Of a stretch of 64,000 bases of DNA, positions 1 to 64,000 are shown piece after piece. The notes below the pieces were generated by a model. That model worked only from the letters and a program-made list of their open reading frames with translations, did not search any database and was not told where the DNA came from. The position numbers and the translations under genes were made by a program. This DNA comes from Variovorax sp. S12S4 (GTDB lineage Bacteria; Pseudomonadota; Gammaproteobacteria; Burkholderiales; Burkholderiaceae_C): positions 5,805,001-5,869,000 of the forward strand of contig NZ_JALPKR020000002.1 of assembly GCF_023195515.1 (NCBI RefSeq). Reading direction: 5' to 3'. Within the stretch, counting starts at the first letter, position 1. Every line of letters begins with the position of its first letter.

Positions 1-117
1 AACCAGGGCACGGACACGCTGGGCGGCGACCAGGACGTGGATGCGCTGGAGGCCTACATCAAGGCGAACAGCCCGTTGTCGCCGCCAGCGACCAACCGCA
101 TTACCGTGCTGCCCTGA
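1..117 (+). CDS. C-terminal fragment of a probable 5'-nucleotidase/metallophosphatase
   Basis: The window opens inside a reading frame whose last 38 codons end in TGA at 115-117. The fragment contains a Gly-Gly-Asp-Gln-Asp-x-Asp-Ala-Leu stretch followed by Tyr-Ile and a Ser-Pro-rich tail ending Arg-Ile-Thr-Val-Leu-Pro. This layout resembles the extreme C-terminus of periplasmic UshA-type 5'-nucleotidases/2',3'-cyclic phosphodiesterases, where a D-x-DALxxY segment precedes a Pro-rich end. Too little is present to see any catalytic residue, so the family call is tentative. It converges on the liv operon, with a terminator hairpin between. Confidence 0.5.
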   Translation, partial: NQGTDTLGGDQDVDALEAYIKANSPLSPPATNRITVLP

Positions 118-142
118 GCGGGCTTCCTGTCCCAGAAGCAAG

Positions 143-167
143 AAAGGCGGACAGGGTCCGCCTTTTT
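143..167 (+). terminator. Intrinsic terminator between convergent genes
   Basis: A perfect 10-bp stem (AAAGGCGGAC at 143-152 with GTCCGCCTTT at 156-165) closes a 3-nt loop and runs into a T tract. It lies 26 bp after the stop at 117 and just before the livM stop on the other strand, so it can serve the upstream plus-strand gene. The stem's flanking A's give a shorter T run for the minus strand. Confidence 0.85.
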
Positions 168-171
168 CGTT

Positions 172-1158
172 TCATCGCGCCTTGCCTTTTCGGCGGTCGA
201 TGAAGGCGATGACTTCGCCCATGATGCCCTTGCGGAACGCCAGCACGCAGATCACGAAGATCAGTCCGGTGACCATGGTCACCGATTCGCCTAGCGTGTT
301 GAACCAGTCGACGCCCGTGAGGCGCGCCATGAAGGTGCCGAAGTCGCCGACCTTGTTCTCCAACAGCACCACCACGGCCGAACCCACCAGCGGGCCCGAG
401 AGGGTGCCGAGGCCGCCTACCAGCGTCATCAGGATCACGTGGCCCGAGGCGGTCCAGTGCACGTCGCTGAGCGAAGCGAAGCCGAGCACCAGCGTTTTCA
501 GCGAGCCGGCCAGGCCCGACAGCGCGGCCGAGATCACGAAGGCCAGCAGCTTGAAGCGGTTGACGTCGTAGCCGAGCGAAATGGCGCGCGGCTCGTTTTC
601 CTTGATGCCCTTGAGCACCTGCCCGAAAGGCGAGTGCACGGTGCGCGCAATGAGCAGGAAGGCCGCGACCACGATGACCAGCGCGACGTAGTACATCGTC
701 AGGTCGTCGCGCAGATCGACAAGGCCGAAGAGCTTGCCGCGCGGCACGCTCTGCAGGCCGTCTTCGCCGCCGGTGAACTTGGCCTGCAGCGCGACGAAAT
801 ACATCATCTGCGCCAGCGCCAGCGTGATCATCGAGAAGTAGATGCCCTGGCGGCGAATGGCCAGCCAGCCGAACACCAGGCCCAGCAGCGCACCGGCGAG
901 CGTCCCCAGGATCAAGCCCAGCTCGGGCGTGAGATGCCAGACCTTGAGCGCCTGGCCCGTAAGGTAAGCCGAGCCGCCCAGAAATGCGGCATGGCCGAAA
1001 GACAGCATGCCGGTGTAGCCCAGCAGCAGGTTGAAGGCGCAGGCGAACAGTGCGAAGCACAGCACCTTCATCACGAACACGGGGTAGAAGCCGATGAAAG
1101 GTGCGGCAATGAGCGCCAGCAGCAGCACCCCGTAGACGACGAGCGATATTTTCTTCAT
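172..1158 (-). CDS. livM: Branched-chain amino acid ABC transporter permease, LivM type
   Basis: This 328-residue polytopic inner-membrane protein is the second permease of a high-affinity branched-chain amino acid (or related) uptake system. It begins with a hydrophobic MKKISLVVYG segment and contains the LivM hallmark region Asn-Leu-Leu-Leu-Gly-Tyr-Thr-Gly-Met-Leu-Ser-Phe-Gly-His-Ala-Ala-Phe near residue 45. About 8-10 membrane segments are apparent. The ATG at 1158 lies 5 bp after the livH stop; a longer in-frame extension upstream would run through livH and is rejected. It is the last gene of the operon. Substrate specificity cannot be read from the sequence. Confidence 0.93.
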   Translation of the reverse strand: MKKISLVVYGVLLLALIAAPFIGFYPVFVMKVLCFALFACAFNLLLGYTGMLSFGHAAFLGGSAYLTGQALKVWHLTPELGLILGTLAGALLGLVFGWLAIRRQGIYFSMITLALAQMMYFVALQAKFTGGEDGLQSVPRGKLFGLVDLRDDLTMYYVALVIVVAAFLLIARTVHSPFGQVLKGIKENEPRAISLGYDVNRFKLLAFVISAALSGLAGSLKTLVLGFASLSDVHWTASGHVILMTLVGGLGTLSGPLVGSAVVVLLENKVGDFGTFMARLTGVDWFNTLGESVTMVTGLIFVICVLAFRKGIMGEVIAFIDRRKGKAR

Positions 1159-1163
1159 GGACT

Positions 1164-2039
1164 TTACTTCTCGCTGCCGAAGAGGCCGGCCGGACGGATC
1201 AGCAGCACCACGACCATGATCACGAACACCACGGTGGCCGAGGCCTCCGGATAGAACACCTTGGTCAGCCCCTCTATGACGCCGAGCCCCAGGCCCGTGA
1301 GGATGGCCCCCATGATCGAGCCCATGCCGCCGATGACGACCACCGCGAACACGATGATGATGAGGTTCTGCCCCATCAGCGGCGAGATCTGGATCACCGG
1401 CGCGGCAAGCACGCCCGCGAATGCGGCCAGCGCCACGCCGAAGCCGTAGGTCAGCGTGACCATCAGCGGCACGTTGACGCCGAAGGCCTCGACCAGCCGC
1501 GGGTTCTCGGTGCCCGCGCGAAGGTAGGCGCCGAGCCGCGTCTTCTCGATGGCATACCAGGTGGCAAAGCACACCACCAGAGACGCCACCACCACCCAGG
1601 CGCGATAGTTGGGCAGGAACATGAAGCCCAGGTTGGTGCCGCCGCTCAGTGCCTCCGGCGTGTTGTAGGCCAGGCCCGAGACGCCGTACACCGAACGGAA
1701 GCCGCCTTCGATCAGCAGCGTGAGGCCCAGCGTGAGCAACAGGCCGTACAGGTGATCGAGCTTGTAGATCCAGCGCAGCAGCAGCCGCTCGATCAGCACG
1801 CCGAACAGGCCGACGATGAGCGGCGCCACCGCCAGCATGATCCAGTAGTTGACGTTGAAGTAGTTCATCGCCATCCACGACAGCACCGCCCCCATCATGA
1901 ACAGCGCGCCATGCGCGAAGTTGATGACGTTGAGCAGCCCGAAGATCACCGCCAGCCCCAGGCTCAGGATCGCGTAGAACGACCCGTTGACCAGCCCCAG
2001 AAGGAGCTGGCTCAACAGGGCAGGCATAGAGATGTTCAT
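1164..2039 (-). CDS. livH: Branched-chain amino acid ABC transporter permease, LivH type
   Basis: This 291-residue membrane permease pairs with LivM to form the translocation channel. The N-terminal region has the conserved LivH pattern Leu-Gly-Leu-Ala-Val-Ile-Phe-Gly-Leu-Leu-Asn-Val-Ile-Asn-Phe-Ala-His-Gly at about residues 26-43. A central stretch near residue 200 carries the EAA-like cytoplasmic loop through which such permeases contact the ATPases. Length matches the family. It is separated from the upstream binding-protein gene by 143 bp holding a GC-rich repeat, and from livM by 5 bp. Confidence 0.94.
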   Translation of the reverse strand: MNISMPALLSQLLLGLVNGSFYAILSLGLAVIFGLLNVINFAHGALFMMGAVLSWMAMNYFNVNYWIMLAVAPLIVGLFGVLIERLLLRWIYKLDHLYGLLLTLGLTLLIEGGFRSVYGVSGLAYNTPEALSGGTNLGFMFLPNYRAWVVVASLVVCFATWYAIEKTRLGAYLRAGTENPRLVEAFGVNVPLMVTLTYGFGVALAAFAGVLAAPVIQISPLMGQNLIIIVFAVVVIGGMGSIMGAILTGLGLGVIEGLTKVFYPEASATVVFVIMVVVLLIRPAGLFGSEK

Positions 2040-2078
2040 CGTTTCGACGAGGTTCAGAAAAATAGCAATGACTTCACG

Positions 2079-2177
2079 TGGGGGCCGCCGCGCACGGCCG
2101 CCCGAAGCGGCCGGACCGCCCCCCGGTCAGGGGGGTTGGCGCAGCGACACGCAGTGCGCGAAGACTGGGGGGCGAGC
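2079..2177. repeat. GC-rich intergenic repeat inside the liv operon
   Basis: Between the binding-protein stop and the livH start lies a block containing a CCCCC...GGGGG hairpin (2120-2135) followed by a segment reading TTGGCGCAGCGACACGCAG and ending GGGGGGCGAGC. From memory, such blocks are dispersed between genes in Variovorax and relatives; only one copy is present here, so that part is recall and not shown by this window. It could act as an intercistronic stabiliser or partial terminator that lowers permease expression relative to the binding protein. Confidence 0.5.
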
Positions 2178-2182
2178 AACAT

Positions 2183-3379
2183 TTACTTCCAGAGCGCGCA
2201 GGTGCTTTCTTCCTTGGTCGTGTAGACCTGGTCGCCCGGCACCTTCTTGACGATCTTCAGCAGGTCCCAGGGGCCCTTGGATTCCGAAGGCTTCTTGACC
2301 TCGGCCAGCAGCATGTCGTGCACCATGCGGCCGTCGGGGCGAATCACGCCCTTCGCGTAGAAGTCGTTGATCGGCGTCTTCTTGAGGTGCGCCATCACCT
2401 TGTCGGCATCGGTGCTCTTCACGGCTTCCACGGCCTTGAGGTAGGCCATGGTGGCCGAGTAGTCGGCGGCCTGGATGTCGGTCGGCTTGTTCTTGGTCTT
2501 GGCTTCGTAGCGGGCGGCCCACTTGCGCGACTCGTCGTCGGCGTCCCAGTACCAGCTGGTGGTGTGCAGCAGGCCCTGCGTGGCCGGCAGGCCCAGGCTC
2601 TTCACGTCGGTAAGGAACACCAGCAGGCCCGCGACCTTCATCGACTTGTCGATGCCGAATTCCTTCGAGGCCTTCATCGAGTTGATGAAGTCGCCGCCGG
2701 CGTTGGCCAGGCCGAGCACCTGGGCCTTGGAGTTCTGGGCCTGCAGCAGGAACGACGAGAAGTCGGACGCGTTGAGCGGCGCACGCACCGTGCCCACCAC
2801 CGAGCCGCCCTTGGCCTTGACGACCTTGGCGGTGTCGGCCTCGAGCGCGTGGCCGAAGGCGTAGTCGGCCGTCAGGAAGAACCAGCTCTTGCCGCCCGTG
2901 TCGACCACGGCGCCGCCGGTGCTCTTGGCCAGCGCGACGGTGTCGTAGGCGTAGTGCACGGTGTAGGGGCTGCACTGCGCGTTGGTGAGTGCCGAGGTGG
3001 CCGCGCCGTTGGTGAAGAACACGCGCTTCTTTTCTTGCGCGACCTTGGCGGTGGCCAGCGCCACGCCCGAATTGGTGCCCGCGAAAATCATCGTGGCGCC
3101 GGCGGTGTCGATCCACTCGCGGGCCTTGGAGGCGGCGATATCGGGCTTGTTCTGGTGGTCGACGCTCAGCACTTCCACCGGCTGGCCGAGCACCTTGCCA
3201 CCCATGTCGTCGATGGCCATCTGGATGGCGGTTGCGCCGCCCTTGCCTTCCAGGTCGGCATACAGGCCCGAGAGGTCGCTGATGTAGCCGATGACGACCT
3301 TCTCTTGCGCCTGCACGGCATGGCTCGCAAGACCCGCGGCTCCGAGCATGAGAGCAATGATTTTGAGCTTGGTTTGCAT
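2183..3379 (-). CDS. Periplasmic substrate-binding protein of the Liv-type ABC transporter
   Basis: This 398-residue type I periplasmic binding protein captures the substrate for LivHM. It has a classical signal peptide (MQTKLKIIALMLGAAGLASH, cleavage probably after Ala-Val-Gln-Ala) and then Val-Val-Ile-Gly-Tyr-Ile-Ser-Asp-Leu-Ser-Gly, the usual first strand of the LivJ fold. The ATG at 3379 is chosen because GGAG sits at proper spacing and the signal peptide starts there; the frame extends ten codons further without a ribosome site. The gene lies 57 bp after livF. The ligand is unknown: amino acids, amides, urea or aromatic acids are all known for the family. Confidence 0.9.
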   Translation of the reverse strand: MQTKLKIIALMLGAAGLASHAVQAQEKVVIGYISDLSGLYADLEGKGGATAIQMAIDDMGGKVLGQPVEVLSVDHQNKPDIAASKAREWIDTAGATMIFAGTNSGVALATAKVAQEKKRVFFTNGAATSALTNAQCSPYTVHYAYDTVALAKSTGGAVVDTGGKSWFFLTADYAFGHALEADTAKVVKAKGGSVVGTVRAPLNASDFSSFLLQAQNSKAQVLGLANAGGDFINSMKASKEFGIDKSMKVAGLLVFLTDVKSLGLPATQGLLHTTSWYWDADDESRKWAARYEAKTKNKPTDIQAADYSATMAYLKAVEAVKSTDADKVMAHLKKTPINDFYAKGVIRPDGRMVHDMLLAEVKKPSESKGPWDLLKIVKKVPGDQVYTTKEESTCALWK

Positions 3380-3436
3380 GGTGTCTCCTGGATGATTTGA
3401 GAGAGTCAACGGAAAAAACGATTGGCGAGTGCTCGG

Positions 3437-4144
3437 CTACACGCCCAGCAGCTCGCTGAGCACGGGCATCTTGGCGTCGAGCTCCTTGGCGCCGAAAGCC
3501 TCGACCATGCGGCCGTGCTCCATTACGTAGAAGCGGTCGGCCAGCGGCGCGGCAAAACGGAAGTTCTGCTCCACCATCACGATGGTGTAGCCCTTGCCGC
3601 GCAGGGTGTGGATCATTCGCGCAAGGGCCTGCACGATCACCGGCGCCAGGCCTTCGGAAATCTCGTCGAGCAGCAGCAGCTTGGCGCCGGTGCGCAGGAT
3701 GCGCGCCACAGCGAGCATCTGCTGCTCGCCGCCCGAAAGCCGCGTGCCCGGGCTGTTGCGGCGCTCGGCCAGGTTGGGAAACATCTCGTAGATCTCGGCC
3801 ACAGACATGCCCTGCCCGGCACCCTTGAGCGCCGGCGGCAACAGCAGGTTTTCTTCGGCCGAAAGACTCGCGAAGATGCCGCGCTCTTCGGGGCAATAGC
3901 CGATGCCCAGGTGCGCGATGCGGTGCGTGGCCATGCCGATGGTCTGCACGCCGTTCACCTCGATGCTGCCCTTGCGGGAGCCGGTCAGGCCCATGATGGC
4001 GCGCAGCGTGCTGGTGCGCCCTGCACCGTTGCGCCCCAGCAGCGTGACCACCTCGCCGGGCTGCACCACCATGTTGACGCCGTGCAGCACGTGCGATTCG
4101 CCGTACCAGGCGTGGAGGTCCTTGATTTCAAGCGCGGCGGTCAT
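3437..4144 (-). CDS. livF: Branched-chain amino acid ABC transporter ATPase, LivF type
   Basis: This 235-residue nucleotide-binding subunit partners LivG at the membrane. It has a Walker A region reading GRNGAGRTS at residues 37-45, a signature LSGGEQQ, a Walker B LLLLDEISEGLAP and a switch-region histidine-equivalent glutamine in MVEQN. The Walker A lysine is replaced by arginine at residue 43, which is unusual for an ATPase, although I recall such variants in some LivF-like proteins. The start overlaps nothing and sits 1 bp after the livG stop, so the two ATPases are translationally linked. Confidence 0.93.
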   Translation of the reverse strand: MTAALEIKDLHAWYGESHVLHGVNMVVQPGEVVTLLGRNGAGRTSTLRAIMGLTGSRKGSIEVNGVQTIGMATHRIAHLGIGYCPEERGIFASLSAEENLLLPPALKGAGQGMSVAEIYEMFPNLAERRNSPGTRLSGGEQQMLAVARILRTGAKLLLLDEISEGLAPVIVQALARMIHTLRGKGYTIVMVEQNFRFAAPLADRFYVMEHGRMVEAFGAKELDAKMPVLSELLGV

Positions 4145-4145
4145 G

Positions 4146-4916
4146 TCAATGAGCCCCTTGCAGCTGTCCTTCGGTGGTGCCCATGTAGGCCTCCATCACC
4201 TGCGGATTCTTCGAGACTTCCGCGTACGGGCCTTCGGCCAGAACCGCGCCGCGCTGAAGCACGGTGATGGTGTCTGCAATGGTGGAGACCACGCTCATGT
4301 TGTGCTCGACCATGAGGATGGTGCGGCCGGCCGACACGCGCTTGATGAGTTCGGCCACGCGGTGCACGTCTTCATGGCCCATGCCCTGCGTGGGTTCGTC
4401 GAGCAGCATCAGCTCAGGGTCCATGGCCAGCGTGGTGGCAATTTCGAGCGCGCGCTTGTGGCCGTAAGGCAGGTTCACGGTCAGCTCGTCCGCCTGGTCC
4501 GCGAGGCCGACTTCGGCCAGCAGTTCGCGGGCGCGCGCGTCGAGCGGCGTGAGCGTCTTTTCGCTCTTCCAGAAATGGTACGAAGTGCCGAGCGCGCGCT
4601 GCAGGCCGAGGCGCACGTTCTCCAGCAGCGTGAGGTGCGGAAACACCGCCGAGATCTGGAACGAGCGGATGATGCCGCGCCGGGCAATTTGCGCGGGCTG
4701 CTCGCCCGTGATGTCTTGCCCGTTGAAAAGAATCGTGCCGCTGGTCGGCTCGAGAAACTTGGTGAGCAGGTTGAAGCAGGTGGTCTTGCCGGCCCCATTG
4801 GGACCGATGAGCGCATGAATGGAGCCGCGCACCACCGACAGGTTGACCTTGCTGACCGCGGTGAACCCTTTGAATTCCTTGGTGAGCTGGCGTGTTTCCA
4901 GAATGACGTCGCTCAT
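4146..4916 (-). CDS. livG: Branched-chain amino acid ABC transporter ATPase, LivG type
   Basis: This 256-residue ATPase is the first gene of the operon. It shows an intact Walker A (GPNGAGKTT, about residues 38-46), a Q-loop region with RSFQIS, a Walker B MLLDEPTQGMG and the switch histidine in MVEHN. The signature is LPYGHKRALEIA instead of the textbook LSGGQ, a form common in LivG proteins. With the normal lysine here and the altered one in LivF, hydrolysis may be asymmetric between the two ATPases. The promoter must lie in the 233-bp divergent gap 4917-5149; no convincing -35/-10 pair was found there. Confidence 0.94.
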   Translation of the reverse strand: MSDVILETRQLTKEFKGFTAVSKVNLSVVRGSIHALIGPNGAGKTTCFNLLTKFLEPTSGTILFNGQDITGEQPAQIARRGIIRSFQISAVFPHLTLLENVRLGLQRALGTSYHFWKSEKTLTPLDARARELLAEVGLADQADELTVNLPYGHKRALEIATTLAMDPELMLLDEPTQGMGHEDVHRVAELIKRVSAGRTILMVEHNMSVVSTIADTITVLQRGAVLAEGPYAEVSKNPQVMEAYMGTTEGQLQGAH

Positions 4917-5149
4917 CTCGCGAAGTCGCCCGGGTTCAGGAAAGATATGTCGGTCATGCGGTCCATCTCATGCGCCACTACCGAGCGCGGCCTGATTGTT
5001 GGTGGGCGCCTCGCACTTGCATACTGGGGCAAATGCCTATGCTGCAGTGCAACCTGCCCGCGCCGGCGGTTCCGGCATCGGGCGACTGTCGTCACAATGA
5101 CAATGACCTATCGGTTCGAACCCTTACTCGTGTACCTCCCGTTCCTCCC

Positions 5150-6349
5150 ATGCAGAACTTCCGCTCACCCGACTTTCTTGCTGACCACATCCTGAACACG
5201 CTGGCGTTCTATGCGCCGGTCAGCCGCGACCCGTCAGGCGGCTTCTTTCATTTCTTCAAGGACGACGGCGCGGTATACGACCGGCGCACGCGGCACCTGG
5301 TAAGCAGCACACGCTTCGTCTTCAACCACGCCATGGCGTACCGGCGCTTCGGCAAGGCGCAGGATCTGGAGGCCGCACGCCACGGCCTTGCGTTCGTGCA
5401 GCATGCGCATGCACAGCCGGGAGGCGGCTATGCATGGCAGATCGACTGGCACGATACGCGCGCAACCGTGCAAGACAGCACGCACCACTGCTACGGCCTG
5501 GCCTTTGTGCTGCTTGCACATGCGCACGCGCTGATGGCGGGCATCGGCGAAGCACGCGCGGGGCTCGAGCAAACCTGGCAGCTGATGGAACAGCGTTTCT
5601 GGGAGCCGCACCATGCGCTGTATGCCGACGAGGCCACTCCTGATTGGCAGGTGGGGCCCTATCGGGGCCAGAACGCCAACATGCACGCCTGCGAGGCGAT
5701 GCTTGCCGCATACGACGCCACGCAGGAGGCGCGCTATCTCGATCGCGCGCTGGCGCTTGCGGAATCGGTAACGGGCAAGCTTGCCGCGCTGGCCGGCGGG
5801 CTCGTGTGGGAGCACTACCGCGAAGACTGGTCGATCGACTGGGACTACAACCGCGGCGACAAGACCAACATCTTCCGGCCCTGGGGTTTTCAGACGGGCC
5901 ATCTCACCGAGTGGACCAAGCTGCTGCTGCAGCTCGAGCGCGCGCTTGTTGCGGCGGGCCGTGAAGCGGACTGGATCGTGCCACGTGCCAGGCATTTCTT
6001 CGACACCGCCATGCAACGGGGGTGGGACGCGGAGCATGGCGGCCTCGTCTACGGGTTCGGCCCCGACGGCGAGGTGTGCGACGGCGACAAGTACTTCTGG
6101 GTGCAGGCCGAAAGCTTCGCCGCCGCGGCGCTGCTGGCCGTGCGCACCGGCGACGAGGGCTACTGGAGCTGGTACGACCGCATCTGGGCCTACAGCTGGG
6201 AGCACTTTGTCGACCACCGGTACGGGGCGTGGTACCGCATTCTCACGCCGGACAACCGCAAGATCAGCGACGAGAAGAGCCCCGCCGGCAAGACCGACTA
6301 TCACACCATGGGTGCGTGCTACGACGTGCTGCGCGCGCTGGGTGCGTGA
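5150..6349 (+). CDS. AGE-family sugar epimerase/isomerase
   Basis: This 399-residue protein belongs to the N-acylglucosamine 2-epimerase superfamily (alpha/alpha six-barrel), which also includes mannose isomerases, cellobiose 2-epimerases and the sulfoquinovose isomerase YihS. Visible family residues are His-His-Cys-Tyr near 130, the AxMHxxEA helix near 190, TGHxxEW near 255 (position of the first catalytic histidine in YihS) and DYHTMGACYD near the C-terminus (second catalytic histidine). The ATG at 5150 starts at the family's usual N-terminus; 60 further upstream codons in frame have no similarity. It is monocistronic and divergent from livG. The exact sugar is not determinable. Confidence 0.85.
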   Translation: MQNFRSPDFLADHILNTLAFYAPVSRDPSGGFFHFFKDDGAVYDRRTRHLVSSTRFVFNHAMAYRRFGKAQDLEAARHGLAFVQHAHAQPGGGYAWQIDWHDTRATVQDSTHHCYGLAFVLLAHAHALMAGIGEARAGLEQTWQLMEQRFWEPHHALYADEATPDWQVGPYRGQNANMHACEAMLAAYDATQEARYLDRALALAESVTGKLAALAGGLVWEHYREDWSIDWDYNRGDKTNIFRPWGFQTGHLTEWTKLLLQLERALVAAGREADWIVPRARHFFDTAMQRGWDAEHGGLVYGFGPDGEVCDGDKYFWVQAESFAAAALLAVRTGDEGYWSWYDRIWAYSWEHFVDHRYGAWYRILTPDNRKISDEKSPAGKTDYHTMGACYDVLRALGA

Positions 6350-6382
6350 CCAGCGCGCCCCTTCGCGACTTTGCCTGAAGGC

Positions 6383-7948
6383 CTAGTGCGCGCCTGCCGC
6401 GGCATCGCCGCCCGCACCGCCCTTTTGTGGCCGTGCCAGCCACACCAGCGGGATCAGCAGCAGGAACAAAATGGCCGACGCATAGAAGATGTCGTTCGCA
6501 GCCAGCATGAACGACTGCTGGTCGACCAGCCGGTTGATCTGGCCCAGCACCTGCTCGCCGCTCAAGCCGCTGCTTGCCAGGCCGTTCATCGCGCTCGTCG
6601 CCGCGCCGTTGCCCAGGTTCACCGATTCGGCCAGTTGCGAGTGATGCAGTGCCGCGCGGTTCTCCCACAGCGTGGTGGTGATCGAAGTGCCCATGGCGCC
6701 CGCGGTAATGCGCAGGAAGTTCGACAACCCCGATGCCGCCGGAATGCGGTCGGGCGTGAGGCCCGAGAGCGTAATGGTCACCAGCGGAATGAAGAAGAAC
6801 GCCATCGCAATGCCCTGGATGATCGTCGGGATGATGATCGTCACGAAGTCGGCCTGCGTGTTGAAGTTCGACCGCATCCACAACACCAGCGCAAACACCA
6901 GGAACGAGAAGGTCGCGTAGCGGCGCGGATCGATCTTGGACACCGTGAGCCCCACCACCGGCGAGAAGAAGATGGCCAATAGCCCCACGGGCGCCATGAT
7001 CATGCCGGCCTGCGTGGCGGTGTAGCCCATCCACTGCTGCAGCCACAACGGCAGCAGCACCACGTTGCCGAAGAACAAGCCGTAGGCCACGGCGGTTGCC
7101 ACCGCGCCCGACCAGAAGTTGCGCCGCTTGAACAGCGACAGGTCGACCACCGGGTGCTTGTCGGTGAGCTCCCAGATCAGGAAGAACGCGAAGCCGACCA
7201 CGGCCACGACCGCCATCGTGATGATCTCGGGCGAATGGAACCAGTCGAGCTCCTTGCCCTTGTCGAGCATGAGCTGCATCGCGCCGACCCACAGCACCAG
7301 CAGCGCGAGGCCGATGGCGTCGATGGGCACCTTGCGCGTGGTGCTTTCACGGTCGCGGTAAAGCGCCCAGGTGATGGCCGCCGCAACAATGCCAACGGGA
7401 ATGTTGATGTAGAAGATCCACGGCCACGAGATGTTGTCGGTGATCCAGCCGCCAAGGAGCGGCCCCATCACAGGCGCCACCAGCGTGGTCATCGACCACA
7501 TGGCCATGGCCAGGCCGGCCTTGGCGCGCGGATAGCTCGACAGCAGCAGCGTCTGCGACAGCGGGATCATCGGGCCCGCGACGAAACCCTGCAGCGCGCG
7601 GAACGCGATCAGCATGGTCATGTTGGGCGCCAACCCGCAGAGCAGCGAGCTGATCATGAAGAGGATCACGCTCGCCATGAACAGGCGCACCTGGCCGAAG
7701 CGCTGGGTCATGAAACCCGTGAGCGGCACCGCAATGGCGTTGGCCACAGCGAAGCTTGTGATGACCCAGGTGCCCTGGGTGGTGCTCACCCCCAGGTCGC
7801 CCGAGATGGCCGGCAGCGACACGTTCGCGATCGACGAATCGAGCACGTTCATGAACGTTGCCGCAGAGAGCGCGATGGTGCCCCACACGCGGGCGGAGCC
7901 CTCGAGCGGCGGCGGCGCTACGTAAGCGGGAGCGGCAGCAGTGGCCAT
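6383..7948 (-). CDS. emrB: DHA2-family MFS multidrug efflux transporter, EmrB type
   Basis: This 521-residue, 14-helix major facilitator exports hydrophobic toxic compounds by proton antiport. The N-terminal helix has the EmrB/QacA pattern FMNVLDSSIANVSLPAISGDL (about residues 32-52), followed by TWVITSFAVANAIAVPLTG. Motif A-like GFMTQRFGQVRLF follows helix 2. It is the last gene of the marR-OMF-emrA-emrB operon, 27 bp after emrA, so a full tripartite pump is encoded in one transcript. Natural substrates are unknown. Confidence 0.92.
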   Translation of the reverse strand: MATAAAPAYVAPPPLEGSARVWGTIALSAATFMNVLDSSIANVSLPAISGDLGVSTTQGTWVITSFAVANAIAVPLTGFMTQRFGQVRLFMASVILFMISSLLCGLAPNMTMLIAFRALQGFVAGPMIPLSQTLLLSSYPRAKAGLAMAMWSMTTLVAPVMGPLLGGWITDNISWPWIFYINIPVGIVAAAITWALYRDRESTTRKVPIDAIGLALLVLWVGAMQLMLDKGKELDWFHSPEIITMAVVAVVGFAFFLIWELTDKHPVVDLSLFKRRNFWSGAVATAVAYGLFFGNVVLLPLWLQQWMGYTATQAGMIMAPVGLLAIFFSPVVGLTVSKIDPRRYATFSFLVFALVLWMRSNFNTQADFVTIIIPTIIQGIAMAFFFIPLVTITLSGLTPDRIPAASGLSNFLRITAGAMGTSITTTLWENRAALHHSQLAESVNLGNGAATSAMNGLASSGLSGEQVLGQINRLVDQQSFMLAANDIFYASAILFLLLIPLVWLARPQKGGAGGDAAAGAH

Positions 7949-7975
7949 TGGCTTTGCCTTGAAGACCGGCGCCGA

Positions 7976-9313
7976 TCAGCCGGGGTGCGACTGCGATGCC
8001 GTGTGACCCGCGTTGCCTGCGGTTGCGGACGTTGCTGCGGAACGGCCCGCGGGCTGCGCGGCCGCGGCGGGAGCGCTGCGGCCGAGGTTGGCGGCCACGA
8101 TGCGATCGACCTCTGCATTGGCACCGTCGTCGAGCTTGCTGTAGACCTGGGTCTGCGAAATGGCCGTGGCGCGCGGTGCGTCGGCCAGCATCTTGCCGCC
8201 CTTTTGCGTGATGTCGATCTCCGCGTCCATCGAAAGGCCGATGCGCAGCGGGTTGGCCTTGAGCTGCTCGGGGTCGAGCGCAATGCGCACGGGCACGCGC
8301 TGAACCACCTTGATCCAGTTGCCGGTGGCGTTTTGCGCCGGCAGCAGCGCGAACGCACTGCCAGTGCCCACGCCCAGGCCCGCGACCTTGCCGGTGTACT
8401 CGACCTTCTTGCCGTACACGTCGGCGGTGAGCTTCACGGGCTGGTCGATGCGGATGTTGCGCAGCTGCACTTCCTTGAAGTTGGCATCGACCCACAGCTG
8501 GTTCAGCGGCACGATCGACATCATCGGCGTGCCGGCCGCCACGCGCTGGCCGAGCTGAACCGTGCGCTTGGCGACGTAGCCGTCCACCGGCGCGGGCATG
8601 GCCACGCGCTGCGTGGCGAGGTAGGCCTCGCGCACCTTGGCGGCGGCGGCCAGCACGCTCGGGTGCTGGGCCACGCTGGTGCCTTCGGTCAGCGACTGGT
8701 TGCTTGCAAGCTGCTCGCGCGCGGCCACCACGCCGGCCTGCGCCGCCGCGAGTTGGCTCTTGGCGTTGTCGAGCGCAGTTTCGGCGTGGTTGAGTTCTTC
8801 CTTCGAGACCGCGCCGTTGCCGGACAGCGCGCGGCGGCGCTGCAGGTCGTCCTGCGCCTTGGCGACGTCGCTCTGCGCCTTGACGATGTCGGCCTGGCGC
8901 AAGCTGACCTGCGCCGCGAGCGAGCCGTTGTTGGCGTACAGCGTGCGCACCTGGCGCACCGCTTGCGCGAGCGCGGCCTCGGCCTGTTCGAGCGCCACCT
9001 TCGCATCGGCGGGGTCCAGCTGCACCAGCGGCTGGCCGGCCTTCACGAAGTCGGTGTCGTCGGCGTTGATGGCCATGACGGTGCCGCCGATCTGCGGCGT
9101 GATCTGGATCACGTTGCCCTGCACGTAGGCGTTGTCGGTGTTCTCGTAGTGGCTGGCAACCAGCCATTCGTAGAGGCCCCAGCCGCCGCCGGCGACGATG
9201 ACCACCGCGGCAAGCGCGGTGAGTGCGCGGCGGCGCTTGCCGTTGCCGGCGGGGGCTTCAGGCGTTGCGGATGCTGCAGTGGCAGCGGGCGTCGGAGTGT
9301 TGTTATCGCTCAT
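7976..9313 (-). CDS. emrA: HlyD-family membrane fusion protein, EmrA type
   Basis: This 445-residue periplasmic adaptor bridges EmrB and the outer-membrane channel. One transmembrane helix (about residues 28-50, ALTALAAVVIVAGGGWGLYEW) is followed by the biotinyl-lipoyl half motif YVQGNVIQITPQIGGTVMAI, a long Ala/Gln-rich coiled-coil hairpin (about 95-220) and the beta-barrel returning at AMPAPVDGYVAKRTVQLGQRV. An Ala/Ser/Thr-rich C-terminal tail of about 40 residues is probably disordered. The start is preceded by a 34-bp gap to the outer-membrane gene. Confidence 0.93.
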   Translation of the reverse strand: MSDNNTPTPAATAASATPEAPAGNGKRRRALTALAAVVIVAGGGWGLYEWLVASHYENTDNAYVQGNVIQITPQIGGTVMAINADDTDFVKAGQPLVQLDPADAKVALEQAEAALAQAVRQVRTLYANNGSLAAQVSLRQADIVKAQSDVAKAQDDLQRRRALSGNGAVSKEELNHAETALDNAKSQLAAAQAGVVAAREQLASNQSLTEGTSVAQHPSVLAAAAKVREAYLATQRVAMPAPVDGYVAKRTVQLGQRVAAGTPMMSIVPLNQLWVDANFKEVQLRNIRIDQPVKLTADVYGKKVEYTGKVAGLGVGTGSAFALLPAQNATGNWIKVVQRVPVRIALDPEQLKANPLRIGLSMDAEIDITQKGGKMLADAPRATAISQTQVYSKLDDGANAEVDRIVAANLGRSAPAAAAQPAGRSAATSATAGNAGHTASQSHPG

Positions 9314-9347
9314 GATGAAGTTCTTTCCGAAGACGAGAAAAGTCGGT

Positions 9348-10829
9348 TCAGTTCAGCGCGGCGGATGAAGCCGGCGCATTGGCCGTGGTCGTGGCTGGTG
9401 CTTGCCAGCCGCCGCCGAGGGCGCGCGCCAGGCCCACCTGCGTGTCGAGGGCGCGGGCGGCGAGGTCGACGGCCAGGCGGCGTTGTGCGAGCACGGCGGT
9501 TTCCGCGGTCAGCACGTTGAGGTAGTTGCCAAGGCCCGCGCGATAGCGCTGCACGGCAATGTCGTAGGCACCTTCGGCCGCGGTCTGCGCATCGCGTTGT
9601 TCGGCCTGCTGGCGCGCGATCGACTGTGCGCTCGATACCTGGTCGGCCGCGTCGCGCACCGCATCGATCACGGCGGCGTTGTAGCTCTCGATGGCCGCGT
9701 CGAGATCGGCCGCCTTGCCGCGCAGGTTGGCACGCAATTGGCCGCCTTCGAAGATCGGCAAGTGGATGGCGGGGCCCACGCCCCACTGCTCGCTGCCCGA
9801 CTTGAGCAGCTTGCCGAAACCCAGGCTCTGGAAGCCCACGAAGGCCGTGAGGTTCACGTTGGGATAGAACTGCGTCTTTGCATTGGCCACGTCGCTCGTG
9901 GCAGCCTCGACGCGCCAGCGCGCGGCCGCAATGTCGGCGCGGCGGCCGAGCAGGTCGGCCGGAATATTGGCTTGCAGCGCAATGGGCTTGACGGCTTCGA
10001 GCATCGGCGGCTTGAGCGACGCGGACACGTTGGGCTGGCCCACGAGTGCGTCGAGCGCGTGCTGCTGCAGCGCAATCTGCTCCTTGAGCGCTTCGATCTG
10101 CTGGCGTGCCTCGGGCAGGCCGCCTTCGCTCTGGCGCAGTTCGAGCCGGGTGTCGAGGCCGGCGGACACGCGGTCGCGCACGAGCTTGAGCGTTTCATCG
10201 CGCTGGGCCAGCGTGCGCTGGGCCACGCCGAGCTGCTCGTTCAACCGGGCCCATTGAAAGTAGCTGCGCGCCACGTTGCTGGCCAGCAGCACGCGGGCTG
10301 CGTCGGCATCGGCCGCGGCTGCATTGGCGGCGCCGATGGCGGCATCGAGCGCAGTGCGGTTCTTGCCGAAGAAGTCGAGCTCCCAGCTCGCGCCGAGCTG
10401 CAGCAGACCGATGTTCTGGGTCGAGCCGCCGAGCGGTGCGGGATAGATGTAGTTGCTGTTGAACTTCTGGCGGTTCAGGTCGAGCTCACCGTTCACCTTG
10501 GGCTTCAGGGCCGACTCGGCGATGTCCGCGGAGGCCTGCGCGCGCGCAAGGCGTGCACGTGCCACCTGGAGGTTGGGATTGCCGGCCACCGCCTGGTCGA
10601 CCAGCGTGTTGAGTTGCGCGTCGCCGAATGCCCGCCACCATTGGCTGTCGACACTGGGCACAACCGCGGCGCTGGTGTCCGGGGCAATGCCGAGCGACGA
10701 CGTGTCGCGCAGCTTGGCATGCGAACCGATGCCGGCCATGTCGGCACAGCCGGCCAGTGCGATCACCAGCAGTGCGGCGGCCATGACGGGGGTGCGCCGC
10801 ACGGTGCGGGCAGCAAAAGAATCAGTCAT
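9348..10829 (-). CDS. Outer-membrane efflux lipoprotein, NodT/TolC family
   Basis: This 493-residue outer-membrane factor forms the exit duct of the Emr-type pump. A lipoprotein signal ends in LAGC with the acylated cysteine at residue 28, followed by two outer-membrane efflux repeats rich in Ala/Leu/Gln helices. The ATG at 10829 lies inside the end of marR (8-nt overlap), so translation is coupled. A longer frame reading back through marR antiphase sequence is an artefact. Unlike E. coli emrAB, which borrows TolC, this operon carries its own channel. Confidence 0.93.
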   Translation of the reverse strand: MTDSFAARTVRRTPVMAAALLVIALAGCADMAGIGSHAKLRDTSSLGIAPDTSAAVVPSVDSQWWRAFGDAQLNTLVDQAVAGNPNLQVARARLARAQASADIAESALKPKVNGELDLNRQKFNSNYIYPAPLGGSTQNIGLLQLGASWELDFFGKNRTALDAAIGAANAAAADADAARVLLASNVARSYFQWARLNEQLGVAQRTLAQRDETLKLVRDRVSAGLDTRLELRQSEGGLPEARQQIEALKEQIALQQHALDALVGQPNVSASLKPPMLEAVKPIALQANIPADLLGRRADIAAARWRVEAATSDVANAKTQFYPNVNLTAFVGFQSLGFGKLLKSGSEQWGVGPAIHLPIFEGGQLRANLRGKAADLDAAIESYNAAVIDAVRDAADQVSSAQSIARQQAEQRDAQTAAEGAYDIAVQRYRAGLGNYLNVLTAETAVLAQRRLAVDLAARALDTQVGLARALGGGWQAPATTTANAPASSAALN

Positions 10830-11358
10830 TTTTTTCTCCACGGGCTGCAAGGGCCTGCGCGTTGTCGAGGATGCGGCGCAGATAGCCCTTGAGCTGCTCC
10901 CATTCCTCTTTGGTGAAACCCGCCAGGTGTTCGTTCTGCACGCGGCTGAGCACGTACGGCACTTCCTTGGCGGCGGCACGGCCCTCTTCGGTGAGTTCGA
11001 TGTTGACCACGCGACGGTCTTCGAGCGATCGCACACGGCGGCACAGGCCCTTGGCCTCGAGCCGGTCGAGCAGGCGCGTCATCGCACCGGTGTCGAGCTC
11101 GCAGGCGCGGGCAAGTTCGGCCACCGTGGTCGCGGCACCGATGTGCAGCTTGTACAGCGGCAGCCATTGCGGAAAGGTCGGGCTGCCGGGCTCGCACATG
11201 CGGGTTTCGACCGCCTGCGCCACCGCACTCAGGATGCGGCGCATGAGGTAGCCGATGCTCTCTTCGGCCTGGTAGGTCTCGGCGCGATAGAAGTCGGCCG
11301 GCCGGCGCTCGGCGCCGCCAGAAGCCGGCGGGACTTGCGGGGTGTCTGTATCGCTCAT
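10822..11358 (-). CDS. MarR-family transcriptional repressor of the efflux operon
   Basis: This 178-residue winged-helix regulator probably represses its own efflux operon and releases DNA on binding a phenolic or drug ligand (family knowledge). The DNA-binding helix region TTVAELARACELDTGAMTRLLDRLEAKGL and the wing RRVRSLEDRRVVNIELTEEG lie at about residues 72-128. The start ATG at 11358 is chosen because a strong promoter lies only 8-36 bp upstream, inside the longer open frame. The stop overlaps the outer-membrane gene start by 8 nt. Confidence 0.92.
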   Translation of the reverse strand: MSDTDTPQVPPASGGAERRPADFYRAETYQAEESIGYLMRRILSAVAQAVETRMCEPGSPTFPQWLPLYKLHIGAATTVAELARACELDTGAMTRLLDRLEAKGLCRRVRSLEDRRVVNIELTEEGRAAAKEVPYVLSRVQNEHLAGFTKEEWEQLKGYLRRILDNAQALAARGEKND

Positions 11359-11365
11359 GCCCTGA

Positions 11366-11394
11366 ATATTAGTTGCCTCGTCAATTATTGTCAA
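11366..11394 (-). promoter_or_regulatory. Near-consensus sigma70 promoter of the marR-emr operon
   Basis: On the minus strand a perfect -35 TTGACA (11389-11394) is separated by 17 bp from a -10 TAATAT (11366-11371). Transcription would start about 11358-11360, almost exactly at the marR ATG, implying a leaderless or near-leaderless marR message. The adjacent palindrome at 11375-11397 would place a bound repressor over the -35 and spacer. Confidence 0.8.
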
Positions 11395-11397
11395 GGC
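11375..11397. promoter_or_regulatory. Imperfect 23-bp palindrome, candidate MarR operator
   Basis: The segment is an inverted repeat of type GCCTcGtCAAT-T-ATTGtCaAGGC with 9 of 11 positions paired around a central T. MarR-family dimers bind such 16-24-bp palindromes overlapping their own promoters. It covers the -35 box and most of the spacer of the marR promoter and also lies upstream of the divergent ABC exporter, so it could repress one or both. Confidence 0.65.
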
Positions 11398-11434
11398 TGC
11401 CTTTGTGAGGGCAAGGGTCGGTAGAATCCGCGCC

Positions 11435-13218
11435 ATGGCTTCTTCCCCCTGTCCTCACCGGCCAAGGGCTCGCCCCGATCGCTGTCGGGCCTGAGCCCTT
11501 TTCTTCGGCCCTACCGCGTGCAGATCGTCCTGGCGGGCATTTTTCTGGTGATGGCTGCCGTCACCACCCTGGTGTTTCCGCTGGCGCTAAGAAGCCTGAT
11601 CGACGGCGGACTGGTCAGCTCCGACAAGGGTGCGCAGACCATGGCGCTGCGCGAACATTTCGGCGCCCTCTTCGCCGTGGCGGTGGCATTGGGCCTTTTC
11701 TCGGCGGCGCGCTTCTATACGGTGAGCTGGCTCGGCGAGCGCGTGACGGCGGATTTGCGCAACGCGGTGTACGGCCACGTGCTGCGCCAGAGCCCGGCAT
11801 TCTTCGAGACCACGCAGACCGGCGAAGTGCTGTCGCGCCTGACGGCCGACACCACACTGGTACAGACGGTGGTGGGCTCGTCGCTGAGCATGGGACTGCG
11901 CAACGCCGTGATGGGCGTGGGCGCACTGGCGGTGCTGATCTGGACCAACCCTTATGTGATGGTGCAGGTGCTGGGCATTTTGGTTTTGGTGGTGCTGCCG
12001 AGCATGTGGTTCGGCCGGCGGGTGCGCAAGCTCTCGCGCGCCAGCCAGGACCGCGTGGCCGATTCGAGCGCCATTGCGGCGGAGGTGCTCAATGCGATTC
12101 CGGTGGTGCAAAGCTACACCGCCGAAGCGCGCGAGGCCGGCCGCTTCAATGCGTCGACCGAGAACGCCTTCAGAACCGCCGTGCGGCGCACCAAGGCACG
12201 CTCGGTGCTGGTGGCCTTCATCATCATCGCCACGTCGGCGGCGCTGCTCTGGGGCCTGTACCAGGGTACGCAAGCCGTGCTGCGCGGCGACATCACGGCC
12301 GGCCACCTCGGCCAGACGGTCGTCTACGTCGCCATTCTTGCAAGCGCGACCGCCGTGCTCGGCGAGGTCTACGGCGACCTGCTGCGGGCGGCGGGCGCCA
12401 CCGAGCGCCTGATGGAACTGCTGCACGCGCCGGCGGCCATCGTCTCGCCGGCGAATCCCGCGGCCGCGCCGGTTCCGGTGGCGGGCAGCGCCGTCAAGTT
12501 CGAGGCGGTCACTTTCCACTACCCGTCGAGGCCCGGCACGCCGGCCCTGAAAGATTTCAGCCTGGACATTGCTCCGGGCGAAACGGTGGCCCTGGTGGGT
12601 TCGAGCGGCGCAGGCAAGAGCACGGTGTTCCAGCTGCTGCTGCGCTACTACGATCCGCAGTCGGGCCGGCTGCTGCTCGACGGCGCGCCGCTCGCTTCAT
12701 TGGCCTTGCCGGACCTGCGCACACGCATTGGCCTGGTGCCGCAAGACGCGGTGATCTTCTCGGCCAGTGCGTTCGAGAACATTCGCTATGGCCGCCCGGA
12801 AGCGACGGCTGACGAGGTGCATGCGGCCGCGCGTGCGGCCTTTGCACACGACTTTTTGCAAGCGCTGCCCGAGGGGTACGACACTTTCCTGGGCGAACGC
12901 GGGGTTCGCCTGTCGGGCGGACAGCGACAGCGCATTGCGATTGCGCGCGCCATTCTCAAGAACCCGCCGCTCCTGTTGCTAGACGAAGCCACGAGTGCGC
13001 TCGACGCGGAGAGCGAGCGCATGGTGCAGGCCGCACTCGAATCGGCCATGGAAGGCCGCACCACGCTGGTCATTGCGCACAGGCTCGCCACGGTGCAAAA
13101 GGCCGATCGCATCATCGTTCTCGATCATGGCGGCATCGTGGAACAAGGGACGCATGCCACGCTGGTGGCGCAAGGCGGGGTGTATGCCCGCCTGGCTGCG
13201 CTTCAGTTCACTGCTTGA
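11435..13218 (+). CDS. ABC exporter, fused membrane and ATPase domains (MsbA/LmrA-like), apparent frameshift near start
   Basis: A six-helix exporter domain is followed by an ATPase with Walker A GSSGAGKST, signature LSGGQRQR, Walker B LLLLDEATSALDAESE and a switch histidine in VIAHRL. The uninterrupted frame begins only at GTG 11518, already at the first helix. The natural-looking ATG at 11435 reads M-A-S-S-P and then shifts out of frame; adding one C to the CCCCC run near 11445-11449 would join it to S-S-P-A-K-G-S and on into the main frame, giving 594 residues. The family normally has about 25 residues before helix 1, so a one-base deletion is likelier than a GTG start. Substrate unknown (lipid or drug). 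Confidence 0.85.
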
Positions 13219-13226
13219 CCTGGTGT

Positions 13227-13266
13227 TGCTGCGGCAAGTCCGCAGCAGAGACGCGGCAGAGACGCG
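13227..13266. repeat. Hairpin plus 11-bp tandem duplication between convergent genes
   Basis: TGCTGCGG (13227-13234) pairs with CCGCAGCA (13240-13247) around CAAGT. It is followed by two tandem copies of GCAGAGACGCG (13245-13255 and 13256-13266) ending just before the DUF1178 stop codon. There is no T tract, so it is at best a weak terminator for the converging genes. Confidence 0.5.
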
Positions 13267-13268
13267 GC

Positions 13269-13733
13269 CTATTGCAGCGTTTCCTTGAGCGCCGCGGGAA
13301 TCGGCAGTGGCATGACGGGAATGCCCTCGTCGAGCAGCGCTTCGGTCTGCTCGCGCGTTGCCTGGCCGCGGATACCCCGCTCTTCGGTTTCGCCGTAGTG
13401 CATCTTGCGCGCCTCGTCGGCGAAGCGGTCGCCGACGTCCTCGGTCTTTGCGAGAACCTCGCGGACGGCTCGCATCCAGCGCGCTTCGGGAGACGATTCG
13501 GCGGGCACCTGGGCTGACAGTGCTGCTGGTGCCGGCGATGCGGCGGTCTCTGCGGGCGCCTTGGCATTGCCCAGGTTGAGGCGCGGTGCGCTCAACAGCT
13601 TGACGATGCGCGTGTCGGCGCAGACCGGACATTCGACCAGGCCATCGGCAAGTTGGCCTTCAAAAGCTTCGTTGGACGCAAACCAGCCTTCGAAGCCGTG
13701 GCCGTGCGAGCAGCGGAGATCGAGAACCTTCAT
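13269..13733 (-). CDS. DUF1178 family protein
   Basis: This 154-residue soluble protein belongs to a proteobacterial family of unknown function. The N-terminus MKVLDLRCSHGHGFEGWFAS and the CPVCADTRIVKLLSAPRL segment around residue 35-50 match the family signature; Cys-x-x-Cys with the upstream Cys-x-His suggests a small metal site. The middle is Ala/Pro-rich and the C-terminus has the conserved ETEERGIRGQATREQ-type stretch. It starts 7 bp downstream of the NUDIX gene, at the far end of the nuo transcription unit. Confidence 0.85.
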   Translation of the reverse strand: MKVLDLRCSHGHGFEGWFASNEAFEGQLADGLVECPVCADTRIVKLLSAPRLNLGNAKAPAETAASPAPAALSAQVPAESSPEARWMRAVREVLAKTEDVGDRFADEARKMHYGETEERGIRGQATREQTEALLDEGIPVMPLPIPAALKETLQ

Positions 13734-13740
13734 GCGCGGA

Positions 13741-14346
13741 TTATCCCGCGCCGCCTTGCGAAGCGGTACCCTGCCAATCGAGTGCCCATGCGCCCGAAAG
13801 GACGTTCTGCAGCCAGAGCGTGCAAGTGAGCGACTTGGCGTCGGTGATCTTGCCTTCGCGGCACCAGTCGGCCACTTCTTGCGGCGTGGCCGTGAACACG
13901 TCGAGGAATTCGCCGTGGTCGAGCTGGCGCGTGCCGAGCGAAAGGCCGCGCGCAAAGTAGATGTGGATGATTTCGGTGGAATACGCCACCGCCAGGTGCA
14001 TGGCGCCGGCATAGGCCCATTCACGAGCGGTGTAGCCGGTTTCCTCGAGCAGTTCGCGCTGGCCGCAAACGAGCGGATCTTCGCCCGCGTCGAGCTTGCC
14101 GGCCGGAAACTCGACCATCACGTGCCCGACCGGATAGCGGTATTGCCGCTCCAGCACCACACGGCCGTCGTCCAGAAGAGGAACCACCACCACCGCGCCC
14201 GGATGAATCACGTATTCGCGCGTGGCGGTGTGGCCGTCGGGCAGCCGCACGGTGTCGCGGCAGACCTGGAGGAAATTGCCCTTGAGCAGAACCTCGCTGG
14301 CCGTGCGTTCTTCCTTCAGGTGCGAATCGATGGCGGGATCGGTCAT
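13741..14346 (-). CDS. NUDIX hydrolase, ADP-ribose pyrophosphatase-like
   Basis: This 201-residue enzyme hydrolyses nucleoside diphosphates linked to another moiety. The Nudix box is visible as AGKLDAGEDPLVCGQRELLEETGY at about residues 91-114, with the REL-x-EE-x-G-Y core that binds the divalent metal. The preceding VEFPAGKLD and the overall layout resemble NudF/ADP-ribose pyrophosphatases. It begins 1 bp after the DUF2818 stop. Its place after the NADH dehydrogenase operon is compatible with clearing NAD breakdown products, which is an inference. Confidence 0.9.
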   Translation of the reverse strand: MTDPAIDSHLKEERTASEVLLKGNFLQVCRDTVRLPDGHTATREYVIHPGAVVVVPLLDDGRVVLERQYRYPVGHVMVEFPAGKLDAGEDPLVCGQRELLEETGYTAREWAYAGAMHLAVAYSTEIIHIYFARGLSLGTRQLDHGEFLDVFTATPQEVADWCREGKITDAKSLTCTLWLQNVLSGAWALDWQGTASQGGAG

Positions 14347-14347
14347 G

Positions 14348-14653
14348 TCAGTGCCTATGTTTCATCAGGTAGCGCCAGGTGAAACCGGGAAAGGCCAGCA
14401 CGATGAAGAGAGCACCGGTCACGGCGTAGAACTCCCAGCCCTGCGGGGCGATCTGCCCTGCCCGGCTCTCGAACAGCAGGCCGACGCCGCCGGCCACGAA
14501 GTACAGTACCACCAGTTCGGCGAGCCGCACCGCGAGCGGCTTGGGCTGCGTGGCCAGCGGCACGAAGCCGAACAACCGCTCATTGAGGAACGGCAGGTTG
14601 GCCGCCACCAGCGCCACCAGCAGAACGACCCAGACCGACGCGGTTTGCGACAC
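14348..14653 (-). CDS. DUF2818 small membrane protein associated with complex I operons
   Basis: This 101-residue protein has three hydrophobic segments (about residues 7-27, 43-62, 75-93) and a basic C-terminus YLMKHRH. Members of DUF2818 are typically found directly after nuoN in betaproteobacteria, as here (16 bp after nuoN). Function is not established; an assembly or accessory role for complex I is a guess from context. Confidence 0.85.
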   Translation of the reverse strand: MSQTASVWVVLLVALVAANLPFLNERLFGFVPLATQPKPLAVRLAELVVLYFVAGGVGLLFESRAGQIAPQGWEFYAVTGALFIVLAFPGFTWRYLMKHRH

Positions 14654-14669
14654 CGTGAGGCAACCGCGA

Positions 14670-16157
14670 TCAGTTGGCCAGCGTGGCCACGATCGCCTTG
14701 GCGCACAGCGTCATGAGGCCGCCGGGAACGATGCCCAGCACGAGAATGAGCAAGCCATTGACGGAGAGCACGGCACGCACGTCGCGCGGCGCAGACACGG
14801 TGCTGGCGGTTACCGGCGCATCGAAGTACATGACCTTGACCACGCGCAGGTAGTAGAAGGCGCCAATCAGCGACATGATCACCGCGAACACCGCAAGACC
14901 GATGTAGATCGCCTGGCCCGACGCGATCAGCGCCTGGAGCACCGCGAGCTTGGCGTAGAACCCGACCAGCGGCGGCAGGCCCGCGAGCGAGAACATCGCA
15001 ATGGCCATCACGCCGGCATACAGCGGGCTGCGCTGGTTCAGGCCGGCCAGATCGGTGATCTCTTCGCTTTCGAAGCCTTCGCGTGCCAGCAGCAGAATGA
15101 TGCCGAAGCTCGCCAGCGTGGTCAGCACGTAGGTCACGATGTAGAACATCGACGCGCTGTATGCGAACTGCGCGTTGTAGGTGTTGCCGTTGACCACGCC
15201 CGCCACCAGGCCCAGCAGCATGAAGCCCATTTGCGCAATGGTCGAGTAGGCCAGCATGCGCTTGAGGTTGGTCTGCGCAATGGCGGCCAGGTTGCCCACC
15301 AGCAGCGAGGCAATGGCCAGCAGGGCCAGCATCTGCTGCCAGTCGATGGCCAGCGGCAGCAGCCCTTCCACCAGCAGGCGGATGATGATGGCGAAGGCAG
15401 CCAGTTCGGGCGCCGCGCCAATCAGCAGCGTGACCGCCGTCGGAGCGCCCTGGTACACGTCGGGCACCCACATGTGGAAAGGCGCCGCGCCCACCTTGAA
15501 GGCCAGGCCCGCCACGATGAACACCAGGCCGAACACCAGCACCTGATGGTTCACCTTGCCGCTGGCGATGATCTTGAACACCTCGTTCACGTCGAGCGAG
15601 CCGGTGGCGCCGTAGAGCATCGAAAGGCCGTAGAGCAAAAAGCCGCTGGCCATGGCGCCGAGCACGAAGTACTTCATGGCCGCCTCGCTGGCGACCGCGT
15701 TGTCGCGGCGCAGCGCCACCAGGGCGTAGCTGGACAGGGTGAGCAGCTCGAGACCCAGGTAGATCAGGAGGAAGTTGCTGCCCGAAATCATCACGAACAT
15801 GCCCAGCAGCGCGAACATGCTGATGGTGAACAGTTCGCCGCCGCGCAGCATGTCGCGGTCTGCCGCGTAGGGGCGGCCGTAGACCAGCGTGACCATCAGC
15901 GCAACCGTGGCAAAGCACTTGAGCCAGTTGCCCATGGGGTCGCTCACGACCATGCCGCCAAAGCCGTAGATCGTCTTGCCGTCGTTGGCGGCCATGCCGG
16001 TCAGCACGGCCACCACGGCCAGCGTGAGCAGCGTCAGGATATAGGTGCGCGTGCGGCGGGGGCTGGTGGTCGACAGGTCGACCAGCGCAATGATGCAGGC
16101 CATGACCAGCAGCACGATTTCGGGGTAGATCGCGACCCAGCTGAGTTTGTCAATCAT
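14670..16157 (-). CDS. nuoN: NADH-quinone oxidoreductase subunit N
   Basis: This 495-residue antiporter-like membrane subunit of complex I forms one of the proton channels. The Mrp-antiporter fold is visible with the core segments [19 protein letters not shown] (lysine/glutamate channel helices nearby) and [20 protein letters not shown]. Length is typical. Gene order nuoL-M-N is conserved; nuoM stop to nuoN start is 24 bp. Confidence 0.97.
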
Positions 16158-16181
16158 CTCGTTCTCTTCTTCAGCGTGGAA

Positions 16182-17657
16182 TCAGGGCAGTTTGGACGTT
16201 GCCACATGGCGCAGGAGCTCCGTCACGGAAACATCCATCACATCGGTGAACGGCTTCGGATAGATGCCCATCCACAGCACGGCAATGGCCAGCAGCGAGA
16301 GCATCAGGAACTCGCGGGCATTGATGTCGGTAAGCTCCTTGACATGGTCGTTGCCGACCGGGCCAAGGTACACGCGCTTGTACATCCAGAGGGTGTAGGC
16401 CGCGCCGAAGATCAGTGCCGTGGCAGACCCGAGGCCGATCCAGAAGTTGTACTTGACCGCGCCCAGGATGACCATCCATTCGCCCACGAAACCGGCGGTG
16501 CCCGGCAGGCCGCAGTTGGCCATGGCGAACAGCAGCGCGAACGCGGCAAACTTGGGCATGGTGTTCACCACGCCGCCGTAGTCGGCAATCTGGCGCGAAT
16601 GCACGCGGTCGTAGAGCACGCCGATGCCCAGGAACATGGCGCCCGAGACGAAACCGTGCGCAATCATCTGCACGATGCCGCCGGACACGCCCAGCTCGTT
16701 GAAGATGAAGAAGCCGAGCGTCACGAAGCCCATGTGCGCGACCGACGAATAAGCCACGAGCTTCTTCATGTCTTCCTGCACCAGCGCCACCAGGCCGACG
16801 TAGATCACCGCGATGAGCGACAGCGCGATCATGAGCCAGGCCCATTCGTGCGAGGCGTCGGGAGCAATCGGCATCGAGAAGCGCAGGAAGCCGTAGGCGC
16901 CGAGCTTCAGCATGATGGCCGCCAGCACGGCCGAGCCGCCGGTCGGCGCCTCGACGTGCACGTCGGGCAGCCAGGTGTGAACCGGCCACATCGGCACCTT
17001 GACGGCAAAGGCGGCGAAGAACGCGAAGAACAGGAAGGTCTGCGCCTTCGAGTCCAGCGGCAGCTTGTGCCAGGTCAGGATGTCGAAGCTGCCGCCCGAC
17101 TTGTTGTACAGGTAGATCAGCGCCACCAGCATCAGCAGCGAGCCGAGCAAGGTGTAGATGAAGAACTTGAACGCCGCGTAGATCTTGTTCGGACCGCCCC
17201 AGATGCCGATGATCAGGTACATCGGGATCAGCGTGGCTTCGAAGAACACGTAGAAAAGCACGCCGTCGAGCGCGGCGAACACGCCGATCATGAAGCCCGA
17301 AAGAATCAGGAACGCGCCCATGTACTGGTTGACGCGCTCGGTAATCACTTCCCAGGCCGAGATCACGACCACCACGGTAATGAACGAGGTCAGCAGCACC
17401 AGCCAGAGCGACAAGCCGTCGACACCGAGGTGATAGTTGACGTTGAAGCGCGCAATCCAGCTCGTCTTCTCGACGAACTGCATTGCGGCAGTGCCGTTCT
17501 GGAAGCCCGTGTAAAGCGGCACCGTGACCAGGAAGCTGACGATCGCGCCGACCAGTGCGACCCAGCGCACGCCCCTGGCGTTCTCGTCACGCCCAAACGC
17601 CAGCAGCGCGGTACCGAATGCGATCGGCACCCAGATGGCAAGGCTCAACAAACCCAT
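16182..17657 (-). CDS. nuoM: NADH-quinone oxidoreductase subunit M
   Basis: This 491-residue antiporter-like proton-pumping subunit carries VDGLSLWLVLLTSF near residue 80, the conserved channel motifs PMWPVHTWLPDVHVEAPTGGS and DMKKLVAYSSVAHMGFV, and about 14 membrane helices. It is preceded by nuoL with a 25-bp gap holding the ribosome site. No departure from the family was seen. Confidence 0.97.
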   Translation of the reverse strand: MGLLSLAIWVPIAFGTALLAFGRDENARGVRWVALVGAIVSFLVTVPLYTGFQNGTAAMQFVEKTSWIARFNVNYHLGVDGLSLWLVLLTSFITVVVVISAWEVITERVNQYMGAFLILSGFMIGVFAALDGVLFYVFFEATLIPMYLIIGIWGGPNKIYAAFKFFIYTLLGSLLMLVALIYLYNKSGGSFDILTWHKLPLDSKAQTFLFFAFFAAFAVKVPMWPVHTWLPDVHVEAPTGGSAVLAAIMLKLGAYGFLRFSMPIAPDASHEWAWLMIALSLIAVIYVGLVALVQEDMKKLVAYSSVAHMGFVTLGFFIFNELGVSGGIVQMIAHGFVSGAMFLGIGVLYDRVHSRQIADYGGVVNTMPKFAAFALLFAMANCGLPGTAGFVGEWMVILGAVKYNFWIGLGSATALIFGAAYTLWMYKRVYLGPVGNDHVKELTDINAREFLMLSLLAIAVLWMGIYPKPFTDVMDVSVTELLRHVATSKLP

Positions 17658-17682
17658 TTTTCTTTTTCTCCAGCGTTCGGGC

Positions 17683-19719
17683 TCAGCGTTTGAACCAGAC
17701 GAAGTACGTCATCAGGATGAAGATGCCGAGCAGCATCGCAAAGGCGTAGTGATAGATGTAGCCCGACTGCAGCCACCGCACCACACCGGAGATGCGGCCG
17801 ACGACCTTCCACGAACCATTGACCACGGCACCGTCGATCAGCGCCTGGTCGCCACCCTTCCACAGGCCGGTGCCAAGGGCACGCGCACCGCGGGCGATGA
17901 TGTTCTCGTTGATCCAGTCGAGGTAGTACTTGTTGTCGAGCAGGCGATAGACCGGGCCGAAGGCGCGCTTGATCGCAGTCGGCACCGCCGGGAACTGCAT
18001 GTACATGAGGTACGAAACAACCACGCCTGCCAGAGCCAGCCAGAACGGCGCCGTCTGCAAGCCGTGGATAGCCATGGCCACCGGGCCGTGGAACGCTTCG
18101 CCGAGTTCCTTCATGGCATGGTGCTTGGCGGCGTCCACGAAGATTGCGTCCTTGAAGAACTCGCCGAAAAGCATCGGCTGGATCGTCATGAAGCCGATCA
18201 CCACGGACGGAATGGCCAGCAGCACCAGTGGCAGCCACACCACCATCGGAGACTCGTGCGGCTTGTGGTCGTGGTGGCCATGGCCGTGATCGTCGCCATG
18301 CGCGGCATGGTCGTCATGGTGTGCGTCAGGGTTCTGGTCGTAGCGCTCCTTGCCGTGGAACACCAGGAAGTACATGCGGAACGAGTAGAACGCCGTGACG
18401 AACACGCCGGCCAGCACGGCGTAGTAGGCAAACTGCGCCCCCCACAGGTGGCTTTCGTGCACCGCCTCGATGATGCTGTCCTTCGAGTAGAAGCCCGAGA
18501 AGAACGGCGTGCCGATCAGTGCAAGCGACCCCAGCAGCGAGGTGATCCAGGTGATGGGCATGTACTTGCGCACGCCGCCCATCCAGCGGATGTCCTGGTT
18601 GTGGTGCATGCCGATGATCACCGAGCCCGCGCCCAGGAACAGCAGCGCCTTGAAGAAGGCGTGCGTCATCAGGTGGAACACCGCGACCGAATAGGCCGAC
18701 GCGCCGAGCGCCACCGTCATGTAGCCGAGCTGCGAGAGCGTCGAGTACGCGACCACGCGCTTGATGTCGTTCTGGATGATGCCCAGGAAACCCATGAACA
18801 GCGCCGTGATGGCACCGATCACCAGGATGAACGAGAGCGCCGTGTCGCTGAGTTCGAACAGCGGCGACATGCGAGCCACCATGAAGATGCCGGCGGTCAC
18901 CATGGTTGCCGCGTGGATCAGCGCCGAGATGGGCGTCGGGCCTTCCATCGAGTCGGGCAGCCACACGTGCAGCGGGAACTGCGCGCTCTTGCCCATGGCG
19001 CCGATGAACAGGCAGATGCAGATCACGGTCACCAGCATCCATTCGGTGCCCGGGAAGGTGATGCCGGCCAGCGTGTTGGCCTTGGCAAAGGCTTCGCCGT
19101 AGTTCAGCGTGCCGGCATAGGCTGCAATCAGGCCGATGCCGAGGATGAAGCCGAAGTCGCCCACGCGGTTGACCAGGAAGGCCTTCATGTTCGCGAAGAT
19201 GGCCGTGGGCTTGTTGAACCAGAAGCCGATCAGCAGGTACGACACCAGGCCCACCGCTTCCCAGCCGAAGAACAGCTGGAGCATGTTGTTGCTCATGACG
19301 AGCATCAGCATCGAGAAGGTGAAGAGCGAGATGTAGGCGAAGAAGCGGTTGTAGCCTTCGTCTTCTTCCATGTAGCCGATGGTGTAGATGTGCACCATCA
19401 GCGAGACGAAGGTCACCACGCACATCATCATGGCCGTGAGGCCGTCGACCAGGAAGCCGACTTCCATCTTCAGCCCGCCGACCACCATCCATTCGTAGAT
19501 GGTCGCGTTGAAGCGGGCGCCGTCGACGACGACCGACTTCAGCGTCATGGCCGAGATGATGAAGGCGACCAGCACGCCGAGGATGGTCAGCGAATGCGTG
19601 ACTTTGCGGCCGATGTGGTTGCCGCCGAACTTCGTGCCGAACAGGCCGGCAACGGCGGCGCCGACCAGGGGTGCCAGCGGCACGGCCAGCAGGGTGGATG
19701 CGGAAAGGGTTGCGCTCAT
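17683..19719 (-). CDS. nuoL: NADH-quinone oxidoreductase subunit L
   Basis: This 678-residue distal membrane subunit has the antiporter core (QFPLHVWLPDSMEGPTPISALIHAATMV), the DIKRVVAYSTLSQLGYM helix and the long C-terminal lateral helix that spans the membrane arm. A histidine/aspartate-rich loop occupies about residues 463-490 (12 or more histidines), lying between late membrane helices; it could bind metal but is not part of the proton path. Its stop is 25 bp before nuoM. Confidence 0.97.
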   Translation of the reverse strand: MSATLSASTLLAVPLAPLVGAAVAGLFGTKFGGNHIGRKVTHSLTILGVLVAFIISAMTLKSVVVDGARFNATIYEWMVVGGLKMEVGFLVDGLTAMMMCVVTFVSLMVHIYTIGYMEEDEGYNRFFAYISLFTFSMLMLVMSNNMLQLFFGWEAVGLVSYLLIGFWFNKPTAIFANMKAFLVNRVGDFGFILGIGLIAAYAGTLNYGEAFAKANTLAGITFPGTEWMLVTVICICLFIGAMGKSAQFPLHVWLPDSMEGPTPISALIHAATMVTAGIFMVARMSPLFELSDTALSFILVIGAITALFMGFLGIIQNDIKRVVAYSTLSQLGYMTVALGASAYSVAVFHLMTHAFFKALLFLGAGSVIIGMHHNQDIRWMGGVRKYMPITWITSLLGSLALIGTPFFSGFYSKDSIIEAVHESHLWGAQFAYYAVLAGVFVTAFYSFRMYFLVFHGKERYDQNPDAHHDDHAAHGDDHGHGHHDHKPHESPMVVWLPLVLLAIPSVVIGFMTIQPMLFGEFFKDAIFVDAAKHHAMKELGEAFHGPVAMAIHGLQTAPFWLALAGVVVSYLMYMQFPAVPTAIKRAFGPVYRLLDNKYYLDWINENIIARGARALGTGLWKGGDQALIDGAVVNGSWKVVGRISGVVRWLQSGYIYHYAFAMLLGIFILMTYFVWFKR

Positions 19720-19726
19720 ACTGCTT

Positions 19727-20035
19727 TCAACCCTTGAGCGAGTTGAGTTCGTCTACGTTGATGTTGGATTTGTTGCGGAACAACAAGACCAGCAGCGCGA
19801 GACCGATTGCCGACTCGGCCGCAGCCACCGTCAGGATGAAGAACACGAAGATCTGGCCGTGCATGTCGCCCAGGTAGTACGAGAACGCCACGAAGTTCAT
19901 GTTCACCGCAAGCAGCATCAGCTCGATCGCCATCAGCAGCACGATGAGGTTCTTGCGGTTCAGGAAAATGCCGATCACCGAAAGCGCAAAGAGCATTGCG
20001 CCAAGCGAAAGAAAGTGTCCGAGCGTGAGCGTCAT
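19727..20035 (-). CDS. nuoK: NADH-quinone oxidoreductase subunit K
   Basis: This 102-residue three-helix subunit contains the two conserved buried glutamates used in proton transfer (in [11 protein letters not shown] and near [11 protein letters not shown]). It overlaps the nuoJ stop by the ATGA arrangement at 20032-20035, so the two are translationally coupled. Length matches homologues. Confidence 0.97.
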
Positions 20036-20700
20036 GCCTTGTTTTCCTTTGCCGCCGCTGCTGCGCCTGCATCGGCGGGTGCTTCGACCACCGGCTCGGC
20101 GGCGCGCGTGACCGGCATCTGCACGATGCGCACGCGGTCGCGCGCCTTCACGCGCACCTGGTCGGACGGGTTGACGTACTTGCTGTCCTTGCGGGTACGC
20201 AGCGTGAGTGCGATGGCGGCCACGATGGCCACGAGCAAAATGACAGCCGCAATTTCGAGCGGGTACAGGTACTCGGAGTACAGGAGCTTGCCGAGCTCGA
20301 GCGTGTTCGAGCTGTTGGCCGCAACGGCAGCCCCGGCGCGCGGCGGCTCGGCCAGGCGGAAGCCGCCCATCAGCACCGCAGCCATTTCAAGCGCAATGAG
20401 CGCCCCCACGCCGGCGGCCAGCGGAAAGTGCCTCCAGAACCCCTGCCGCAGACCGTCCACGTTGATGTCCAGCATCATCACGACAAACAGGAACAGCACC
20501 ATCACCGCGCCCACGTAGACGAGCACAAGCGAAATCGCCAGGAACTCGGCGCGCAGCAGCAGCCAGATAGCGGACGCCTGGAAGAAGGCGAGCACCAGGT
20601 ACAGCGCCGCGTACACGGGATTGCGGGCGGTGATGACGCGGAAGGCCGCGAACAGCAGCACCGCGGCAAACAGATAGAACAGACCGGTCTTGACGTCCAT
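20032..20700 (-). CDS. nuoJ: NADH-quinone oxidoreductase subunit J
   Basis: This 222-residue subunit has five membrane helices with the characteristic [19 protein letters not shown] start and [19 protein letters not shown] helix, whose pi-bulge region is central to coupling. The C-terminus is extended by a charged and then Ala-rich tail ([25 protein letters not shown]). The ATG at 20700 is taken as the start; a longer frame reading back into nuoI antiphase sequence is an artefact. Four-base overlap with nuoK. Confidence 0.96.
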
Positions 20701-20738
20701 TGGAATTCGAATTGGTACGGGGTTCGGGCTGGCCGGGA

Positions 20739-21255
20739 TCAGCGGTACTTGGCGTCGGCCGCCTTGTTCGCTGCAATTTCTTTTTCGTAGCGGTCGCCCA
20801 CGGCCAGGAGCATGTCCTTGGTGAAGTACAGGTCGCCGCGCTTTTCGCCGTGGTATTCGAAGATGTGGGTCTCGACGATCGAATCGACCGGGCAGCTTTC
20901 TTCGCAGAAGCCGCAGAAGATGCACTTGGTCAGGTCGATGTCGTAGCGCGTGGTGCGGCGCGAGCCGTCGTCGCGCACATCGGATTCGATGGTGATGGCG
21001 AGTGCGGGGCACACGGCCTCGCAGAGCTTGCAGGCAATGCAGCGCTCTTCGCCGTTTTCATAGCGGCGCAGCGCATGCAGGCCGCGAAAACGCGGCGACA
21101 GCGGCGTCTTCTCTTCCGGGAACTGCACCGTGATCTTGCGGGCGAAAGCGTACTTGCCGGTGATGGCCAGGCCCTTGAACAGTTCGAACAGCATGAAGCT
21201 GCCCAGGAAGTCCTTGAGCGAGAACGGAGCGGACGGCGGTATGCGCAGCAGACAT
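20739..21255 (-). CDS. nuoI: NADH-quinone oxidoreductase subunit I (apparent frameshift near N-terminus)
   Basis: This peripheral-arm ferredoxin subunit carries the N6a/N6b [4Fe-4S] clusters. The two C-x2-C-x2-C-x3-C-P motifs are intact ([12 protein letters not shown] and [12 protein letters not shown]). The intact frame begins at ATG 21194 (MLFELFKG, 151 residues), but the sequence just upstream encodes [12 protein letters not shown] in the same frame, which is the usual NuoI beginning. The better start, ATG 21255 with GGAAG upstream (MSAAHT), is one base out of phase with it. An indel near 21220-21235 (one extra base or two lost) is the simplest explanation. About 171 residues if restored. 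Confidence 0.92.
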
Positions 21256-21272
21256 GATGTTGGCGCTTCCAG

Positions 21273-22347
21273 TTATTTCCAGATATTGAACGGGGTCTGC
21301 ATCCAGGCGCCGACCACGACCAGCCACACGAGCGTGACCGGAATGAAGATCTTCCAGCCCAGACGCATGATCTGGTCATAGCGGAAGCGCGGGAACGTCG
21401 AGCGAACCCACAGGAACATGGTGACCACGCAGAAGGTCTTGGCGCCGAGCCAGATCCAGCCGGGAATGAAGCTCAGGAACTCGAACGGCGGCAGCCATCC
21501 ACCGAGGAACAGCACCACGCACAGGATCGAGACCAGCCACATGTTGGCGTACTCGGCCAGGAAGAACATCGCGAAGCTCATGCCCGAGTACTCGATCATG
21601 TGGCCCGCCACGATTTCGGACTCGCCTTCGACCACGTCGAAGGGGTGGCGGTTGGTTTCAGCCAGGCCCGAGATGAAGTAGACGACGAAGATCGGCAACA
21701 GCGGCAGCCAGTTCCACGACAGGAAGCCGACGCCCATTTCGGCGAAGGTGCCCTTGCCCTGCACGTTCACGATCTCGCTCATGTTCAGGCTGCCAGAAAC
21801 CATCAGCACCACGACAAAGCAGAAGCCCATCGCGATTTCGTAGCTCACCATTTGCGCCGAGGCGCGCAGCGCGCCCAGGAAGGCGTACTTCGAGTTGGAA
21901 GCCCAGCCCGCGATGATCACGCCGTAGACCTCGAGCGAGGTGATGGCCATCACGAACAGCAGGCCGGCATTGATGTTGGCCAGCGCCATTTCGGGGCCGA
22001 ACGGAATCACGGCCCATGCGACGAGTGCCGGCATGATGGTCATGATCGGGCCCAGCAGGAACAGGCCCTTGTTGGCGACCGTCGGAAGAATGATTTCCTT
22101 GGTCATCAGCTTGAGCGCGTCGGCAATGGGCTGCAGCAGGCCCAGCGGTCCGATGCGGTTCGGGCCCACGCGGATCTGCGTGAAGCCGATGGCCTTGCGT
22201 TCCCACAGCGTGAGGTAGGCCACGGCGCCCATCAGCGGAAGCACGACCACGATGATCTTGATCAGCGTCCAGATCACGGGCCAGGCCACCCGTCCACCAG
22301 CCGGCGTTGATCAGCCCCTGGCCGAAAGCGTGCACTGCGTCGATCAT
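21273..22347 (-). CDS. nuoH: NADH-quinone oxidoreductase subunit H (apparent frameshift near N-terminus)
   Basis: This eight-helix subunit forms the quinone-binding junction. The conserved [36 protein letters not shown] region and the acidic quinone-site loop [26 protein letters not shown] are present. ATG 22347 overlaps the nuoG stop as ATGA and reads [21 protein letters not shown], but the rest of the protein ([10 protein letters not shown] onward) lies in another frame from about 22289. One extra base or two missing near 22285-22297 restores about 357 residues. The GTG-initiated 338-residue frame alone would lack the usual N-terminus. Confidence 0.93.
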
Positions 22348-24509
22348 GCCAATGCCTCCTCGGCACGGGCCGGTGCGGCCGCCATTGCGTTGCGCGCGTC
22401 GGCGGTGAGTTGCAGCGACGGTGCGCGGCGCACGATGGAGTCGAGCTGATAGATGCTCGCCACCGCGGGTGCGGGAACCGCGCCGCTGGCAGCCACTGCC
22501 TTGGCGGCGGTGGCGTTGCCGAGCGCATCCGCGGGCACGGCGCCGTTGTCGCCGATGGTGCGGAGCACTTCAGCGGTGGATTCGAAAGCAAAGCCGGGCA
22601 GGCCGAGCAGGTTGGCCAGCACGCGCAGCACCTTCCAGGCTGGGCGCGTCTCGCCTTGCGGCTTGACGACGGCATGGAAGCTTTGCACACGGCCTTCGGC
22701 ATTGACGAAGGTACCGGGCGTTTCGGTGAACGGCGCGATGGGCAGCAGCACATCGCTGAACTCGAGGTTGGCCTTGAAGGGGCTCAACGTGACGACCATC
22801 TGCGCATTGCCGATGACATCGGCGGCTGCGGCACCCGCGGCGGAGTCGAACACCGGCTCGGTGTTGAGCAGCACCACGGCCTTGAGGCCGGAACCGGCTG
22901 CCAGCATGCGGCCGGCATCGAGGCCGCCGTTCTTCGGGAATGCGCCGACGAGTTGCGCGCCCACGGTATTGGCGGCTTCGGTCAGGTAGCCGACGGTGGC
23001 GCCAGTTTGCGCGCCGATCCAGTTTGCAAGCGCCAGCAGGCTGCTGGCTTGCGCATGGTGGGCGGCGGCGTTGCCGAGCAGGATGGCCTTGCGCTCGCCG
23101 CTCAGCAGCGAAGCCGCAATGGCTTGCGCCGCGGCGTCGGGTGCGTTTGCCGGTGCGAGCGGCGCGGCCTGGCCGGTGGTCTGGCCCACGGCGGCGGCAA
23201 TGCCGGCGAGCACTTCGACCCACTGGCCGGCATCGACGATCGACGCCTGCGCCACGCTCATGGCCCACGCTTCGCGGTCGGCCATGAGGTTGGACGAGGT
23301 CAGCACCGACAGCGCGGCGCCCTTGCGCACGGCCTGGCGGATGCGCTGCGCGAACAGCGGATGGTCCTTGCGCAGGTTCGAGCCGATCACGAATGCGCGC
23401 TGCAGCTGCGTAAGCGATGCGATCGAGGTACCGAGCCAGCGCACACCTTCGAACGCCGTGAATTCGGCGTTGCGGAGGCGATAGTCGATGTTGTCGCTGC
23501 CGAGCTCACGCGTGAGCATGGCGGCAAGCTGCAGCTCTTCGAGCGTGCTGTGCGGGCTGACCAGCGTGCCGATGCTCTGCGCGCCGTGGTCGGCCTTGAT
23601 TTGCTTGAGGCCGTTGGCCACGTATTCGAGCGCCGTCTGCCAGTCGACCTGCTGCCATTGGCCGCCCTGCTTGAGCATCGGCTGCGTGAGGCGTTCGGGG
23701 CCGTTGAGCCCTTCGTACGAAAAGCGGTCGCGGTCGGCAATCCAGCATTCGTTGACGTCTTCGTTCTCGAGCGGCACCACGCGCATCACGCGGTTGTTCT
23801 TGACCTGGACGATCAGGTTGGCACCGGTGGAGTCGTGCGGGCTCACCGACTTGCGGCGCGACAGCTCCCAGGTGCGGGCGCTGTAGCGGAACGGCTTGCT
23901 CGTGAGCGCGCCGACCGGGCAGATGTCGATCATGTTGCCCGAGAGTTCCGAGTCGACCGAGTCGCCGAGGAAGGTTTCGATTTCGGAGTGCTCGCCGCGC
24001 TGGGTCATGCCGAGCTCCATCACGCCGGCCACTTCCTGGCCGAAGCGGACGCAACGCGTGCAATGGATGCAGCGGCTCATCTCTTCCATGCTGATCAGCG
24101 GGCCGACGTCCTTGTGGAACACGACGCGCTTTTCTTCTTCGTAGCGCGAAGAAGAACCACCGTAGCCCACGGCCAGGTCTTGCAGCTGGCACTCGCCGCC
24201 CTGGTCGCAAATGGGGCAATCCAGCGGGTGGTTGATCAGGAGGAACTCCATGACCGACTGCTGCGCCTTGATGGCCTTTTCGCTCTTGGTGCGAACGATC
24301 ATGCCCTGCGTGACGGGCGTGGCGCAGGCCGGCATCGGCTTGGGCGCCTTTTCCACGTCGACCAGGCACATGCGGCAGTTGGCCGCAATGCTGAGCTTCT
24401 TGTGATAGCAGAAGTGCGGGATGTACGTGCCCGCCTTGTCGGCCGCATGCATCACCATGCTGCCTTCGGTCACTTCGACCTTCTTGCCGTCGAGTTCGAT
24501 TTCAACCAT
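22344..24509 (-). CDS. nuoG: NADH-quinone oxidoreductase subunit G
   Basis: This 721-residue iron-sulfur subunit contains the N1b [2Fe-2S] ferredoxin domain (HFCYHKK...CRMCLVD), the N5 His-Cys3 cluster (CPICDQGGECQLQD), the N4 [4Fe-4S] (CIHCTRCVRFGQE) and a molybdopterin-oxidoreductase-like C-terminal half without cofactor. The ATG at 24509 starts the standard MVEIELDGKKVEV. The stop overlaps the nuoH start at 22344-22347. Confidence 0.96.
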   Translation of the reverse strand: MVEIELDGKKVEVTEGSMVMHAADKAGTYIPHFCYHKKLSIAANCRMCLVDVEKAPKPMPACATPVTQGMIVRTKSEKAIKAQQSVMEFLLINHPLDCPICDQGGECQLQDLAVGYGGSSSRYEEEKRVVFHKDVGPLISMEEMSRCIHCTRCVRFGQEVAGVMELGMTQRGEHSEIETFLGDSVDSELSGNMIDICPVGALTSKPFRYSARTWELSRRKSVSPHDSTGANLIVQVKNNRVMRVVPLENEDVNECWIADRDRFSYEGLNGPERLTQPMLKQGGQWQQVDWQTALEYVANGLKQIKADHGAQSIGTLVSPHSTLEELQLAAMLTRELGSDNIDYRLRNAEFTAFEGVRWLGTSIASLTQLQRAFVIGSNLRKDHPLFAQRIRQAVRKGAALSVLTSSNLMADREAWAMSVAQASIVDAGQWVEVLAGIAAAVGQTTGQAAPLAPANAPDAAAQAIAASLLSGERKAILLGNAAAHHAQASSLLALANWIGAQTGATVGYLTEAANTVGAQLVGAFPKNGGLDAGRMLAAGSGLKAVVLLNTEPVFDSAAGAAAADVIGNAQMVVTLSPFKANLEFSDVLLPIAPFTETPGTFVNAEGRVQSFHAVVKPQGETRPAWKVLRVLANLLGLPGFAFESTAEVLRTIGDNGAVPADALGNATAAKAVAASGAVPAPAVASIYQLDSIVRRAPSLQLTADARNAMAAAPARAEEALA

Positions 24510-24526
24510 ATATGTGTTTCTCGCGC

Positions 24527-25870
24527 TCAGGCCTTGACGGGCGCTTTCGGGACGTAGCCCGGAATCAAGGCCTCGAACTCGTGACGGTAGTGCTTGATCA
24601 TGGCGCGCACCGGCATGGCCGCCGCGTCGCCGAGCGCGCAGATCGTGCGGCCCTGGATGTTGTCTGCCACGGAGTTGAGCAGGTCCATGTCGGACGCCCT
24701 GCCCTGCCCGTTGTGGATGCGGTCCACCACGCGGTACAGCCAGCCCGTGCCTTCGCGGCAAGGCGTGCACTGGCCGCAGGATTCGTGCATGTAGAAATAC
24801 GAAAGGCGCCTGAGCGACTCGACCATCGAACGGCTGTCGTCCATGACGATGACCGCGCCCGAACCCAGCATGGAGCCGGCCTTGGCGATGGAGTCGTAGT
24901 CCATCGTGCATTCCATCATGATCGACGCCGGCAGCACCGGCGACGACGATCCACCGGGAATCACGGCCTTGAGCGTGCGGCCCTTGCGAACACCGCCAGC
25001 CAGTTCAAGCAGCTTGGAGAACGGTGTGCCCATGGGCACTTCGTAGTTGCCGGGCAGCTCGACGTCACCGCTCACCGAATAGATCTTGGTGCCGCCGTTG
25101 TTCGGCTTGCCGCACTCGAGGTAGGCCTGGCCGCCGTTGCGGATGATCCAGGGCACCGCCGCGAAAGTCTCGGTGTTGTTGATGGTGGTCGGCTTGCCGT
25201 ACAGGCCAAAGCTGGCCGGGAACGGCGGCTTGAAGCGCGGCTGGCCCTTCTTGCCTTCGAGCGACTCGAGCAGTGCGGTTTCTTCGCCGCAGATGTAGGC
25301 GCCGAAGCCGTGGGCCGCGTGCAACTGGAAGTTGTACGTACTGCCCATGATGCCGTCGCCAAGGTAGCCGGCGGCGCGCGCTTCCTCGAGGGCTTCCTCG
25401 AAGCGGTCGTAGCTCTGGAAGATCTCGCCGTGGATGTAGTTGTAGCCCACGCTGATGCCCATCGCATACGCGGCGATGGCCATGCCTTCGATCACGATGT
25501 GCGGGTTGAACTGCAGGATGTCGCGGTCCTTGCACGTACCCGGCTCGCCTTCGTCGGAATTGCAGACGAGGTACTTCTGGCCCGGGAACTGGCGGGGCAT
25601 GAAGCTCCACTTCAGGCCCGTGGGAAAGCCCGCGCCGCCGCGGCCGCGCAGGCCCGAGGCCTTGACTTCGGCAATCACCTGGTCGGGCGTGAGGCCCTCG
25701 GTGAGGATCTTGCGCAGCGCCTGGTAGCCGCCGCGCGCTTCGTAGTCGGCCAGGCGCCAGTTGGTGCCGTCGAGGCCGGCATAGATCTGCGGCTCGATGT
25801 GGCGGTCATGGAAGCAGGTCTGGACGCCCGTGGCCTGGAACTGCTGGAGCACTTGTTCGGGCGACATCAT
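24527..25870 (-). CDS. nuoF: NADH-quinone oxidoreductase subunit F
   Basis: This 447-residue NADH- and FMN-binding subunit has the glycine-rich [23 protein letters not shown] loop (about residues 72-87), [17 protein letters not shown] and the N3 [4Fe-4S] motif [10 protein letters not shown]. Two consecutive ATG codons (25870, 25867) begin it; the first overlaps the stop of the restored nuoE. Length is normal. Confidence 0.96.
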
Positions 25871-26423
25871 GCGGCCTCCCCTTTGGTGGTTCCGTGGACG
25901 AGCGCAGCCCGTCGATGAGCTGGTCGAGCTTCTCGTTGCTCATGAAGCTGCACATGGTGCGGTCGTTGACCAGCATCACGGGCGAATCGGCGCAGGCGCC
26001 CAGGCATTCGCTCTGCTGCAGCGTGAACAGGCCGTCGGCCGTGGTCTCGCCCATCTTGATGCCGAGCTTCTTCTCGAGGTGAACGAGCGCTGTGACGCCG
26101 TCACGCAGCTGGCAAGGCAGGTTGGTGCACACGTTGAGCTTGAACTTGCCCACCGGGTGCTGGTTGTACATGTTGTAGAAGGTCGTGACCTCATGCACGG
26201 CGATGGGCGCCATGCCGAGGTAGTCGGCGATCTCGCGCTCGCGCTGCATGCTCACGTAGCCTTCGTCCTGCTGCACGATGGCCAGGCAGGCCATCACGGC
26301 CGATTGCTTGCCCGCTTCAGGGTACTTGGCAACCTCGCGCGCAAAGCGCTCGAGAATCGCGGGCCTCAGAGGAGCAGAAGGCGCCGTAGGCGCCGTGTCA
26401 TGGTGGGTCGAGGAAGTCGTCAT
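25867..26423 (-). CDS. nuoE: NADH-quinone oxidoreductase subunit E (apparent frameshift in C-terminal tail)
   Basis: This thioredoxin-fold subunit holds the N1a [2Fe-2S] cluster; its four cysteines are visible ([11 protein letters not shown] and CLGACADSP). The unbroken frame overruns nuoF by 62 bp and ends in a non-family tail. In the frame one base over, the tail reads GTTKGEAA and stops at 25867-25869, overlapping the nuoF ATG in the way typical of this operon. A single-base deletion near 25885-25905 is therefore likely; the restored protein would be about 185 residues. The cluster-binding domain is unaffected. Confidence 0.92.
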
Positions 26424-26433
26424 TCGCTCTTTC

Positions 26434-27687
26434 TCACCTGTCGATTTCGCCGAACACGATGTCCATCGTGCCGATCACCGCGACAGCGTCGGCGATCATG
26501 TGGCCGCGCGACATTTCGTCGAGGGCGGCGAGGTGCGGGAAACCGGGCGCGCGGATCTTCAGGCGGTACGGCTTGTTGGCGCCGTCGCTCACCAGGTAGA
26601 TGCCGAACTCGCCCTTCGGGTGCTCGACGGCGGCATAGGCCTCGCCTTCGGGCACGTGGAAGCCTTCGGTGAAGAGCTTGAAATGGTGGATCAGCTCCTC
26701 CATGTTCGCCTTCATCGATTCACGCGCAGGCGCGGCGACCTTGTGGTTGTCGGTAATGACCGGACCGGGGTTGGCGCGCAGCCATGCCGAGCACTGCTGG
26801 ATGATCTTGTTGGCCTGGCGCATTTCTTCCACGCGCACCAGGTAGCGGTCGTAGCAGTCGCCCGTCTTGCCGACTGGCACGTCGAACTGCATCTGGTCGT
26901 AGACGTCGTAGGGCTGCTTCTTGCGCAGGTCCCACTCCACGCCCGAGCCACGCAGCATGGGGCCGGTGAAGCCGAGATTCAGCGCGCGCTCCGGCGTGAC
27001 CACGCCGATGCCCACGGTGCGCTGCTTCCAGATGCGGTTGTCGGTGAGCAGCGTTTCATACTCGTCGACCATCTTCGGGAAGCGCTTGCAGAAGTCGTCG
27101 ATGAAGTCGAGCAGCGAGCCCTGGCGGTTCTCGTTGAGCTTCTCGATGGCCTTCGCATTCTTGATCTTGCTGACCTTGTACTGCGGCATGGCATCCGGCA
27201 GGTCGCGGTACACGCCGCCTGGACGGAAGTACGCCGCGTGCATGCGCGCGCCCGACACGGCTTCGTACATGTCGAACAGGTCTTCACGCTCGCGGAAGCA
27301 ATAGATGAGCATGTTCATCGCGCCGCAGTCGAGACCGTGCGCGCCGAGCCACAAGAGGTGGTTCAGCAGGCGGGTGATCTCGGCGAACATCACGCGGATG
27401 TACTGCGCGCGGATCGGCACTTCGAGGCCCATCATCCGCTCGATGGCCAGGCAGTAGGCATGCTCGTTGGACATCATCGACACGTAGTCGAGGCGGTCCA
27501 TGTACGGCAGCGACTGGATGAAAGTGCGCGATTCGGCGAGTTTTTCGGTCGCACGGTGCAACAGGCCGATGTGCGGATCGGCGCGCTGGATCACTTCGCC
27601 GTCGAGCTCGAGCACCAGGCGCAGCACGCCGTGCGCTGCAGGATGCTGGGGACCGAAGTTGAGTGTGTAGTTCTTGATTTCGGCCAT
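26434..27687 (-). CDS. nuoD: NADH-quinone oxidoreductase subunit D
   Basis: This 417-residue 49-kDa-type subunit lines the quinone site and is related to the large subunit of [NiFe] hydrogenases. The N-terminus [19 protein letters not shown] contains the quinone-head histidine, and the C-terminus ends in [25 protein letters not shown]. It starts 1 bp after nuoC and ends 10 bp before the nuoE start. Nothing unusual. Confidence 0.97.
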
Positions 27688-27688
27688 A

Positions 27689-28300
27689 TCAGTGCAAACC
27701 GCTGCCGTAGTTGTCTTCGCGAATCACGCGCGGCGTGATTTCCCGCGGCTCGATGGAGACCGGCTGGTAGATGACGCGCTTCTGCTCTTCGTCGTAGCGC
27801 ATTTCGACGTGCCCCGACACCGGGAAGTCCTTGCGGAACGGATGGCCGATGAAACCGTAGTCGGTAAGGATGCGGCGCAGGTCGTCATGCCCCTCGAACA
27901 CGATGCCGTAGAGGTCGAAGGCTTCGCGCTCGAACCACGTGGCGGCATTCCACACAGGCTGGAGCGAATCGACCACGGGCAGGTCTTCGTTCGGCGCAAA
28001 CACCTTGAGGCGCACGCGCTGGTTGAGGCTCACCGAAAGCAGGTGCGTGACGACGCAATAGCGCTCACCCTGCCACTCGCCTTCGCGGTAGTCGGAGTAA
28101 TCCATGCCGCAAAGGTCGATCAGCTGCTCGAAGCGGCAGCCGGGCGCATCGCGCAGCAGCGTGGCAGCTTCGATGTAGTCGGCAGCGCCGACGACCACGG
28201 TCACCTCGCCCAGCGCGATCGTCACGCTCTTGGCCTTGGCGCCGAGGGTCTCGGCGATGGTGGCGCGCAGCACCTCCGGCGATATTGCAAAGTCGGTCAT
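27689..28300 (-). CDS. nuoC: NADH-quinone oxidoreductase subunit C
   Basis: This 203-residue 30-kDa-type subunit carries the family signature [37 protein letters not shown] (about residues 122-158). The start ATG 28300 ([11 protein letters not shown]) is preferred; an in-frame ATG at 28327 would add nine residues and overlap the nuoB end. NuoC is separate from NuoD here, unlike the fused E. coli NuoCD. Confidence 0.96.
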
Positions 28301-28313
28301 CGTCGGCAGTCTC

Positions 28314-28793
28314 TCAGGCGCGGGCAATGGTGTTGGTGCGGCGAATCTTCTGCTGCAGCTGGATCACACCGTAGAGCAAGGCTTCGGCGGTGGGCGGGCA
28401 ACCCGGCACATAGACGTCCACCGGCACGATGCGGTCGCAGCCGCGCACCACCGAATAGCTGTAGTGGTAGTAGCCGCCGCCGTTGGCGCAGGAGCCCATG
28501 GAAAGAACCCAGCGCGGCTCGGGCATCTGGTCGTAGACCTTGCGCAGAGCGGGCGCCATCTTGTTGCACAGCGTGCCGGCCACGATCATCAGATCGGACT
28601 GCCGGGGGCTGGGCCGAAACAGCATGCCGAAACGGTCGATGTCATAGCGGGCCGCGCCCGCGTGCATCATTTCGACGGCACAGCAAGCCAGACCGAAAGT
28701 CATCGGCCAGAGTGATCCGGTCTTCGCCCAGTTCACCACCGAGTCGTAGGTGGTGGTGACGAAGCCTTCCTTCATGACGCCTTCAATGGCCAT
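28314..28793 (-). CDS. nuoB: NADH-quinone oxidoreductase subunit B
   Basis: This 159-residue subunit holds the terminal N2 [4Fe-4S] cluster that passes electrons to quinone. The adjacent cysteines are visible in LACCAVEM, with the remaining ligands in MGSCANGGG and [14 protein letters not shown]. It lies 15 bp after nuoA. Length and motifs are standard. Confidence 0.97.
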
Positions 28794-28808
28794 TTTGATG
28801 ATTCCTTG

Positions 28809-29168
28809 TCATTCCCAGTCGAGCGCGCCTTTTTTCCACTCGTAGGCGAAGCCCACGACGAGGATGGCGAGAAAGATCATCATGGCCCAGAAGCCGACGG
28901 CGCCGATTTCCTTGAGCGCAATGGCCCACGGAAAGAGAAAGGCAATCTCGAGATCGAACAGGATGAAGAGAATGGCGACGAGGTAATAGCGCACGTCGAA
29001 TTTCATGCGCGCATCCTCGAAGGCCTCGAAGCCACACTCGTAGGGAGCGTTCTTCGCTGCGTCGGGCCGATTGGGACCCAGGATGTAGCCGATGACTTGC
29101 GGTGCGACACCTACACCGACACCGACCAAAATAAACAAAAGGACGGGGAGATAGGAATCGAGGTTCAT
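28809..29168 (-). CDS. nuoA: NADH-quinone oxidoreductase subunit A
   Basis: This 119-residue three-helix subunit opens the complex I operon. The loop [43 protein letters not shown] is the family signature, with the cysteine of the quinone-site loop. The ATG at 29168 gives the normal length; an ATG five codons upstream is less likely. Between nuoA and tRNA-Leu lies a strong hairpin (29191-29231) but no obvious promoter. Confidence 0.96.
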
Positions 29169-29190
29169 CGGGAGATTTTTCACCGCTTGC

Positions 29191-29231
29191 CACCGGCAGG
29201 AAAACGCTCTGGATGAGGTTTTCTGCCGGTG
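29191..29231 (-). other. Strong hairpin between tRNA-Leu and nuoA
   Basis: CACCGGCAGGAAAAC (29191-29205) pairs with GTTTTCTGCCGGTG (29218-29231), 14 pairs with one bulged G, around a 12-nt loop. It begins 6 bp downstream of the tRNA CCA end. No T tract follows on the minus strand, so it is more likely an RNA processing or stability element separating the tRNA from the nuo message than a terminator. Confidence 0.6.
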
Positions 29232-29236
29232 AGATT

Positions 29237-29321
29237 TGGTGCGGTCGGCGAGACTCGAACTCGCACAGCTTTCGCCACTACCCCCTCAAGATAGCGTGTC
29301 TACCAATTTCACCACGACCGC
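29237..29321 (-). tRNA. tRNA-Leu (anticodon GAG)
   Basis: The 85-nt sequence folds with acceptor stem GCGGTCG/CGACCGC, an encoded CCA at 29237-29239, a long variable arm typical of class II tRNAs, and T-loop GTTCGAGTC. The anticodon loop TTGAGGG puts GAG at the anticodon, reading CUC/CUU leucine codons. It lies between secG and nuoA, the usual place in this bacterial group, so its maturation is tied to the secG-nuo transcript. Confidence 0.95.
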
Positions 29322-29396
29322 GGTTTTTTGTTCGGATGGCATGAGGTACCTGTGAAGGTGTTTGGCTTTCCGAACAGCTTTAGAGTTTACCCTGAA

Positions 29397-29425
29397 ATGG
29401 AGCCGTTTCTCACTGGCGGCTCCAT
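29397..29425 (-). terminator. Hairpin downstream of secG, possible weak terminator
   Basis: ATGGAGCCG (29397-29405) pairs perfectly with CGGCTCCAT (29417-29425) around an 11-nt loop, 14 bp after the secG stop. On the minus strand only a short TTTC follows, so termination would be partial and readthrough into tRNA-Leu is likely. Confidence 0.45.
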
Positions 29426-29438
29426 GAAAACAACTTGA

Positions 29439-29864
29439 TTATTTGTTCGGGATCTGGCCCGGGCCCGAAACAGGCGCGGCAGGAGCCGAGGCAGGCGCAT
29501 TGGCCGGCGCAGCGCCCGAGGTACCCGAGGGAATCTGGCCGGGAATTTGCCCTGCGGGAGCAGAAGCAGGCGTGGCGGGTGCACCGACAGCCGCGCGCTC
29601 CAGCAGGCTGCCGCCGCCGGCGGGCCGTGCGTGGCTGAAGTAGGCCAGCAGCAACGTGCACACAAAGAACACCGCCGCCAGCACTGCCGTGGTGCGCGAA
29701 AGGAAATTCGCGCTGCCGCTTGCGCCGAACAGGCTACCGGCGCTGCCGCTGCCGAAGGCCGCGCCCATGTCGGCGCCCTTGCCGTGCTGGATCAGGATCA
29801 GCCCGATCATTGCAAGGGCCGACAGCATCTGCACGCCGACCAAGAGATTGAGGACCACATTCAT
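29439..29864 (-). CDS. secG: Preprotein translocase subunit SecG
   Basis: This 141-residue inner-membrane protein assists SecYE. Two transmembrane helices (about residues 4-24 and 56-76) flank the conserved cytoplasmic loop QHGKGADMGAAFGSGSAGSLFGASGSANFLSRTTA. The C-terminal 55-60 residues are an Ala/Pro/Gly-rich, probably disordered tail with repeated GQIP units, longer than in E. coli SecG (110 residues). It lies 39 bp after tpiA. Confidence 0.96.
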   Translation of the reverse strand: MNVVLNLLVGVQMLSALAMIGLILIQHGKGADMGAAFGSGSAGSLFGASGSANFLSRTTAVLAAVFFVCTLLLAYFSHARPAGGGSLLERAAVGAPATPASAPAGQIPGQIPSGTSGAAPANAPASAPAAPVSGPGQIPNK

Positions 29865-29903
29865 TCGTTCTTACTCCTAATTGATGTCAGCCGCCCCTCG
29901 CGT

Positions 29904-30668
29904 TCAGCGAGCGGCAGCGGAAATGATCTGCAAAAAGTCTGCTGCCTTGAGCGAAGCGCCGCCGATGAGGCCGCCATCGATGTCGGGCTGCGCCAGCAAC
30001 TGGGCGGCGTTGGCCGCGTTCATGCTGCCGCCGTAGAGGATGCAGATGCCGGCCGCGTGTTCGCTGGCCGCATGGTGCAGTTGCGCACGCAGCACGGCGT
30101 GCACGGCCTGCGCCTGCTCGGGCGTGGCGGTCTTGCCGGTGCCGATGGCCCAGACGGGCTCATAGGCCACGACGATCTCGCTGATGCAGTGGCCATTGAC
30201 GTGGATCACCGCGGCCAGCTGGCGCTTGACGACTTCTTCGGTATGCCCGGCTTCGCGCTCGGCCAGCGTTTCGCCCACGCAGACGATCGGCGTGATGCCG
30301 TTCGCGAGCGCAGCCGCCGTCTTGGCTGCCACCGCTTCGTCGGTTTCGCCGTGGTACTGGCGACGCTCCGAATGGCCGACGATGGCATAGCGCACGCCGA
30401 ATTCCTTCAGCATGGCCGCCGATTGCTCGCCGGTGAACGCGCCTTGCGGGTGCGCCGAAATGTCCTGCGCACCAAGTGCAATGGCCTTCGAGTCCGCCAG
30501 CAGCGATTGCAGCTGCGCGAAATACGGAGCCGGCGCGCAAAGCGCGACATCGCAACTGGCCGGCGCAGCAGCCAGGCCCTGCAGCAACGCCTTGACCAGC
30601 GCCTCGTTGGCAGCCAGGCTGCCGTTCATCTTCCAGTTGCCGGCGATCAGCTTCTTCTTGGTTGTCAT
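29904..30668 (-). CDS. tpiA: Triosephosphate isomerase
   Basis: This 254-residue TIM-barrel enzyme interconverts dihydroxyacetone phosphate and glyceraldehyde 3-phosphate. Visible catalytic parts are Asn-x-Lys in AGNWKMNG (about residues 8-15), the histidine in GHSERR, the glutamate in [15 protein letters not shown] with flexible loop 6, and the phosphate-binding YGGSMN and GGLIGGASL. The ATG at 30668 gives the normal start, 14 bp after the quinone reductase stop. Confidence 0.97.
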
Positions 30669-30682
30669 CGTGTTGTTGCCCG

Positions 30683-31681
30683 TCACCATGTCAGCACGAT
30701 CTTGCCAATGTGCTGGTTGGATTCCATGAGTGCATGCGCCTGCGCCGCGCCGCTGGGTTCGCCGCCCGCTGCAAAGGTGCTGTGGATCACGGGCTTGACC
30801 GCGCCGCTTTCGAGCAGCGGCCAGACCTTTTCGCGCAGCGCCTTGGCAATGGCGCCCTTGAACGCCACCGGCCGGGGACGCAGCGTCGAGCCGGTGATCA
30901 CCAGCCGCTTGCGCAGCACCAGGCCCGCATTGAAGTCGCTCTTGACGCCGCCCTGCACCGCGATGATCACCAGCCGGCCGTCTTCGGCCATGCATTCGAT
31001 CTCGCGCGCCACGTAGTCGCCCGCGACCATGTCCAGGATCACGTCCACGCCCTTGCCGCCGGTGAGCTTCTTCGCCTCTTCGGCGAAATCGCTCGTGCGG
31101 TAGTTGATGGCGTGGTCCGCGCCCAGCTTCTTGCAGGCTTCGCACTTGTCGTCGCTGCCGGCCGTGACGATCACCGTCGCGCCCAGCGCCTTGGCAATCT
31201 GGATCGCCGTCACGCCGATGCCGCTCGAACCGCCCTGGATCAGCAGGGTTTCGCCCTTTTGCAGGCGGCCCCGGTCGAACACGTTGCTCCAGACGGTGAA
31301 GAAGGTCTCGGGCAGCGAAGCCGCCTCGATGTCGCTCCAGCCCCTGGGCACAGGAAGACATTGCGCCACGGGGGCCACGCACAGCTCGGCATAGCCGCCG
31401 CCGGCGATCAGCGCGCAGACGCGGTCGCCGATCTTGAAGCCCGCCTCGGCCAGGGCCGCAGCATCACCCGACACGATCTCGCCGGCGACTTCGAGGCCCG
31501 GCAGGTCGGAAGCGCCCGGCGGCACCGGATAGTGGCCCTTGCGCTGCAACACGTCCGGACGGTTCACGCCGCTGGCTGCGACGCGAATCAACAGTTCGCC
31601 CACGCCGGCCACCGGATCGGGACGCTCCACGGCGCGCAGCACCTCAGGGGCGCCGTACGAAGTGATTTCAATGGCTTTCAT
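30683..31681 (-). CDS. NAD(P)H quinone oxidoreductase, zinc-independent MDR family (PIG3-like)
   Basis: This 332-residue medium-chain dehydrogenase/reductase has the quinone oxidoreductase N-terminus ([32 protein letters not shown]) and the NADPH-binding loop [29 protein letters not shown] at about residues 145-173. Zinc-ligand cysteines of alcohol dehydrogenases are absent. It begins the tpiA-secG-nuo transcription unit, right after the pnp terminator. Substrate unproven. Confidence 0.9.
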
Positions 31682-31727
31682 GGTCTTTGGCCTGCAACGC
31701 CCGTGTTCCGGGCGTGGTTAGCTGTTT

Positions 31728-31761
31728 AAAAAGTTGGCAACGGCGGCAAAGCTGCCGTTGC
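31728..31761 (-). terminator. Intrinsic terminator after pnp
   Basis: GCAACGGCGGC (31737-31747) and GCTGCCGTTGC (31751-31761) form an 11-bp stem with one G-T pair around AAA. On the minus strand the stem is followed by CAACTTTTT. It starts 7 bp after the pnp stop and separates the rpsO-pnp unit from the quinone reductase gene. A second small hairpin (31697-31715) lies between it and that gene's start. Confidence 0.85.
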
Positions 31762-31768
31762 GCCCTTC

Positions 31769-34084
31769 TTACTCTTGCGGTTCGCGCGGTGCGTACGGCT
31801 GCTCGCCGGCGGGGGCCTGCGGCTGCTCGTTGCGCGGCTGCTGCTGCTCGTTGTTGAAACGAGGAGCACGTTCGCCGCCGCGGTCACCACCGCGGTCGCC
31901 ACGGTCCGAACGCTCGCGACGCTCGCCGCCGCGATCACCGCGGTCGCCACGATCTTCACGCGGTGCACGTTCCTGGAATTCCATGCCTGCCGGACGCTCG
32001 CTCAGGGCCTTCATGGACAGCTTGACGCGGCCCTTTTCGTCCGTCTCGAGAACCTTGACCTTCACGATCTGGCCTTCGCTCAGATAGTCGGTCACCTTCT
32101 CGACGCGCTCGTGCGCGATCTGGCTGATGTGCAGCAGGCCGTCCTTGCCGGGCAGCAGGTTGATGAGCGCGCCGAAGTCCAGGATCTTGGTGACCGGGCC
32201 TTCGTAGACCTTGCCGATTTCGACTTCGGCGGTGATCTGCTCGATGCGCTTCTTGGCCAGCTCGGCCTTTTCCGGATCGGTCGAGGCGATGGTGATGGTG
32301 CCGTCTTCGTCGATGTTGATCGTCGTGCCGGTTTCTTCCTGCAGGCCGCGAATGACCGCGCCGCCCTTGCCGATCACGTCGCGGATCTTCTCGGGATTGA
32401 TCTTGAGCGTGGTCAGGCGCGGTGCGAACTGCGACACCTCGGTCTTGGCTTCGCCCATGGCTTCCTGCATCTTGCCGAGAATGTGCATGCGCGCTTCCTT
32501 GGCCTGCGCCAGTGCGACCTGCATGATTTCCTTGGTGATGCCCTGGATCTTGATGTCCATCTGCAGCGCGGTGATGCCGTTGGTCGTGCCGGCCACCTTG
32601 AAGTCCATGTCGCCCAGGTGATCTTCGTCGCCCAGGATATCGGTCAGCACCGCAAAGCGGTTGTCTTCCTTGATCAGGCCCATGGCAATGCCGGCCACGT
32701 GCGCCTTCATCGGCACGCCGGCGTCCATCATCGAGAGGCAGCCGCCACAGACCGAAGCCATCGACGAGGAGCCGTTCGATTCAGTGATTTCCGACACCAC
32801 GCGAATGGTGTACGGGAATTCTTCCTTGGTCGGCAGCACGGCGACGAGCGCGCGCTTGGCCAGGCGGCCGTGGCCGATTTCGCGGCGCTTGGTCGAGCCC
32901 ATGCGGCCCACTTCACCGGTGGCGAAGGGAGGCATGTTGTAGTGGAACAGGAAGCGGTCTTCGTACTCGCCGGCCAGCGCATCGATGCGCTGTGCGTCGC
33001 GCTCGGTGCCGAGCGTGGTCACGACCAGGCCCTGCGTCTCGCCACGCGTGAACAGCGCCGAGCCGTGGGTGCGCGGCAGCACGGAGTTGCGGATCTCGAT
33101 GGGGCGCACGGTGCGCGTGTCGCGGCCGTCGATGCGGGGTTCGCCCGACAGGATCTGGCTGCGGACGATCTTCGATTCGATCGAGAACAGCAGGTCGTTG
33201 ACCTTGCCGGCGTCGAAGGGCTCGCCGCTTTCCTTCAGCGTGTTCATCACGCTGGCATTGGCTTCGCGCAGGGCTTGCGTGCGGGCTTGCTTGCTGCGAA
33301 TCTGATAGACGGCGCGCAGCTTTTCTTCGGCCAGGCTCTTGACCTTGGCGACGAAGGCTTCGTCTTCGGCCGGCGGCTGCCAGTCCCACACCGGCTTGCC
33401 GGCGTCGCGCACGAGTTCATGAATCGCGTTGATCGCGATGTTGGCTTGTTCGTGGCCGAACACCACGCCGCCCAGCATGATTTCTTCGCTGAGTTGCTGC
33501 GCTTCGGATTCCACCATCAGCACGGCGGCTTCGGTACCGGCAACGACGAGGTCCATCTGCGAATCCTTGCGGGCGGTCTGGCCCGGATTCAGCACGTACT
33601 GGCCGTTGATGTAGCCCACGCGCGCAGCGCCGATCGGGCCGCTGAACGGAATGCCGGAAATCGACAGCGCGGCGCTCACGCCGATCATGGCGGCGATGTC
33701 GGCGTCGACTTCGGGGTTGAGCGACAGCGTGTGGATGACCACGTGCACTTCGTTCAGGAAGCCTTCGGGGAACAGCGGGCGGATCGGACGATCGATCAGG
33801 CGGCTGGTCAGCGTTTCGTGTTCGCTGGGCTTGGCTTCGCGCTTGAAGAAGCTGCCGGGGATCTTGCCCGCGGCATAGGTCTTCTCGATGTAATCGACGG
33901 TCAGCGGGAAGAAGTCCTGGCCGGGCTTTGCCGACTTGGAGGCCACCACGGTCGCCAGGACCACGGTTCCGTCGATGTCGACCACCACGGCGCCGCTGGC
34001 CTGGCGGGCGATTTCACCGGTTTCCATGACGACGGTCTTGTCGCCCCATTGGAAGGACTTGGTGACTTTGTTGAAGAGGCTCAT
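31769..34084 (-). CDS. pnp: Polyribonucleotide nucleotidyltransferase (PNPase)
   Basis: This 771-residue 3'-5' exoribonuclease of RNA decay has two RNase PH domains, an alpha-helical domain, a KH domain ([26 protein letters not shown], about residues 560-585) and an S1 domain ([31 protein letters not shown]). The C-terminal ~70 residues are rich in Arg, Gly and Asp ([18 protein letters not shown] type repeats) and then Gln/Pro, about 60 residues more than E. coli PNPase (711), a likely disordered RNA- or partner-binding tail. The ATG at 34084 is preceded by GGAGC. It follows rpsO, the usual arrangement. Confidence 0.97.
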
Positions 34085-34164
34085 GTTTTGCTCCTGTTTT
34101 GATAGCGATGGACCTGTATTCATCACAGGTTTCGCAGGGACGGAGGCTTCTCAGAACACGATGC

Positions 34165-34214
34165 CATTCCAGCGAAGCTCGGCGGGAACTTCATTGGAAT
34201 GACACAGCTTCGCT
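34165..34214 (-). promoter_or_regulatory. Pair of overlapping inverted repeats in the pnp leader
   Basis: CATTCCA (34165-34171) pairs with TGGAATG (34195-34201), and AGCGAAGCT (34171-34179) pairs with AGCTTCGCT (34206-34214). The two helices cross, so in the RNA they are mutually exclusive or form a pseudoknot. They lie between the rpsO terminator and the pnp start, where E. coli pnp has an RNase III-processed autoregulatory stem; the functional parallel is inferred. Confidence 0.5.
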
Positions 34215-34247
34215 CTGTTTTGGCACTCCGAAAGTGGATCGCGAAGT

Positions 34248-34287
34248 AAAAAACGCCTGAGCTAGCGGACTAACCCAGGCGTTTTTT
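34248..34287 (-). terminator. Intrinsic terminator after rpsO
   Basis: AAAAAACGCCTG (34248-34259) and CAGGCGTTTTTT (34276-34287) form a 12-bp stem around a 16-nt loop, giving a T run on either strand. It is 13 bp after the rpsO stop. As in E. coli, pnp therefore probably depends on readthrough plus its own promoter in 34090-34247. Confidence 0.9.
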
Positions 34288-34300
34288 CATGCGATTCGGT

Positions 34301-34567
34301 TTACTTGCGCAGACCCAGCTTGGCGATCAGCGCGGTGTAACGATCGGCGTCCTTGGACTTGAGGTAGTCCAGGAGCTTGCGGCGACGGCTCACCATGCGC
34401 AGCAGGCCGCGACGGCCGTGGTGGTCCTTGGCGTGCGTCTTGAAGTGGGGGGTGAGCTCGTTGATACGGGCGGTCAGCAGTGCGACTTGCACTTCGGGGC
34501 TACCGGTATCGTTGGCGGCGCGGGCGTTGTCTTTGACGACTTCGGCCTTGATGGAGGCTGCGATCAT
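34301..34567 (-). CDS. rpsO: 30S ribosomal protein S15
   Basis: This 88-residue ribosomal protein binds the 16S rRNA central domain. The conserved [52 protein letters not shown] is present in full. A consensus -10 TATAAT lies 89 bp upstream on the minus strand. It is followed by a strong terminator and pnp. Confidence 0.98.
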
Positions 34568-34655
34568 GTTGAATTTCCTTGTTCCGGGATGTTTGACTTG
34601 CGGTGAGCGCTGGAACTGCCCTCACCGTGCGCCTTGCGGCATGCAAAGCCTCGGG

Positions 34656-34661
34656 ATTATA
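34656..34661 (-). promoter_or_regulatory. Consensus -10 element upstream of rpsO
   Basis: The minus strand reads GAGCTATAATCCC, a perfect TATAAT at 34656-34661. The -35 region 17 bp upstream is poor. Initiation would be near 34649, giving an rpsO leader of about 80 nt. Confidence 0.6.
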
Positions 34662-34682
34662 GCTCGCCCGGGGCTTGCGCGT

Positions 34683-35837
34683 TTACTGTCTGGATAGCCA
34701 GGTTTTCAGGCGCTCCACCCCCTGCACAAGGCGCTGCGGGTCCTTCGAAGCGAAGCACCAGCGCAGCCACCCCTGGGCTTCCGGAGCAAAGGCATTGCCG
34801 GGGGCCAGGCCGAGGCCAGCCTCTACGACCAGGCGCTTGGCAAGCTCGAGGGAGTCGCCGAAGCCTTCAAGGCGGAAAAAGGCGTACATGCCGCCCTTGG
34901 CCGGGGCTACCTGCACACCGGGCAAGGCTTCCAGCAGCGGCACCAGGGTGTCCCGGCACTGTTTCAGATGGGCGACCACGCGGGGCGTGATCTCCGCGGT
35001 GTGCTCGATGGCGGCCACGGCGGCTCGCTGGGTGAAAACGCTGGCGCAGGAGGTGTTGAACTCGATCAGCTTGCCGATGCCCTCGACCAGCGCGGGCGGC
35101 AGCACCAGCCAGCCAAGGCGCCACCCGGTCATGAGAAAGCTCTTCGAGAAGCTGTGTGTCACCACCAGCCGGTCGTCGGGTCTCGAAATGTCGAGAAAGC
35201 TCGGCGCGCAACCATTGGGCGGCTCGAAATACAGCCGCTCGTACACCTCGTCGGCCAGGATCCAGGTGCCGGTTTCGCGGCAGTGGTCGAGCACGGCCTG
35301 CTGCTCTTCGCGCGTCATGGTCCAGCCGGTCGGGTTGTTGGGCGCGTTGACGATCAGGAGCTTGGTCTTCGGCGTGACGGCCTTCCGCAAGGCTGCAAGG
35401 TCGAGCGTCCATTGGCCATCGGCAGGCACCAGCGACACCGTGCGCACCACCGCGCCAAGAATCGCGGGTTGCGCCGTCAGGTTGGGCCACACCGGCGTGA
35501 CCGCAACCACTTCGTCGCCTGCATCGACCAGTGCCTGCACCGCCAGCATCAGCGCGCTCACGCCGCCGGAGGTCACGGCAATGCGCGAAGCATCGACCTT
35601 GGGGTGCAGCTTGCTGGTGTAGCCGGCAATTGCCTCGCGCAGTTCGGGCAGGCCGAGGTTGTGCGCATAGAAGGTTTCGCCGCGCTGCAGCGAGTCGATG
35701 GCCGCCTGGCGGATCACCTCGGGCGTGACTTCGTCGCTTTCGCCGAACCAGAAGGCGAGCACGTCGTCGCGGCCCAGACCGGCATTGGCAACCTCGCGGA
35801 TCTTGGAGGCTTCGAGGTTGTGGATGGCTTCACGCAT
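34683..35837 (-). CDS. PLP-dependent aminotransferase, class I/II
   Basis: This 384-residue fold-type I enzyme transfers amino groups. Visible are the PLP-binding GGVSALMLAVQAL helix, the NAPNNPTGW motif, DEVYERLYF with the pyridoxal aspartate, the Schiff-base lysine in THSFSKSFLMTGWRLGW, and the substrate arginine near RWCFASKD at the C-terminus. It resembles aspartate/aromatic-type aminotransferases; specificity is not determined. The ATG at 35837 lies 11 bp after the upstream binding-protein gene, so both probably share a transcript and an amino-acid theme. Confidence 0.9.
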   Translation of the reverse strand: MREAIHNLEASKIREVANAGLGRDDVLAFWFGESDEVTPEVIRQAAIDSLQRGETFYAHNLGLPELREAIAGYTSKLHPKVDASRIAVTSGGVSALMLAVQALVDAGDEVVAVTPVWPNLTAQPAILGAVVRTVSLVPADGQWTLDLAALRKAVTPKTKLLIVNAPNNPTGWTMTREEQQAVLDHCRETGTWILADEVYERLYFEPPNGCAPSFLDISRPDDRLVVTHSFSKSFLMTGWRLGWLVLPPALVEGIGKLIEFNTSCASVFTQRAAVAAIEHTAEITPRVVAHLKQCRDTLVPLLEALPGVQVAPAKGGMYAFFRLEGFGDSLELAKRLVVEAGLGLAPGNAFAPEAQGWLRWCFASKDPQRLVQGVERLKTWLSRQ

Positions 35838-35848
35838 GAGTTGGTTTC

Positions 35849-37138
35849 CTAGCTTCTCTTCATCTTGCAGGTGGTCGGCAGTTCGGCGCGTTCGGGTGCG
35901 ATGGTCTTGATCACGCGGAAGCCGTAGCCGGAGCCTTCGACATCGAACTGCACGCCCGGCCTGCCCTGCCTGTCCATCACGCCGACCACGAGTTGCTGCT
36001 GGAACTGATGGTCCGCCGCGCGCATGCGTCCGCGCTGTCCGTAGAGGCTCACATCGGCCTGTTCGAGCGCCCGCGCCACGGCCGCCGCATCGACGCTGCC
36101 CGCGCGCTCGATGGCCTGCGCCAGCGACTCCACCAGCAGTTGCATGCGCATGTGCACGTAGTCGTCGGCGGGCTTGGGAAAGCGCGCGCGGAACGCGCGA
36201 TAGAACGCCTCGGACTGCGCCGTTTGCACGTTGGGCAGCCAGTCGGCCACCGCTATCACGCGGCCGATACCTGCATCGCCGATGGCGGCCGGCGCACCGA
36301 GAGCGTTGCCGTAGAAGGTATAGAAGGTGCCATTGAAGCCACCCTCGCGCGCCGCCTTCACGAGCAGCGTGAGGTCGTTGCCCCAATTGCCGGTGAACAC
36401 CGCCTGCGCGCCGCTTGCAATGATCTTGCCGGCATAAGGCGCGAAGTCCTTCACCCTTCCCATCGGGTGCAGCTCGTCCCCGACGATTTCCACATCGGGC
36501 CGCTGCACGCCGAGCTGGCGTTTCGTCTCGCGCAGCACCGCCTGGCCAAAGCTGTAGTCCTGGCCGATGAGGTACGCGCGCTTGAGCGTTGCATCGTCCT
36601 TCACCACATCCATCAGCGCGGCTACGCGCATGTCGGCATGGGCATCGAAGCGAAAGTGCCAGAAGCTGCAGCGCTCGTTGGTGAGCACCGGATCGACCGC
36701 CGCGTAGTTGAGAAAGATCACGCGCCGCGACGGATCGCGTTCGTTGTTCTTTTCAATGGCATCGACCAACGCCGCGGCGGTGGCCGACGAGTTGCCCTGC
36801 AGCACGATGCGCGCACCGTCGTCCATGGCCGCGCGCAACGCCGACAGAGCTTCTTCGTTCTGCCCCTTGCTGTCGTAGCGGTCGAGCTGCAGCGGCCGCG
36901 CACCGCCGGGCACACCCGGCAGCTTGACGCCGCCGCGCGCATTCACGCGCTCCACGGCCCAGAGCAGATTGCGAAACACCGCTTCTCCGGTGTTGGCGAA
37001 GGGACCGCTCATGCTCTCGATAAGCGCCAGGCGAATGGGCGCCGGCGGCGTTTGCGCCGCTGCGGCAAAGGGGGCCGCGCATAGCGCCAGCGCCGCAAAT
37101 TTCAAGGCCTTGCGACGCCAAATAAAGGGGGGATTCAT
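35849..37138 (-). CDS. Periplasmic binding protein of a Liv-type (branched-chain amino acid) ABC transporter
   Basis: This 429-residue type I periplasmic binding protein has a signal peptide with basic start (MNPPFIWRRKALKFAALALC, cleavage near AAAQ). IRLALIESMSGPFANTGEAVFRNL is the first strand-helix of the LivJ fold. No permease or ATPase genes accompany it, so it is an orphan that may serve transporters elsewhere, possibly the liv system at the start of the window. ATG 37138 is chosen for the signal peptide; 16 extra upstream codons lack support. Confidence 0.87.
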   Translation of the reverse strand: MNPPFIWRRKALKFAALALCAAPFAAAAQTPPAPIRLALIESMSGPFANTGEAVFRNLLWAVERVNARGGVKLPGVPGGARPLQLDRYDSKGQNEEALSALRAAMDDGARIVLQGNSSATAAALVDAIEKNNERDPSRRVIFLNYAAVDPVLTNERCSFWHFRFDAHADMRVAALMDVVKDDATLKRAYLIGQDYSFGQAVLRETKRQLGVQRPDVEIVGDELHPMGRVKDFAPYAGKIIASGAQAVFTGNWGNDLTLLVKAAREGGFNGTFYTFYGNALGAPAAIGDAGIGRVIAVADWLPNVQTAQSEAFYRAFRARFPKPADDYVHMRMQLLVESLAQAIERAGSVDAAAVARALEQADVSLYGQRGRMRAADHQFQQQLVVGVMDRQGRPGVQFDVEGSGYGFRVIKTIAPERAELPTTCKMKRS

Positions 37139-37259
37139 TGTCTTGAAACGGTTGCGGCCGCGCCTAGATGTGGTGGCAAGCGGCACTCAGCATTGAATGG
37201 CCGCGCAGTGTAAGGGACACACATTCTTGTCCCCATTGTGTTCATTCAGGAGTTCTTTC

Positions 37260-37631
37260 ATGTTTTTCGCACCCGCCCTTCATACCGCCCGCTTTGCTCC
37301 GCGTTCGTACGACCGCGCCTTCGAGCGTTTCGTCAACGAAGCCTTTGCCGGCGCACGCAAGTCGCCGCTCGTCGAACAGGACGACAAGAGCTGGACGCTT
37401 TCCATCGATGTGCCCGGCCTTTCGCGCGAAGACCTCACCATCGGCATCGAGGGCACCGTGGTCCGCATCGACAGCAAGGCCGAAGCCAAGCGCCAGTTCA
37501 AGGCCGCGTACGAGTTGCCGCAAGACATCGACGTGAGCGCGAGCGAAGCCAAGCTTGAGAACGGCGTGCTCACGCTCAAGCTGGGCAAGCAAGTGCCGGT
37601 GAGCCGCGTTTCGGAGCTGCAGATCAACTGA
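37260..37631 (+). CDS. Small heat-shock protein, Hsp20/alpha-crystallin family
   Basis: This 123-residue ATP-independent chaperone has the alpha-crystallin domain from about residue 40 (SWTLSIDVPGLSREDLTIGIEGTVVRI) through the ENGVLTLKLGK motif near the C-terminus; the usual C-terminal I-x-I is replaced by a short SELQIN end. The ATG at 37260 has AGGAG 9 nt upstream. An inverted repeat GGGACA (37214-37219)/TGTCCC (37228-37233) in the leader could be regulatory. No clear sigma32 promoter was found. Confidence 0.92.
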   Translation: MFFAPALHTARFAPRSYDRAFERFVNEAFAGARKSPLVEQDDKSWTLSIDVPGLSREDLTIGIEGTVVRIDSKAEAKRQFKAAYELPQDIDVSASEAKLENGVLTLKLGKQVPVSRVSELQIN

Positions 37632-37710
37632 TCTTGCAATGCCCACGAGAGGAAAGTGTCGTTAACTATTGTTTTTGACTTTGAAGACGCTCCCTAATCA
37701 CAATAGGGCA

Positions 37711-37742
37711 GTGAATAACGTCACATCATGTGACGTATTCAC
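37711..37742. terminator. Long near-perfect palindrome followed by a T-rich stretch
   Basis: GTGAATAACGTCACAT (37711-37726) and ATGTGACGTATTCAC pair over 15 positions with one bulged A and a single-base loop. The plus strand then reads ATTTTTCTTCTTTCTTC. It lies 80 bp after hsp20 in an unusually AT-rich gap (37640-37770), so it can act as the hsp20 terminator; the symmetric TGTGACGT-type core also fits a dimeric regulator site for the downstream hydrolase gene. Confidence 0.55.
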
Positions 37743-37827
37743 ATTTTTCTTCTTTCTTCTTCGTGGGCGTCTCGCAAACGCACCGAATCGCTGACGGTGC
37801 GGATTCGGGTGCCCCTAAAGGCACGCC

Positions 37828-38586
37828 ATGATCACGCACCTCAAGTCAGCCAATGACAATGAACGGTCCGATACGCTCCTGGTATTCCTGCCCGGTGCCT
37901 ATCTCAAACCCGACGAATTCGAACGCGAAGGTTTCATCAGCGCCGTGCGAGAGCGCCATCTGGCCGCCGACTCGCTGCTGGTGGACGCCGACGTTTCCTA
38001 CTACTACGACCAGACGCTCAGCGACCGCCTGCATGCGGACGTCATCGAGCCGCAGCGCGCCAAGGGCTACAAGTCGATCTGGCTCGTGGGCATTTCCATC
38101 GGCGGCTTCGGCGCGCTGATCCACGAGTTGTCCAGGCCGGGCTCGGTCGACGGCATCGTCGCGCTGGCACCCTACCTGGGGCGGCGCGTTCTGGGCGCCG
38201 AAATCCACAAGGCCGGCGGCCTGCGCACCTGGCAGGCGCCCACCGGCCCGCAGCCCGACGAGGAAGTCGACCGCAAGCTGTGGCCCTGGTTTCAGCAATA
38301 CCTGGAACCCCAAAGATCCAAGAACCTGCCGCAGCTCTACCTGGGGTTCGGCCTGAGCGACCGTTTTGCGAGCAACCACAAGCTGCTGGCGGATGCGCTG
38401 CCCGAAGGGCGCGTGTTCACCACCGAAGGCGGCCACGACTGGCCGCAGTGGCGGCAGCTGTGGCGCAACATGCTCGACGTGCTGCCGGTGCCGTCGCTCG
38501 GCCGGGCGCAGCGCCCCGCTGCTACGCGGGCACCTGCGGCGCCGCCTCGGATGCCATCAGCGAAGCCATGGGCCATCGCGGCTTGA
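37828..38586 (+). CDS. Alpha/beta-hydrolase fold protein of unknown substrate
   Basis: This 252-residue soluble protein begins with [15 protein letters not shown], a hydrolase first strand, and has a nucleophile elbow GISIGG (serine at about residue 91), a possible acid in GFGLSDRF and a histidine in EGGHDWPQW. These form a plausible Ser-Asp-His triad. The last ~25 residues are Ala/Pro-rich and encoded opposite the 3' end of tsaD (65-bp convergent overlap), so they are probably a recent, non-conserved extension. Substrate unknown; esterase is the safest term. Confidence 0.75.
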
Positions 38587-39583
38587 CGTCGAAGGCATAG
38601 CGCGCGCTGGCCTGCGCCAGGCCCGACTGCAGCCGCATGGCGGCCGCCATTGCGATCATTGCGCCGTTGTCGGTGCACAGGTGCAGCTCGGGGTAGTGCA
38701 CACGTACGCCGCGCCTGGCGCAGGCGGCGTTCAGTTGTTCCCGCAGGCTTCGATTCGCGCCCACGCCGCCCGCAACGACCAACCGCTTCAGGCCGGTCTG
38801 CCCGAGCGCGGCCAGCGACTTCTTCAGCAGCACCTCGACGATGGCCGCTTGCGTGGAAGCGGCCAGGTCGGCCTTGCTCGCCTCCAGCCCGGCGCCGAGC
38901 TTCTTGGCCTGCGTCAGCACCGCGGTCTTCAGCCCGGCGAATGAAAAATCCAGATCGCCGCTGTGCAGGAGCGGCCGCGGCAGCTTGAATGCCTCGGCAT
39001 TGCCCTCTTCCGCCAGCTTGGCCAGCCACGGGCCGCCCGGATACGGCAGGCCCATGAGCTTGGCGCTCTTGTCGAAAGCCTCGCCCGCCGCATCGTCGAT
39101 GGTTTCGCCCAGCAGTTCGTAGCGCCCCACACCGTCGACCCGCATCAACTGCGTGTGCCCGCCGGAAACCAGCAGCGCCACGAACGGAAACTCCGGCGGG
39201 TCCGCGCTCAGGAAGGGCGACAGCAGGTGCCCCTCGAGGTGATGCACCCCGAGCACCGGCTTGCCGAGCGCCGCCCCCAACGCGCACGCCACGCCTGCGC
39301 CCACCAGCAAGGCCCCGGCAAGGCCCGGGCCGCGCGTGTAGGCGACCACGTCGATATCGGTCAGCGCCCGCCCGGCTTCCGCCATGACGGCTTCGGTCAG
39401 CGGCAGCACGCGGCGAATATGGTCGCGGCTGGCGAGTTCGGGCACCACGCCGCCGTAGGCCTGGTGCATGGCGATCTGGCTGTGCAGCGCGTGCGAGCGC
39501 AACAGCGGCAGTGCGTCGCCGTGCGATTCGACCAGCGCCACGCCGGTTTCGTCGCAGGAGGATTCGATTCCCAGAAGAAGCAT
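38522..39583 (-). CDS. tsaD: tRNA N6-threonylcarbamoyladenosine transferase TsaD
   Basis: This 353-residue enzyme transfers the threonylcarbamoyl group to A37 of ANN-decoding tRNAs with TsaB/E. The start [17 protein letters not shown] is the family N-terminus, metal-binding histidines appear in [10 protein letters not shown] (H-x3-H), and [20 protein letters not shown] and [13 protein letters not shown] follow. The ATG at 39583 is strongly supported, as upstream in-frame codons have no family match. A sigma54-like site for the divergent regulator begins 34 bp upstream. Confidence 0.97.
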
Positions 39584-39616
39584 CCGCAGGAGTGTAGGCG
39601 GCGCAGAATGCCCGTG

Positions 39617-39632
39617 CGGCACGGATGTTGCA
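39617..39632 (+). promoter_or_regulatory. Putative sigma54 promoter of the NIT-ANTAR regulator
   Basis: CGGCACGGATGTTGCA matches the -24/-12 consensus TGGCAC-N5-TTGCA at every fixed position except the first T. The GG and GC are separated by exactly 10 bp. Transcription would start near 39643, 17 bp before the regulator ATG, consistent with NtrC-type nitrogen control of the antiterminator gene. Confidence 0.6.
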
Positions 39633-39659
39633 GCAAGCCTTTTGCCTCCCCTCCCCGCC

Positions 39660-40940
39660 ATGAAATCCGGACTGAATTTCCTGATCGCCGCCAGAAAGTG
39701 CGAAATCGACGAGCTCGACCAGCTCGCGCGCACCAGCGACCTGGTCGGGCTGATCGCCCGGCTGGTTCATGCGCTGCAGCGGGAGCGCGGCATGTCCAAC
39801 GTGTTTCTCGCCTCGCGCGGGGTCCGCTTTGCCGACCAGCGCGATCCGCAGATCGCCGAATGCCTGGCGCTCGAGCAGGAGGTGCGCGCCGGCTTCGACC
39901 AGCTCGAAACCGAAGGCCGACCGGGCGCCACCGCGGGCAACAGCGCCCGCCTCTTCAGCCGCATTGCCTGGGTGCTTCCCGGCCTGGACGGCCTGCCCGC
40001 GCTGCGCCGCCGCGTCGGTGCGCTCGAACTGACGCCCGCGCAGGCCACCGCCGCTTACGCCAAGCTCGTTGCAGGCCTGCTGGCGGTGGTGTTCGAGGCC
40101 GCCGACGGCGCCACCGACCCCGAGATTTCGCGCCTGCTCGTCGCGATGTTCAACTTCATGCAGGGCAAGGAATTTGCCGGCCAGGAGCGCGCCTTCGGAG
40201 CCGGGTCATTGGCGGTGGGGCGTACCGACGAGGCGCAGCGCCAGCAATGGCTGCACCTCATCGAGCTGCAGGAGCGCTGCTTCCAGGTGTTCATCGACTT
40301 TTCCAGCAGCGGCGTGCTTGCGCTATGGCACCAGAGCCAGTCCGACGCCGTCATGGCCGAGATCGAGCGCCTGCGCCGCATGAGCGTGACCTCGGCCCAG
40401 GCGGCTTCGGCGGCCGCGCCCGATCCCCGGCTGAGCCAGAACTGGTTCGACTGCTGCACCCGCCGCATCGACGCCATGAAGACCGTCGAACACCGGCTGG
40501 CCGAAGAACTGCGCGAACTCTGCGCCCGCAAGATCGCGCAGGCCCGCGGCGAACTGCAGAAATACCACGAGGTGCTCGGCACCCTCGCGCCGCAGGCCGA
40601 AGGCGCGGTCTTCTTCGACGACATCGGTGCGGAGGCCACGGCGCCGGCGCAGTACGGGCGGCACCTCGAACGCTCGGTGCTCGACATGGTGCAGGAGCAA
40701 TCGCACCGGCTGCAGGCCATGAGCGAAGAGCTCGAAACCGTTCGCGCCTCCCTTAACGAGCGCAAGCTGGTCGAACGCGCCAAGGGCCTCCTGATGGCGC
40801 ACCGCCGCATGAGCGAGAACGAAGCCCACAAGATGCTGCTGCAGACCGCCATGAACCAGAAGCGCCGCCTGGTGGACGTGGCCGAGTCGATGCTCGCCAT
40901 GGCCGACTACCTGCCCCTGGATACGGCGTCGCGGCGCTGA
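39660..40940 (+). CDS. nasR: NIT-ANTAR nitrate/nitrite-responsive antiterminator, NasR-like
   Basis: This 426-residue cytoplasmic regulator has an N-terminal all-helical NIT sensor (about residues 30-300; [20 protein letters not shown] contains the arginines of the nitrate site) and a C-terminal ANTAR RNA-binding domain (about 365-420; [34 protein letters not shown]). In Klebsiella NasR, nitrate binding to NIT lets ANTAR disrupt a leader terminator; the equivalent leader lies immediately downstream here (41119-41298). A candidate sigma54 promoter sits 28 bp before the ATG. The symbol follows domain layout and context. Confidence 0.88.
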
Positions 40941-41092
40941 ACGGCCGCGTGCATTGCGTTCGAAATGGTGCGGCGCACAACAAGCGTGCATGGCGCCGAC
41001 TTTCCGTCTCAGCTGCCCTGCGCACCCAGTGGCAGCCGCTCTTTTGCTGCCTATTCGATAGCAAGGCGATAGCAAAACACGGTCGATAAAGC

Positions 41093-41108
41093 TGGCACGC
41101 AGTTTGCT
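41093..41108 (+). promoter_or_regulatory. Sigma54 promoter of the nitrate importer operon
   Basis: TGGCACGCAGTTTGCT is a full match to the sigma54 -24/-12 consensus (TGGCAC-N5-TTGCW). Initiation would fall near 41119, leaving a leader of about 180 nt before the binding-protein ATG. Upstream, a GTGC-GGC-GCAC palindrome at 40968-40978 could be half of an activator (NtrC) site, though it is shorter than the usual NtrC consensus. Confidence 0.8.
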
Positions 41109-41140
41109 GAAGTAGTACATGGACCCCTGGGTCCGAGGCA

Positions 41141-41166
41141 GGCAGCACCCAACGGCGGGTGTTGCC
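41141..41166 (+). promoter_or_regulatory. ANTAR-type hexaloop hairpin in the importer leader
   Basis: A 10-bp stem (GGCAGCACCC, 41141-41150, with GGGTGTTGCC, 41157-41166) closes the six-base loop AACGGC. Known ANTAR target RNAs have stems with hexanucleotide loops having invariant A at 1 and G at 4, both present here. A shorter hairpin, GGACC-CCTG-GGTCC (41121-41134), directly precedes it at the predicted RNA 5' end. The downstream terminator starts 15 nt later, so this is the probable binding site of the NasR-like protein. Confidence 0.75.
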
Positions 41167-41180
41167 CACCGAAATTGGAC

Positions 41181-41252
41181 AAAGGCGTCCCCCATCCCGC
41201 AAGGGCTCGTTTTCGAGCAGCCCCTGCGCGGTGCGGGACGCCTTTTTGTTTT
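41181..41252 (+). terminator. Leader terminator (attenuator) before the nitrate importer genes
   Basis: AAAGGCGTCCC (41181-41191) pairs with GGGACGCCTTT (41235-41245); the enclosed region holds an inner stem GGGCTCG-TTTT-CGAGCagCCC, and a T tract (41242-41252) follows. It ends 47 bp before the binding-protein ATG, so by default it would stop transcripts from the sigma54 promoter. Together with the ANTAR hairpin and the adjacent NIT-ANTAR gene it makes a nasF-like attenuation system. Confidence 0.88.
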
Positions 41253-41298
41253 CTGCCTTCCTTTTGTTTGTTGTTGTTCTTCAACCGGAGCCCGCCAC

Positions 41299-42543
41299 AT
41301 GACCGACCTGCTGAAAACCCGTCTCAGCCGCCGCCGCGTACTGCAAGCCGCCGCCATTGGCGCCGTGGGAATCGATCCCGCCCTGCGCGCCGCCGTCTGG
41401 GCCCAGGGCTCCGACAAGCCGGAAAAGGAAGAAGTGAAGATCGGCTTCATTCCCCTGACCGACTGCGCCAGCGTGGTGATGGCCTCGGTGCTGGGCATCG
41501 ACAAGAAGTACGGCGTGAAGATCGTGCCCAGCAAGGAAGCCAGCTGGGCCGGCGTGCGCGACAAGCTCTCCAATGGCGACCTGGACATGGCGCACGTGCT
41601 CTACGGCCTTGTCTACGGCATGCACCTGGGCCTGAGCGGCCCCAAGAAGGACATGGCCGTGCTCATGACCCTCAACAACAACGGCCAGGCCATCACGCTG
41701 TCGAAGAAGCTGGCGGACAAGGGTGCGGTGGATGCCGCCTCGCTCGCCAAGCTCATCGCCACCGAAAAGCGCGAATACACCTTTGCGCAGACCTTTCCCA
41801 CGGGCACCCACGCAATGTGGCTCTACTACTGGCTGGCCTCGGCCGGCATCGACCCGTTCAAGGACGTCAAGAACATCACCGTGCCGCCTCCGCAGATGGT
41901 GGCCAACATGCGCGTCGGCAACATGGACGGCTACTGCGTGGGCGAGCCCTGGGGCCAGCGCGCGATCATGGACGGCATCGGCGTGACAGCGATCACCACG
42001 CAGGACATCTGGAAGGACCATCCGGAGAAGGTGCTCGGCACCACGGGCGACTTCGTCAAGAAGTACCCCAACACCGCGCGCGCCGTGACCGCGGCCATCA
42101 TCGAAGCGGGCAAGTGGATCGACACCGGCCTGCAGAACAAGAACAAGATGGCCGAGACCATTGCCGACAAGAGCTACGTCAACACCAGCGTCGATGCCAT
42201 CAACCAGCGCATCCTGGGCCGCTATGTCAACGGCATGGGCAAGAGCTGGGACGACCCCAACCACATGAAGTTCTACAACGGCGGCGCCGTGAGCTTCCCC
42301 TACCTGTCGGACGGCATGTGGTTCCTCACGCAGCACAAGCGCTGGGGCTTGCTGAAGGAGCACCCGGACTACCTGAAGGTGGCCACCGAGATCAACCGCA
42401 TCGACATCTACAAGCAGGCCGCCGCCGCCACGCAGACGCCGGTTCCCAAGGACGTGACGCGCACCAGCAAGCTGTTCGACGGCTCCGTGTGGGACGGCAA
42501 GGACCCGAAGAAATATGCCGACTCTTTCAAGATCCACGTCTGA
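41299..42543 (+). CDS. nrtA: Nitrate ABC transporter periplasmic binding protein, NrtA/NasF type
   Basis: This 414-residue binding protein has a Tat-type signal (SRRRVLQAAAIGAVG, about residues 10-24), then VKIGFIPLTDCASVVMASVLGIDKKYGVKI, the NrtA family opening. The conserved nitrate-pocket segments PTGTHAMWLYYWL and GNMDGYCVGEPW follow. It is exported folded, presumably to the periplasm. GGAG lies 10 nt before the ATG. It heads the importer operon, 22 bp before the permease. Confidence 0.92.
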   Translation: MTDLLKTRLSRRRVLQAAAIGAVGIDPALRAAVWAQGSDKPEKEEVKIGFIPLTDCASVVMASVLGIDKKYGVKIVPSKEASWAGVRDKLSNGDLDMAHVLYGLVYGMHLGLSGPKKDMAVLMTLNNNGQAITLSKKLADKGAVDAASLAKLIATEKREYTFAQTFPTGTHAMWLYYWLASAGIDPFKDVKNITVPPPQMVANMRVGNMDGYCVGEPWGQRAIMDGIGVTAITTQDIWKDHPEKVLGTTGDFVKKYPNTARAVTAAIIEAGKWIDTGLQNKNKMAETIADKSYVNTSVDAINQRILGRYVNGMGKSWDDPNHMKFYNGGAVSFPYLSDGMWFLTQHKRWGLLKEHPDYLKVATEINRIDIYKQAAAATQTPVPKDVTRTSKLFDGSVWDGKDPKKYADSFKIHV

Positions 42544-42565
42544 GACGCCTGAGGAGAAACACACC

Positions 42566-43504
42566 ATGGTCAGCGCCGTATTTCATTCGCCCCTGGATGC
42601 CTCGCTCCCTCTTCCGCGTGCGGGAGAGGGCCGGGGTGAGGGTGCGCCCCGCGCAGAAGCTGCCCCCCTCCCCACCCCACTCCTCAAAGTGGAGAAGGAG
42701 CAAAAGCAACGCACATCCATCGACCTGCGCGCCTTCTGGATGCGCGTGCTCCCACCGCTCGCGGGCTTCGGCCTGCTGGTGCTGATCTGGGAGCTGGTCG
42801 CCATGAAGAGCACCACCGGCTTTCCTTCGCCGCTCGCCACCTGGCAGCAGGCGCTCACGGTGTTCAGCGATCCGTTCTACAGCAAGGGGCCGAACGACCA
42901 GGGTGTGGGCTGGAATGTGCTCTCGTCGCTGCAGCGCGTGGCATTGGGCTTCGGGCTCGCGGCTGCAGTCGGTATTCCGGCTGGCTTTGCCATCGGACGC
43001 TTCGAGTTTCTTTCGCGCATGTTCAATCCGCTGATCAGCCTGCTGCGCCCCGTGTCGCCGCTGGCGTGGCTGCCGATCGGCCTGCTGGTGTTCAAGGGCG
43101 CCAACCCGGCCGCCATCTGGACCATCTTCATCTGCTCGATCTGGCCGATGGTGATCAACACCGCCGTGGGCGTGCAGCGCGTGCCGAGCGACTACATGAA
43201 CGTGGCCAAGGTGCTCAACCTCAGCGAATGGAAGATCTTCACCAAGATCCTCTTCCCCGCCGTGCTGCCCTACATGCTGACCGGCGTTCGCCTGGCGGTG
43301 GGCACCGCCTGGCTGGTGATCGTTGCGGCCGAAATGCTCACCGGCGGCGTCGGCATCGGCTTCTGGGTGTGGGACGAGTGGAACAACCTCAACGTCGCCA
43401 ACATCATCATCGCGATCTTCGTCATCGGCATCGTCGGCCTGGTGCTGGAGTTCGCGCTCATCAAGCTTGCAACCGCGTTCACGTTCGAAGAGGTGAAGTC
43501 ATGA
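42566..43504 (+). CDS. ntrB: Nitrate ABC transporter permease, NtrB type, with repeat-derived N-terminus
   Basis: This 312-residue inner-membrane permease has six helices; the conserved region LRPVSPLAWLPIGLLVFKGANPAAIWTIF and the EAA loop (VPSDYMNVAKVLNLSEWKIFTKILFPAVLPYMLTGVRLAVGTAW) are clear. The family-like sequence begins only at about residue 55 (RAFWMRVLPP). The first ~50 residues are low complexity, and residues 14-26 (LPLPRAGEGRGEG) are translated from a REP-like DNA repeat. AGGAG precedes the ATG at 42566. The stop overlaps a 20-codon open frame that links to the ATPase gene. Confidence 0.9.
   Translation: MVSAVFHSPLDASLPLPRAGEGRGEGAPRAEAAPLPTPLLKVEKEQKQRTSIDLRAFWMRVLPPLAGFGLLVLIWELVAMKSTTGFPSPLATWQQALTVFSDPFYSKGPNDQGVGWNVLSSLQRVALGFGLAAAVGIPAGFAIGRFEFLSRMFNPLISLLRPVSPLAWLPIGLLVFKGANPAAIWTIFICSIWPMVINTAVGVQRVPSDYMNVAKVLNLSEWKIFTKILFPAVLPYMLTGVRLAVGTAWLVIVAAEMLTGGVGIGFWVWDEWNNLNVANIIIAIFVIGIVGLVLEFALIKLATAFTFEEVKS
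42604..42646. repeat. REP-like palindromic repeat inside the permease coding sequence
   Basis: CCCTCTTCCGC (42607-42617) and GCGGGAGAGGG (42620-42630) form an 11-bp stem with one mismatch, followed by CCGGGGTGAGGGTGCGCC. From memory, this GAGAGGGCCGGGGTGAGGG block is a widespread intergenic repeat of proteobacterial genomes. Here it lies within the permease gene, read in frame as Leu-Pro-Leu-Pro-Arg-Ala-Gly-Glu-Gly-Arg-Gly-Glu-Gly. Confidence 0.75.
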
Positions 43505-43563
43505 GCCGCACGGCCGTTCTGAAGGCGAATACCGCAGCGCTGCTGCGCGGAGGTTTCCAATGA
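43501..43563 (+). CDS. 20-residue micro-ORF bridging permease and ATPase genes
   Basis: ATG 43501 overlaps the permease stop as ATGA, and its TGA at 43561-43563 overlaps the ATPase ATG (43560) as ATGA. The encoded peptide MSRTAVLKANTAALLRGGFQ has no recognisable domain. The Gly-Gly codons near its end provide GGAGG, the ribosome site for the ATPase. It may be a translational-coupling leader instead of a functional peptide. Confidence 0.5.
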   Translation: MSRTAVLKANTAALLRGGFQ

Positions 43564-44369
43564 ATGACGATTCCAAGTACATCGAGATCCACGACGTCGA
43601 GCAGCGCTTCAAGACCGCCAAGGGCAGCTTCCTGGCGCTGCAGGGCATCAACCTGAACGTGGCCAAGGGCGAGTTCATCACGCTCATCGGCCATTCGGGC
43701 TGCGGCAAGTCGACGCTGCTGAACCTGATTGCCGGCCTGACGACGCCCACGCAGGGCGTGCTGCTGTGCGCCAACCGCGAAATCAAGGGCCCCGGCCCCG
43801 AGCGCGCGGTGGTCTTCCAGAACCACTCGCTGCTGCCCTGGCTCACCTGCTTCGAGAACGTGTACCTCGCGGTCGAGCGCGTCTTTGCCGCCACCGAGAA
43901 CAAGGCGCAGTTGCGCGCACGCACCGATGCGGCGCTCGCAATGGTCGGCCTTACGCCAGCAGCGCAAAAGCGCCCCGGCGAGATCTCGGGCGGCATGAAG
44001 CAGCGCGTGGGCATTGCACGCGCTCTCTCGATGGAACCCAAGGTGCTGCTGATGGACGAACCCTTCGGCGCCCTGGACGCGCTCACGCGCGCCAAGCTGC
44101 AGGACGAACTGCTCGGCATCGTGCAGAAGACCCAGAGCACCGTCGTCATGGTCACGCACGACGTCGACGAAGCGGTGCTGCTGAGCGACCGCATCGTGAT
44201 GCTCACCAACGGCCCGGCCGCCACCATCGGCGAAGTGCTGAAGGTCGACATCGCACGTCCGCGCAACCGCGTCGAACTGGCCGAAGACCCGACCTATGTG
44301 CACGCCCGCAAGGCGGTGATCGATTTTCTCTACACGCGCCAGGCGCACGTGGAGAAGGTTGCGGCCTGA
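43560..44369 (+). CDS. nrtD: Nitrate ABC transporter ATPase, NrtD/NasD type
   Basis: This 269-residue ATPase energises the nitrate importer. It has Walker A GHSGCGKST (about residues 47-55), Q-loop VVFQNHSLLPWLT, signature ISGGMKQR, Walker B VLLMDEPFGALDALTR and switch histidine VTHDVDEA. The HSLLPWLT segment is characteristic of nitrate/taurine-type ATPases. There is no C-terminal NrtA-like fusion of the cyanobacterial NrtC kind. It converges on the ANTAR-PilJ gene 25 bp away. Confidence 0.92.
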   Translation: MNDDSKYIEIHDVEQRFKTAKGSFLALQGINLNVAKGEFITLIGHSGCGKSTLLNLIAGLTTPTQGVLLCANREIKGPGPERAVVFQNHSLLPWLTCFENVYLAVERVFAATENKAQLRARTDAALAMVGLTPAAQKRPGEISGGMKQRVGIARALSMEPKVLLMDEPFGALDALTRAKLQDELLGIVQKTQSTVVMVTHDVDEAVLLSDRIVMLTNGPAATIGEVLKVDIARPRNRVELAEDPTYVHARKAVIDFLYTRQAHVEKVAA

Positions 44370-44394
44370 CACCGCCGGCACGGCACAACCGGAG

Positions 44395-45687
44395 TCAGGA
44401 CATGATGACTTGCAGGCTGTGCTCGTACCAGGCGGTGAGCCGCTCGAAAGTGTCCACCAGCGCTTCGCTGGAACGCACCAGCGTGGCGCGGCCTTCAGGG
44501 CTTTCGAGTGCCTGCACGCCGCCGACCAGGCGCAGCCATTCGTCCCGCGCGGCCGCCAGTGCAGCGCGAATCTCGGGTGAACTGAGGGGCGCGCGCTCCA
44601 GCTCCAGCAGCGCCGCCTCGAACTCGTTCATGGTCGGCAGCAGCCGTTCGCGCGAAGGCCCTGCAGCGAGCGCCGAAGCCAGCAACGCGTCCTTGGCCAG
44701 GCGCTGTGCGCGCATGCGCTGCCGCCCGCAGATGTTGACGATGCGCAGCGCACGCCGCGCGCCGGAGGCTTCGAGCGCATCGGTCAGCGCCTCGGCCGCG
44801 GCCAGCAGCTCGTCGCCGAGCTTGTCGATGTCAGCCAGCGCCTGCGGCACCGCGCGCGCCGCCAGCGCGGCGGAAAGCCCGCTCCACGCAGCCTGCACAT
44901 CGCCCAGCGCGCCCGCGCCCGGGGCGCCCAGCTCAAGGGTGGCCAGGTGATCCAGGTTCTGCTGCACCCGCTCGACCGATTGCGTGCGCAACACGCGCGC
45001 ACGCTGCACGTCGATGCCGGCAAGCATCTGAGCGGCAATCCGCACCAGCCGCTGCGACAGCATGCGCAGTTGCCCGGCGCGGTTGATCGCGTCGGCCCAC
45101 TGCGCGGCCTCGATTACCGAGCGCGACACCTCGCCCAGCCGCAGGTTGGCATGCATGGCCGCGCCGCGGAGCAAGCCGAAGGCCTCGTCCTCCCCGATGC
45201 CGCGGGACGACATCAGCAGGCCCTTGGCGCGGTCGACCCATTTGCGTTCATCCATGCGCGTGCGCAAGCCGTCGAGTTCGGTGCGCAGCGCGGCCTCGCG
45301 TTCACGCCGGACCGGCGCGAGGGTCATCAGCGCGCGAAGCGAGGTGCCATCGAAAGCTTCGATCGGCAGCCACGCATGCACGCCCAGAGCAACCAGCGCT
45401 TCGTGCTGGGCGCTGTCCAGCGGTGCGCTGACGAGGCTCAGCCCGCAAGGAGGCGTGCCCTTCCATTCGCCGACAGCATCGAGCAGCGCCTGCAGCTGTT
45501 GCGCCGGTGCGGGCAGCCAGGCCATCACCTGTTGCGGTGCAAGCGCACCCACCTTCTGCACCAGCGTGTGGCAGGTGCTCCGCTCGACGGCAGCGACGCC
45601 GGTGCTCGCCAGCGCCTGCTGCAGAGGCTCCGGCAGCGGCGCGGATTCGGCGAAATCATTGGGCAGAACGACAAGAAGGGACATCAT
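44395..45687 (-). CDS. Receiver-like + ANTAR + PilJ-type sensor fusion protein (NasT-related)
   Basis: This 430-residue soluble protein combines three parts: an N-terminal ~125-residue receiver-like region without an evident phosphoacceptor aspartate, an ANTAR RNA-binding domain (about 137-195, MDERKWVDRAKGLLMSSRGIGEDEAFGLLRGAAM), and a C-terminal all-helical PilJ-type module (about 197-430) with two repeats of the R-x-R-M-x-x-QR motif (AGQLRMLSQR at 204-213, CGRQRMRAQR at 320-329). The REC+ANTAR half is NasT-like; NasT is normally held by the nitrate sensor NasS, absent here. The PilJ half shares motif pairs with the secreted protein at 51460, so it may itself be the sensor. Two ATGs (45687, 45684) begin it. 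Confidence 0.82.
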   Translation of the reverse strand: MMSLLVVLPNDFAESAPLPEPLQQALASTGVAAVERSTCHTLVQKVGALAPQQVMAWLPAPAQQLQALLDAVGEWKGTPPCGLSLVSAPLDSAQHEALVALGVHAWLPIEAFDGTSLRALMTLAPVRREREAALRTELDGLRTRMDERKWVDRAKGLLMSSRGIGEDEAFGLLRGAAMHANLRLGEVSRSVIEAAQWADAINRAGQLRMLSQRLVRIAAQMLAGIDVQRARVLRTQSVERVQQNLDHLATLELGAPGAGALGDVQAAWSGLSAALAARAVPQALADIDKLGDELLAAAEALTDALEASGARRALRIVNICGRQRMRAQRLAKDALLASALAAGPSRERLLPTMNEFEAALLELERAPLSSPEIRAALAAARDEWLRLVGGVQALESPEGRATLVRSSEALVDTFERLTAWYEHSLQVIMS

Positions 45688-45739
45688 GGAAAAGCGGTTG
45701 GGGGCACGGCAAGCATAGGCCACGCCCGCGCATTTGCGC

Positions 45740-45755
45740 AGGCACGTCTCTTGCA
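45740..45755 (+). promoter_or_regulatory. Putative sigma54 promoter of narK
   Basis: AGGCACGTCTCTTGCA matches TGGCAC-N5-TTGCA except the first base, with GG and GC correctly spaced. Initiation would be near 45766, exactly at the foot of a hexaloop hairpin (45767-45786) and about 180 nt before the transporter ATG, the same layout as the importer operon. Confidence 0.65.
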
Positions 45756-45766
45756 TCGACACGGGT

Positions 45767-45786
45767 GCGGTGTAACGAAGCACCGC
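45767..45786 (+). promoter_or_regulatory. Second ANTAR-type hexaloop hairpin, narK leader
   Basis: GCGGTGT (45767-45773) pairs with GCACCGC (45780-45786), six Watson-Crick pairs plus a closing T-G, around the loop AACGAA (A1, G4). The first four loop bases are identical to those of the importer hairpin. A tight TGCAGGCTCCTGCA palindrome follows at about 45798-45811 and a GCCGaCAGCG/CGCTGcCGGC stem at about 45850-45871, but no T tract, so the regulated step is unclear. Confidence 0.6.
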
Positions 45787-45944
45787 TTTGGTGAGGCTGC
45801 AGGCTCCTGCATCCATCCTGGCTGCGCAATGGCCGGGAAGCACCCCCACGCCGACAGCGTTCGCTGCCGGCATTCCGCCCCAACCCCGTCTGTCGACTCG
45901 GCCCTCCAAAGGCTGCGCCGCGGCATTTCGCACGATTGAACGCC

Positions 45945-47210
45945 ATGTCCAGTTTCAGGACCTTCTTGCACTCAGGCCACGGCCCGACGCTGTTCGCGGC
46001 CTTTCTGTACTTCTCGTTCTCCTGCTGCATCTGGGTGCTCAACGGCGCCATGGCGCCGTTCATCGGCGAAACCTTCGATCTTTCGCCTGCGCAAAAGGGG
46101 CTGATGCTGTCGGTGCCCATCATCGCGGGTGCGCTCATGCGCTTTCCGCTCGGCATCCTCTCGCAATACATCGGCCGCAAGAACGCCACGCTGGTCGAGA
46201 TGGGCCTGATCGCGGTGGCGATGCTGTTCGGCTTCTTCTTCGTGAAGAGCTTCAACGACCTGCTGGCCATGGGCGTGCTGCTGGGCATTGCGGGCGCCAG
46301 TTTCGGCGTGGCGCTGTCGCTGGGTTCGGGCTGGTTCCCGCCGCAGCACAAGGGCCTGGCCATGGGCCTGGTGGGCGCCGGCAACGTGGGCACGGCGGTG
46401 TCGGTGCTGGTGGCGCCGCCGCTCGCGCAATGGCTCGGCTGGCAGGCGGTGTATGCCGTGGCGGCCGCCGCCATTCTGGTGCCGATGGTCGTGATGGTGC
46501 TGTTCGCCAAGGAGCCGCCCGATGTCGACAGCCACGCGAGCTTCCGCGAGCACATCGCCTGCCTGTTCGAAAAAGACGGCTGGGTGTTCAGCCTGATCTA
46601 CGGCGTGACCTTCGGCGGCTTCATCGGCCTCATCACCTTCCTGCCCTCTTACTACTACGACCAGTTCGGCGTGAGCAAGGTGCAGGCGGGGCAACTCACC
46701 ATGCTGGCGGCCTTCATGGGCGCGGCGGTGCGCATCGTCGGCGGCTGGATCTCCGACCGCTGGGGCGGCGTGAACACGCTGACCGTAGTGCTGCTTGTCG
46801 TGGCCGTCGGTCTCGTGCTGGTGGGCATCTCGTCGGCATCGCTTGCGCTCACCACGCTGCTCCTGATCTTGTGCTTTGCCGCCCTGGGCGCGGGCAACGG
46901 CGCGCTGTTCCAGCTGGTGCCGCTGCGCTGGCCCACCAGCACCGCCGTGGCCGGTTCGATGATCGGCGAAATCGGCGCGCTGGGCGGCGGCCTGGTGCCC
47001 AACGCCATGGGCCTGTCGAAGCAATACCTCGGCAGCTACGTCTGGGGCTTCGTGTTCTTCGGCGTGCTGTCGCTCGTCATGCTGGGCGTGATGCGCGTGA
47101 TGCAGATCCGCTGGACCCGCACCTGGGCCGAAAAAGGCGGCCGTGCGCGCACCACGCCCTCACCGGCTCCGGCCAAGTACACCGCTCCACCGAAGGCAAC
47201 GCGGCCATGA
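45945..47210 (+). CDS. narK: Nitrate/nitrite transporter, NarK/NasA MFS family
   Basis: This 421-residue 12-helix major facilitator moves nitrate and/or nitrite across the inner membrane. FLYFSFSCCIWVLNGAMAPFIGETFDLSPAQKGLML and the two nitrate signature regions (GIAGASFGVALSLGSGWFPPQHKGLAMGLVGAGNVGTAV and GALGGGLVPNAMG) are evident. The ATG at 45945 is preferred over the in-frame TTG at 45936. In this setting it belongs to the assimilatory pathway. It converges on the phosphatase/kinase gene with 17 bp between. Confidence 0.92.
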   Translation: MSSFRTFLHSGHGPTLFAAFLYFSFSCCIWVLNGAMAPFIGETFDLSPAQKGLMLSVPIIAGALMRFPLGILSQYIGRKNATLVEMGLIAVAMLFGFFFVKSFNDLLAMGVLLGIAGASFGVALSLGSGWFPPQHKGLAMGLVGAGNVGTAVSVLVAPPLAQWLGWQAVYAVAAAAILVPMVVMVLFAKEPPDVDSHASFREHIACLFEKDGWVFSLIYGVTFGGFIGLITFLPSYYYDQFGVSKVQAGQLTMLAAFMGAAVRIVGGWISDRWGGVNTLTVVLLVVAVGLVLVGISSASLALTTLLLILCFAALGAGNGALFQLVPLRWPTSTAVAGSMIGEIGALGGGLVPNAMGLSKQYLGSYVWGFVFFGVLSLVMLGVMRVMQIRWTRTWAEKGGRARTTPSPAPAKYTAPPKATRP

Positions 47211-47227
47211 CCCTTTTCCGTTCGCCG

Positions 47228-48928
47228 TCAGCGTGGCAGAAAAAGCAGCCACACCACGAGCAGTGCGTTGAACAGCAGCGACACGGCGAGCGCGATCTTG
47301 TAGAGCGCGGCCGGGTCGCGGCGGATCAGCGGCGTGGCGGGCGGCGCACCCACCGGGCGGGACGCGCCCCGCTCCAGGGCGAGCAGCATTTCCTCGGCGG
47401 TCTCGAAGCGTTCGCGCGGATCGCGTGCAACGGCCTTGCGCACCAGATGGTCGAGCCACACGGGCACGTCGGGCCGCAGGCGCGAGAGCGCGGCCGGGTC
47501 GCGCCGGTAGCGCGCCACCTGGTAGGGCTCGATCTCTCCGTAGGGCAAGTGTCCGCCAAGCCATTGGTACAGCGTGACGCCGAGCGCGAACAGGTCGCTG
47601 CCCGTGTCGGCGGGGGCGCCCTCCCATTGCTCGGGATTGATATAACTGGGCGTGCCCGCATGCAGCTCGCGCTGGGCCGCGCCTTCGCGGCCCGACAGCG
47701 CCACGCCCAGGTCGAGAATGCGCCAGCGGCCGTCGTCGCCCAGGTGCAGGTTGCCGGGCTTGATGTCGCGGTGCACCACGCCGTGGCGATGCAGCCGGCC
47801 CAGCGCCTTGGTCACTTCGATGGCCGCGGTGACCACCTCGGCCACCGCGCCGCGCGCGCCGGACTTTCGCATCTGCTCCAGCGTGCGTCCGCCATGCCAG
47901 TCGAACACGATGTAGAGCGCGCTGGCGTTCTCGGCGCGCTCGTGCACCCGCACGAATCCACCGCTTCCCACGCGCTGGCCCAGCCAGGCTTCGTGCGCAA
48001 GCATCGCGCGCTCCTGCGGATCGCTGGCGCGCGAGGGGTGCAGCGTCTTGAGCGCCACCAGTTCGCGCGTGGCGGCGTTGCGCGCCTGGTAGAGCAGGTG
48101 CACGCCGGTATCGGCCACCAAGGCGGTGACCACGTAGCCGTCGAGCACGTCGCCCACCTTCAGCAAGGGCGGCGGCGCCAGTCTGCGGCCGTCTCCGAGT
48201 TCGTCGTCCAGCTGCCGCGGATCGAGGCCGACGACGCGAATGACCAAGGCGGTCGCGTTGTCGCGCGTACCGGCCTCGAGAGCCGCGTTCACCAGCGCCT
48301 CGCTCGCCTGCTCGGCGCTGCCCTGCAAGGCGATAGCGGCCAGGCGCTGCGGCTTGAGCACGCCGTGCACGCCGTCGGACGTGAGCACGAAGCAGTCGCC
48401 CACGCGCACATCGCCCTGCGCGTAGTCGACGCGCACCTGGTCGTCCAGGCCGATGGCGCGCGTCAAGCGGCTGCGCATGTCGGGATGCTCGAAGGCATGG
48501 TCCTGCGTCAGCGGCATGGCCGGCTCGCCGTCGGCGCGCACGCGCCATGCGCGCGTGTCGCCCACATGCGCGAGCGTGTAGCTCTGGCCGTGCAGCACCA
48601 GCGCCGTGAGCGTGGTGAGCGCGGTCGCGCTGCCTTGGCGGCGCCGGTTGTGATCGGCAAGCCAGGCGTTCTGCGCCGCCACCAGGCGGTCGAGCGCGGC
48701 GGTCGGCTCCCAGGTGTCGGGCGTGGCGAAGTAGTCGGCCAGGAGGCCCATCACGGTGGTCTGCGCCGCTTCCAGGCCGCGTCCGCCGGTGGACACGCCG
48801 TCGGCAATGGCGGCAATGAGCCCGCGCGACTCGTCCCCCGGCGGTGCGTTGACGGCACCGGCAAAGTCTTCGTTCACTTCGCGCGGTCCGCGCTGGCTGC
48901 TGTAGCCGATGTCCACTTCAAAGCTCAT
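47228..48928 (-). CDS. Bifunctional PP2C-type phosphatase / Ser-Thr protein kinase with C-terminal membrane anchor
   Basis: This 566-residue protein has an N-terminal PP2C domain (about 1-240; metal aspartates in REVNEDF, AIADGVSTGG, LTSDGVHG and TRDNAT), a eukaryotic-like kinase domain (about 255-530; VALKTLHP lysine, HRDIKPGNLHL catalytic loop, LDLGVA in place of DFG) and one transmembrane helix at the C-terminus (ALAVSLLFNALLVVWLLFLP). LDLG retains the metal aspartate. The kinase lacks a textbook glycine loop. From memory, Pseudomonas aeruginosa has a similar kinase gene between nasA and nirB, so the placement is conserved. Targets are unknown. Confidence 0.9.
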   Translation of the reverse strand: MSFEVDIGYSSQRGPREVNEDFAGAVNAPPGDESRGLIAAIADGVSTGGRGLEAAQTTVMGLLADYFATPDTWEPTAALDRLVAAQNAWLADHNRRRQGSATALTTLTALVLHGQSYTLAHVGDTRAWRVRADGEPAMPLTQDHAFEHPDMRSRLTRAIGLDDQVRVDYAQGDVRVGDCFVLTSDGVHGVLKPQRLAAIALQGSAEQASEALVNAALEAGTRDNATALVIRVVGLDPRQLDDELGDGRRLAPPPLLKVGDVLDGYVVTALVADTGVHLLYQARNAATRELVALKTLHPSRASDPQERAMLAHEAWLGQRVGSGGFVRVHERAENASALYIVFDWHGGRTLEQMRKSGARGAVAEVVTAAIEVTKALGRLHRHGVVHRDIKPGNLHLGDDGRWRILDLGVALSGREGAAQRELHAGTPSYINPEQWEGAPADTGSDLFALGVTLYQWLGGHLPYGEIEPYQVARYRRDPAALSRLRPDVPVWLDHLVRKAVARDPRERFETAEEMLLALERGASRPVGAPPATPLIRRDPAALYKIALAVSLLFNALLVVWLLFLPR

Positions 48929-49012
48929 GGCGCCATTCTCCATGTGCTTTCCACGCACTTTGCACGCGCACCGCGTGCTTCCTTTGCTTGAAACGTTGAA
49001 AGGCCCCACCCC

Positions 49013-51445
49013 ATGAAGAAACTCAAGCTCGTGATGGTCGGCAACGGCATGGCCGGCGTGCGCACCCTGGAGGAGCTCCTGAAGCTCGCGCCGGACATGT
49101 ACGACATCACCGTCTTCGGTGCCGAGCCGCACCCTAACTACAACCGCATCCTGCTGTCCCCCGTGCTCGCGGGCGAGCAGACCGTGGACGAGATCGTGCT
49201 CAACAGCTGGGAGTGGTACTCGGACAACCACATCACCCTGCACGCGGGCAAGAAAGTCGTCGAAGTCGACCGCGTCAAGCGCATCGTGCGCGCCGAGGAT
49301 GGCACCGAGGCCCCCTACGACCGCCTCCTGATGTGCACCGGCTCCAACCCCTTCATGCTCCCGGTGCCCGGCAAGGACCTGAAGGGCGTGATCGCCTACC
49401 GCGACATCGCCGACACCGACTACATGATCGAGACCGCCCGCACCCACAAGAACGCGGTGGTCATCGGCGGGGGCCTCCTGGGCCTGGAGGCGGCCAACGG
49501 CCTCATGCTGCGCGGCATGAGCGTCACCGTGGTGCACGTCATGCCCTGGCTCATGGAGCGCCAGCTGGACGACGTGGCCGGCAAGCTGCTGCAGAAGTCT
49601 TTGGAAGACCGCGGCCTGAAGTTCCTCATCGGCGCCCAGACCCAGGAGCTCGTGGGCAATGACCAGGGCCGGGTGTCCGCCATCCGCTTCAAGGACGGCA
49701 CCGAGGTCGCCGCCGACCTGGTCGTCATGGCTGTCGGCATCCGCCCCAACACCGAGCTGGCCGAGAAGATGCGCCTGCACTGCAACCGCGGCATCGTGGT
49801 CAACGACACCATGCAGACCGTGACCGATGCGCGCATCTACTCGGTGGGCGAATGCGCCGCCCACCGCGGCATCGCCTACGGGCTGGTCGCCCCCCTCTTC
49901 GAGCAGGCCAAGGTCGCGGCCAACCACCTGGCCCAGTTCGGCATCGGGCGCTACCTGGGCTCGCTCACCTCCACCAAGCTCAAGGTCACGGGCATCGACC
50001 TCTTCTCGGCCGGCGAGTTCATGGGCGGCGAAGGCACCGAGGAGATCGTCATGAGCGACCCCTTCGGCGGGGTCTACAAGAAGCTGGTGATCAAGGACGA
50101 CAAGCTGGTGGGCGCGTGCCTGTACGGCGACACGGTGGACGGCAGCTGGTACTTCAAGCTCTTGCGCGACGGGCGCAGCGTGCACGACATCCGCGACAAG
50201 CTGATGTTCGGCGAATCGAACATCGGCGACACCGGCCACGAGGGCCACAACAAGGCCGCCAGCATGCCCGACGAGGCCGAGGTGTGCGGCTGCAACGGCG
50301 TGACCAAGGGCACCATCTGCAAGGCGATCAAGGAAAAGGGCCTGTTCACGCTGGACGAGGTCAAGAAGCACACCAAGGCCAGCGCCAGCTGCGGCTCGTG
50401 CACCGGCCTCGTGGAGCAGATCCTGATGTTCACCGCCGGCGGCGACTATTCGGCCACGCCCAAGAAGAAGGCGGTGTGCGGCTGCACCGATGCGAGCCAC
50501 CAGGAGGTGCGCGACGCCATCAGGAAGGACCACCACCTGACGCACGACGCGGTGTACCGCCACCTGGGCTGGCGCACGCCCAACGGCTGCGCGACCTGCC
50601 GCCCGGCCGTGAACTACTACCTGATCAGCACCTGGCCCAAGGAGGCCAAGGACGATCCGCAGAGCCGCTTCATCAACGAGCGCAGCCACGCCAACATCCA
50701 GAAGGACGGCACCTATTCGGTGATTCCGCGGATGTGGGGCGGCCACACCACGCCGGACGAGCTGCGGCGCATCGCGGATGCGGCGGACAAGTACAAGATC
50801 CCCACCGTCAAGGTCACGGGCGGCCAGCGCATCGACCTGTTGGGGGTGAAGAAGGAAGACCTGGAGGGGGTGTGGAAGGACATCGGCATGCCGTCGGGCT
50901 TTGCCTATGCCAAGAGCCTGCGCACGGTGAAGACCTGCGTGGGCAGCGAGTGGTGCCGCTTCGGCACGCAGGATTCGACCCAGATGGGCAAGGACCTGGA
51001 GCGGGCGCTGTGGGCGATGTATTCGCCGCACAAGGTCAAGCTGGCGGTCTCGGGCTGCCCGCGCAACTGCGCGGAGGCCGGGATCAAGGACGTGGGGGTG
51101 ATCGGGGTGGATTCGGGCTGGGAGCTCTATGTGGGGGGCAACGGCGGCATCAAGACGGAGGTGGCGCAGTTCCTGGTGAAGGTGAAGACGGCCGCCGAGG
51201 TGATGGAGTACTCGGGGGCGTTCCTGCAGCTGTACCGCGAGGAAGGCTGGTACCTGGAGCGCACGGTGCACTACATCGGGCGGGTGGGGCTGGACTATGT
51301 GAAGAAGAAGATCCTCGAAGACGAAGCCGGACGCAAGGCGCTGTGGGAGCGGCTGCAGTTCGCGCTGGACGGGGAGCCGGATCCTTGGTTCGAGTCGAGC
51401 CAGGCTTCTGTGGATGTGCGGCAGTTCACGCCGCTCACGGTGTAA
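49013..51445 (+). CDS. nirB: Assimilatory nitrite reductase large subunit NirB
   Basis: This 810-residue siroheme enzyme reduces nitrite to ammonium with NAD(P)H. It has an N-terminal FAD/NAD domain (VMVGNGMAGVRTLEELLK; VIGGGLLGLEAANGL), two BFD-like [2Fe-2S] regions (CGCNGVTKGTIC...CGSCTG, and CGCTDASHQ...CATC), and the siroheme/[4Fe-4S] motifs TCVGSEWC and GCPRNCAEA. A hairpin GCACGCG-CAC-CGCGTGC lies at 48962-48978 just upstream. It is divergent from the phosphatase/kinase and heads nirB-pilJ-nirD-nasA. Confidence 0.97.
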   Translation: MKKLKLVMVGNGMAGVRTLEELLKLAPDMYDITVFGAEPHPNYNRILLSPVLAGEQTVDEIVLNSWEWYSDNHITLHAGKKVVEVDRVKRIVRAEDGTEAPYDRLLMCTGSNPFMLPVPGKDLKGVIAYRDIADTDYMIETARTHKNAVVIGGGLLGLEAANGLMLRGMSVTVVHVMPWLMERQLDDVAGKLLQKSLEDRGLKFLIGAQTQELVGNDQGRVSAIRFKDGTEVAADLVVMAVGIRPNTELAEKMRLHCNRGIVVNDTMQTVTDARIYSVGECAAHRGIAYGLVAPLFEQAKVAANHLAQFGIGRYLGSLTSTKLKVTGIDLFSAGEFMGGEGTEEIVMSDPFGGVYKKLVIKDDKLVGACLYGDTVDGSWYFKLLRDGRSVHDIRDKLMFGESNIGDTGHEGHNKAASMPDEAEVCGCNGVTKGTICKAIKEKGLFTLDEVKKHTKASASCGSCTGLVEQILMFTAGGDYSATPKKKAVCGCTDASHQEVRDAIRKDHHLTHDAVYRHLGWRTPNGCATCRPAVNYYLISTWPKEAKDDPQSRFINERSHANIQKDGTYSVIPRMWGGHTTPDELRRIADAADKYKIPTVKVTGGQRIDLLGVKKEDLEGVWKDIGMPSGFAYAKSLRTVKTCVGSEWCRFGTQDSTQMGKDLERALWAMYSPHKVKLAVSGCPRNCAEAGIKDVGVIGVDSGWELYVGGNGGIKTEVAQFLVKVKTAAEVMEYSGAFLQLYREEGWYLERTVHYIGRVGLDYVKKKILEDEAGRKALWERLQFALDGEPDPWFESSQASVDVRQFTPLTV

Positions 51446-51459
51446 GCGGGGGAAGCTTC

Positions 51460-52239
51460 TTGAAAAGACGACTCTTCATCGCTTCTTCCGCGCTTGCCGC
51501 AGTGGGCGCCCGCGCGCAGGTGGCCGACCTCAACGACGCCATCAACAAGGCGGGCCGCCAGCGCATGCTGTCGCAGCGCGCGAGCAAGGCTTATCTCGCG
51601 CTGGCGCAGAAAGTGGAAACGCGCAGCGCGCAACAAGTACTGGACAAATCGATTGCCCTGTTCGAAAGGCAGCTGACCGAGCTCAAGGCCTTCGCACCGA
51701 GCCCCGCCATTCGCGGCACCTACGACGCACTCGACGGCGCATGGAGCGAATTCAAGCGCGAGCTCACCGGCCCTTCGCTCGGCAAGGAAGAAGCCGCCCG
51801 GATCGTCAAGCTCGATGCCGCCGTGCTCGCGCTTGCAAACCAGGGCACCACGCAGTACGAAACCGCCTCGGGCAAGCCGGTGGGCCGGCTGGTGAATATC
51901 GCAGGCCGGCAGCGCATGCTGTCCCAGCGCATGGCCAAGTTCTACCTGGCGGGCGCGATGCAGATCGACGCCACCGGCAGCACGGCAGAAATTGCAAAGG
52001 CGCGCGGCGAATTCCTTGCCGCGCTCGAAACCCTGCGCAACGCGCCTGAAGCCACCGCGCAGATCCGCCAGGAACTGGTGCTCGCCGACGCGCAGTGGAT
52101 GTTCTTCAACCGCGGCCTTCAGCGCCTCGAAGGCGCGGCAACCTCACCCGCCCTGATGTCCGACGTGTTCGTGGCCAGCGAGAACCTGCTGGCCATCATG
52201 GACCGCGTGACCGGCCTGTATTCCGACCTCAAAACCTAG
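51460..52239 (+). CDS. Secreted PilJ-type (methyl-accepting transducer N-terminal-like) protein
   Basis: This 259-residue protein starts at TTG 51460, supported by GGGGGAAG upstream and a signal peptide MKRRLFIASSALAAVGARAQ; reading further upstream runs through nirB. The mature part is all-helical with two copies of AGRQRMLSQR (about residues 31-40 and 148-157), the hallmark of the PilJ/type IV pili methyl-accepting N-terminal domain, here without membrane helix or signalling domain. It lies 14 bp after nirB and 10 bp before nirD, so it is co-translated with nitrite reductase. It may be a periplasmic nitrate/nitrite-binding component. Confidence 0.8.
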   Translation: MKRRLFIASSALAAVGARAQVADLNDAINKAGRQRMLSQRASKAYLALAQKVETRSAQQVLDKSIALFERQLTELKAFAPSPAIRGTYDALDGAWSEFKRELTGPSLGKEEAARIVKLDAAVLALANQGTTQYETASGKPVGRLVNIAGRQRMLSQRMAKFYLAGAMQIDATGSTAEIAKARGEFLAALETLRNAPEATAQIRQELVLADAQWMFFNRGLQRLEGAATSPALMSDVFVASENLLAIMDRVTGLYSDLKT

Positions 52240-52249
52240 AGACCCCACC

Positions 52250-52675
52250 ATGAGCGAATGGAAAGCCATCTGCCGTATCGACGACATCCCCGTGCTGGGC
52301 GCCCGCCGCGTGGCTCGCCCCGTGGGTGTGGCCGTTGCCGTGTTCCGCAATTCAGAAGACCAGGTGTTCGCGCTGCTCGACCGTTGCCCCCACAAGGGCG
52401 GCCCATTGAGCCAGGGCATCGTGTTCGGTACCAGCGTGGCCTGCCCGCTGCACAACTGGGCCATCGGGCTGGACGACGGCTGTGCCAAGTCGCCCGACGA
52501 AGGATGCACGCCGAAGTTTGCCGTGAAGGTCGCCGAGGGCGTGGTGCACCTGGATGCGGAAGAACTCAAGACGCATGCGATCGACCTGGCACCGCCCCGC
52601 GCCGGCCCCGGCGCCGCAACGGCCGGCAAGCTGGGCGACGAGACCTTCGACGTGCAGGCGCCGCACGGCAGCTAG
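52250..52675 (+). CDS. nirD: Nitrite reductase small subunit NirD (Rieske type)
   Basis: This 141-residue Rieske-like protein has CPHKGGPLSQG and CPLHNWAIGLDDG, the Cys-x-His/Cys-x2-His pair of a [2Fe-2S] site (about residues 47-72). The C-terminal 30 residues are Ala/Gly-rich and longer than in E. coli NirD. It follows the PilJ-type gene by 10 bp and precedes nasA. Confidence 0.93.
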   Translation: MSEWKAICRIDDIPVLGARRVARPVGVAVAVFRNSEDQVFALLDRCPHKGGPLSQGIVFGTSVACPLHNWAIGLDDGCAKSPDEGCTPKFAVKVAEGVVHLDAEELKTHAIDLAPPRAGPGAATAGKLGDETFDVQAPHGS

Positions 52676-52697
52676 GCGCACAACCAAGGCACGACCC

Positions 52698-52856
52698 ATG
52701 GAAGAAACTCGCTCCACCTGCCCCTATTGCGGCGTGGGCTGCGGACACGCCTTCGGCGGTCCGCTTCGCGGCGCATGTGGACGCCGCAACCTCCTTCTCT
52801 TATCCAACCATGGCTGAGACTCGCTCCACCTGCCCCTATTGCGGCGTGGGCTGCGG
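52698..52856 (+). repeat. Direct duplication of the 5' end of nasA
   Basis: ATG 52698 begins a near-copy (52698-52744) of the first 47 bases of nasA (52810-52856); differences are confined to codons 2-4. The first copy encodes MEETRSTCPYCGVGCG and then runs into unrelated codons and stops at 52815-52817. The intervening 65 bp show no insertion-sequence features. The first copy carries the four-cysteine-type motif of nasA but lacks the rest, so it is a dead 39-codon start or a decoy initiation region. Confidence 0.85.
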
Positions 52857-55605
52857 TGTGATCATCGAATCCGACGGCGCGCAGATCACCGGCGTGCGCG
52901 GGGACCCCGACCACCCGGCCAACTTCGGGCGCCTTTGCACCAAGGGCTCGACACTGCACCTCACGGCAACAGCCACGGTCACACGCCAGACGCGGCTGCT
53001 GCAGCCGATGCAGCGCGCCGCGCGCGGCGCCGAGCCGGCACCCGTGGCGTGGAACACCGCGCTCGACGGCGCAGTCGACAAGTTCGCGCAGGTCATTCGC
53101 GACCACGGGCCCGACGCCGTGGGCTTCTATGTCTCGGGCCAGTTGCTCACCGAGGACTACTACGTCTTCAACAAACTCGCCAAGGGTTTGATCGGCACCA
53201 ACAACATCGACACCAACTCGCGCCTGTGCATGAGCAGCGCGGTGGCCGGCTACAAGCAGACGCTGGGCGCCGATGCGCCGCCCGCCTGCTATGACGACCT
53301 GAAGCATGCCGAGTGCCTTTTCATCGTGGGCAGCAACGCCGCTTGGGCGCACCCGATTCTTTTTCGCCGCATCGAGGACGCGAAGGCCGCCAACCCGGGC
53401 ATGAAGATCATCGTGGCCGATCCGCGCCGCACCGACACGGTGGAAATTGCCGACCTGTTCCTGCCCATCCAGCCCGGCACCGATGTCATGCTGTTCAACG
53501 GCATGCTGCACCTGATGCTGTGGGAAGGCTGGACCGACAACCGCTATATCGCGGCCCACACCACGGGCTTCGATGCATTGAAGGCCACGGTGCGCGAATG
53601 CACGCCCGACAAGGTGGCGCAGATCTGCGGCATCTCGAAGGAAGACCTGCTTGCCGCGGCACGCATGTTCGCAACTTCGCCCGCCACGCTGAGCCTGTAT
53701 TGCCAGGGCCTCAACCAGTCGTCCAGCGGCACCGCCAAGAATGCGGCGCTGATCAACTTGCACCTGGCCACCGGCCACATCGGCAAGCCCGGCGCCGGCC
53801 CGTTCTCGCTCACCGGCCAGCCCAACGCCATGGGCGGGCGCGAAGTGGGCGGCCTGGCCAACCTGCTGAGCGCGCACCGCGACCTGGCCAACCCCGCGCA
53901 CCGCGCGGAAGTGGCGGCGCTGTGGAACCTGCCCTCCGTGCCCGAGAAGCCCGGCAAGACCGCGGTCGAGATGTTCCAGGCCGCCGCCGACGGAGAGATC
54001 CGCGCGCTGTGGATTGCCTGCACCAACCCCGCCCAATCGATGCCCGACCAGGCCACGGTGCGCCGCGCCCTCGAGCGCGCCGAATTCGTCGTGGTGCAAG
54101 AGGCTTTTTCGACCACATCGACCTGCGCCTTCGCCGACCTGCTGCTGCCCGCCACCACCTGGGGCGAGAAGGAAGGCACAGTGACCAACAGCGAGCGCCG
54201 CATCTCGCGCGTGCGCCCCGCGGTGGCTGCGCCCGGCGAGGCACGCCACGACTGGTCGATTGCCGTCGACTTTGCACGCCGCCTCGAACAGCGGCTCGGC
54301 CGGACGGCCACGCTGTTCCCCTACGGCTCGGCCGAACAGGTATGGAACGAGCATCGCGAATCCACCCGCGGGCGTGACCTCGACATCACCGGCCTGAGCT
54401 ACACCATGCTCGAAACGGCCGGGCCCCAGCAATGGCCGCTGAAAGAAGGCGAGACCACCGGCCGCGCCCGGCTCTACGAAGACGGCGTTTTTCCCACGCC
54501 GGATGGCCGCGCACGCTTCGTCGATACCGTCTACAAACCCGTGGCCGAGGCGCGCGAGGCGCGCTATCCTTTCTCGCTCAACACGGGCCGCCTGCGCGAC
54601 CAATGGCACGGCATGAGCCGCACCGGCACGGTCGGCCGCCTGTTCGGCCACGTGGCCGAGCCGGTGGTGCAGATGAACGCGCAGGACATGGCACGCCGCC
54701 TCCTGAAAGACGGCGACCTGGTGCACCTCACCTCCAAGCGCGGCTCCATCCTGCTGCCCGCGCGCGCCAGCGCCGAGATCGGCCTGAGCCAGGCTTTCGT
54801 CGCCATGCACTGGGGCGAGGAATACCTGAGCGGCTGCTCGTCGACCGGCACGCCGCTGGCCGGCATCAATGCGCTGACCACGCCGGCCTACTGCCCCACG
54901 TCGAAGCAGCCCGAGCTCAAGCACACGCCGGTCAAGATCCTCAAGGCCGAGTTGCCATGGTCGCTGCTCGCCATGGCCTGGCTGCCGCCCGATGCCGCCT
55001 TTGCCGCGCAGCAGGCGCTCAAGCCGCTGATGGCGATGTTTCCGTTTGCCACCTGCGTGCCGTTCTCGGGCAACACGCCGGGCGAAGAGCGCAGCGGCAT
55101 CCTCTTTCGCGCGGCCGCGCACGACACGCCGGACGACAGCCTCGTCGACCGCATCGAAGGCGTGCTTGGCCTGGGTGCAAGCGATGCCCTGCGCTACGCC
55201 GACCGCCGACGCGGCCAGCGCCGCGTGGCCCGGCTGGTGCGCCGCGCCGACGGCAATGCAGGGCTCGAAGCCTTCCTGCTGGGCGGCGACACCAGCGCCG
55301 AGGCCTGGATCGGCACCTTGCTGCGCGAGGAAATTCCGGCCCAAACCTATGGCCGGCTCCTGCTGTCGCCGGGCGCCCGCGCGCCGGTGGCGGTGCAGTC
55401 CCGCGGGCAAACGGTGTGCACCTGCTTCAACGTGACCGACCTGGCCATCCAGGGTGAACTGGGCCGCTGCAGCGGCACGCCCGAGGAGCGGCTGGCCTCG
55501 CTGCAAGGCGCGCTCAAATGCGGCACCAACTGCGGCTCCTGCCTGCCCGAACTCAAGCGCATGGTGCGGGCAACGCCGGTGGAGGTTCTCGCGGAGGGTG
55601 CGTAG
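52810..55605 (+). CDS. nasA: Assimilatory nitrate reductase catalytic subunit NasA
   Basis: This 931-residue cytoplasmic molybdoenzyme reduces nitrate to nitrite. It has an N-terminal [4Fe-4S] motif (CPYCGVGCG...GRLCTKG), the molybdopterin oxidoreductase core (SRLCMSSAVAGYK, GSNAAWAHPI, QGLNQSSSGTAKN), a molydopterin dinucleotide-binding domain (about 590-710) and a C-terminal BFD-like [2Fe-2S] domain (CTCFNVTD...CGTNCGSC). The extra C-terminal cluster is typical of Klebsiella/proteobacterial NasA that receive electrons from a separate flavoprotein; no such nasC gene is in view. ATG 52810 is preferred over the duplicated start at 52698. Confidence 0.96.
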   Translation: MAETRSTCPYCGVGCGVIIESDGAQITGVRGDPDHPANFGRLCTKGSTLHLTATATVTRQTRLLQPMQRAARGAEPAPVAWNTALDGAVDKFAQVIRDHGPDAVGFYVSGQLLTEDYYVFNKLAKGLIGTNNIDTNSRLCMSSAVAGYKQTLGADAPPACYDDLKHAECLFIVGSNAAWAHPILFRRIEDAKAANPGMKIIVADPRRTDTVEIADLFLPIQPGTDVMLFNGMLHLMLWEGWTDNRYIAAHTTGFDALKATVRECTPDKVAQICGISKEDLLAAARMFATSPATLSLYCQGLNQSSSGTAKNAALINLHLATGHIGKPGAGPFSLTGQPNAMGGREVGGLANLLSAHRDLANPAHRAEVAALWNLPSVPEKPGKTAVEMFQAAADGEIRALWIACTNPAQSMPDQATVRRALERAEFVVVQEAFSTTSTCAFADLLLPATTWGEKEGTVTNSERRISRVRPAVAAPGEARHDWSIAVDFARRLEQRLGRTATLFPYGSAEQVWNEHRESTRGRDLDITGLSYTMLETAGPQQWPLKEGETTGRARLYEDGVFPTPDGRARFVDTVYKPVAEAREARYPFSLNTGRLRDQWHGMSRTGTVGRLFGHVAEPVVQMNAQDMARRLLKDGDLVHLTSKRGSILLPARASAEIGLSQAFVAMHWGEEYLSGCSSTGTPLAGINALTTPAYCPTSKQPELKHTPVKILKAELPWSLLAMAWLPPDAAFAAQQALKPLMAMFPFATCVPFSGNTPGEERSGILFRAAAHDTPDDSLVDRIEGVLGLGASDALRYADRRRGQRRVARLVRRADGNAGLEAFLLGGDTSAEAWIGTLLREEIPAQTYGRLLLSPGARAPVAVQSRGQTVCTCFNVTDLAIQGELGRCSGTPEERLASLQGALKCGTNCGSCLPELKRMVRATPVEVLAEGA

Positions 55606-55672
55606 AGGGCGCATGGAGGGCATAAGCCGCCTTGCTTTCCGGCATAAGCATTGCGGGACAATCGGGGCACCC

Positions 55673-56578
55673 ATGGGAATCAGCCAATACATCAAGGAAA
55701 TCGGCCGCGGCGCACGAGGCGCCAAGCCGCTCACGCGCGAGCAGGCCACGGACCTGTTCGGCCAGGTGCTGGACGGCACCGTCACCGACCTGGAAATCGG
55801 CGGCTTCTGCCTGGCCATGCGCATCAAGGGCGAAACGCCTGAAGAGATGGCCGGTTTTCTCGATGCGACGCATGCGCGGCTCAACCACGTTCCGGCCGCC
55901 GACCGCCCGCTCATCGTGCTGCCGAGCTACAACGGCGCGCGCAAGCTGCCGGTGCTTACGCCGCTGCTCGCCCTGCTGCTCGCCCGCGAAGGCTTGCCGG
56001 TGCTGGTGCACGGCAGCGCCACCGAAACATCGCGCGTGCTGGCATCGAACGTGCTGGAGGCATTGGACATCCCCATGCTCACCGCCATCCGAAAAATCCC
56101 GTCCGGCGAGGTTGGCTTTGCACCGACCGAGCTGCTCAACCACGCGCTCAAGCGGCTGCTCGACGTGCGCCGCGCGGTGGGCCTGCGCAACCCTGGCCAC
56201 AGCGTGGTCAAGCTGATGCAGCCGACCACCGGCCCCTGCGTGGTCGTGGCAAGCTACACCCATCCGGAATACGCGCGCACCATGGCAGAGACTTTCGAGC
56301 TCATGGGCATGACCGCCCTGCTCTCACGCGGGCTCGAAGGCGAAGTGGTCTCCGACCCGCGCCGCACCGCGCAGATCGACGGCTTTGTGCGCGGCCTGCG
56401 CAGCGAGCTGCAGGCCCAGGCTGCCGGCACGTCGAACGAGGTGCCGGGGCTGCCGAAAGAGATCGACGTCGCGACCACGGCCGACTACACGCGCCGCGTG
56501 TTGAATGGCGAGCTTCCTGTGCCGGAAGCCATTGCCACCCAGGTCAGGCACATCACGCAACTGGCAGCCCACGCATGA
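55673..56578 (+). CDS. ybiB: YbiB/TrpD2-like DNA-binding protein (anthranilate phosphoribosyltransferase fold)
   Basis: This 301-residue protein has the glycosyltransferase family 3 fold (GETPEEMAGFLDATHARLNH helix region; LPVLVHGSATETSRV) but lacks the PRPP-binding motif sequence of true TrpD. It therefore matches the TrpD2/YbiB group, which binds nucleic acid (known for the family). It ends with an ATGA overlap into cobA. Its link with nitrate assimilation is positional; in this bacterial group it often sits beside siroheme genes. Start ATG 55673 is unambiguous. Confidence 0.85.
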   Translation: MGISQYIKEIGRGARGAKPLTREQATDLFGQVLDGTVTDLEIGGFCLAMRIKGETPEEMAGFLDATHARLNHVPAADRPLIVLPSYNGARKLPVLTPLLALLLAREGLPVLVHGSATETSRVLASNVLEALDIPMLTAIRKIPSGEVGFAPTELLNHALKRLLDVRRAVGLRNPGHSVVKLMQPTTGPCVVVASYTHPEYARTMAETFELMGMTALLSRGLEGEVVSDPRRTAQIDGFVRGLRSELQAQAAGTSNEVPGLPKEIDVATTADYTRRVLNGELPVPEAIATQVRHITQLAAHA

Positions 56579-57387
56579 ACGCACCCACATCTCCATTCAC
56601 CGCCGGAAGCTGCACGCTGGTGGGCGCCGGCCCCGGCGACCCCGAGCTGCTGACCATCAAGGCCGTGAAGGCGATCCAGGCCGCCACCGTGCTGCTGGTG
56701 GACGACCTCGTGAGCGAGAGCATCCTGGCTTCGTATGCGCGGCCCGATGCGCGCATCGTGCACGTGGGCAAGCGCGGCGGCTGCAAGAGCACGCCGCAGG
56801 CGTTCATCGAGCGGCTCATGATCACCGCGGTGCGCGAAGGCGAAACCGTGGTGCGCCTCAAGGGTGGCGATCCGTTCATCTTTGGCCGCGGTGGCGAAGA
56901 GGTCGAGCACCTGCGCGAAGCCGGCATCGAATGCACGGTCATCAACGGCATCACCGCCGGCCTTGCCGCCGTCACCTCCCTGGGCGTGCCGCTCACGCAC
57001 CGCGACCACGCACAGGGCGTGGTGTTCGTCACCGGCCACGCCAAGACCGGCGCCAGCGCCCATGAAGACGCCACCGACTGGCGTGCGCTGGCCGCCACCG
57101 CGCACAGCGCGCGGCTCACGCTGGTGATCTACATGGGCGTGGCGGGCGCGGGCCACATCGAACGCGAACTGCTGCAGGGACTGCCCGGCGACACGCCCGT
57201 TGCGGTCATCCAGCACGCGAGCCTGCCGCAGCAGCGCCACATCACGGCCACGCTCGACCGGCTGCAGGCCTGCATTGCCGAAGCCGGGCTGGCGAGCCCC
57301 GCGGTCATCGTGGTGGGCGATGTGTTGCGAGGGCTGGCTGCTGCGGCGCTGCCGGTGGGCTCGGACTCCGGCCGGTTCGGCACCTGA
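56575..57387 (+). CDS. cobA: Uroporphyrinogen-III C-methyltransferase (siroheme synthesis)
   Basis: This 270-residue enzyme makes precorrin-2, the precursor of siroheme needed by NirB. GAGPGDPELLTIKA (about residues 17-30), VRLKGGDPFIFGRGGEE and INGITAGLAAVTSLGVPLTHRD are the SUMT motifs. It is a single-domain SUMT, lacking the N-terminal dehydrogenase/ferrochelatase part of CysG, so those activities are elsewhere. Overlaps ybiB by 4 nt and closes the nitrate operon. Confidence 0.94.
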   Translation: MNAPTSPFTAGSCTLVGAGPGDPELLTIKAVKAIQAATVLLVDDLVSESILASYARPDARIVHVGKRGGCKSTPQAFIERLMITAVREGETVVRLKGGDPFIFGRGGEEVEHLREAGIECTVINGITAGLAAVTSLGVPLTHRDHAQGVVFVTGHAKTGASAHEDATDWRALAATAHSARLTLVIYMGVAGAGHIERELLQGLPGDTPVAVIQHASLPQQRHITATLDRLQACIAEAGLASPAVIVVGDVLRGLAAAALPVGSDSGRFGT

Positions 57388-57495
57388 CCTGACTGACGGA
57401 AAGAGAAAGCTCGGCAAGCCCGAGCCGTTCTCCAAGCAAAGCCTGCTGAGCCCGGCCTTTTGCATGGGCCCGCAGAGGGCGCGTTAGCACCCGGG

Positions 57496-57511
57496 TGGCA
57501 TGGAGCGTGCT
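57496..57511 (+). promoter_or_regulatory. Candidate sigma54 promoter of the pot-type operon
   Basis: TGGCATGGAGCGTGCT has the -24 TGGCA(T) and -12 TGCT elements with the required GG-N10-GC spacing; the -14 T is G. Start would be near 57522, 41 bp before the potA ATG. It would place the transporter under nitrogen control. Confidence 0.45.
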
Positions 57512-57562
57512 TAACGCCAGCATGCTCGTTTTTCGATCGTTTTCCGTGTGCGGCGCCGGCCA

Positions 57563-58586
57563 ATGACTGTCGTCGCCACGCCTCCACCCGCCGCCGTTGA
57601 AATTGTTGCCCTGAGCAAGCGCTACGCCGCCGGCACACCGCCCGCGGTCGACCAGATCGACCTGCGCATTGCGAGCGGCAGCTACTGCTGCCTGCTGGGC
57701 CCGTCAGGTTGCGGCAAGAGCACCACGCTGCGGATGATCGCGGGGCATGAGTCCGTCACCAGCGGCGACATCCTGCTGGACAACCGCAACATCACCAACC
57801 TGCCCGCCGCCGCGCGGCACGGCGATGATGTTCCAGAGCTTTGCGCTGTTCCCGCACCTCTCGGCGGTGGACAACGTGGCGTTCAGCCTCAAGATGAAAG
57901 GCACAGGCAAGGCCGAGCGCCAGAAGCGTGCGCGCGACTTGCTCGAGCGCGTGGCGATGGGCCATCTGGCAGACCGCAAGCCCGGCGAACTCTCCGGCGG
58001 CCAGCAGCAGCGCGTGGCACTGGCGCGCGCGCTCATTACCGAGCCGCGCGTGCTGCTGCTCGACGAGCCGCTCTCGGCGCTCGACCCCTTCTTGCGCATC
58101 CAGATGCGCGCCGAGTTGCGTCGCTGGCAGAAGGAGCTGGGGCTGACTTTCGTTCATGTGACGCACTCGCAGGAAGAAGCGATGGCGCTGGCCGACACCA
58201 TGGTGGTGATGAACCACGGCGTGATCGAACAGGTCGGCTCGCCCCACCAGATCTACAACCATCCCGCCAACGAATTCGTGGCGCGTTTCATGGGCGGCCA
58301 CAACGTGTTCGACACGCCCGCCGGCCCGATTGCCGTGCGCAACGACCACATGCGGATCGCCCCGGCGTCCGGCGATGGAGGCATTGCCGCGGCCATCACC
58401 GACGTCGAGTACCAAGGCACCTACGTGCTGCTCGGGCTTGCACTCGAAGCCGCTGCGCCCGGGCGCCAGAACGTGTCGGTGCTGCTGGGCGAAGCCGCCT
58501 TTCTGGCAAGCCCCTATGCGCCGGGCGATGCGGTGCGCCTTGCATGGGCCGAGGCCGATGCGCGCGCACTCGCCGTGGCAGCGTAG
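57563..58586 (+). CDS. potA: Polyamine-type ABC transporter ATPase, PotA-like (apparent 2-base frameshift)
   Basis: The ATPase is split between two frames. Residues 1-84 (ATG 57563, including Walker A GPSGCGKST) end at LPAAA near 57814; the remainder from GTAMMFQSFALFPHLS (57816) carries signature LSGGQQQR, Walker B VLLLDEPLSALDP, HVTHSQEEA and the C-terminal TOBE region. PotA proteins have an Arg between these blocks, so loss of one CG from the GCGCG run near 57811-57816 fits; restored length about 341 residues. As written the product would be truncated in frame one and the importer would lack its ATPase. Confidence 0.9.
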
Positions 58587-58639
58587 TCCTCCCTTTCCGT
58601 TCCGTTCATCCGCCACCTTTTTTCCACGGAGACTCTTCC

Positions 58640-59908
58640 ATGACCGACCCCATCGACTCGTCCGCCGGCCTCCAGCGCCGCACCCTGCTGCAAGGCACCG
58701 CCGGCATTCTGGCGACGGGCATCGCGCCCTTCGTGCATGCACAGGAAAAAATCGTGCTGCGCTACCTGGGCACGGCGGTGAACCAGGACAAGGCGATTGC
58801 CGAGAAGTTCAAGGCCGACACCGGCATCGAGATCCAGTACGTGGCCGTGACCACCGACGACGTGACCAAGCGCGCCGTGACCGCGCCCAACAGCTTCGAC
58901 CTGATCGACACCGAGTTCTTCTCGCTCAAGAAGATCGTGCCCACCGGCAACCTGAAGGGCATCGATACGAAGAAGATCAAGAACGCGGACAAGATCACCA
59001 CGCTCTTCACCAAGGGCGAAGTCGCCGGCAAGGCCGTGGGCGACCAGGGCACCGCGCCAAAGAAAGTGATCTACCTCGAAGGCGAAAAGTCGAAGAAGTT
59101 CGCCGCCGCGCCCACGCAATTCATGTCGCTCATTCCGACGGTCTACAACGCCGACACGCTGGGCATTCGCCCCGACCTGATCAAGCGGCCCATCGGCTCC
59201 TGGGCCGAGCTGCTGAACCCCGAGTTCAAGGGCAAGGCGGCCATCTTGAACATTCCGTCGATCGGCATCATGGATGCGGCGATGGTGGTGGAGGCCAAGG
59301 GCATCCACAAGTACAAGGACAAGGGCAACATGACCAAGGCCGAGATCGACCTGACGATCAAGACCTTGATCGAAGCCAAGAAGGCCGGCCAGTTCCGCGC
59401 GCTGTGGAAGGACTTCAACGAGTCGGTCAACCTGATGGCTTCGGGCGAGGTGGTGATCCAGTCGATGTGGTCGCCGGCCGTGACGGCCGTGCGCACCAAA
59501 GGCATTGCCTGCAACTTCCAGCCGCTCAAGGAAGGCTACCGCGCCTGGGCCGCCGGCTTCGGTCTGCCGGCCACGCTATCGGGCAAGAAGCTCGACGGCG
59601 CGTATGAATTCATCAACTGGTTCCTCGACGGCTGGGCCGGCGCGTACCTCAACCGCCAGGGCTACTACAGCGCGGTGCTCGACACCGCCAAGGCCAAGAT
59701 GGAGGCCTATGAGTGGGCCTACTGGATGGAAGGCAAGGCCGCCACGCAAGACATCAAGGGCCCGAACGGCGACCTGCTGGCCAAGGCCGGTGCGGTGCGC
59801 GACGGCGGCAGCTATGAGCAGCGCATGGGCGGCATCGCATGCTGGAACGCGGTGATGGACGAGAACGAGTACATGGTTCGCAAGTGGAACGAGTTCGTCG
59901 CGGCCTGA
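58640..59908 (+). CDS. potD: Periplasmic binding protein of a polyamine-type ABC transporter, PotD-like
   Basis: This 422-residue protein has a signal (RRTLLQGTAGILATGIAPFVHAQ; twin arginines at residues 13-14 suggest Tat export) and a type II binding-protein fold (IVLRYLGTAVNQDKAIAEKFKADTGIEIQYV). It is more like the family of spermidine/putrescine-related and extracellular solute-binding proteins than classic PotD, so substrate is uncertain. It lies 53 bp after the ATPase. ATG 58640 has GGAG upstream. Confidence 0.85.
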   Translation: MTDPIDSSAGLQRRTLLQGTAGILATGIAPFVHAQEKIVLRYLGTAVNQDKAIAEKFKADTGIEIQYVAVTTDDVTKRAVTAPNSFDLIDTEFFSLKKIVPTGNLKGIDTKKIKNADKITTLFTKGEVAGKAVGDQGTAPKKVIYLEGEKSKKFAAAPTQFMSLIPTVYNADTLGIRPDLIKRPIGSWAELLNPEFKGKAAILNIPSIGIMDAAMVVEAKGIHKYKDKGNMTKAEIDLTIKTLIEAKKAGQFRALWKDFNESVNLMASGEVVIQSMWSPAVTAVRTKGIACNFQPLKEGYRAWAAGFGLPATLSGKKLDGAYEFINWFLDGWAGAYLNRQGYYSAVLDTAKAKMEAYEWAYWMEGKAATQDIKGPNGDLLAKAGAVRDGGSYEQRMGGIACWNAVMDENEYMVRKWNEFVAA

Positions 59909-59912
59909 TCCT

Positions 59913-60830
59913 GTGAGCGCTCCAACCGCCAGCGCGCACGCGCCCAGCCCGTCCGTCCATGCCGTGAAGGCATGGTGGCAGGCGGCGCCGTTCGCGCTGG
60001 TTTTCTTGCTGTTCTTCTTGATTCCGCTGGCGCTCATCGCCATGGTGAGCCTGTGGAACTTCAACGAGTACGAGCTGATCCCGGCGGTAACTCTGCGCAA
60101 CTACGCGAGTCTGTTCGAGGGCTGCTCGCAGCTCACCGACAACGGCGATTTGTGCGTCACGCTCAACACCTACCTGAGCACTTTCAAGTTCTGCCTGCTG
60201 GTGTGGGGCATCACGCTGCTCATCGGGTTTTCGGTCGCGTACTTTCTCGCTTTCCACGTGCGCTCGTCGACCATGCAGACGGTGCTCTTCGTGCTGTGCA
60301 CGGTGCCGTTCTGGACCTCGAACGTGATCCGTATGATTTCGTGGGTTCCTCTCTTGGGCCGCAACGGGCTGGTCAACCAGATGTTGACCGGGCTTGGCCT
60401 GGTGGAGCAGCCGGTCGAGTGGCTGCTGTTCTCCGATTTTTCAGTGGTGCTCGCCTTCGTGCACCTCTACACGATGTTCATGATCGTGCCGATCTTCAAC
60501 AGCATGATGCGCATCGACCGCTCGCTGCTCGAAGCAGCCAGCGACGCGGGCGCCTCGGGCTGGCAGACGCTGTGGAACGTGGTGGTGCCGCTGTCGCGCA
60601 CCGGCATCCTGATCGGCTCGATCTTCGTGATCACCATCGTGATGGGCGACTTCGTGACCATCGGCGTCATGGGCGGCCAGCAGATCGCATCGATCGGCAA
60701 GATCATCCAGGTGCAGACCTCGTACCTGCAATTTCCGCTGGCTGCGGCCAACGCGATGATTCTGTTGGCGGTGGTGCTGATGATCATCTGGGGGCTCACC
60801 CGGCTTGTCGATATTCGCAAGGAGCTTTGA
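59913..60830 (+). CDS. potB: Polyamine-type ABC transporter permease, PotB-like
   Basis: This 305-residue six-helix permease starts at GTG 59913, 4 bp after potD. CTVPFWTSNVIRMISWVPLLGRNGLVNQ and the EAA loop LLEAASDAGASGWQTLWNVVVPLSRTGILIGSI are characteristic of PotB. A long segment NGDLCVTLNTYLSTFKF precedes helix 2. The next gene, potC, is displaced 323 bp by an inverted-repeat element. Confidence 0.9.
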   Translation: MSAPTASAHAPSPSVHAVKAWWQAAPFALVFLLFFLIPLALIAMVSLWNFNEYELIPAVTLRNYASLFEGCSQLTDNGDLCVTLNTYLSTFKFCLLVWGITLLIGFSVAYFLAFHVRSSTMQTVLFVLCTVPFWTSNVIRMISWVPLLGRNGLVNQMLTGLGLVEQPVEWLLFSDFSVVLAFVHLYTMFMIVPIFNSMMRIDRSLLEAASDAGASGWQTLWNVVVPLSRTGILIGSIFVITIVMGDFVTIGVMGGQQIASIGKIIQVQTSYLQFPLAAANAMILLAVVLMIIWGLTRLVDIRKEL

Positions 60831-60904
60831 GATGAAGCCTTGCTTTGTCATCCTTCGCGTTGATGGTGCTGAACGCCGCTGTTCGGGGCGCGCACCCGCC
60901 GACG

Positions 60905-61117
60905 GGGTACCTTTCTCCGCGAATGTCCCCCGGCCTGCGGCCTCCTCCTTTATTTCGCTGCGCAAGGCACCCCATCGACGGGTGCGTTGCACAGAGCGGT
61001 GGTTGATCGGCGGTACACCAGCAGCGTGCCCAAGTGCACAGGGCATCGGGTGCTCCGCGCAGCGAAATAAAGGAGGAGGGGCGCAGCCCCCGGGGACATT
61101 CGCGGAGGGGAGTACCC
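60905..61117. repeat. MITE-like element with ~60-bp terminal inverted repeats between potB and potC
   Basis: The left arm (60905-60963) and right arm (61057-61117) are near reverse complements; shared blocks are GGGTAC, CTCCGCGAATGTCCCC and CTCCTCCTTTATTTCGCTGC plus GC. The 93-bp centre has further short inverted pairs (GGCACCC/GGGTGC). No transposase is encoded. RNA from this segment would form a very long stem inside the pot transcript. The rest of the 323-bp gap holds only the potC ribosome site (AAGGA at about 61140). Confidence 0.85.
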
Positions 61118-61153
61118 GGTGACCTTTGCACACGCCCTGAAGGAAAAACACAA

Positions 61154-62044
61154 ATGACCCAACGCATAGGAGAACAACGCAGCCCAGGCTTCTGGCCCCT
61201 CGCAATCGTGTTCGCCCTCTTCGTGCTGTTCCTCTACGGCCCGATGATCACGATCTTCATCCTGAGCTTCCAGGGCCCCGAAGGCGGCCTCACCTTTCCG
61301 CTGCGCGGCGTCTCGCTGCACTGGTTCTACAAACTGGCCGAGGGCCTGGGCACTGTCGATATCGGCGCCGCATTCAGGCGCTCGCTCGCGCTGGGTGCTG
61401 TGGTGATGGCGTTCACCGTGGTGCTCTCGGTGCTGGCCGGCCTCGCGTTCCGCAAGAAGCTCGCCGGCAGCAACGCCCTCTTCTTCGTGACGGTCGCGAG
61501 CCTCATCATGCCGTCCATCATCATTTCGCTCGGCATCGGCCTGCAGTTCCGGCTCATCGACACCGGCGTGAAGAGCCTGCTCGAGGCCATGGACGCCACC
61601 ACCCTGCTCGAAGGCTACGGCACCGCGCTCGGCCTGTTCAGTTCAGCGCTCGGGGCCCATCTGACCTGGACCCTGCCCTTCGGCCTGCTCATCATGTTCG
61701 CGGTGTTCAACCGCTTCAACCCCGCCTACGAAGAAGCCGCGCGCGATCTGGGTGCCACGCCCTGGCAGACCTTCCGCCACGTGGTGCTTCCGCTGATCGG
61801 CCCTTCCATCGTCGGCATCGGCATGTTCGGCTTCACCCTGTCGTGGGACGAGATTGCCCGCACTTCTCAGGCCATCGGCGACGTCAACACGCTGCCGCTC
61901 GAGTTGCAGGGCCTCACCTCGACCGTGACCACGCCGTCGATCTATGCGCTGGGCACGGTGACCACCGTCGTGTCCCTGCTGGTGATGGCCGTGGCCCTGG
62001 GCGCGGCTGCGCTGCTGCGCCGGCGTGCCGTTCGGCCGCGGTAG
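61154..62044 (+). CDS. potC: Polyamine-type ABC transporter permease, PotC-like
   Basis: This 296-residue six-helix permease has the PotC pattern FLYGPMITIFILSFQGPEGG at helix 1 and the EAA loop YEEAARDLGATPWQTFRHVVLPLIGPSIVGIGMFGFTLSWDE. ATG 61154 follows AAGGA; upstream in-frame codons lie in the repeat element and are rejected. It completes the importer. Confidence 0.92.
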   Translation: MTQRIGEQRSPGFWPLAIVFALFVLFLYGPMITIFILSFQGPEGGLTFPLRGVSLHWFYKLAEGLGTVDIGAAFRRSLALGAVVMAFTVVLSVLAGLAFRKKLAGSNALFFVTVASLIMPSIIISLGIGLQFRLIDTGVKSLLEAMDATTLLEGYGTALGLFSSALGAHLTWTLPFGLLIMFAVFNRFNPAYEEAARDLGATPWQTFRHVVLPLIGPSIVGIGMFGFTLSWDEIARTSQAIGDVNTLPLELQGLTSTVTTPSIYALGTVTTVVSLLVMAVALGAAALLRRRAVRPR

Positions 62045-62153
62045 CGCCGAAGACCGGCGCCGCGTCTAGACCTTTTGGCGGACGTGGGCGTTTTCCTACG
62101 GCCGCCTAAAATCGCGCTCCAACAAAAGCGCAAACAACGTGAGAGAGGCGGGA

Positions 62154-63284
62154 ATGCTCGACATCGACAAACTCAACGAATTCACCCAGAACCATGGCGA
62201 GCTGCAGCGCGGCCGCGGCCTGGTCACCGGAACCATCGCCCTGAGCCTGGGCATCCTGTGTTTCCTGGGTGTGCTGGCGTTCCACTTTCCGCAGTACCTC
62301 ACAACGCCGGAGTTGCGCCGCAGCTACAACGTCGACGTGATGCGTTTCATCCTGCTGGCGGCCATGGTCGTCTCGGGCGGGCTGGCGCTGGTCAACATCA
62401 TCTTCAACCGCTCGCGCTGGCTCTCTTCGGCCGCATTCTTGCTGGTGGCCGCGGCCGCGCTGCTCGGCGGGCACAAGGTGCCGGTGAACGACTTTGCCGA
62501 CAACACGCCGTACATCGGCCTCGACTGGTTCATTCTCGACCTGCTGGGCTCCTCGCTGATCTTCATCTTCATCGAGAAGCTGTTCGCGCTGCGCAAGGAC
62601 CAGCCGGTTTTTCGCGCCGAGTGGCAAACCGACTTCCACCACTTTGTGGTCAACCACATGATCGTGGGCTTCGTGCTGCTGGCCACGAACCTGATGGTGC
62701 ACAAGTTCTTCGGCTGGGCGGCCAACGACGGCATTCGCGGCTGGGTGGGCAACCTGCCGTTCTGGGCCGGGCTGCTGCTGATCATCCTGGTGGCCGACCT
62801 GGTGCAGTACTGGACCCACCGCGCCTATCACGAGGTGCCGGTGCTCTGGCGCCTTCATGCGGTGCACCACAGCGTGAAAAGCATGGACTGGATGGCCGGC
62901 TCGCGCCAGCACATTCTCGAGCTGCTGATCACGCGCACGCTGGTGCTCGCGCCGATCTACGTGTTCGGCTTTTCGAAGGAAGTGATCGACGCGTACATCG
63001 TGGTGGTGGGGTTCCAGGCGGTGTTCAACCACTGCAACGTGAGCGTTCGGCTCGGCCCGCTGCGCTACATCATCGTGACGCCCAACTTCCACCACTGGCA
63101 CCACAGCCAGGACGTCGAGGCGCTCGACAAGAACTATTCGGCGCACTACGCCTTTCTTGACTACATCTTCGGCACCGCGGTGAAGAGCACCAAGCTCTGG
63201 CCCGAAAAATACGGCGTGCTCGGCGACTACGTGCCCAACGGCTTCTTCAAGCAACTGAAGTTCCCGTTCGTCTGGAAAGGATGA
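62154..63284 (+). CDS. Sterol desaturase / fatty acid hydroxylase family membrane protein
   Basis: This 376-residue membrane protein has about seven hydrophobic segments and the di-iron histidine boxes of the family: HRAYHEVPVLWRLHAVHH (H-x3-H and H-x2-HH) near residues 222-240, and HCN...NFHHWHHSQ near 290-323. It likely hydroxylates or desaturates a lipid in the inner membrane; the substrate is unknown. ATG 62154 has GAGGCGGGA just upstream; a GTG five codons earlier is also possible. The stop overlaps the next gene. Confidence 0.88.
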   Translation: MLDIDKLNEFTQNHGELQRGRGLVTGTIALSLGILCFLGVLAFHFPQYLTTPELRRSYNVDVMRFILLAAMVVSGGLALVNIIFNRSRWLSSAAFLLVAAAALLGGHKVPVNDFADNTPYIGLDWFILDLLGSSLIFIFIEKLFALRKDQPVFRAEWQTDFHHFVVNHMIVGFVLLATNLMVHKFFGWAANDGIRGWVGNLPFWAGLLLIILVADLVQYWTHRAYHEVPVLWRLHAVHHSVKSMDWMAGSRQHILELLITRTLVLAPIYVFGFSKEVIDAYIVVVGFQAVFNHCNVSVRLGPLRYIIVTPNFHHWHHSQDVEALDKNYSAHYAFLDYIFGTAVKSTKLWPEKYGVLGDYVPNGFFKQLKFPFVWKG

Positions 63285-64000
63285 TGCGTACCGCCCTTCT
63301 CATGGCGGCGGCCACCGCCGCGCTGCTGCTTACGGCGTGCGCCACGCGAGTGGACCTGCCCTCCAAGGACACCGGGTTGCGCCTGCGCGTGCAAAGCTCG
63401 GTCATTGCGCCCGGCAACGGCGGCGAGCTCATCGCCGCCGATGCGCTGCAGCCCGGCGACATCCTGCTGACCTCGATCGCCACGGTCAATTCCTTCGGCA
63501 TTCGCCTTGGCACCTTCTCGCCGGTGAGCCATGCGGTGCTGTACCTGGGCGACGGACTGATTGCCGAAGCCGTGGGCACCGGCGTGCGCGCACGGCGGGT
63601 GGCTGATGTGGTGGACGAAGAACAGATGGTCGTCGCCTTTCGCGTGCCCGGGCTCGATGCCGCGGGGGTCGAAAAGCTACGCGCCTGGGCCAACTCGCAG
63701 GTCGGCACCCGCTACAACACCACCGGCGTGCTGCTGAACGCGCCTTTCGTGCTGAACCGGCGCCTGTGCGAGCTGCCGCTGATACCTTCGGCCGTGAGCC
63801 ACTATTGCATCAGCGGCATGGCCATGGTGCAGCTGGGCGCGAGCCGCGACGACCAGTTCTTCTGCTCGCAGTTCGTGCTCGAAGCCTACCGCCAGGCCGG
63901 CATGCCGATCACCGACGCCGACCCACGCTGGGTGAGCCCGGCCGACCTGCTGCACATGCGCGAGGGCGACGTGCCCTCGATTGCCGCGACGCAGCCGCTG
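63281..64000 (+). CDS. YiiX/YebB-like papain-fold lipoprotein, truncated by window end
   Basis: The frame starts at ATG 63281 (second ATG 63284), overlapping the desaturase stop, and is open for 240 codons to the end of the window. A lipoprotein signal ends in LLLTAC (cysteine at residue 20). The body contains LQPGDILL, SHAVLYLGDG (catalytic histidine) and FFCSQFVLEAYRQAG (catalytic cysteine), a permuted NlpC/P60 papain-like arrangement as in YiiX/YaeF. Probably an outer-membrane or periplasmic amidase/thioesterase-like enzyme; substrate unknown. Confidence 0.82.
   Translation, partial: MMRTALLMAAATAALLLTACATRVDLPSKDTGLRLRVQSSVIAPGNGGELIAADALQPGDILLTSIATVNSFGIRLGTFSPVSHAVLYLGDGLIAEAVGTGVRARRVADVVDEEQMVVAFRVPGLDAAGVEKLRAWANSQVGTRYNTTGVLLNAPFVLNRRLCELPLIPSAVSHYCISGMAMVQLGASRDDQFFCSQFVLEAYRQAGMPITDADPRWVSPADLLHMREGDVPSIAATQPL

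Follow-up and report, generated by a model that had tools for sequence, protein, structure and literature searches.

The nitrate locus of the soil bacterium Variovorax sp. S12S4 contains a gene that joins an RNA-binding ANTAR domain to a candidate sensor, and the question is what this protein senses and which transcripts it regulates. The window analysed here is a stretch of 64,000 nt (GCF_023195515.1, NZ_JALPKR020000002.1, positions 5,805,001-5,869,000 of the forward strand), and coordinates refer to it unless a related locus is named. The gene is an intact open reading frame of 430 codons on the minus strand (44395..45687, ATG at 45687), exactly where an earlier note on this DNA had placed it. 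Analysis by ORF, Pfam, profile and structure model describes its 430-aa product as a fusion of a pseudo-receiver, an ANTAR domain and a tandem-PilJ module. No export signal was seen by eye in the protein. The earlier note had interpreted it as a NasT-like regulator with its own PilJ-type sensor, in a locus without any other nitrate sensor. The domain fusion was confirmed overall, and sensor and ANTAR do share one chain, but the supposed lack of a second nitrate sensor in the locus does not hold, since a NIT-ANTAR NasR-like protein is encoded beside nrtABC at 39660..40940 (plus strand; Pfam NIT E 1.8e-55, ANTAR E 8.6e-17). A chance read-through was ruled out by relatives of identical domain make-up: the best 120 proteins in each of three protein searches contain the same two Pfam families as the fusion, and its motifs are conserved in an alignment of 82 proteins (the window fusion and 81 relatives picked from these best-120 lists).

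The gene order is NasR-like gene, nrtA, nrtB, nrtC and fusion gene, followed divergently by narK, a kinase/phosphatase gene, nirB, a stand-alone PilJ gene, nirD and a nasA-type gene. The nrtABC genes for a nitrate ABC transporter (41299..44369, plus strand) include NrtB and NrtC, which reach their NCBIfam cut-offs. The divergent gene encodes a narK-type nitrate/nitrite MFS transporter (45936..47210, plus; TIGR00886 E 2e-71, below cut-off) and is followed, within the nitrate locus, by the PP2C phosphatase/Ser-Thr kinase gene (47228-48958, minus), nirB (49013..51445, plus; TIGR02374, E 4.7e-280) and nirD (52250..52675, plus; TIGR02378, E 5.6e-24). The last gene, for a molybdopterin oxidoreductase (52750..55605, plus, exact start not fixed), is called nasA-type by its place; NCBIfam models for nitrate reductase and formate dehydrogenase both match it below their cut-offs. 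Between nirB and nirD, a stand-alone tandem-PilJ protein (51460..52239, plus; Pfam) shows two exact N-boxes and, by eye, a signal-like N-terminus; it is possibly a periplasmic nitrate-binding protein. In the window genome, two ANTAR proteins were found at E 0.001, the fusion and the NasR-like protein, and PilJ matches were found at three places.

The ANTAR domain that had been claimed occupies residues 141-192 (45112..45267, minus; Pfam E 4e-18, and profile). The receiver-like region (about residues 1-125; 45313..45687, minus) is supported by profile matches and by the predicted fold, with Pfam silent: PF00072 was not reported by Pfam in the fusion protein and was detected in 5 of the 82 aligned proteins. 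The 82-protein profile matched the PDB receiver KdpE (1zh2, E 2e-8) and, across receiver and ANTAR together, Rv1626 (1s8n, E 6e-25) and EutV (6wsh, E 6e-22), and the receiver fold is visible in the AlphaFold model. The mean pLDDT of 92.3 and pTM of 0.65 indicate that the domains are predicted confidently and their relative placement less so. In the 82-protein alignment the phospho-Asp and Lys positions are not conserved, so the domain is a pseudo-receiver, and a role in phospho-relay was rejected for the same reason. In the model, the last part of ANTAR and the first PilJ helix are joined in one continuous helix, 166-222.

Behind ANTAR, Pfam recognizes two stretches of PilJ (PF13675, E 8e-18). 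They form a first four-helix unit (about residues 199-309; 44761..45093, minus) and a second one (about residues 310-430; 44398..44760, minus), as seen by Pfam and in the model. Comparison with the N-box consensus given in a passage of PMC6381276 located N-box 1, INRAGQLRMLSQ (residues 201-212; 45052-45087, minus), and N-box 2, VNICGRQRMRAQ (residues 317-328; 44704-44739, minus). The paired R-x-R-M-x-x-QR motifs of the earlier note are real and correspond to these N-boxes, one in each of two PilJ units. N-box 1 matches the consensus at 11/12 positions and N-box 2 at 9/12, the latter being a point against the explanation preferred below; G-x-x-R is present in both and is kept in nearly all of the 82 aligned proteins.

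Structure prediction with AlphaFold shows the C-terminal half as a PilJ/NIT-type helical bundle. The NIT domain itself (PF08376) was not listed by Pfam in the fusion at E up to 1, and hhalign gave a probability of 0.4%, i.e., no match, between the tandem PilJ and a NIT alignment that was shallow; on this basis, homology between the two at the sequence level was rejected. The modelled module and the NasR sensor have comparable folds over 255 residues, with the caveat that high Z values between helical bundles may be non-specific. It also counts against the explanation preferred below that neither NasR nor McpN was among the best 50 Foldseek matches, both being found by a separate second structure comparison. 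A passage in PMC6381276 reports that nitrate binding is not universal among PilJ and NIT domains and that the tandem PilJ domain of a P. aeruginosa receptor did not bind nitrate, the latter being another point against that explanation; PilJ domains in "transcriptional regulators" are also mentioned there, with none named in that mention. The motifs and the fold together suggest that the tandem-PilJ module of the fusion may bind nitrate or nitrite.

Within the same family, 36 of the 200 genomes surveyed (8 candidates scored in each) have a single-frame match that extends from ANTAR to the C-terminus, and one match split over two contigs (G395) brings the fusion genomes to 37. Surveys for a match spanning ANTAR to the C-terminus recovered the fusion in 2/276 genomes at class level (G000 and G048; 6 candidates scored per genome) and in 3/300 at order level (G000, G048 and G201; 5 candidates scored per genome), G201 belonging to another family. 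For synteny, twenty 20-kb stretches were sampled out of the 36 one-frame fusion genomes, and the window proteins were placed on them by tblastn. In all 20 loci the fusion gene and the nitrate gene that comes next point away from each other, the latter being narK-type in 15 (one 24% identical) and nirB in 5. A kinase/phosphatase gene lies near narK or the fusion in 15/20 related loci, and the stand-alone PilJ gene is found in 5/20. Five stretches that hold nrtABC at identities of at least 67% (L136, L139, L143, L147 and L151) have a separate ANTAR gene before nrtA. It is of the NIT-ANTAR kind in L143 and of the receiver-ANTAR kind in the other four, L136, L139 and L147 being read directly and L151 called from the tblastn match alone. 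The receiver-ANTAR (NasT-type) genes of L136 (13761-14465), L139 (13688-14344) and L147 (13499-14134) lie directly upstream of nrtA, all on the minus strand; tblastn with NrtA found no further NasS-like gene in these three stretches.

The leader of the divergent narK gene carries a sigma54-type promoter element, GGCACGTCTCTTGCA (45741..45755, plus; sequence scan), and near its 5' end an ANTAR-type hairpin, GCGGTGT[AACGAA]GCACCGC (45767..45786, plus), whose hexaloop has A1 and G4. Passages of PMC3369931 and PMC7496416 describe ANTAR proteins as recognizing paired hairpins with A1 and G4. The same arrangement was examined in 21 leaders, i.e., the window and the 20 related loci. The best sigma54-like site of each leader is reached by at most 5.5% of 200 shuffles, and by none in 11 of the 21. 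The hairpin loop begins 17-21 bases past this site in 20/21 leaders, and 26 bases past it in L142. A register-free scan found a G4 hexaloop hairpin within 40 bases in 20/21 leaders with a stem of at least 5 (2.26 expected from shuffles), and in 19/21 with a stem of at least 6 (0.85 expected). When the register was set by eye, G4 was present in 21/21 leaders, with A1 in 15 and G1 in 6.

In the 22-column alignment of this hairpin, 95.2% of cells are paired, a share that falls to 26-52% on sliding the partners; one stem cell of L142 is unpaired. Five of the seven stem pairs are changed on both sides (30 cells). None of 500 shuffles reaches the paired-cell count or the score and 8 reach the number of pair types, but 40 reach five doubly changed pairs, which, with a register chosen by eye, is a point against the preferred explanation. 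Further points against it come from the window narK leader itself: its one strict hairpin is matched in number by 4.2% of shuffles, shuffled sequences fold almost as well (z -1.65), and no strict second A1/G4 hairpin was found in this leader, nor any terminator-like site with a T-run in 45650-45990. With a single strict hairpin, no terminator and a weak fold, we can only infer antitermination as the effect on narK. Among the related leaders, L136, L139 and L147 show stems with a T-run on inspection by eye. An Rfam family for the narK-side leader was rejected, none reaching the gathering threshold in the 20 loci.

The nrtA leader (41141..41247, plus) contains hairpin P1 with the hexaloop [AACGGC] (41141-41166) and hairpin P2 with the hexaloop [AAAGGC] (41177-41190). 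P2 overlaps with a stem that resembles a terminator and has a T-run (41181-41247), and the fold of this leader has z -4.42. A below-threshold Rfam search of 37500-58000 in the window matched P11 (29.8 bits, threshold 70) and narK RNA (25.2 bits, threshold 43.2) to the nrtA leader only (41081-41242, plus); these weak matches hint that both Rfam families may be ANTAR-type leaders. A sigma54-type element, GGCACGCAGTTTGCT (41094..41108, plus; window scan), precedes nrtA. The string GGCAYNNNNNTTGCW occurs three times in the window, always on the plus strand and before a nitrate gene, at 39618 (nasR-like), 41094 (nrtA) and 45741 (narK), where 0.88 copies are expected and 5/100 shuffles reach three. 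The third site (39618-39632, plus) lies just before the nasR-like gene.

Given the computed domain make-up, predicted fold, motifs, synteny, sigma54-like sites and doubly changed hairpins, and with no NasS standing out, the fusion is probably a one-component, nitrate- and possibly nitrite-responsive RNA-binding leader regulator of narK-nirBD-nasA, beside a NasR-like protein for nrtABC. The tandem-PilJ module would bind the anion between the N-box arginines R208 (module helix 1) and R324 (module helix 5). Binding would change the long helix shared with ANTAR, so that ANTAR is freed or dimerised, which is the allosteric direction that we infer for the signal. The ANTAR domain of the fusion, and not only that of NasR, would then bind the hexaloop hairpin near the 5' end of the divergent narK leader. 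Transcripts begun at the sigma54 promoter would thereby extend through narK and then nirB-nirD-nasA, narK to nasA presumably forming one unit. The pseudo-receiver may serve in dimerisation or domain contacts instead of phosphorylation, and nrtABC would be served by the NasR-like protein, or in other genera by a receiver-ANTAR protein.

The NasR-like protein could serve both leaders in the window genome, which counts against the preferred explanation. Under this unlikely alternative, the NIT-ANTAR protein at 39660-40940 would control the nrtA and narK leaders, both of which carry hexaloop hairpins, and the fusion would be a modulator, e.g., a competitor, a co-dimer partner or a negative regulator. 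The nrtA leader is of the textbook type with its terminator-like stem, and NasR-like genes are present in 20/25 Variovorax stretches; of the five without one, four break off at most about 3.5 kb from the 3' side of the fusion, L021 being the exception. Two results argue against such control: NIT at E below 1e-30 was found in just 9 of the 37 fusion genomes, whereas the G4 hairpin is present in 20/21 leaders, and in an ANTAR search of the 37 genomes at E 0.001 the fusion is the sole match in G454 and G410. In the remaining genomes of that search, the other match is weak in nine (E above 1e-8), and a second strong match is present in 26.

It is quite improbable, though compatible with the PilJ and NIT domains that do not bind nitrate (PMC6381276, in the passage cited above), that the fusion regulates the same leader while its PilJ module senses a signal other than nitrate or nitrite, or responds to a signal passed on by the stand-alone PilJ protein. 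N-box 2 is degenerate in the window fusion and a stand-alone tandem PilJ does lie between nirB and nirD, but G-x-x-R is kept in nearly all aligned relatives, the fusion is constantly placed with nitrate/nitrite genes, and just a quarter of the related loci (5/20) have the stand-alone gene.

The remaining point is NasS, which the PilJ module had been proposed to replace. The query was a single NasS-type protein that resembles NrtA, shows no export signal by eye and is encoded next to a receiver-ANTAR gene. In agreement with the absence claimed by the earlier note, no NasS ortholog stood out in the locus or in the window genome, where the best matches were NrtA and a second, transporter-type protein whose gene precedes one for a permease; the same two are the strong NrtA/NasS-family members of this genome. 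Among the 37 fusion genomes, no match at E 0.001 was found in three (G415, G357 and G465), G471 alone exceeded 40% identity (49%, with ABC transporter genes after that gene), and the rest matched at 40% identity or less. The best match is nrtA itself in the six genomes in which it was placed (G000, G048, G306, G420, G447 and G472), NrtA and NasS being told apart by identity alone in the others. The proposed replacement is supported in that no NasS ortholog stood out; it is not supported as a simple exchange, since the NasR-like NIT-ANTAR antiterminator in the locus means that the PilJ module is not merely a NasS stand-in here. That the fusion is a NasT-like protein under an unrecognised NasS-like partner, e.g., NrtA itself, is very improbable: its first half resembles receiver-ANTAR proteins and the pseudo-receiver ANTAR protein AmiR works with a partner, AmiC (a passage of PMC3369931), but the best NasS-type matches in the window genome are NrtA and the transporter-type protein with a permease gene behind it, and three of the 37 fusion genomes offer none at E 0.001. 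Overall, the interpretation of the earlier note is partly supported, and the PilJ module would make a second one-component regulator in the locus, placed with the narK-nirBD-nasA genes.

No description of an ANTAR-PilJ protein was found in the literature searched, as judged mostly by titles and abstract openings. The domain pair is already present in sequence databases, where the fusion relatives carry, among the matches listed, domain-type or class names only ("ANTAR domain-containing protein", "AmiR/NasT family response regulator", "antitermination regulator", "type IV pili methyl-accepting chemotaxis transducer N-terminal domain-containing protein"). With this fusion, assimilatory nitrate/nitrite reduction gains a likely sensor-regulator in part of the Burkholderiales. 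A further implication is that a single nitrate-binding design may have been realised in two ways, as NIT and as tandem-PilJ modules. A broader proposal, for which the chances seem even, is that one-component nitrate antiterminators were built at least twice, as NIT-ANTAR and as pseudo-receiver-ANTAR-tandem PilJ, the latter a single-chain pseudo-dimer copying the NIT site with arginines on helices 1 and 5. Variovorax would use both side by side, the former for nrtABC and the latter for narK-nirBD-nasA, and they may respond to nitrate and to nitrite, in that order.

Among known systems, the layout of about residues 1-183 is that of EutV, AmiR and Rv1626, with receiver and ANTAR; compared with EutV and Rv1626, the receiver of the fusion lacks the phosphorylation residues, as do AmiR-type pseudo-receivers, and a C-terminal sensor is added. 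The same receiver-ANTAR half relates the fusion to NasT, with the phospho-Asp and Lys missing. NasS-NasT acts on the same target class, the leaders of nitrate assimilation genes (PMC3795266), whereas in the fusion the sensor belongs to the protein itself and no NasS ortholog stood out in the window genome. McpN, NarX and NarQ are likewise built with four-helix units of the PilJ type whose first helix carries G-x-x-R; as passages of PMC6381276 and PMC8199190 describe them, they are membrane-anchored and bind nitrate between two identical chains, in contrast to the two units placed in one chain on an RNA-binding domain in the fusion. NasR of Klebsiella oxytoca (PDB 4akk) is also a single chain in which ANTAR is combined with a nitrate sensor of helical build, and its target is a hexaloop leader. 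The nasF promoter of the NasR system is reportedly sigma54/NtrC-dependent. The fusion differs from NasR in its reversed domain order, with the sensor C-terminal, in its added pseudo-receiver and in having two PilJ units instead of NIT. NasR is a natural comparison, with a sensor that would gate ANTAR from the opposite end. The fusion would work like NasR, yet it falls outside the NIT-ANTAR family, as the NIT domain was searched for in it and not found.
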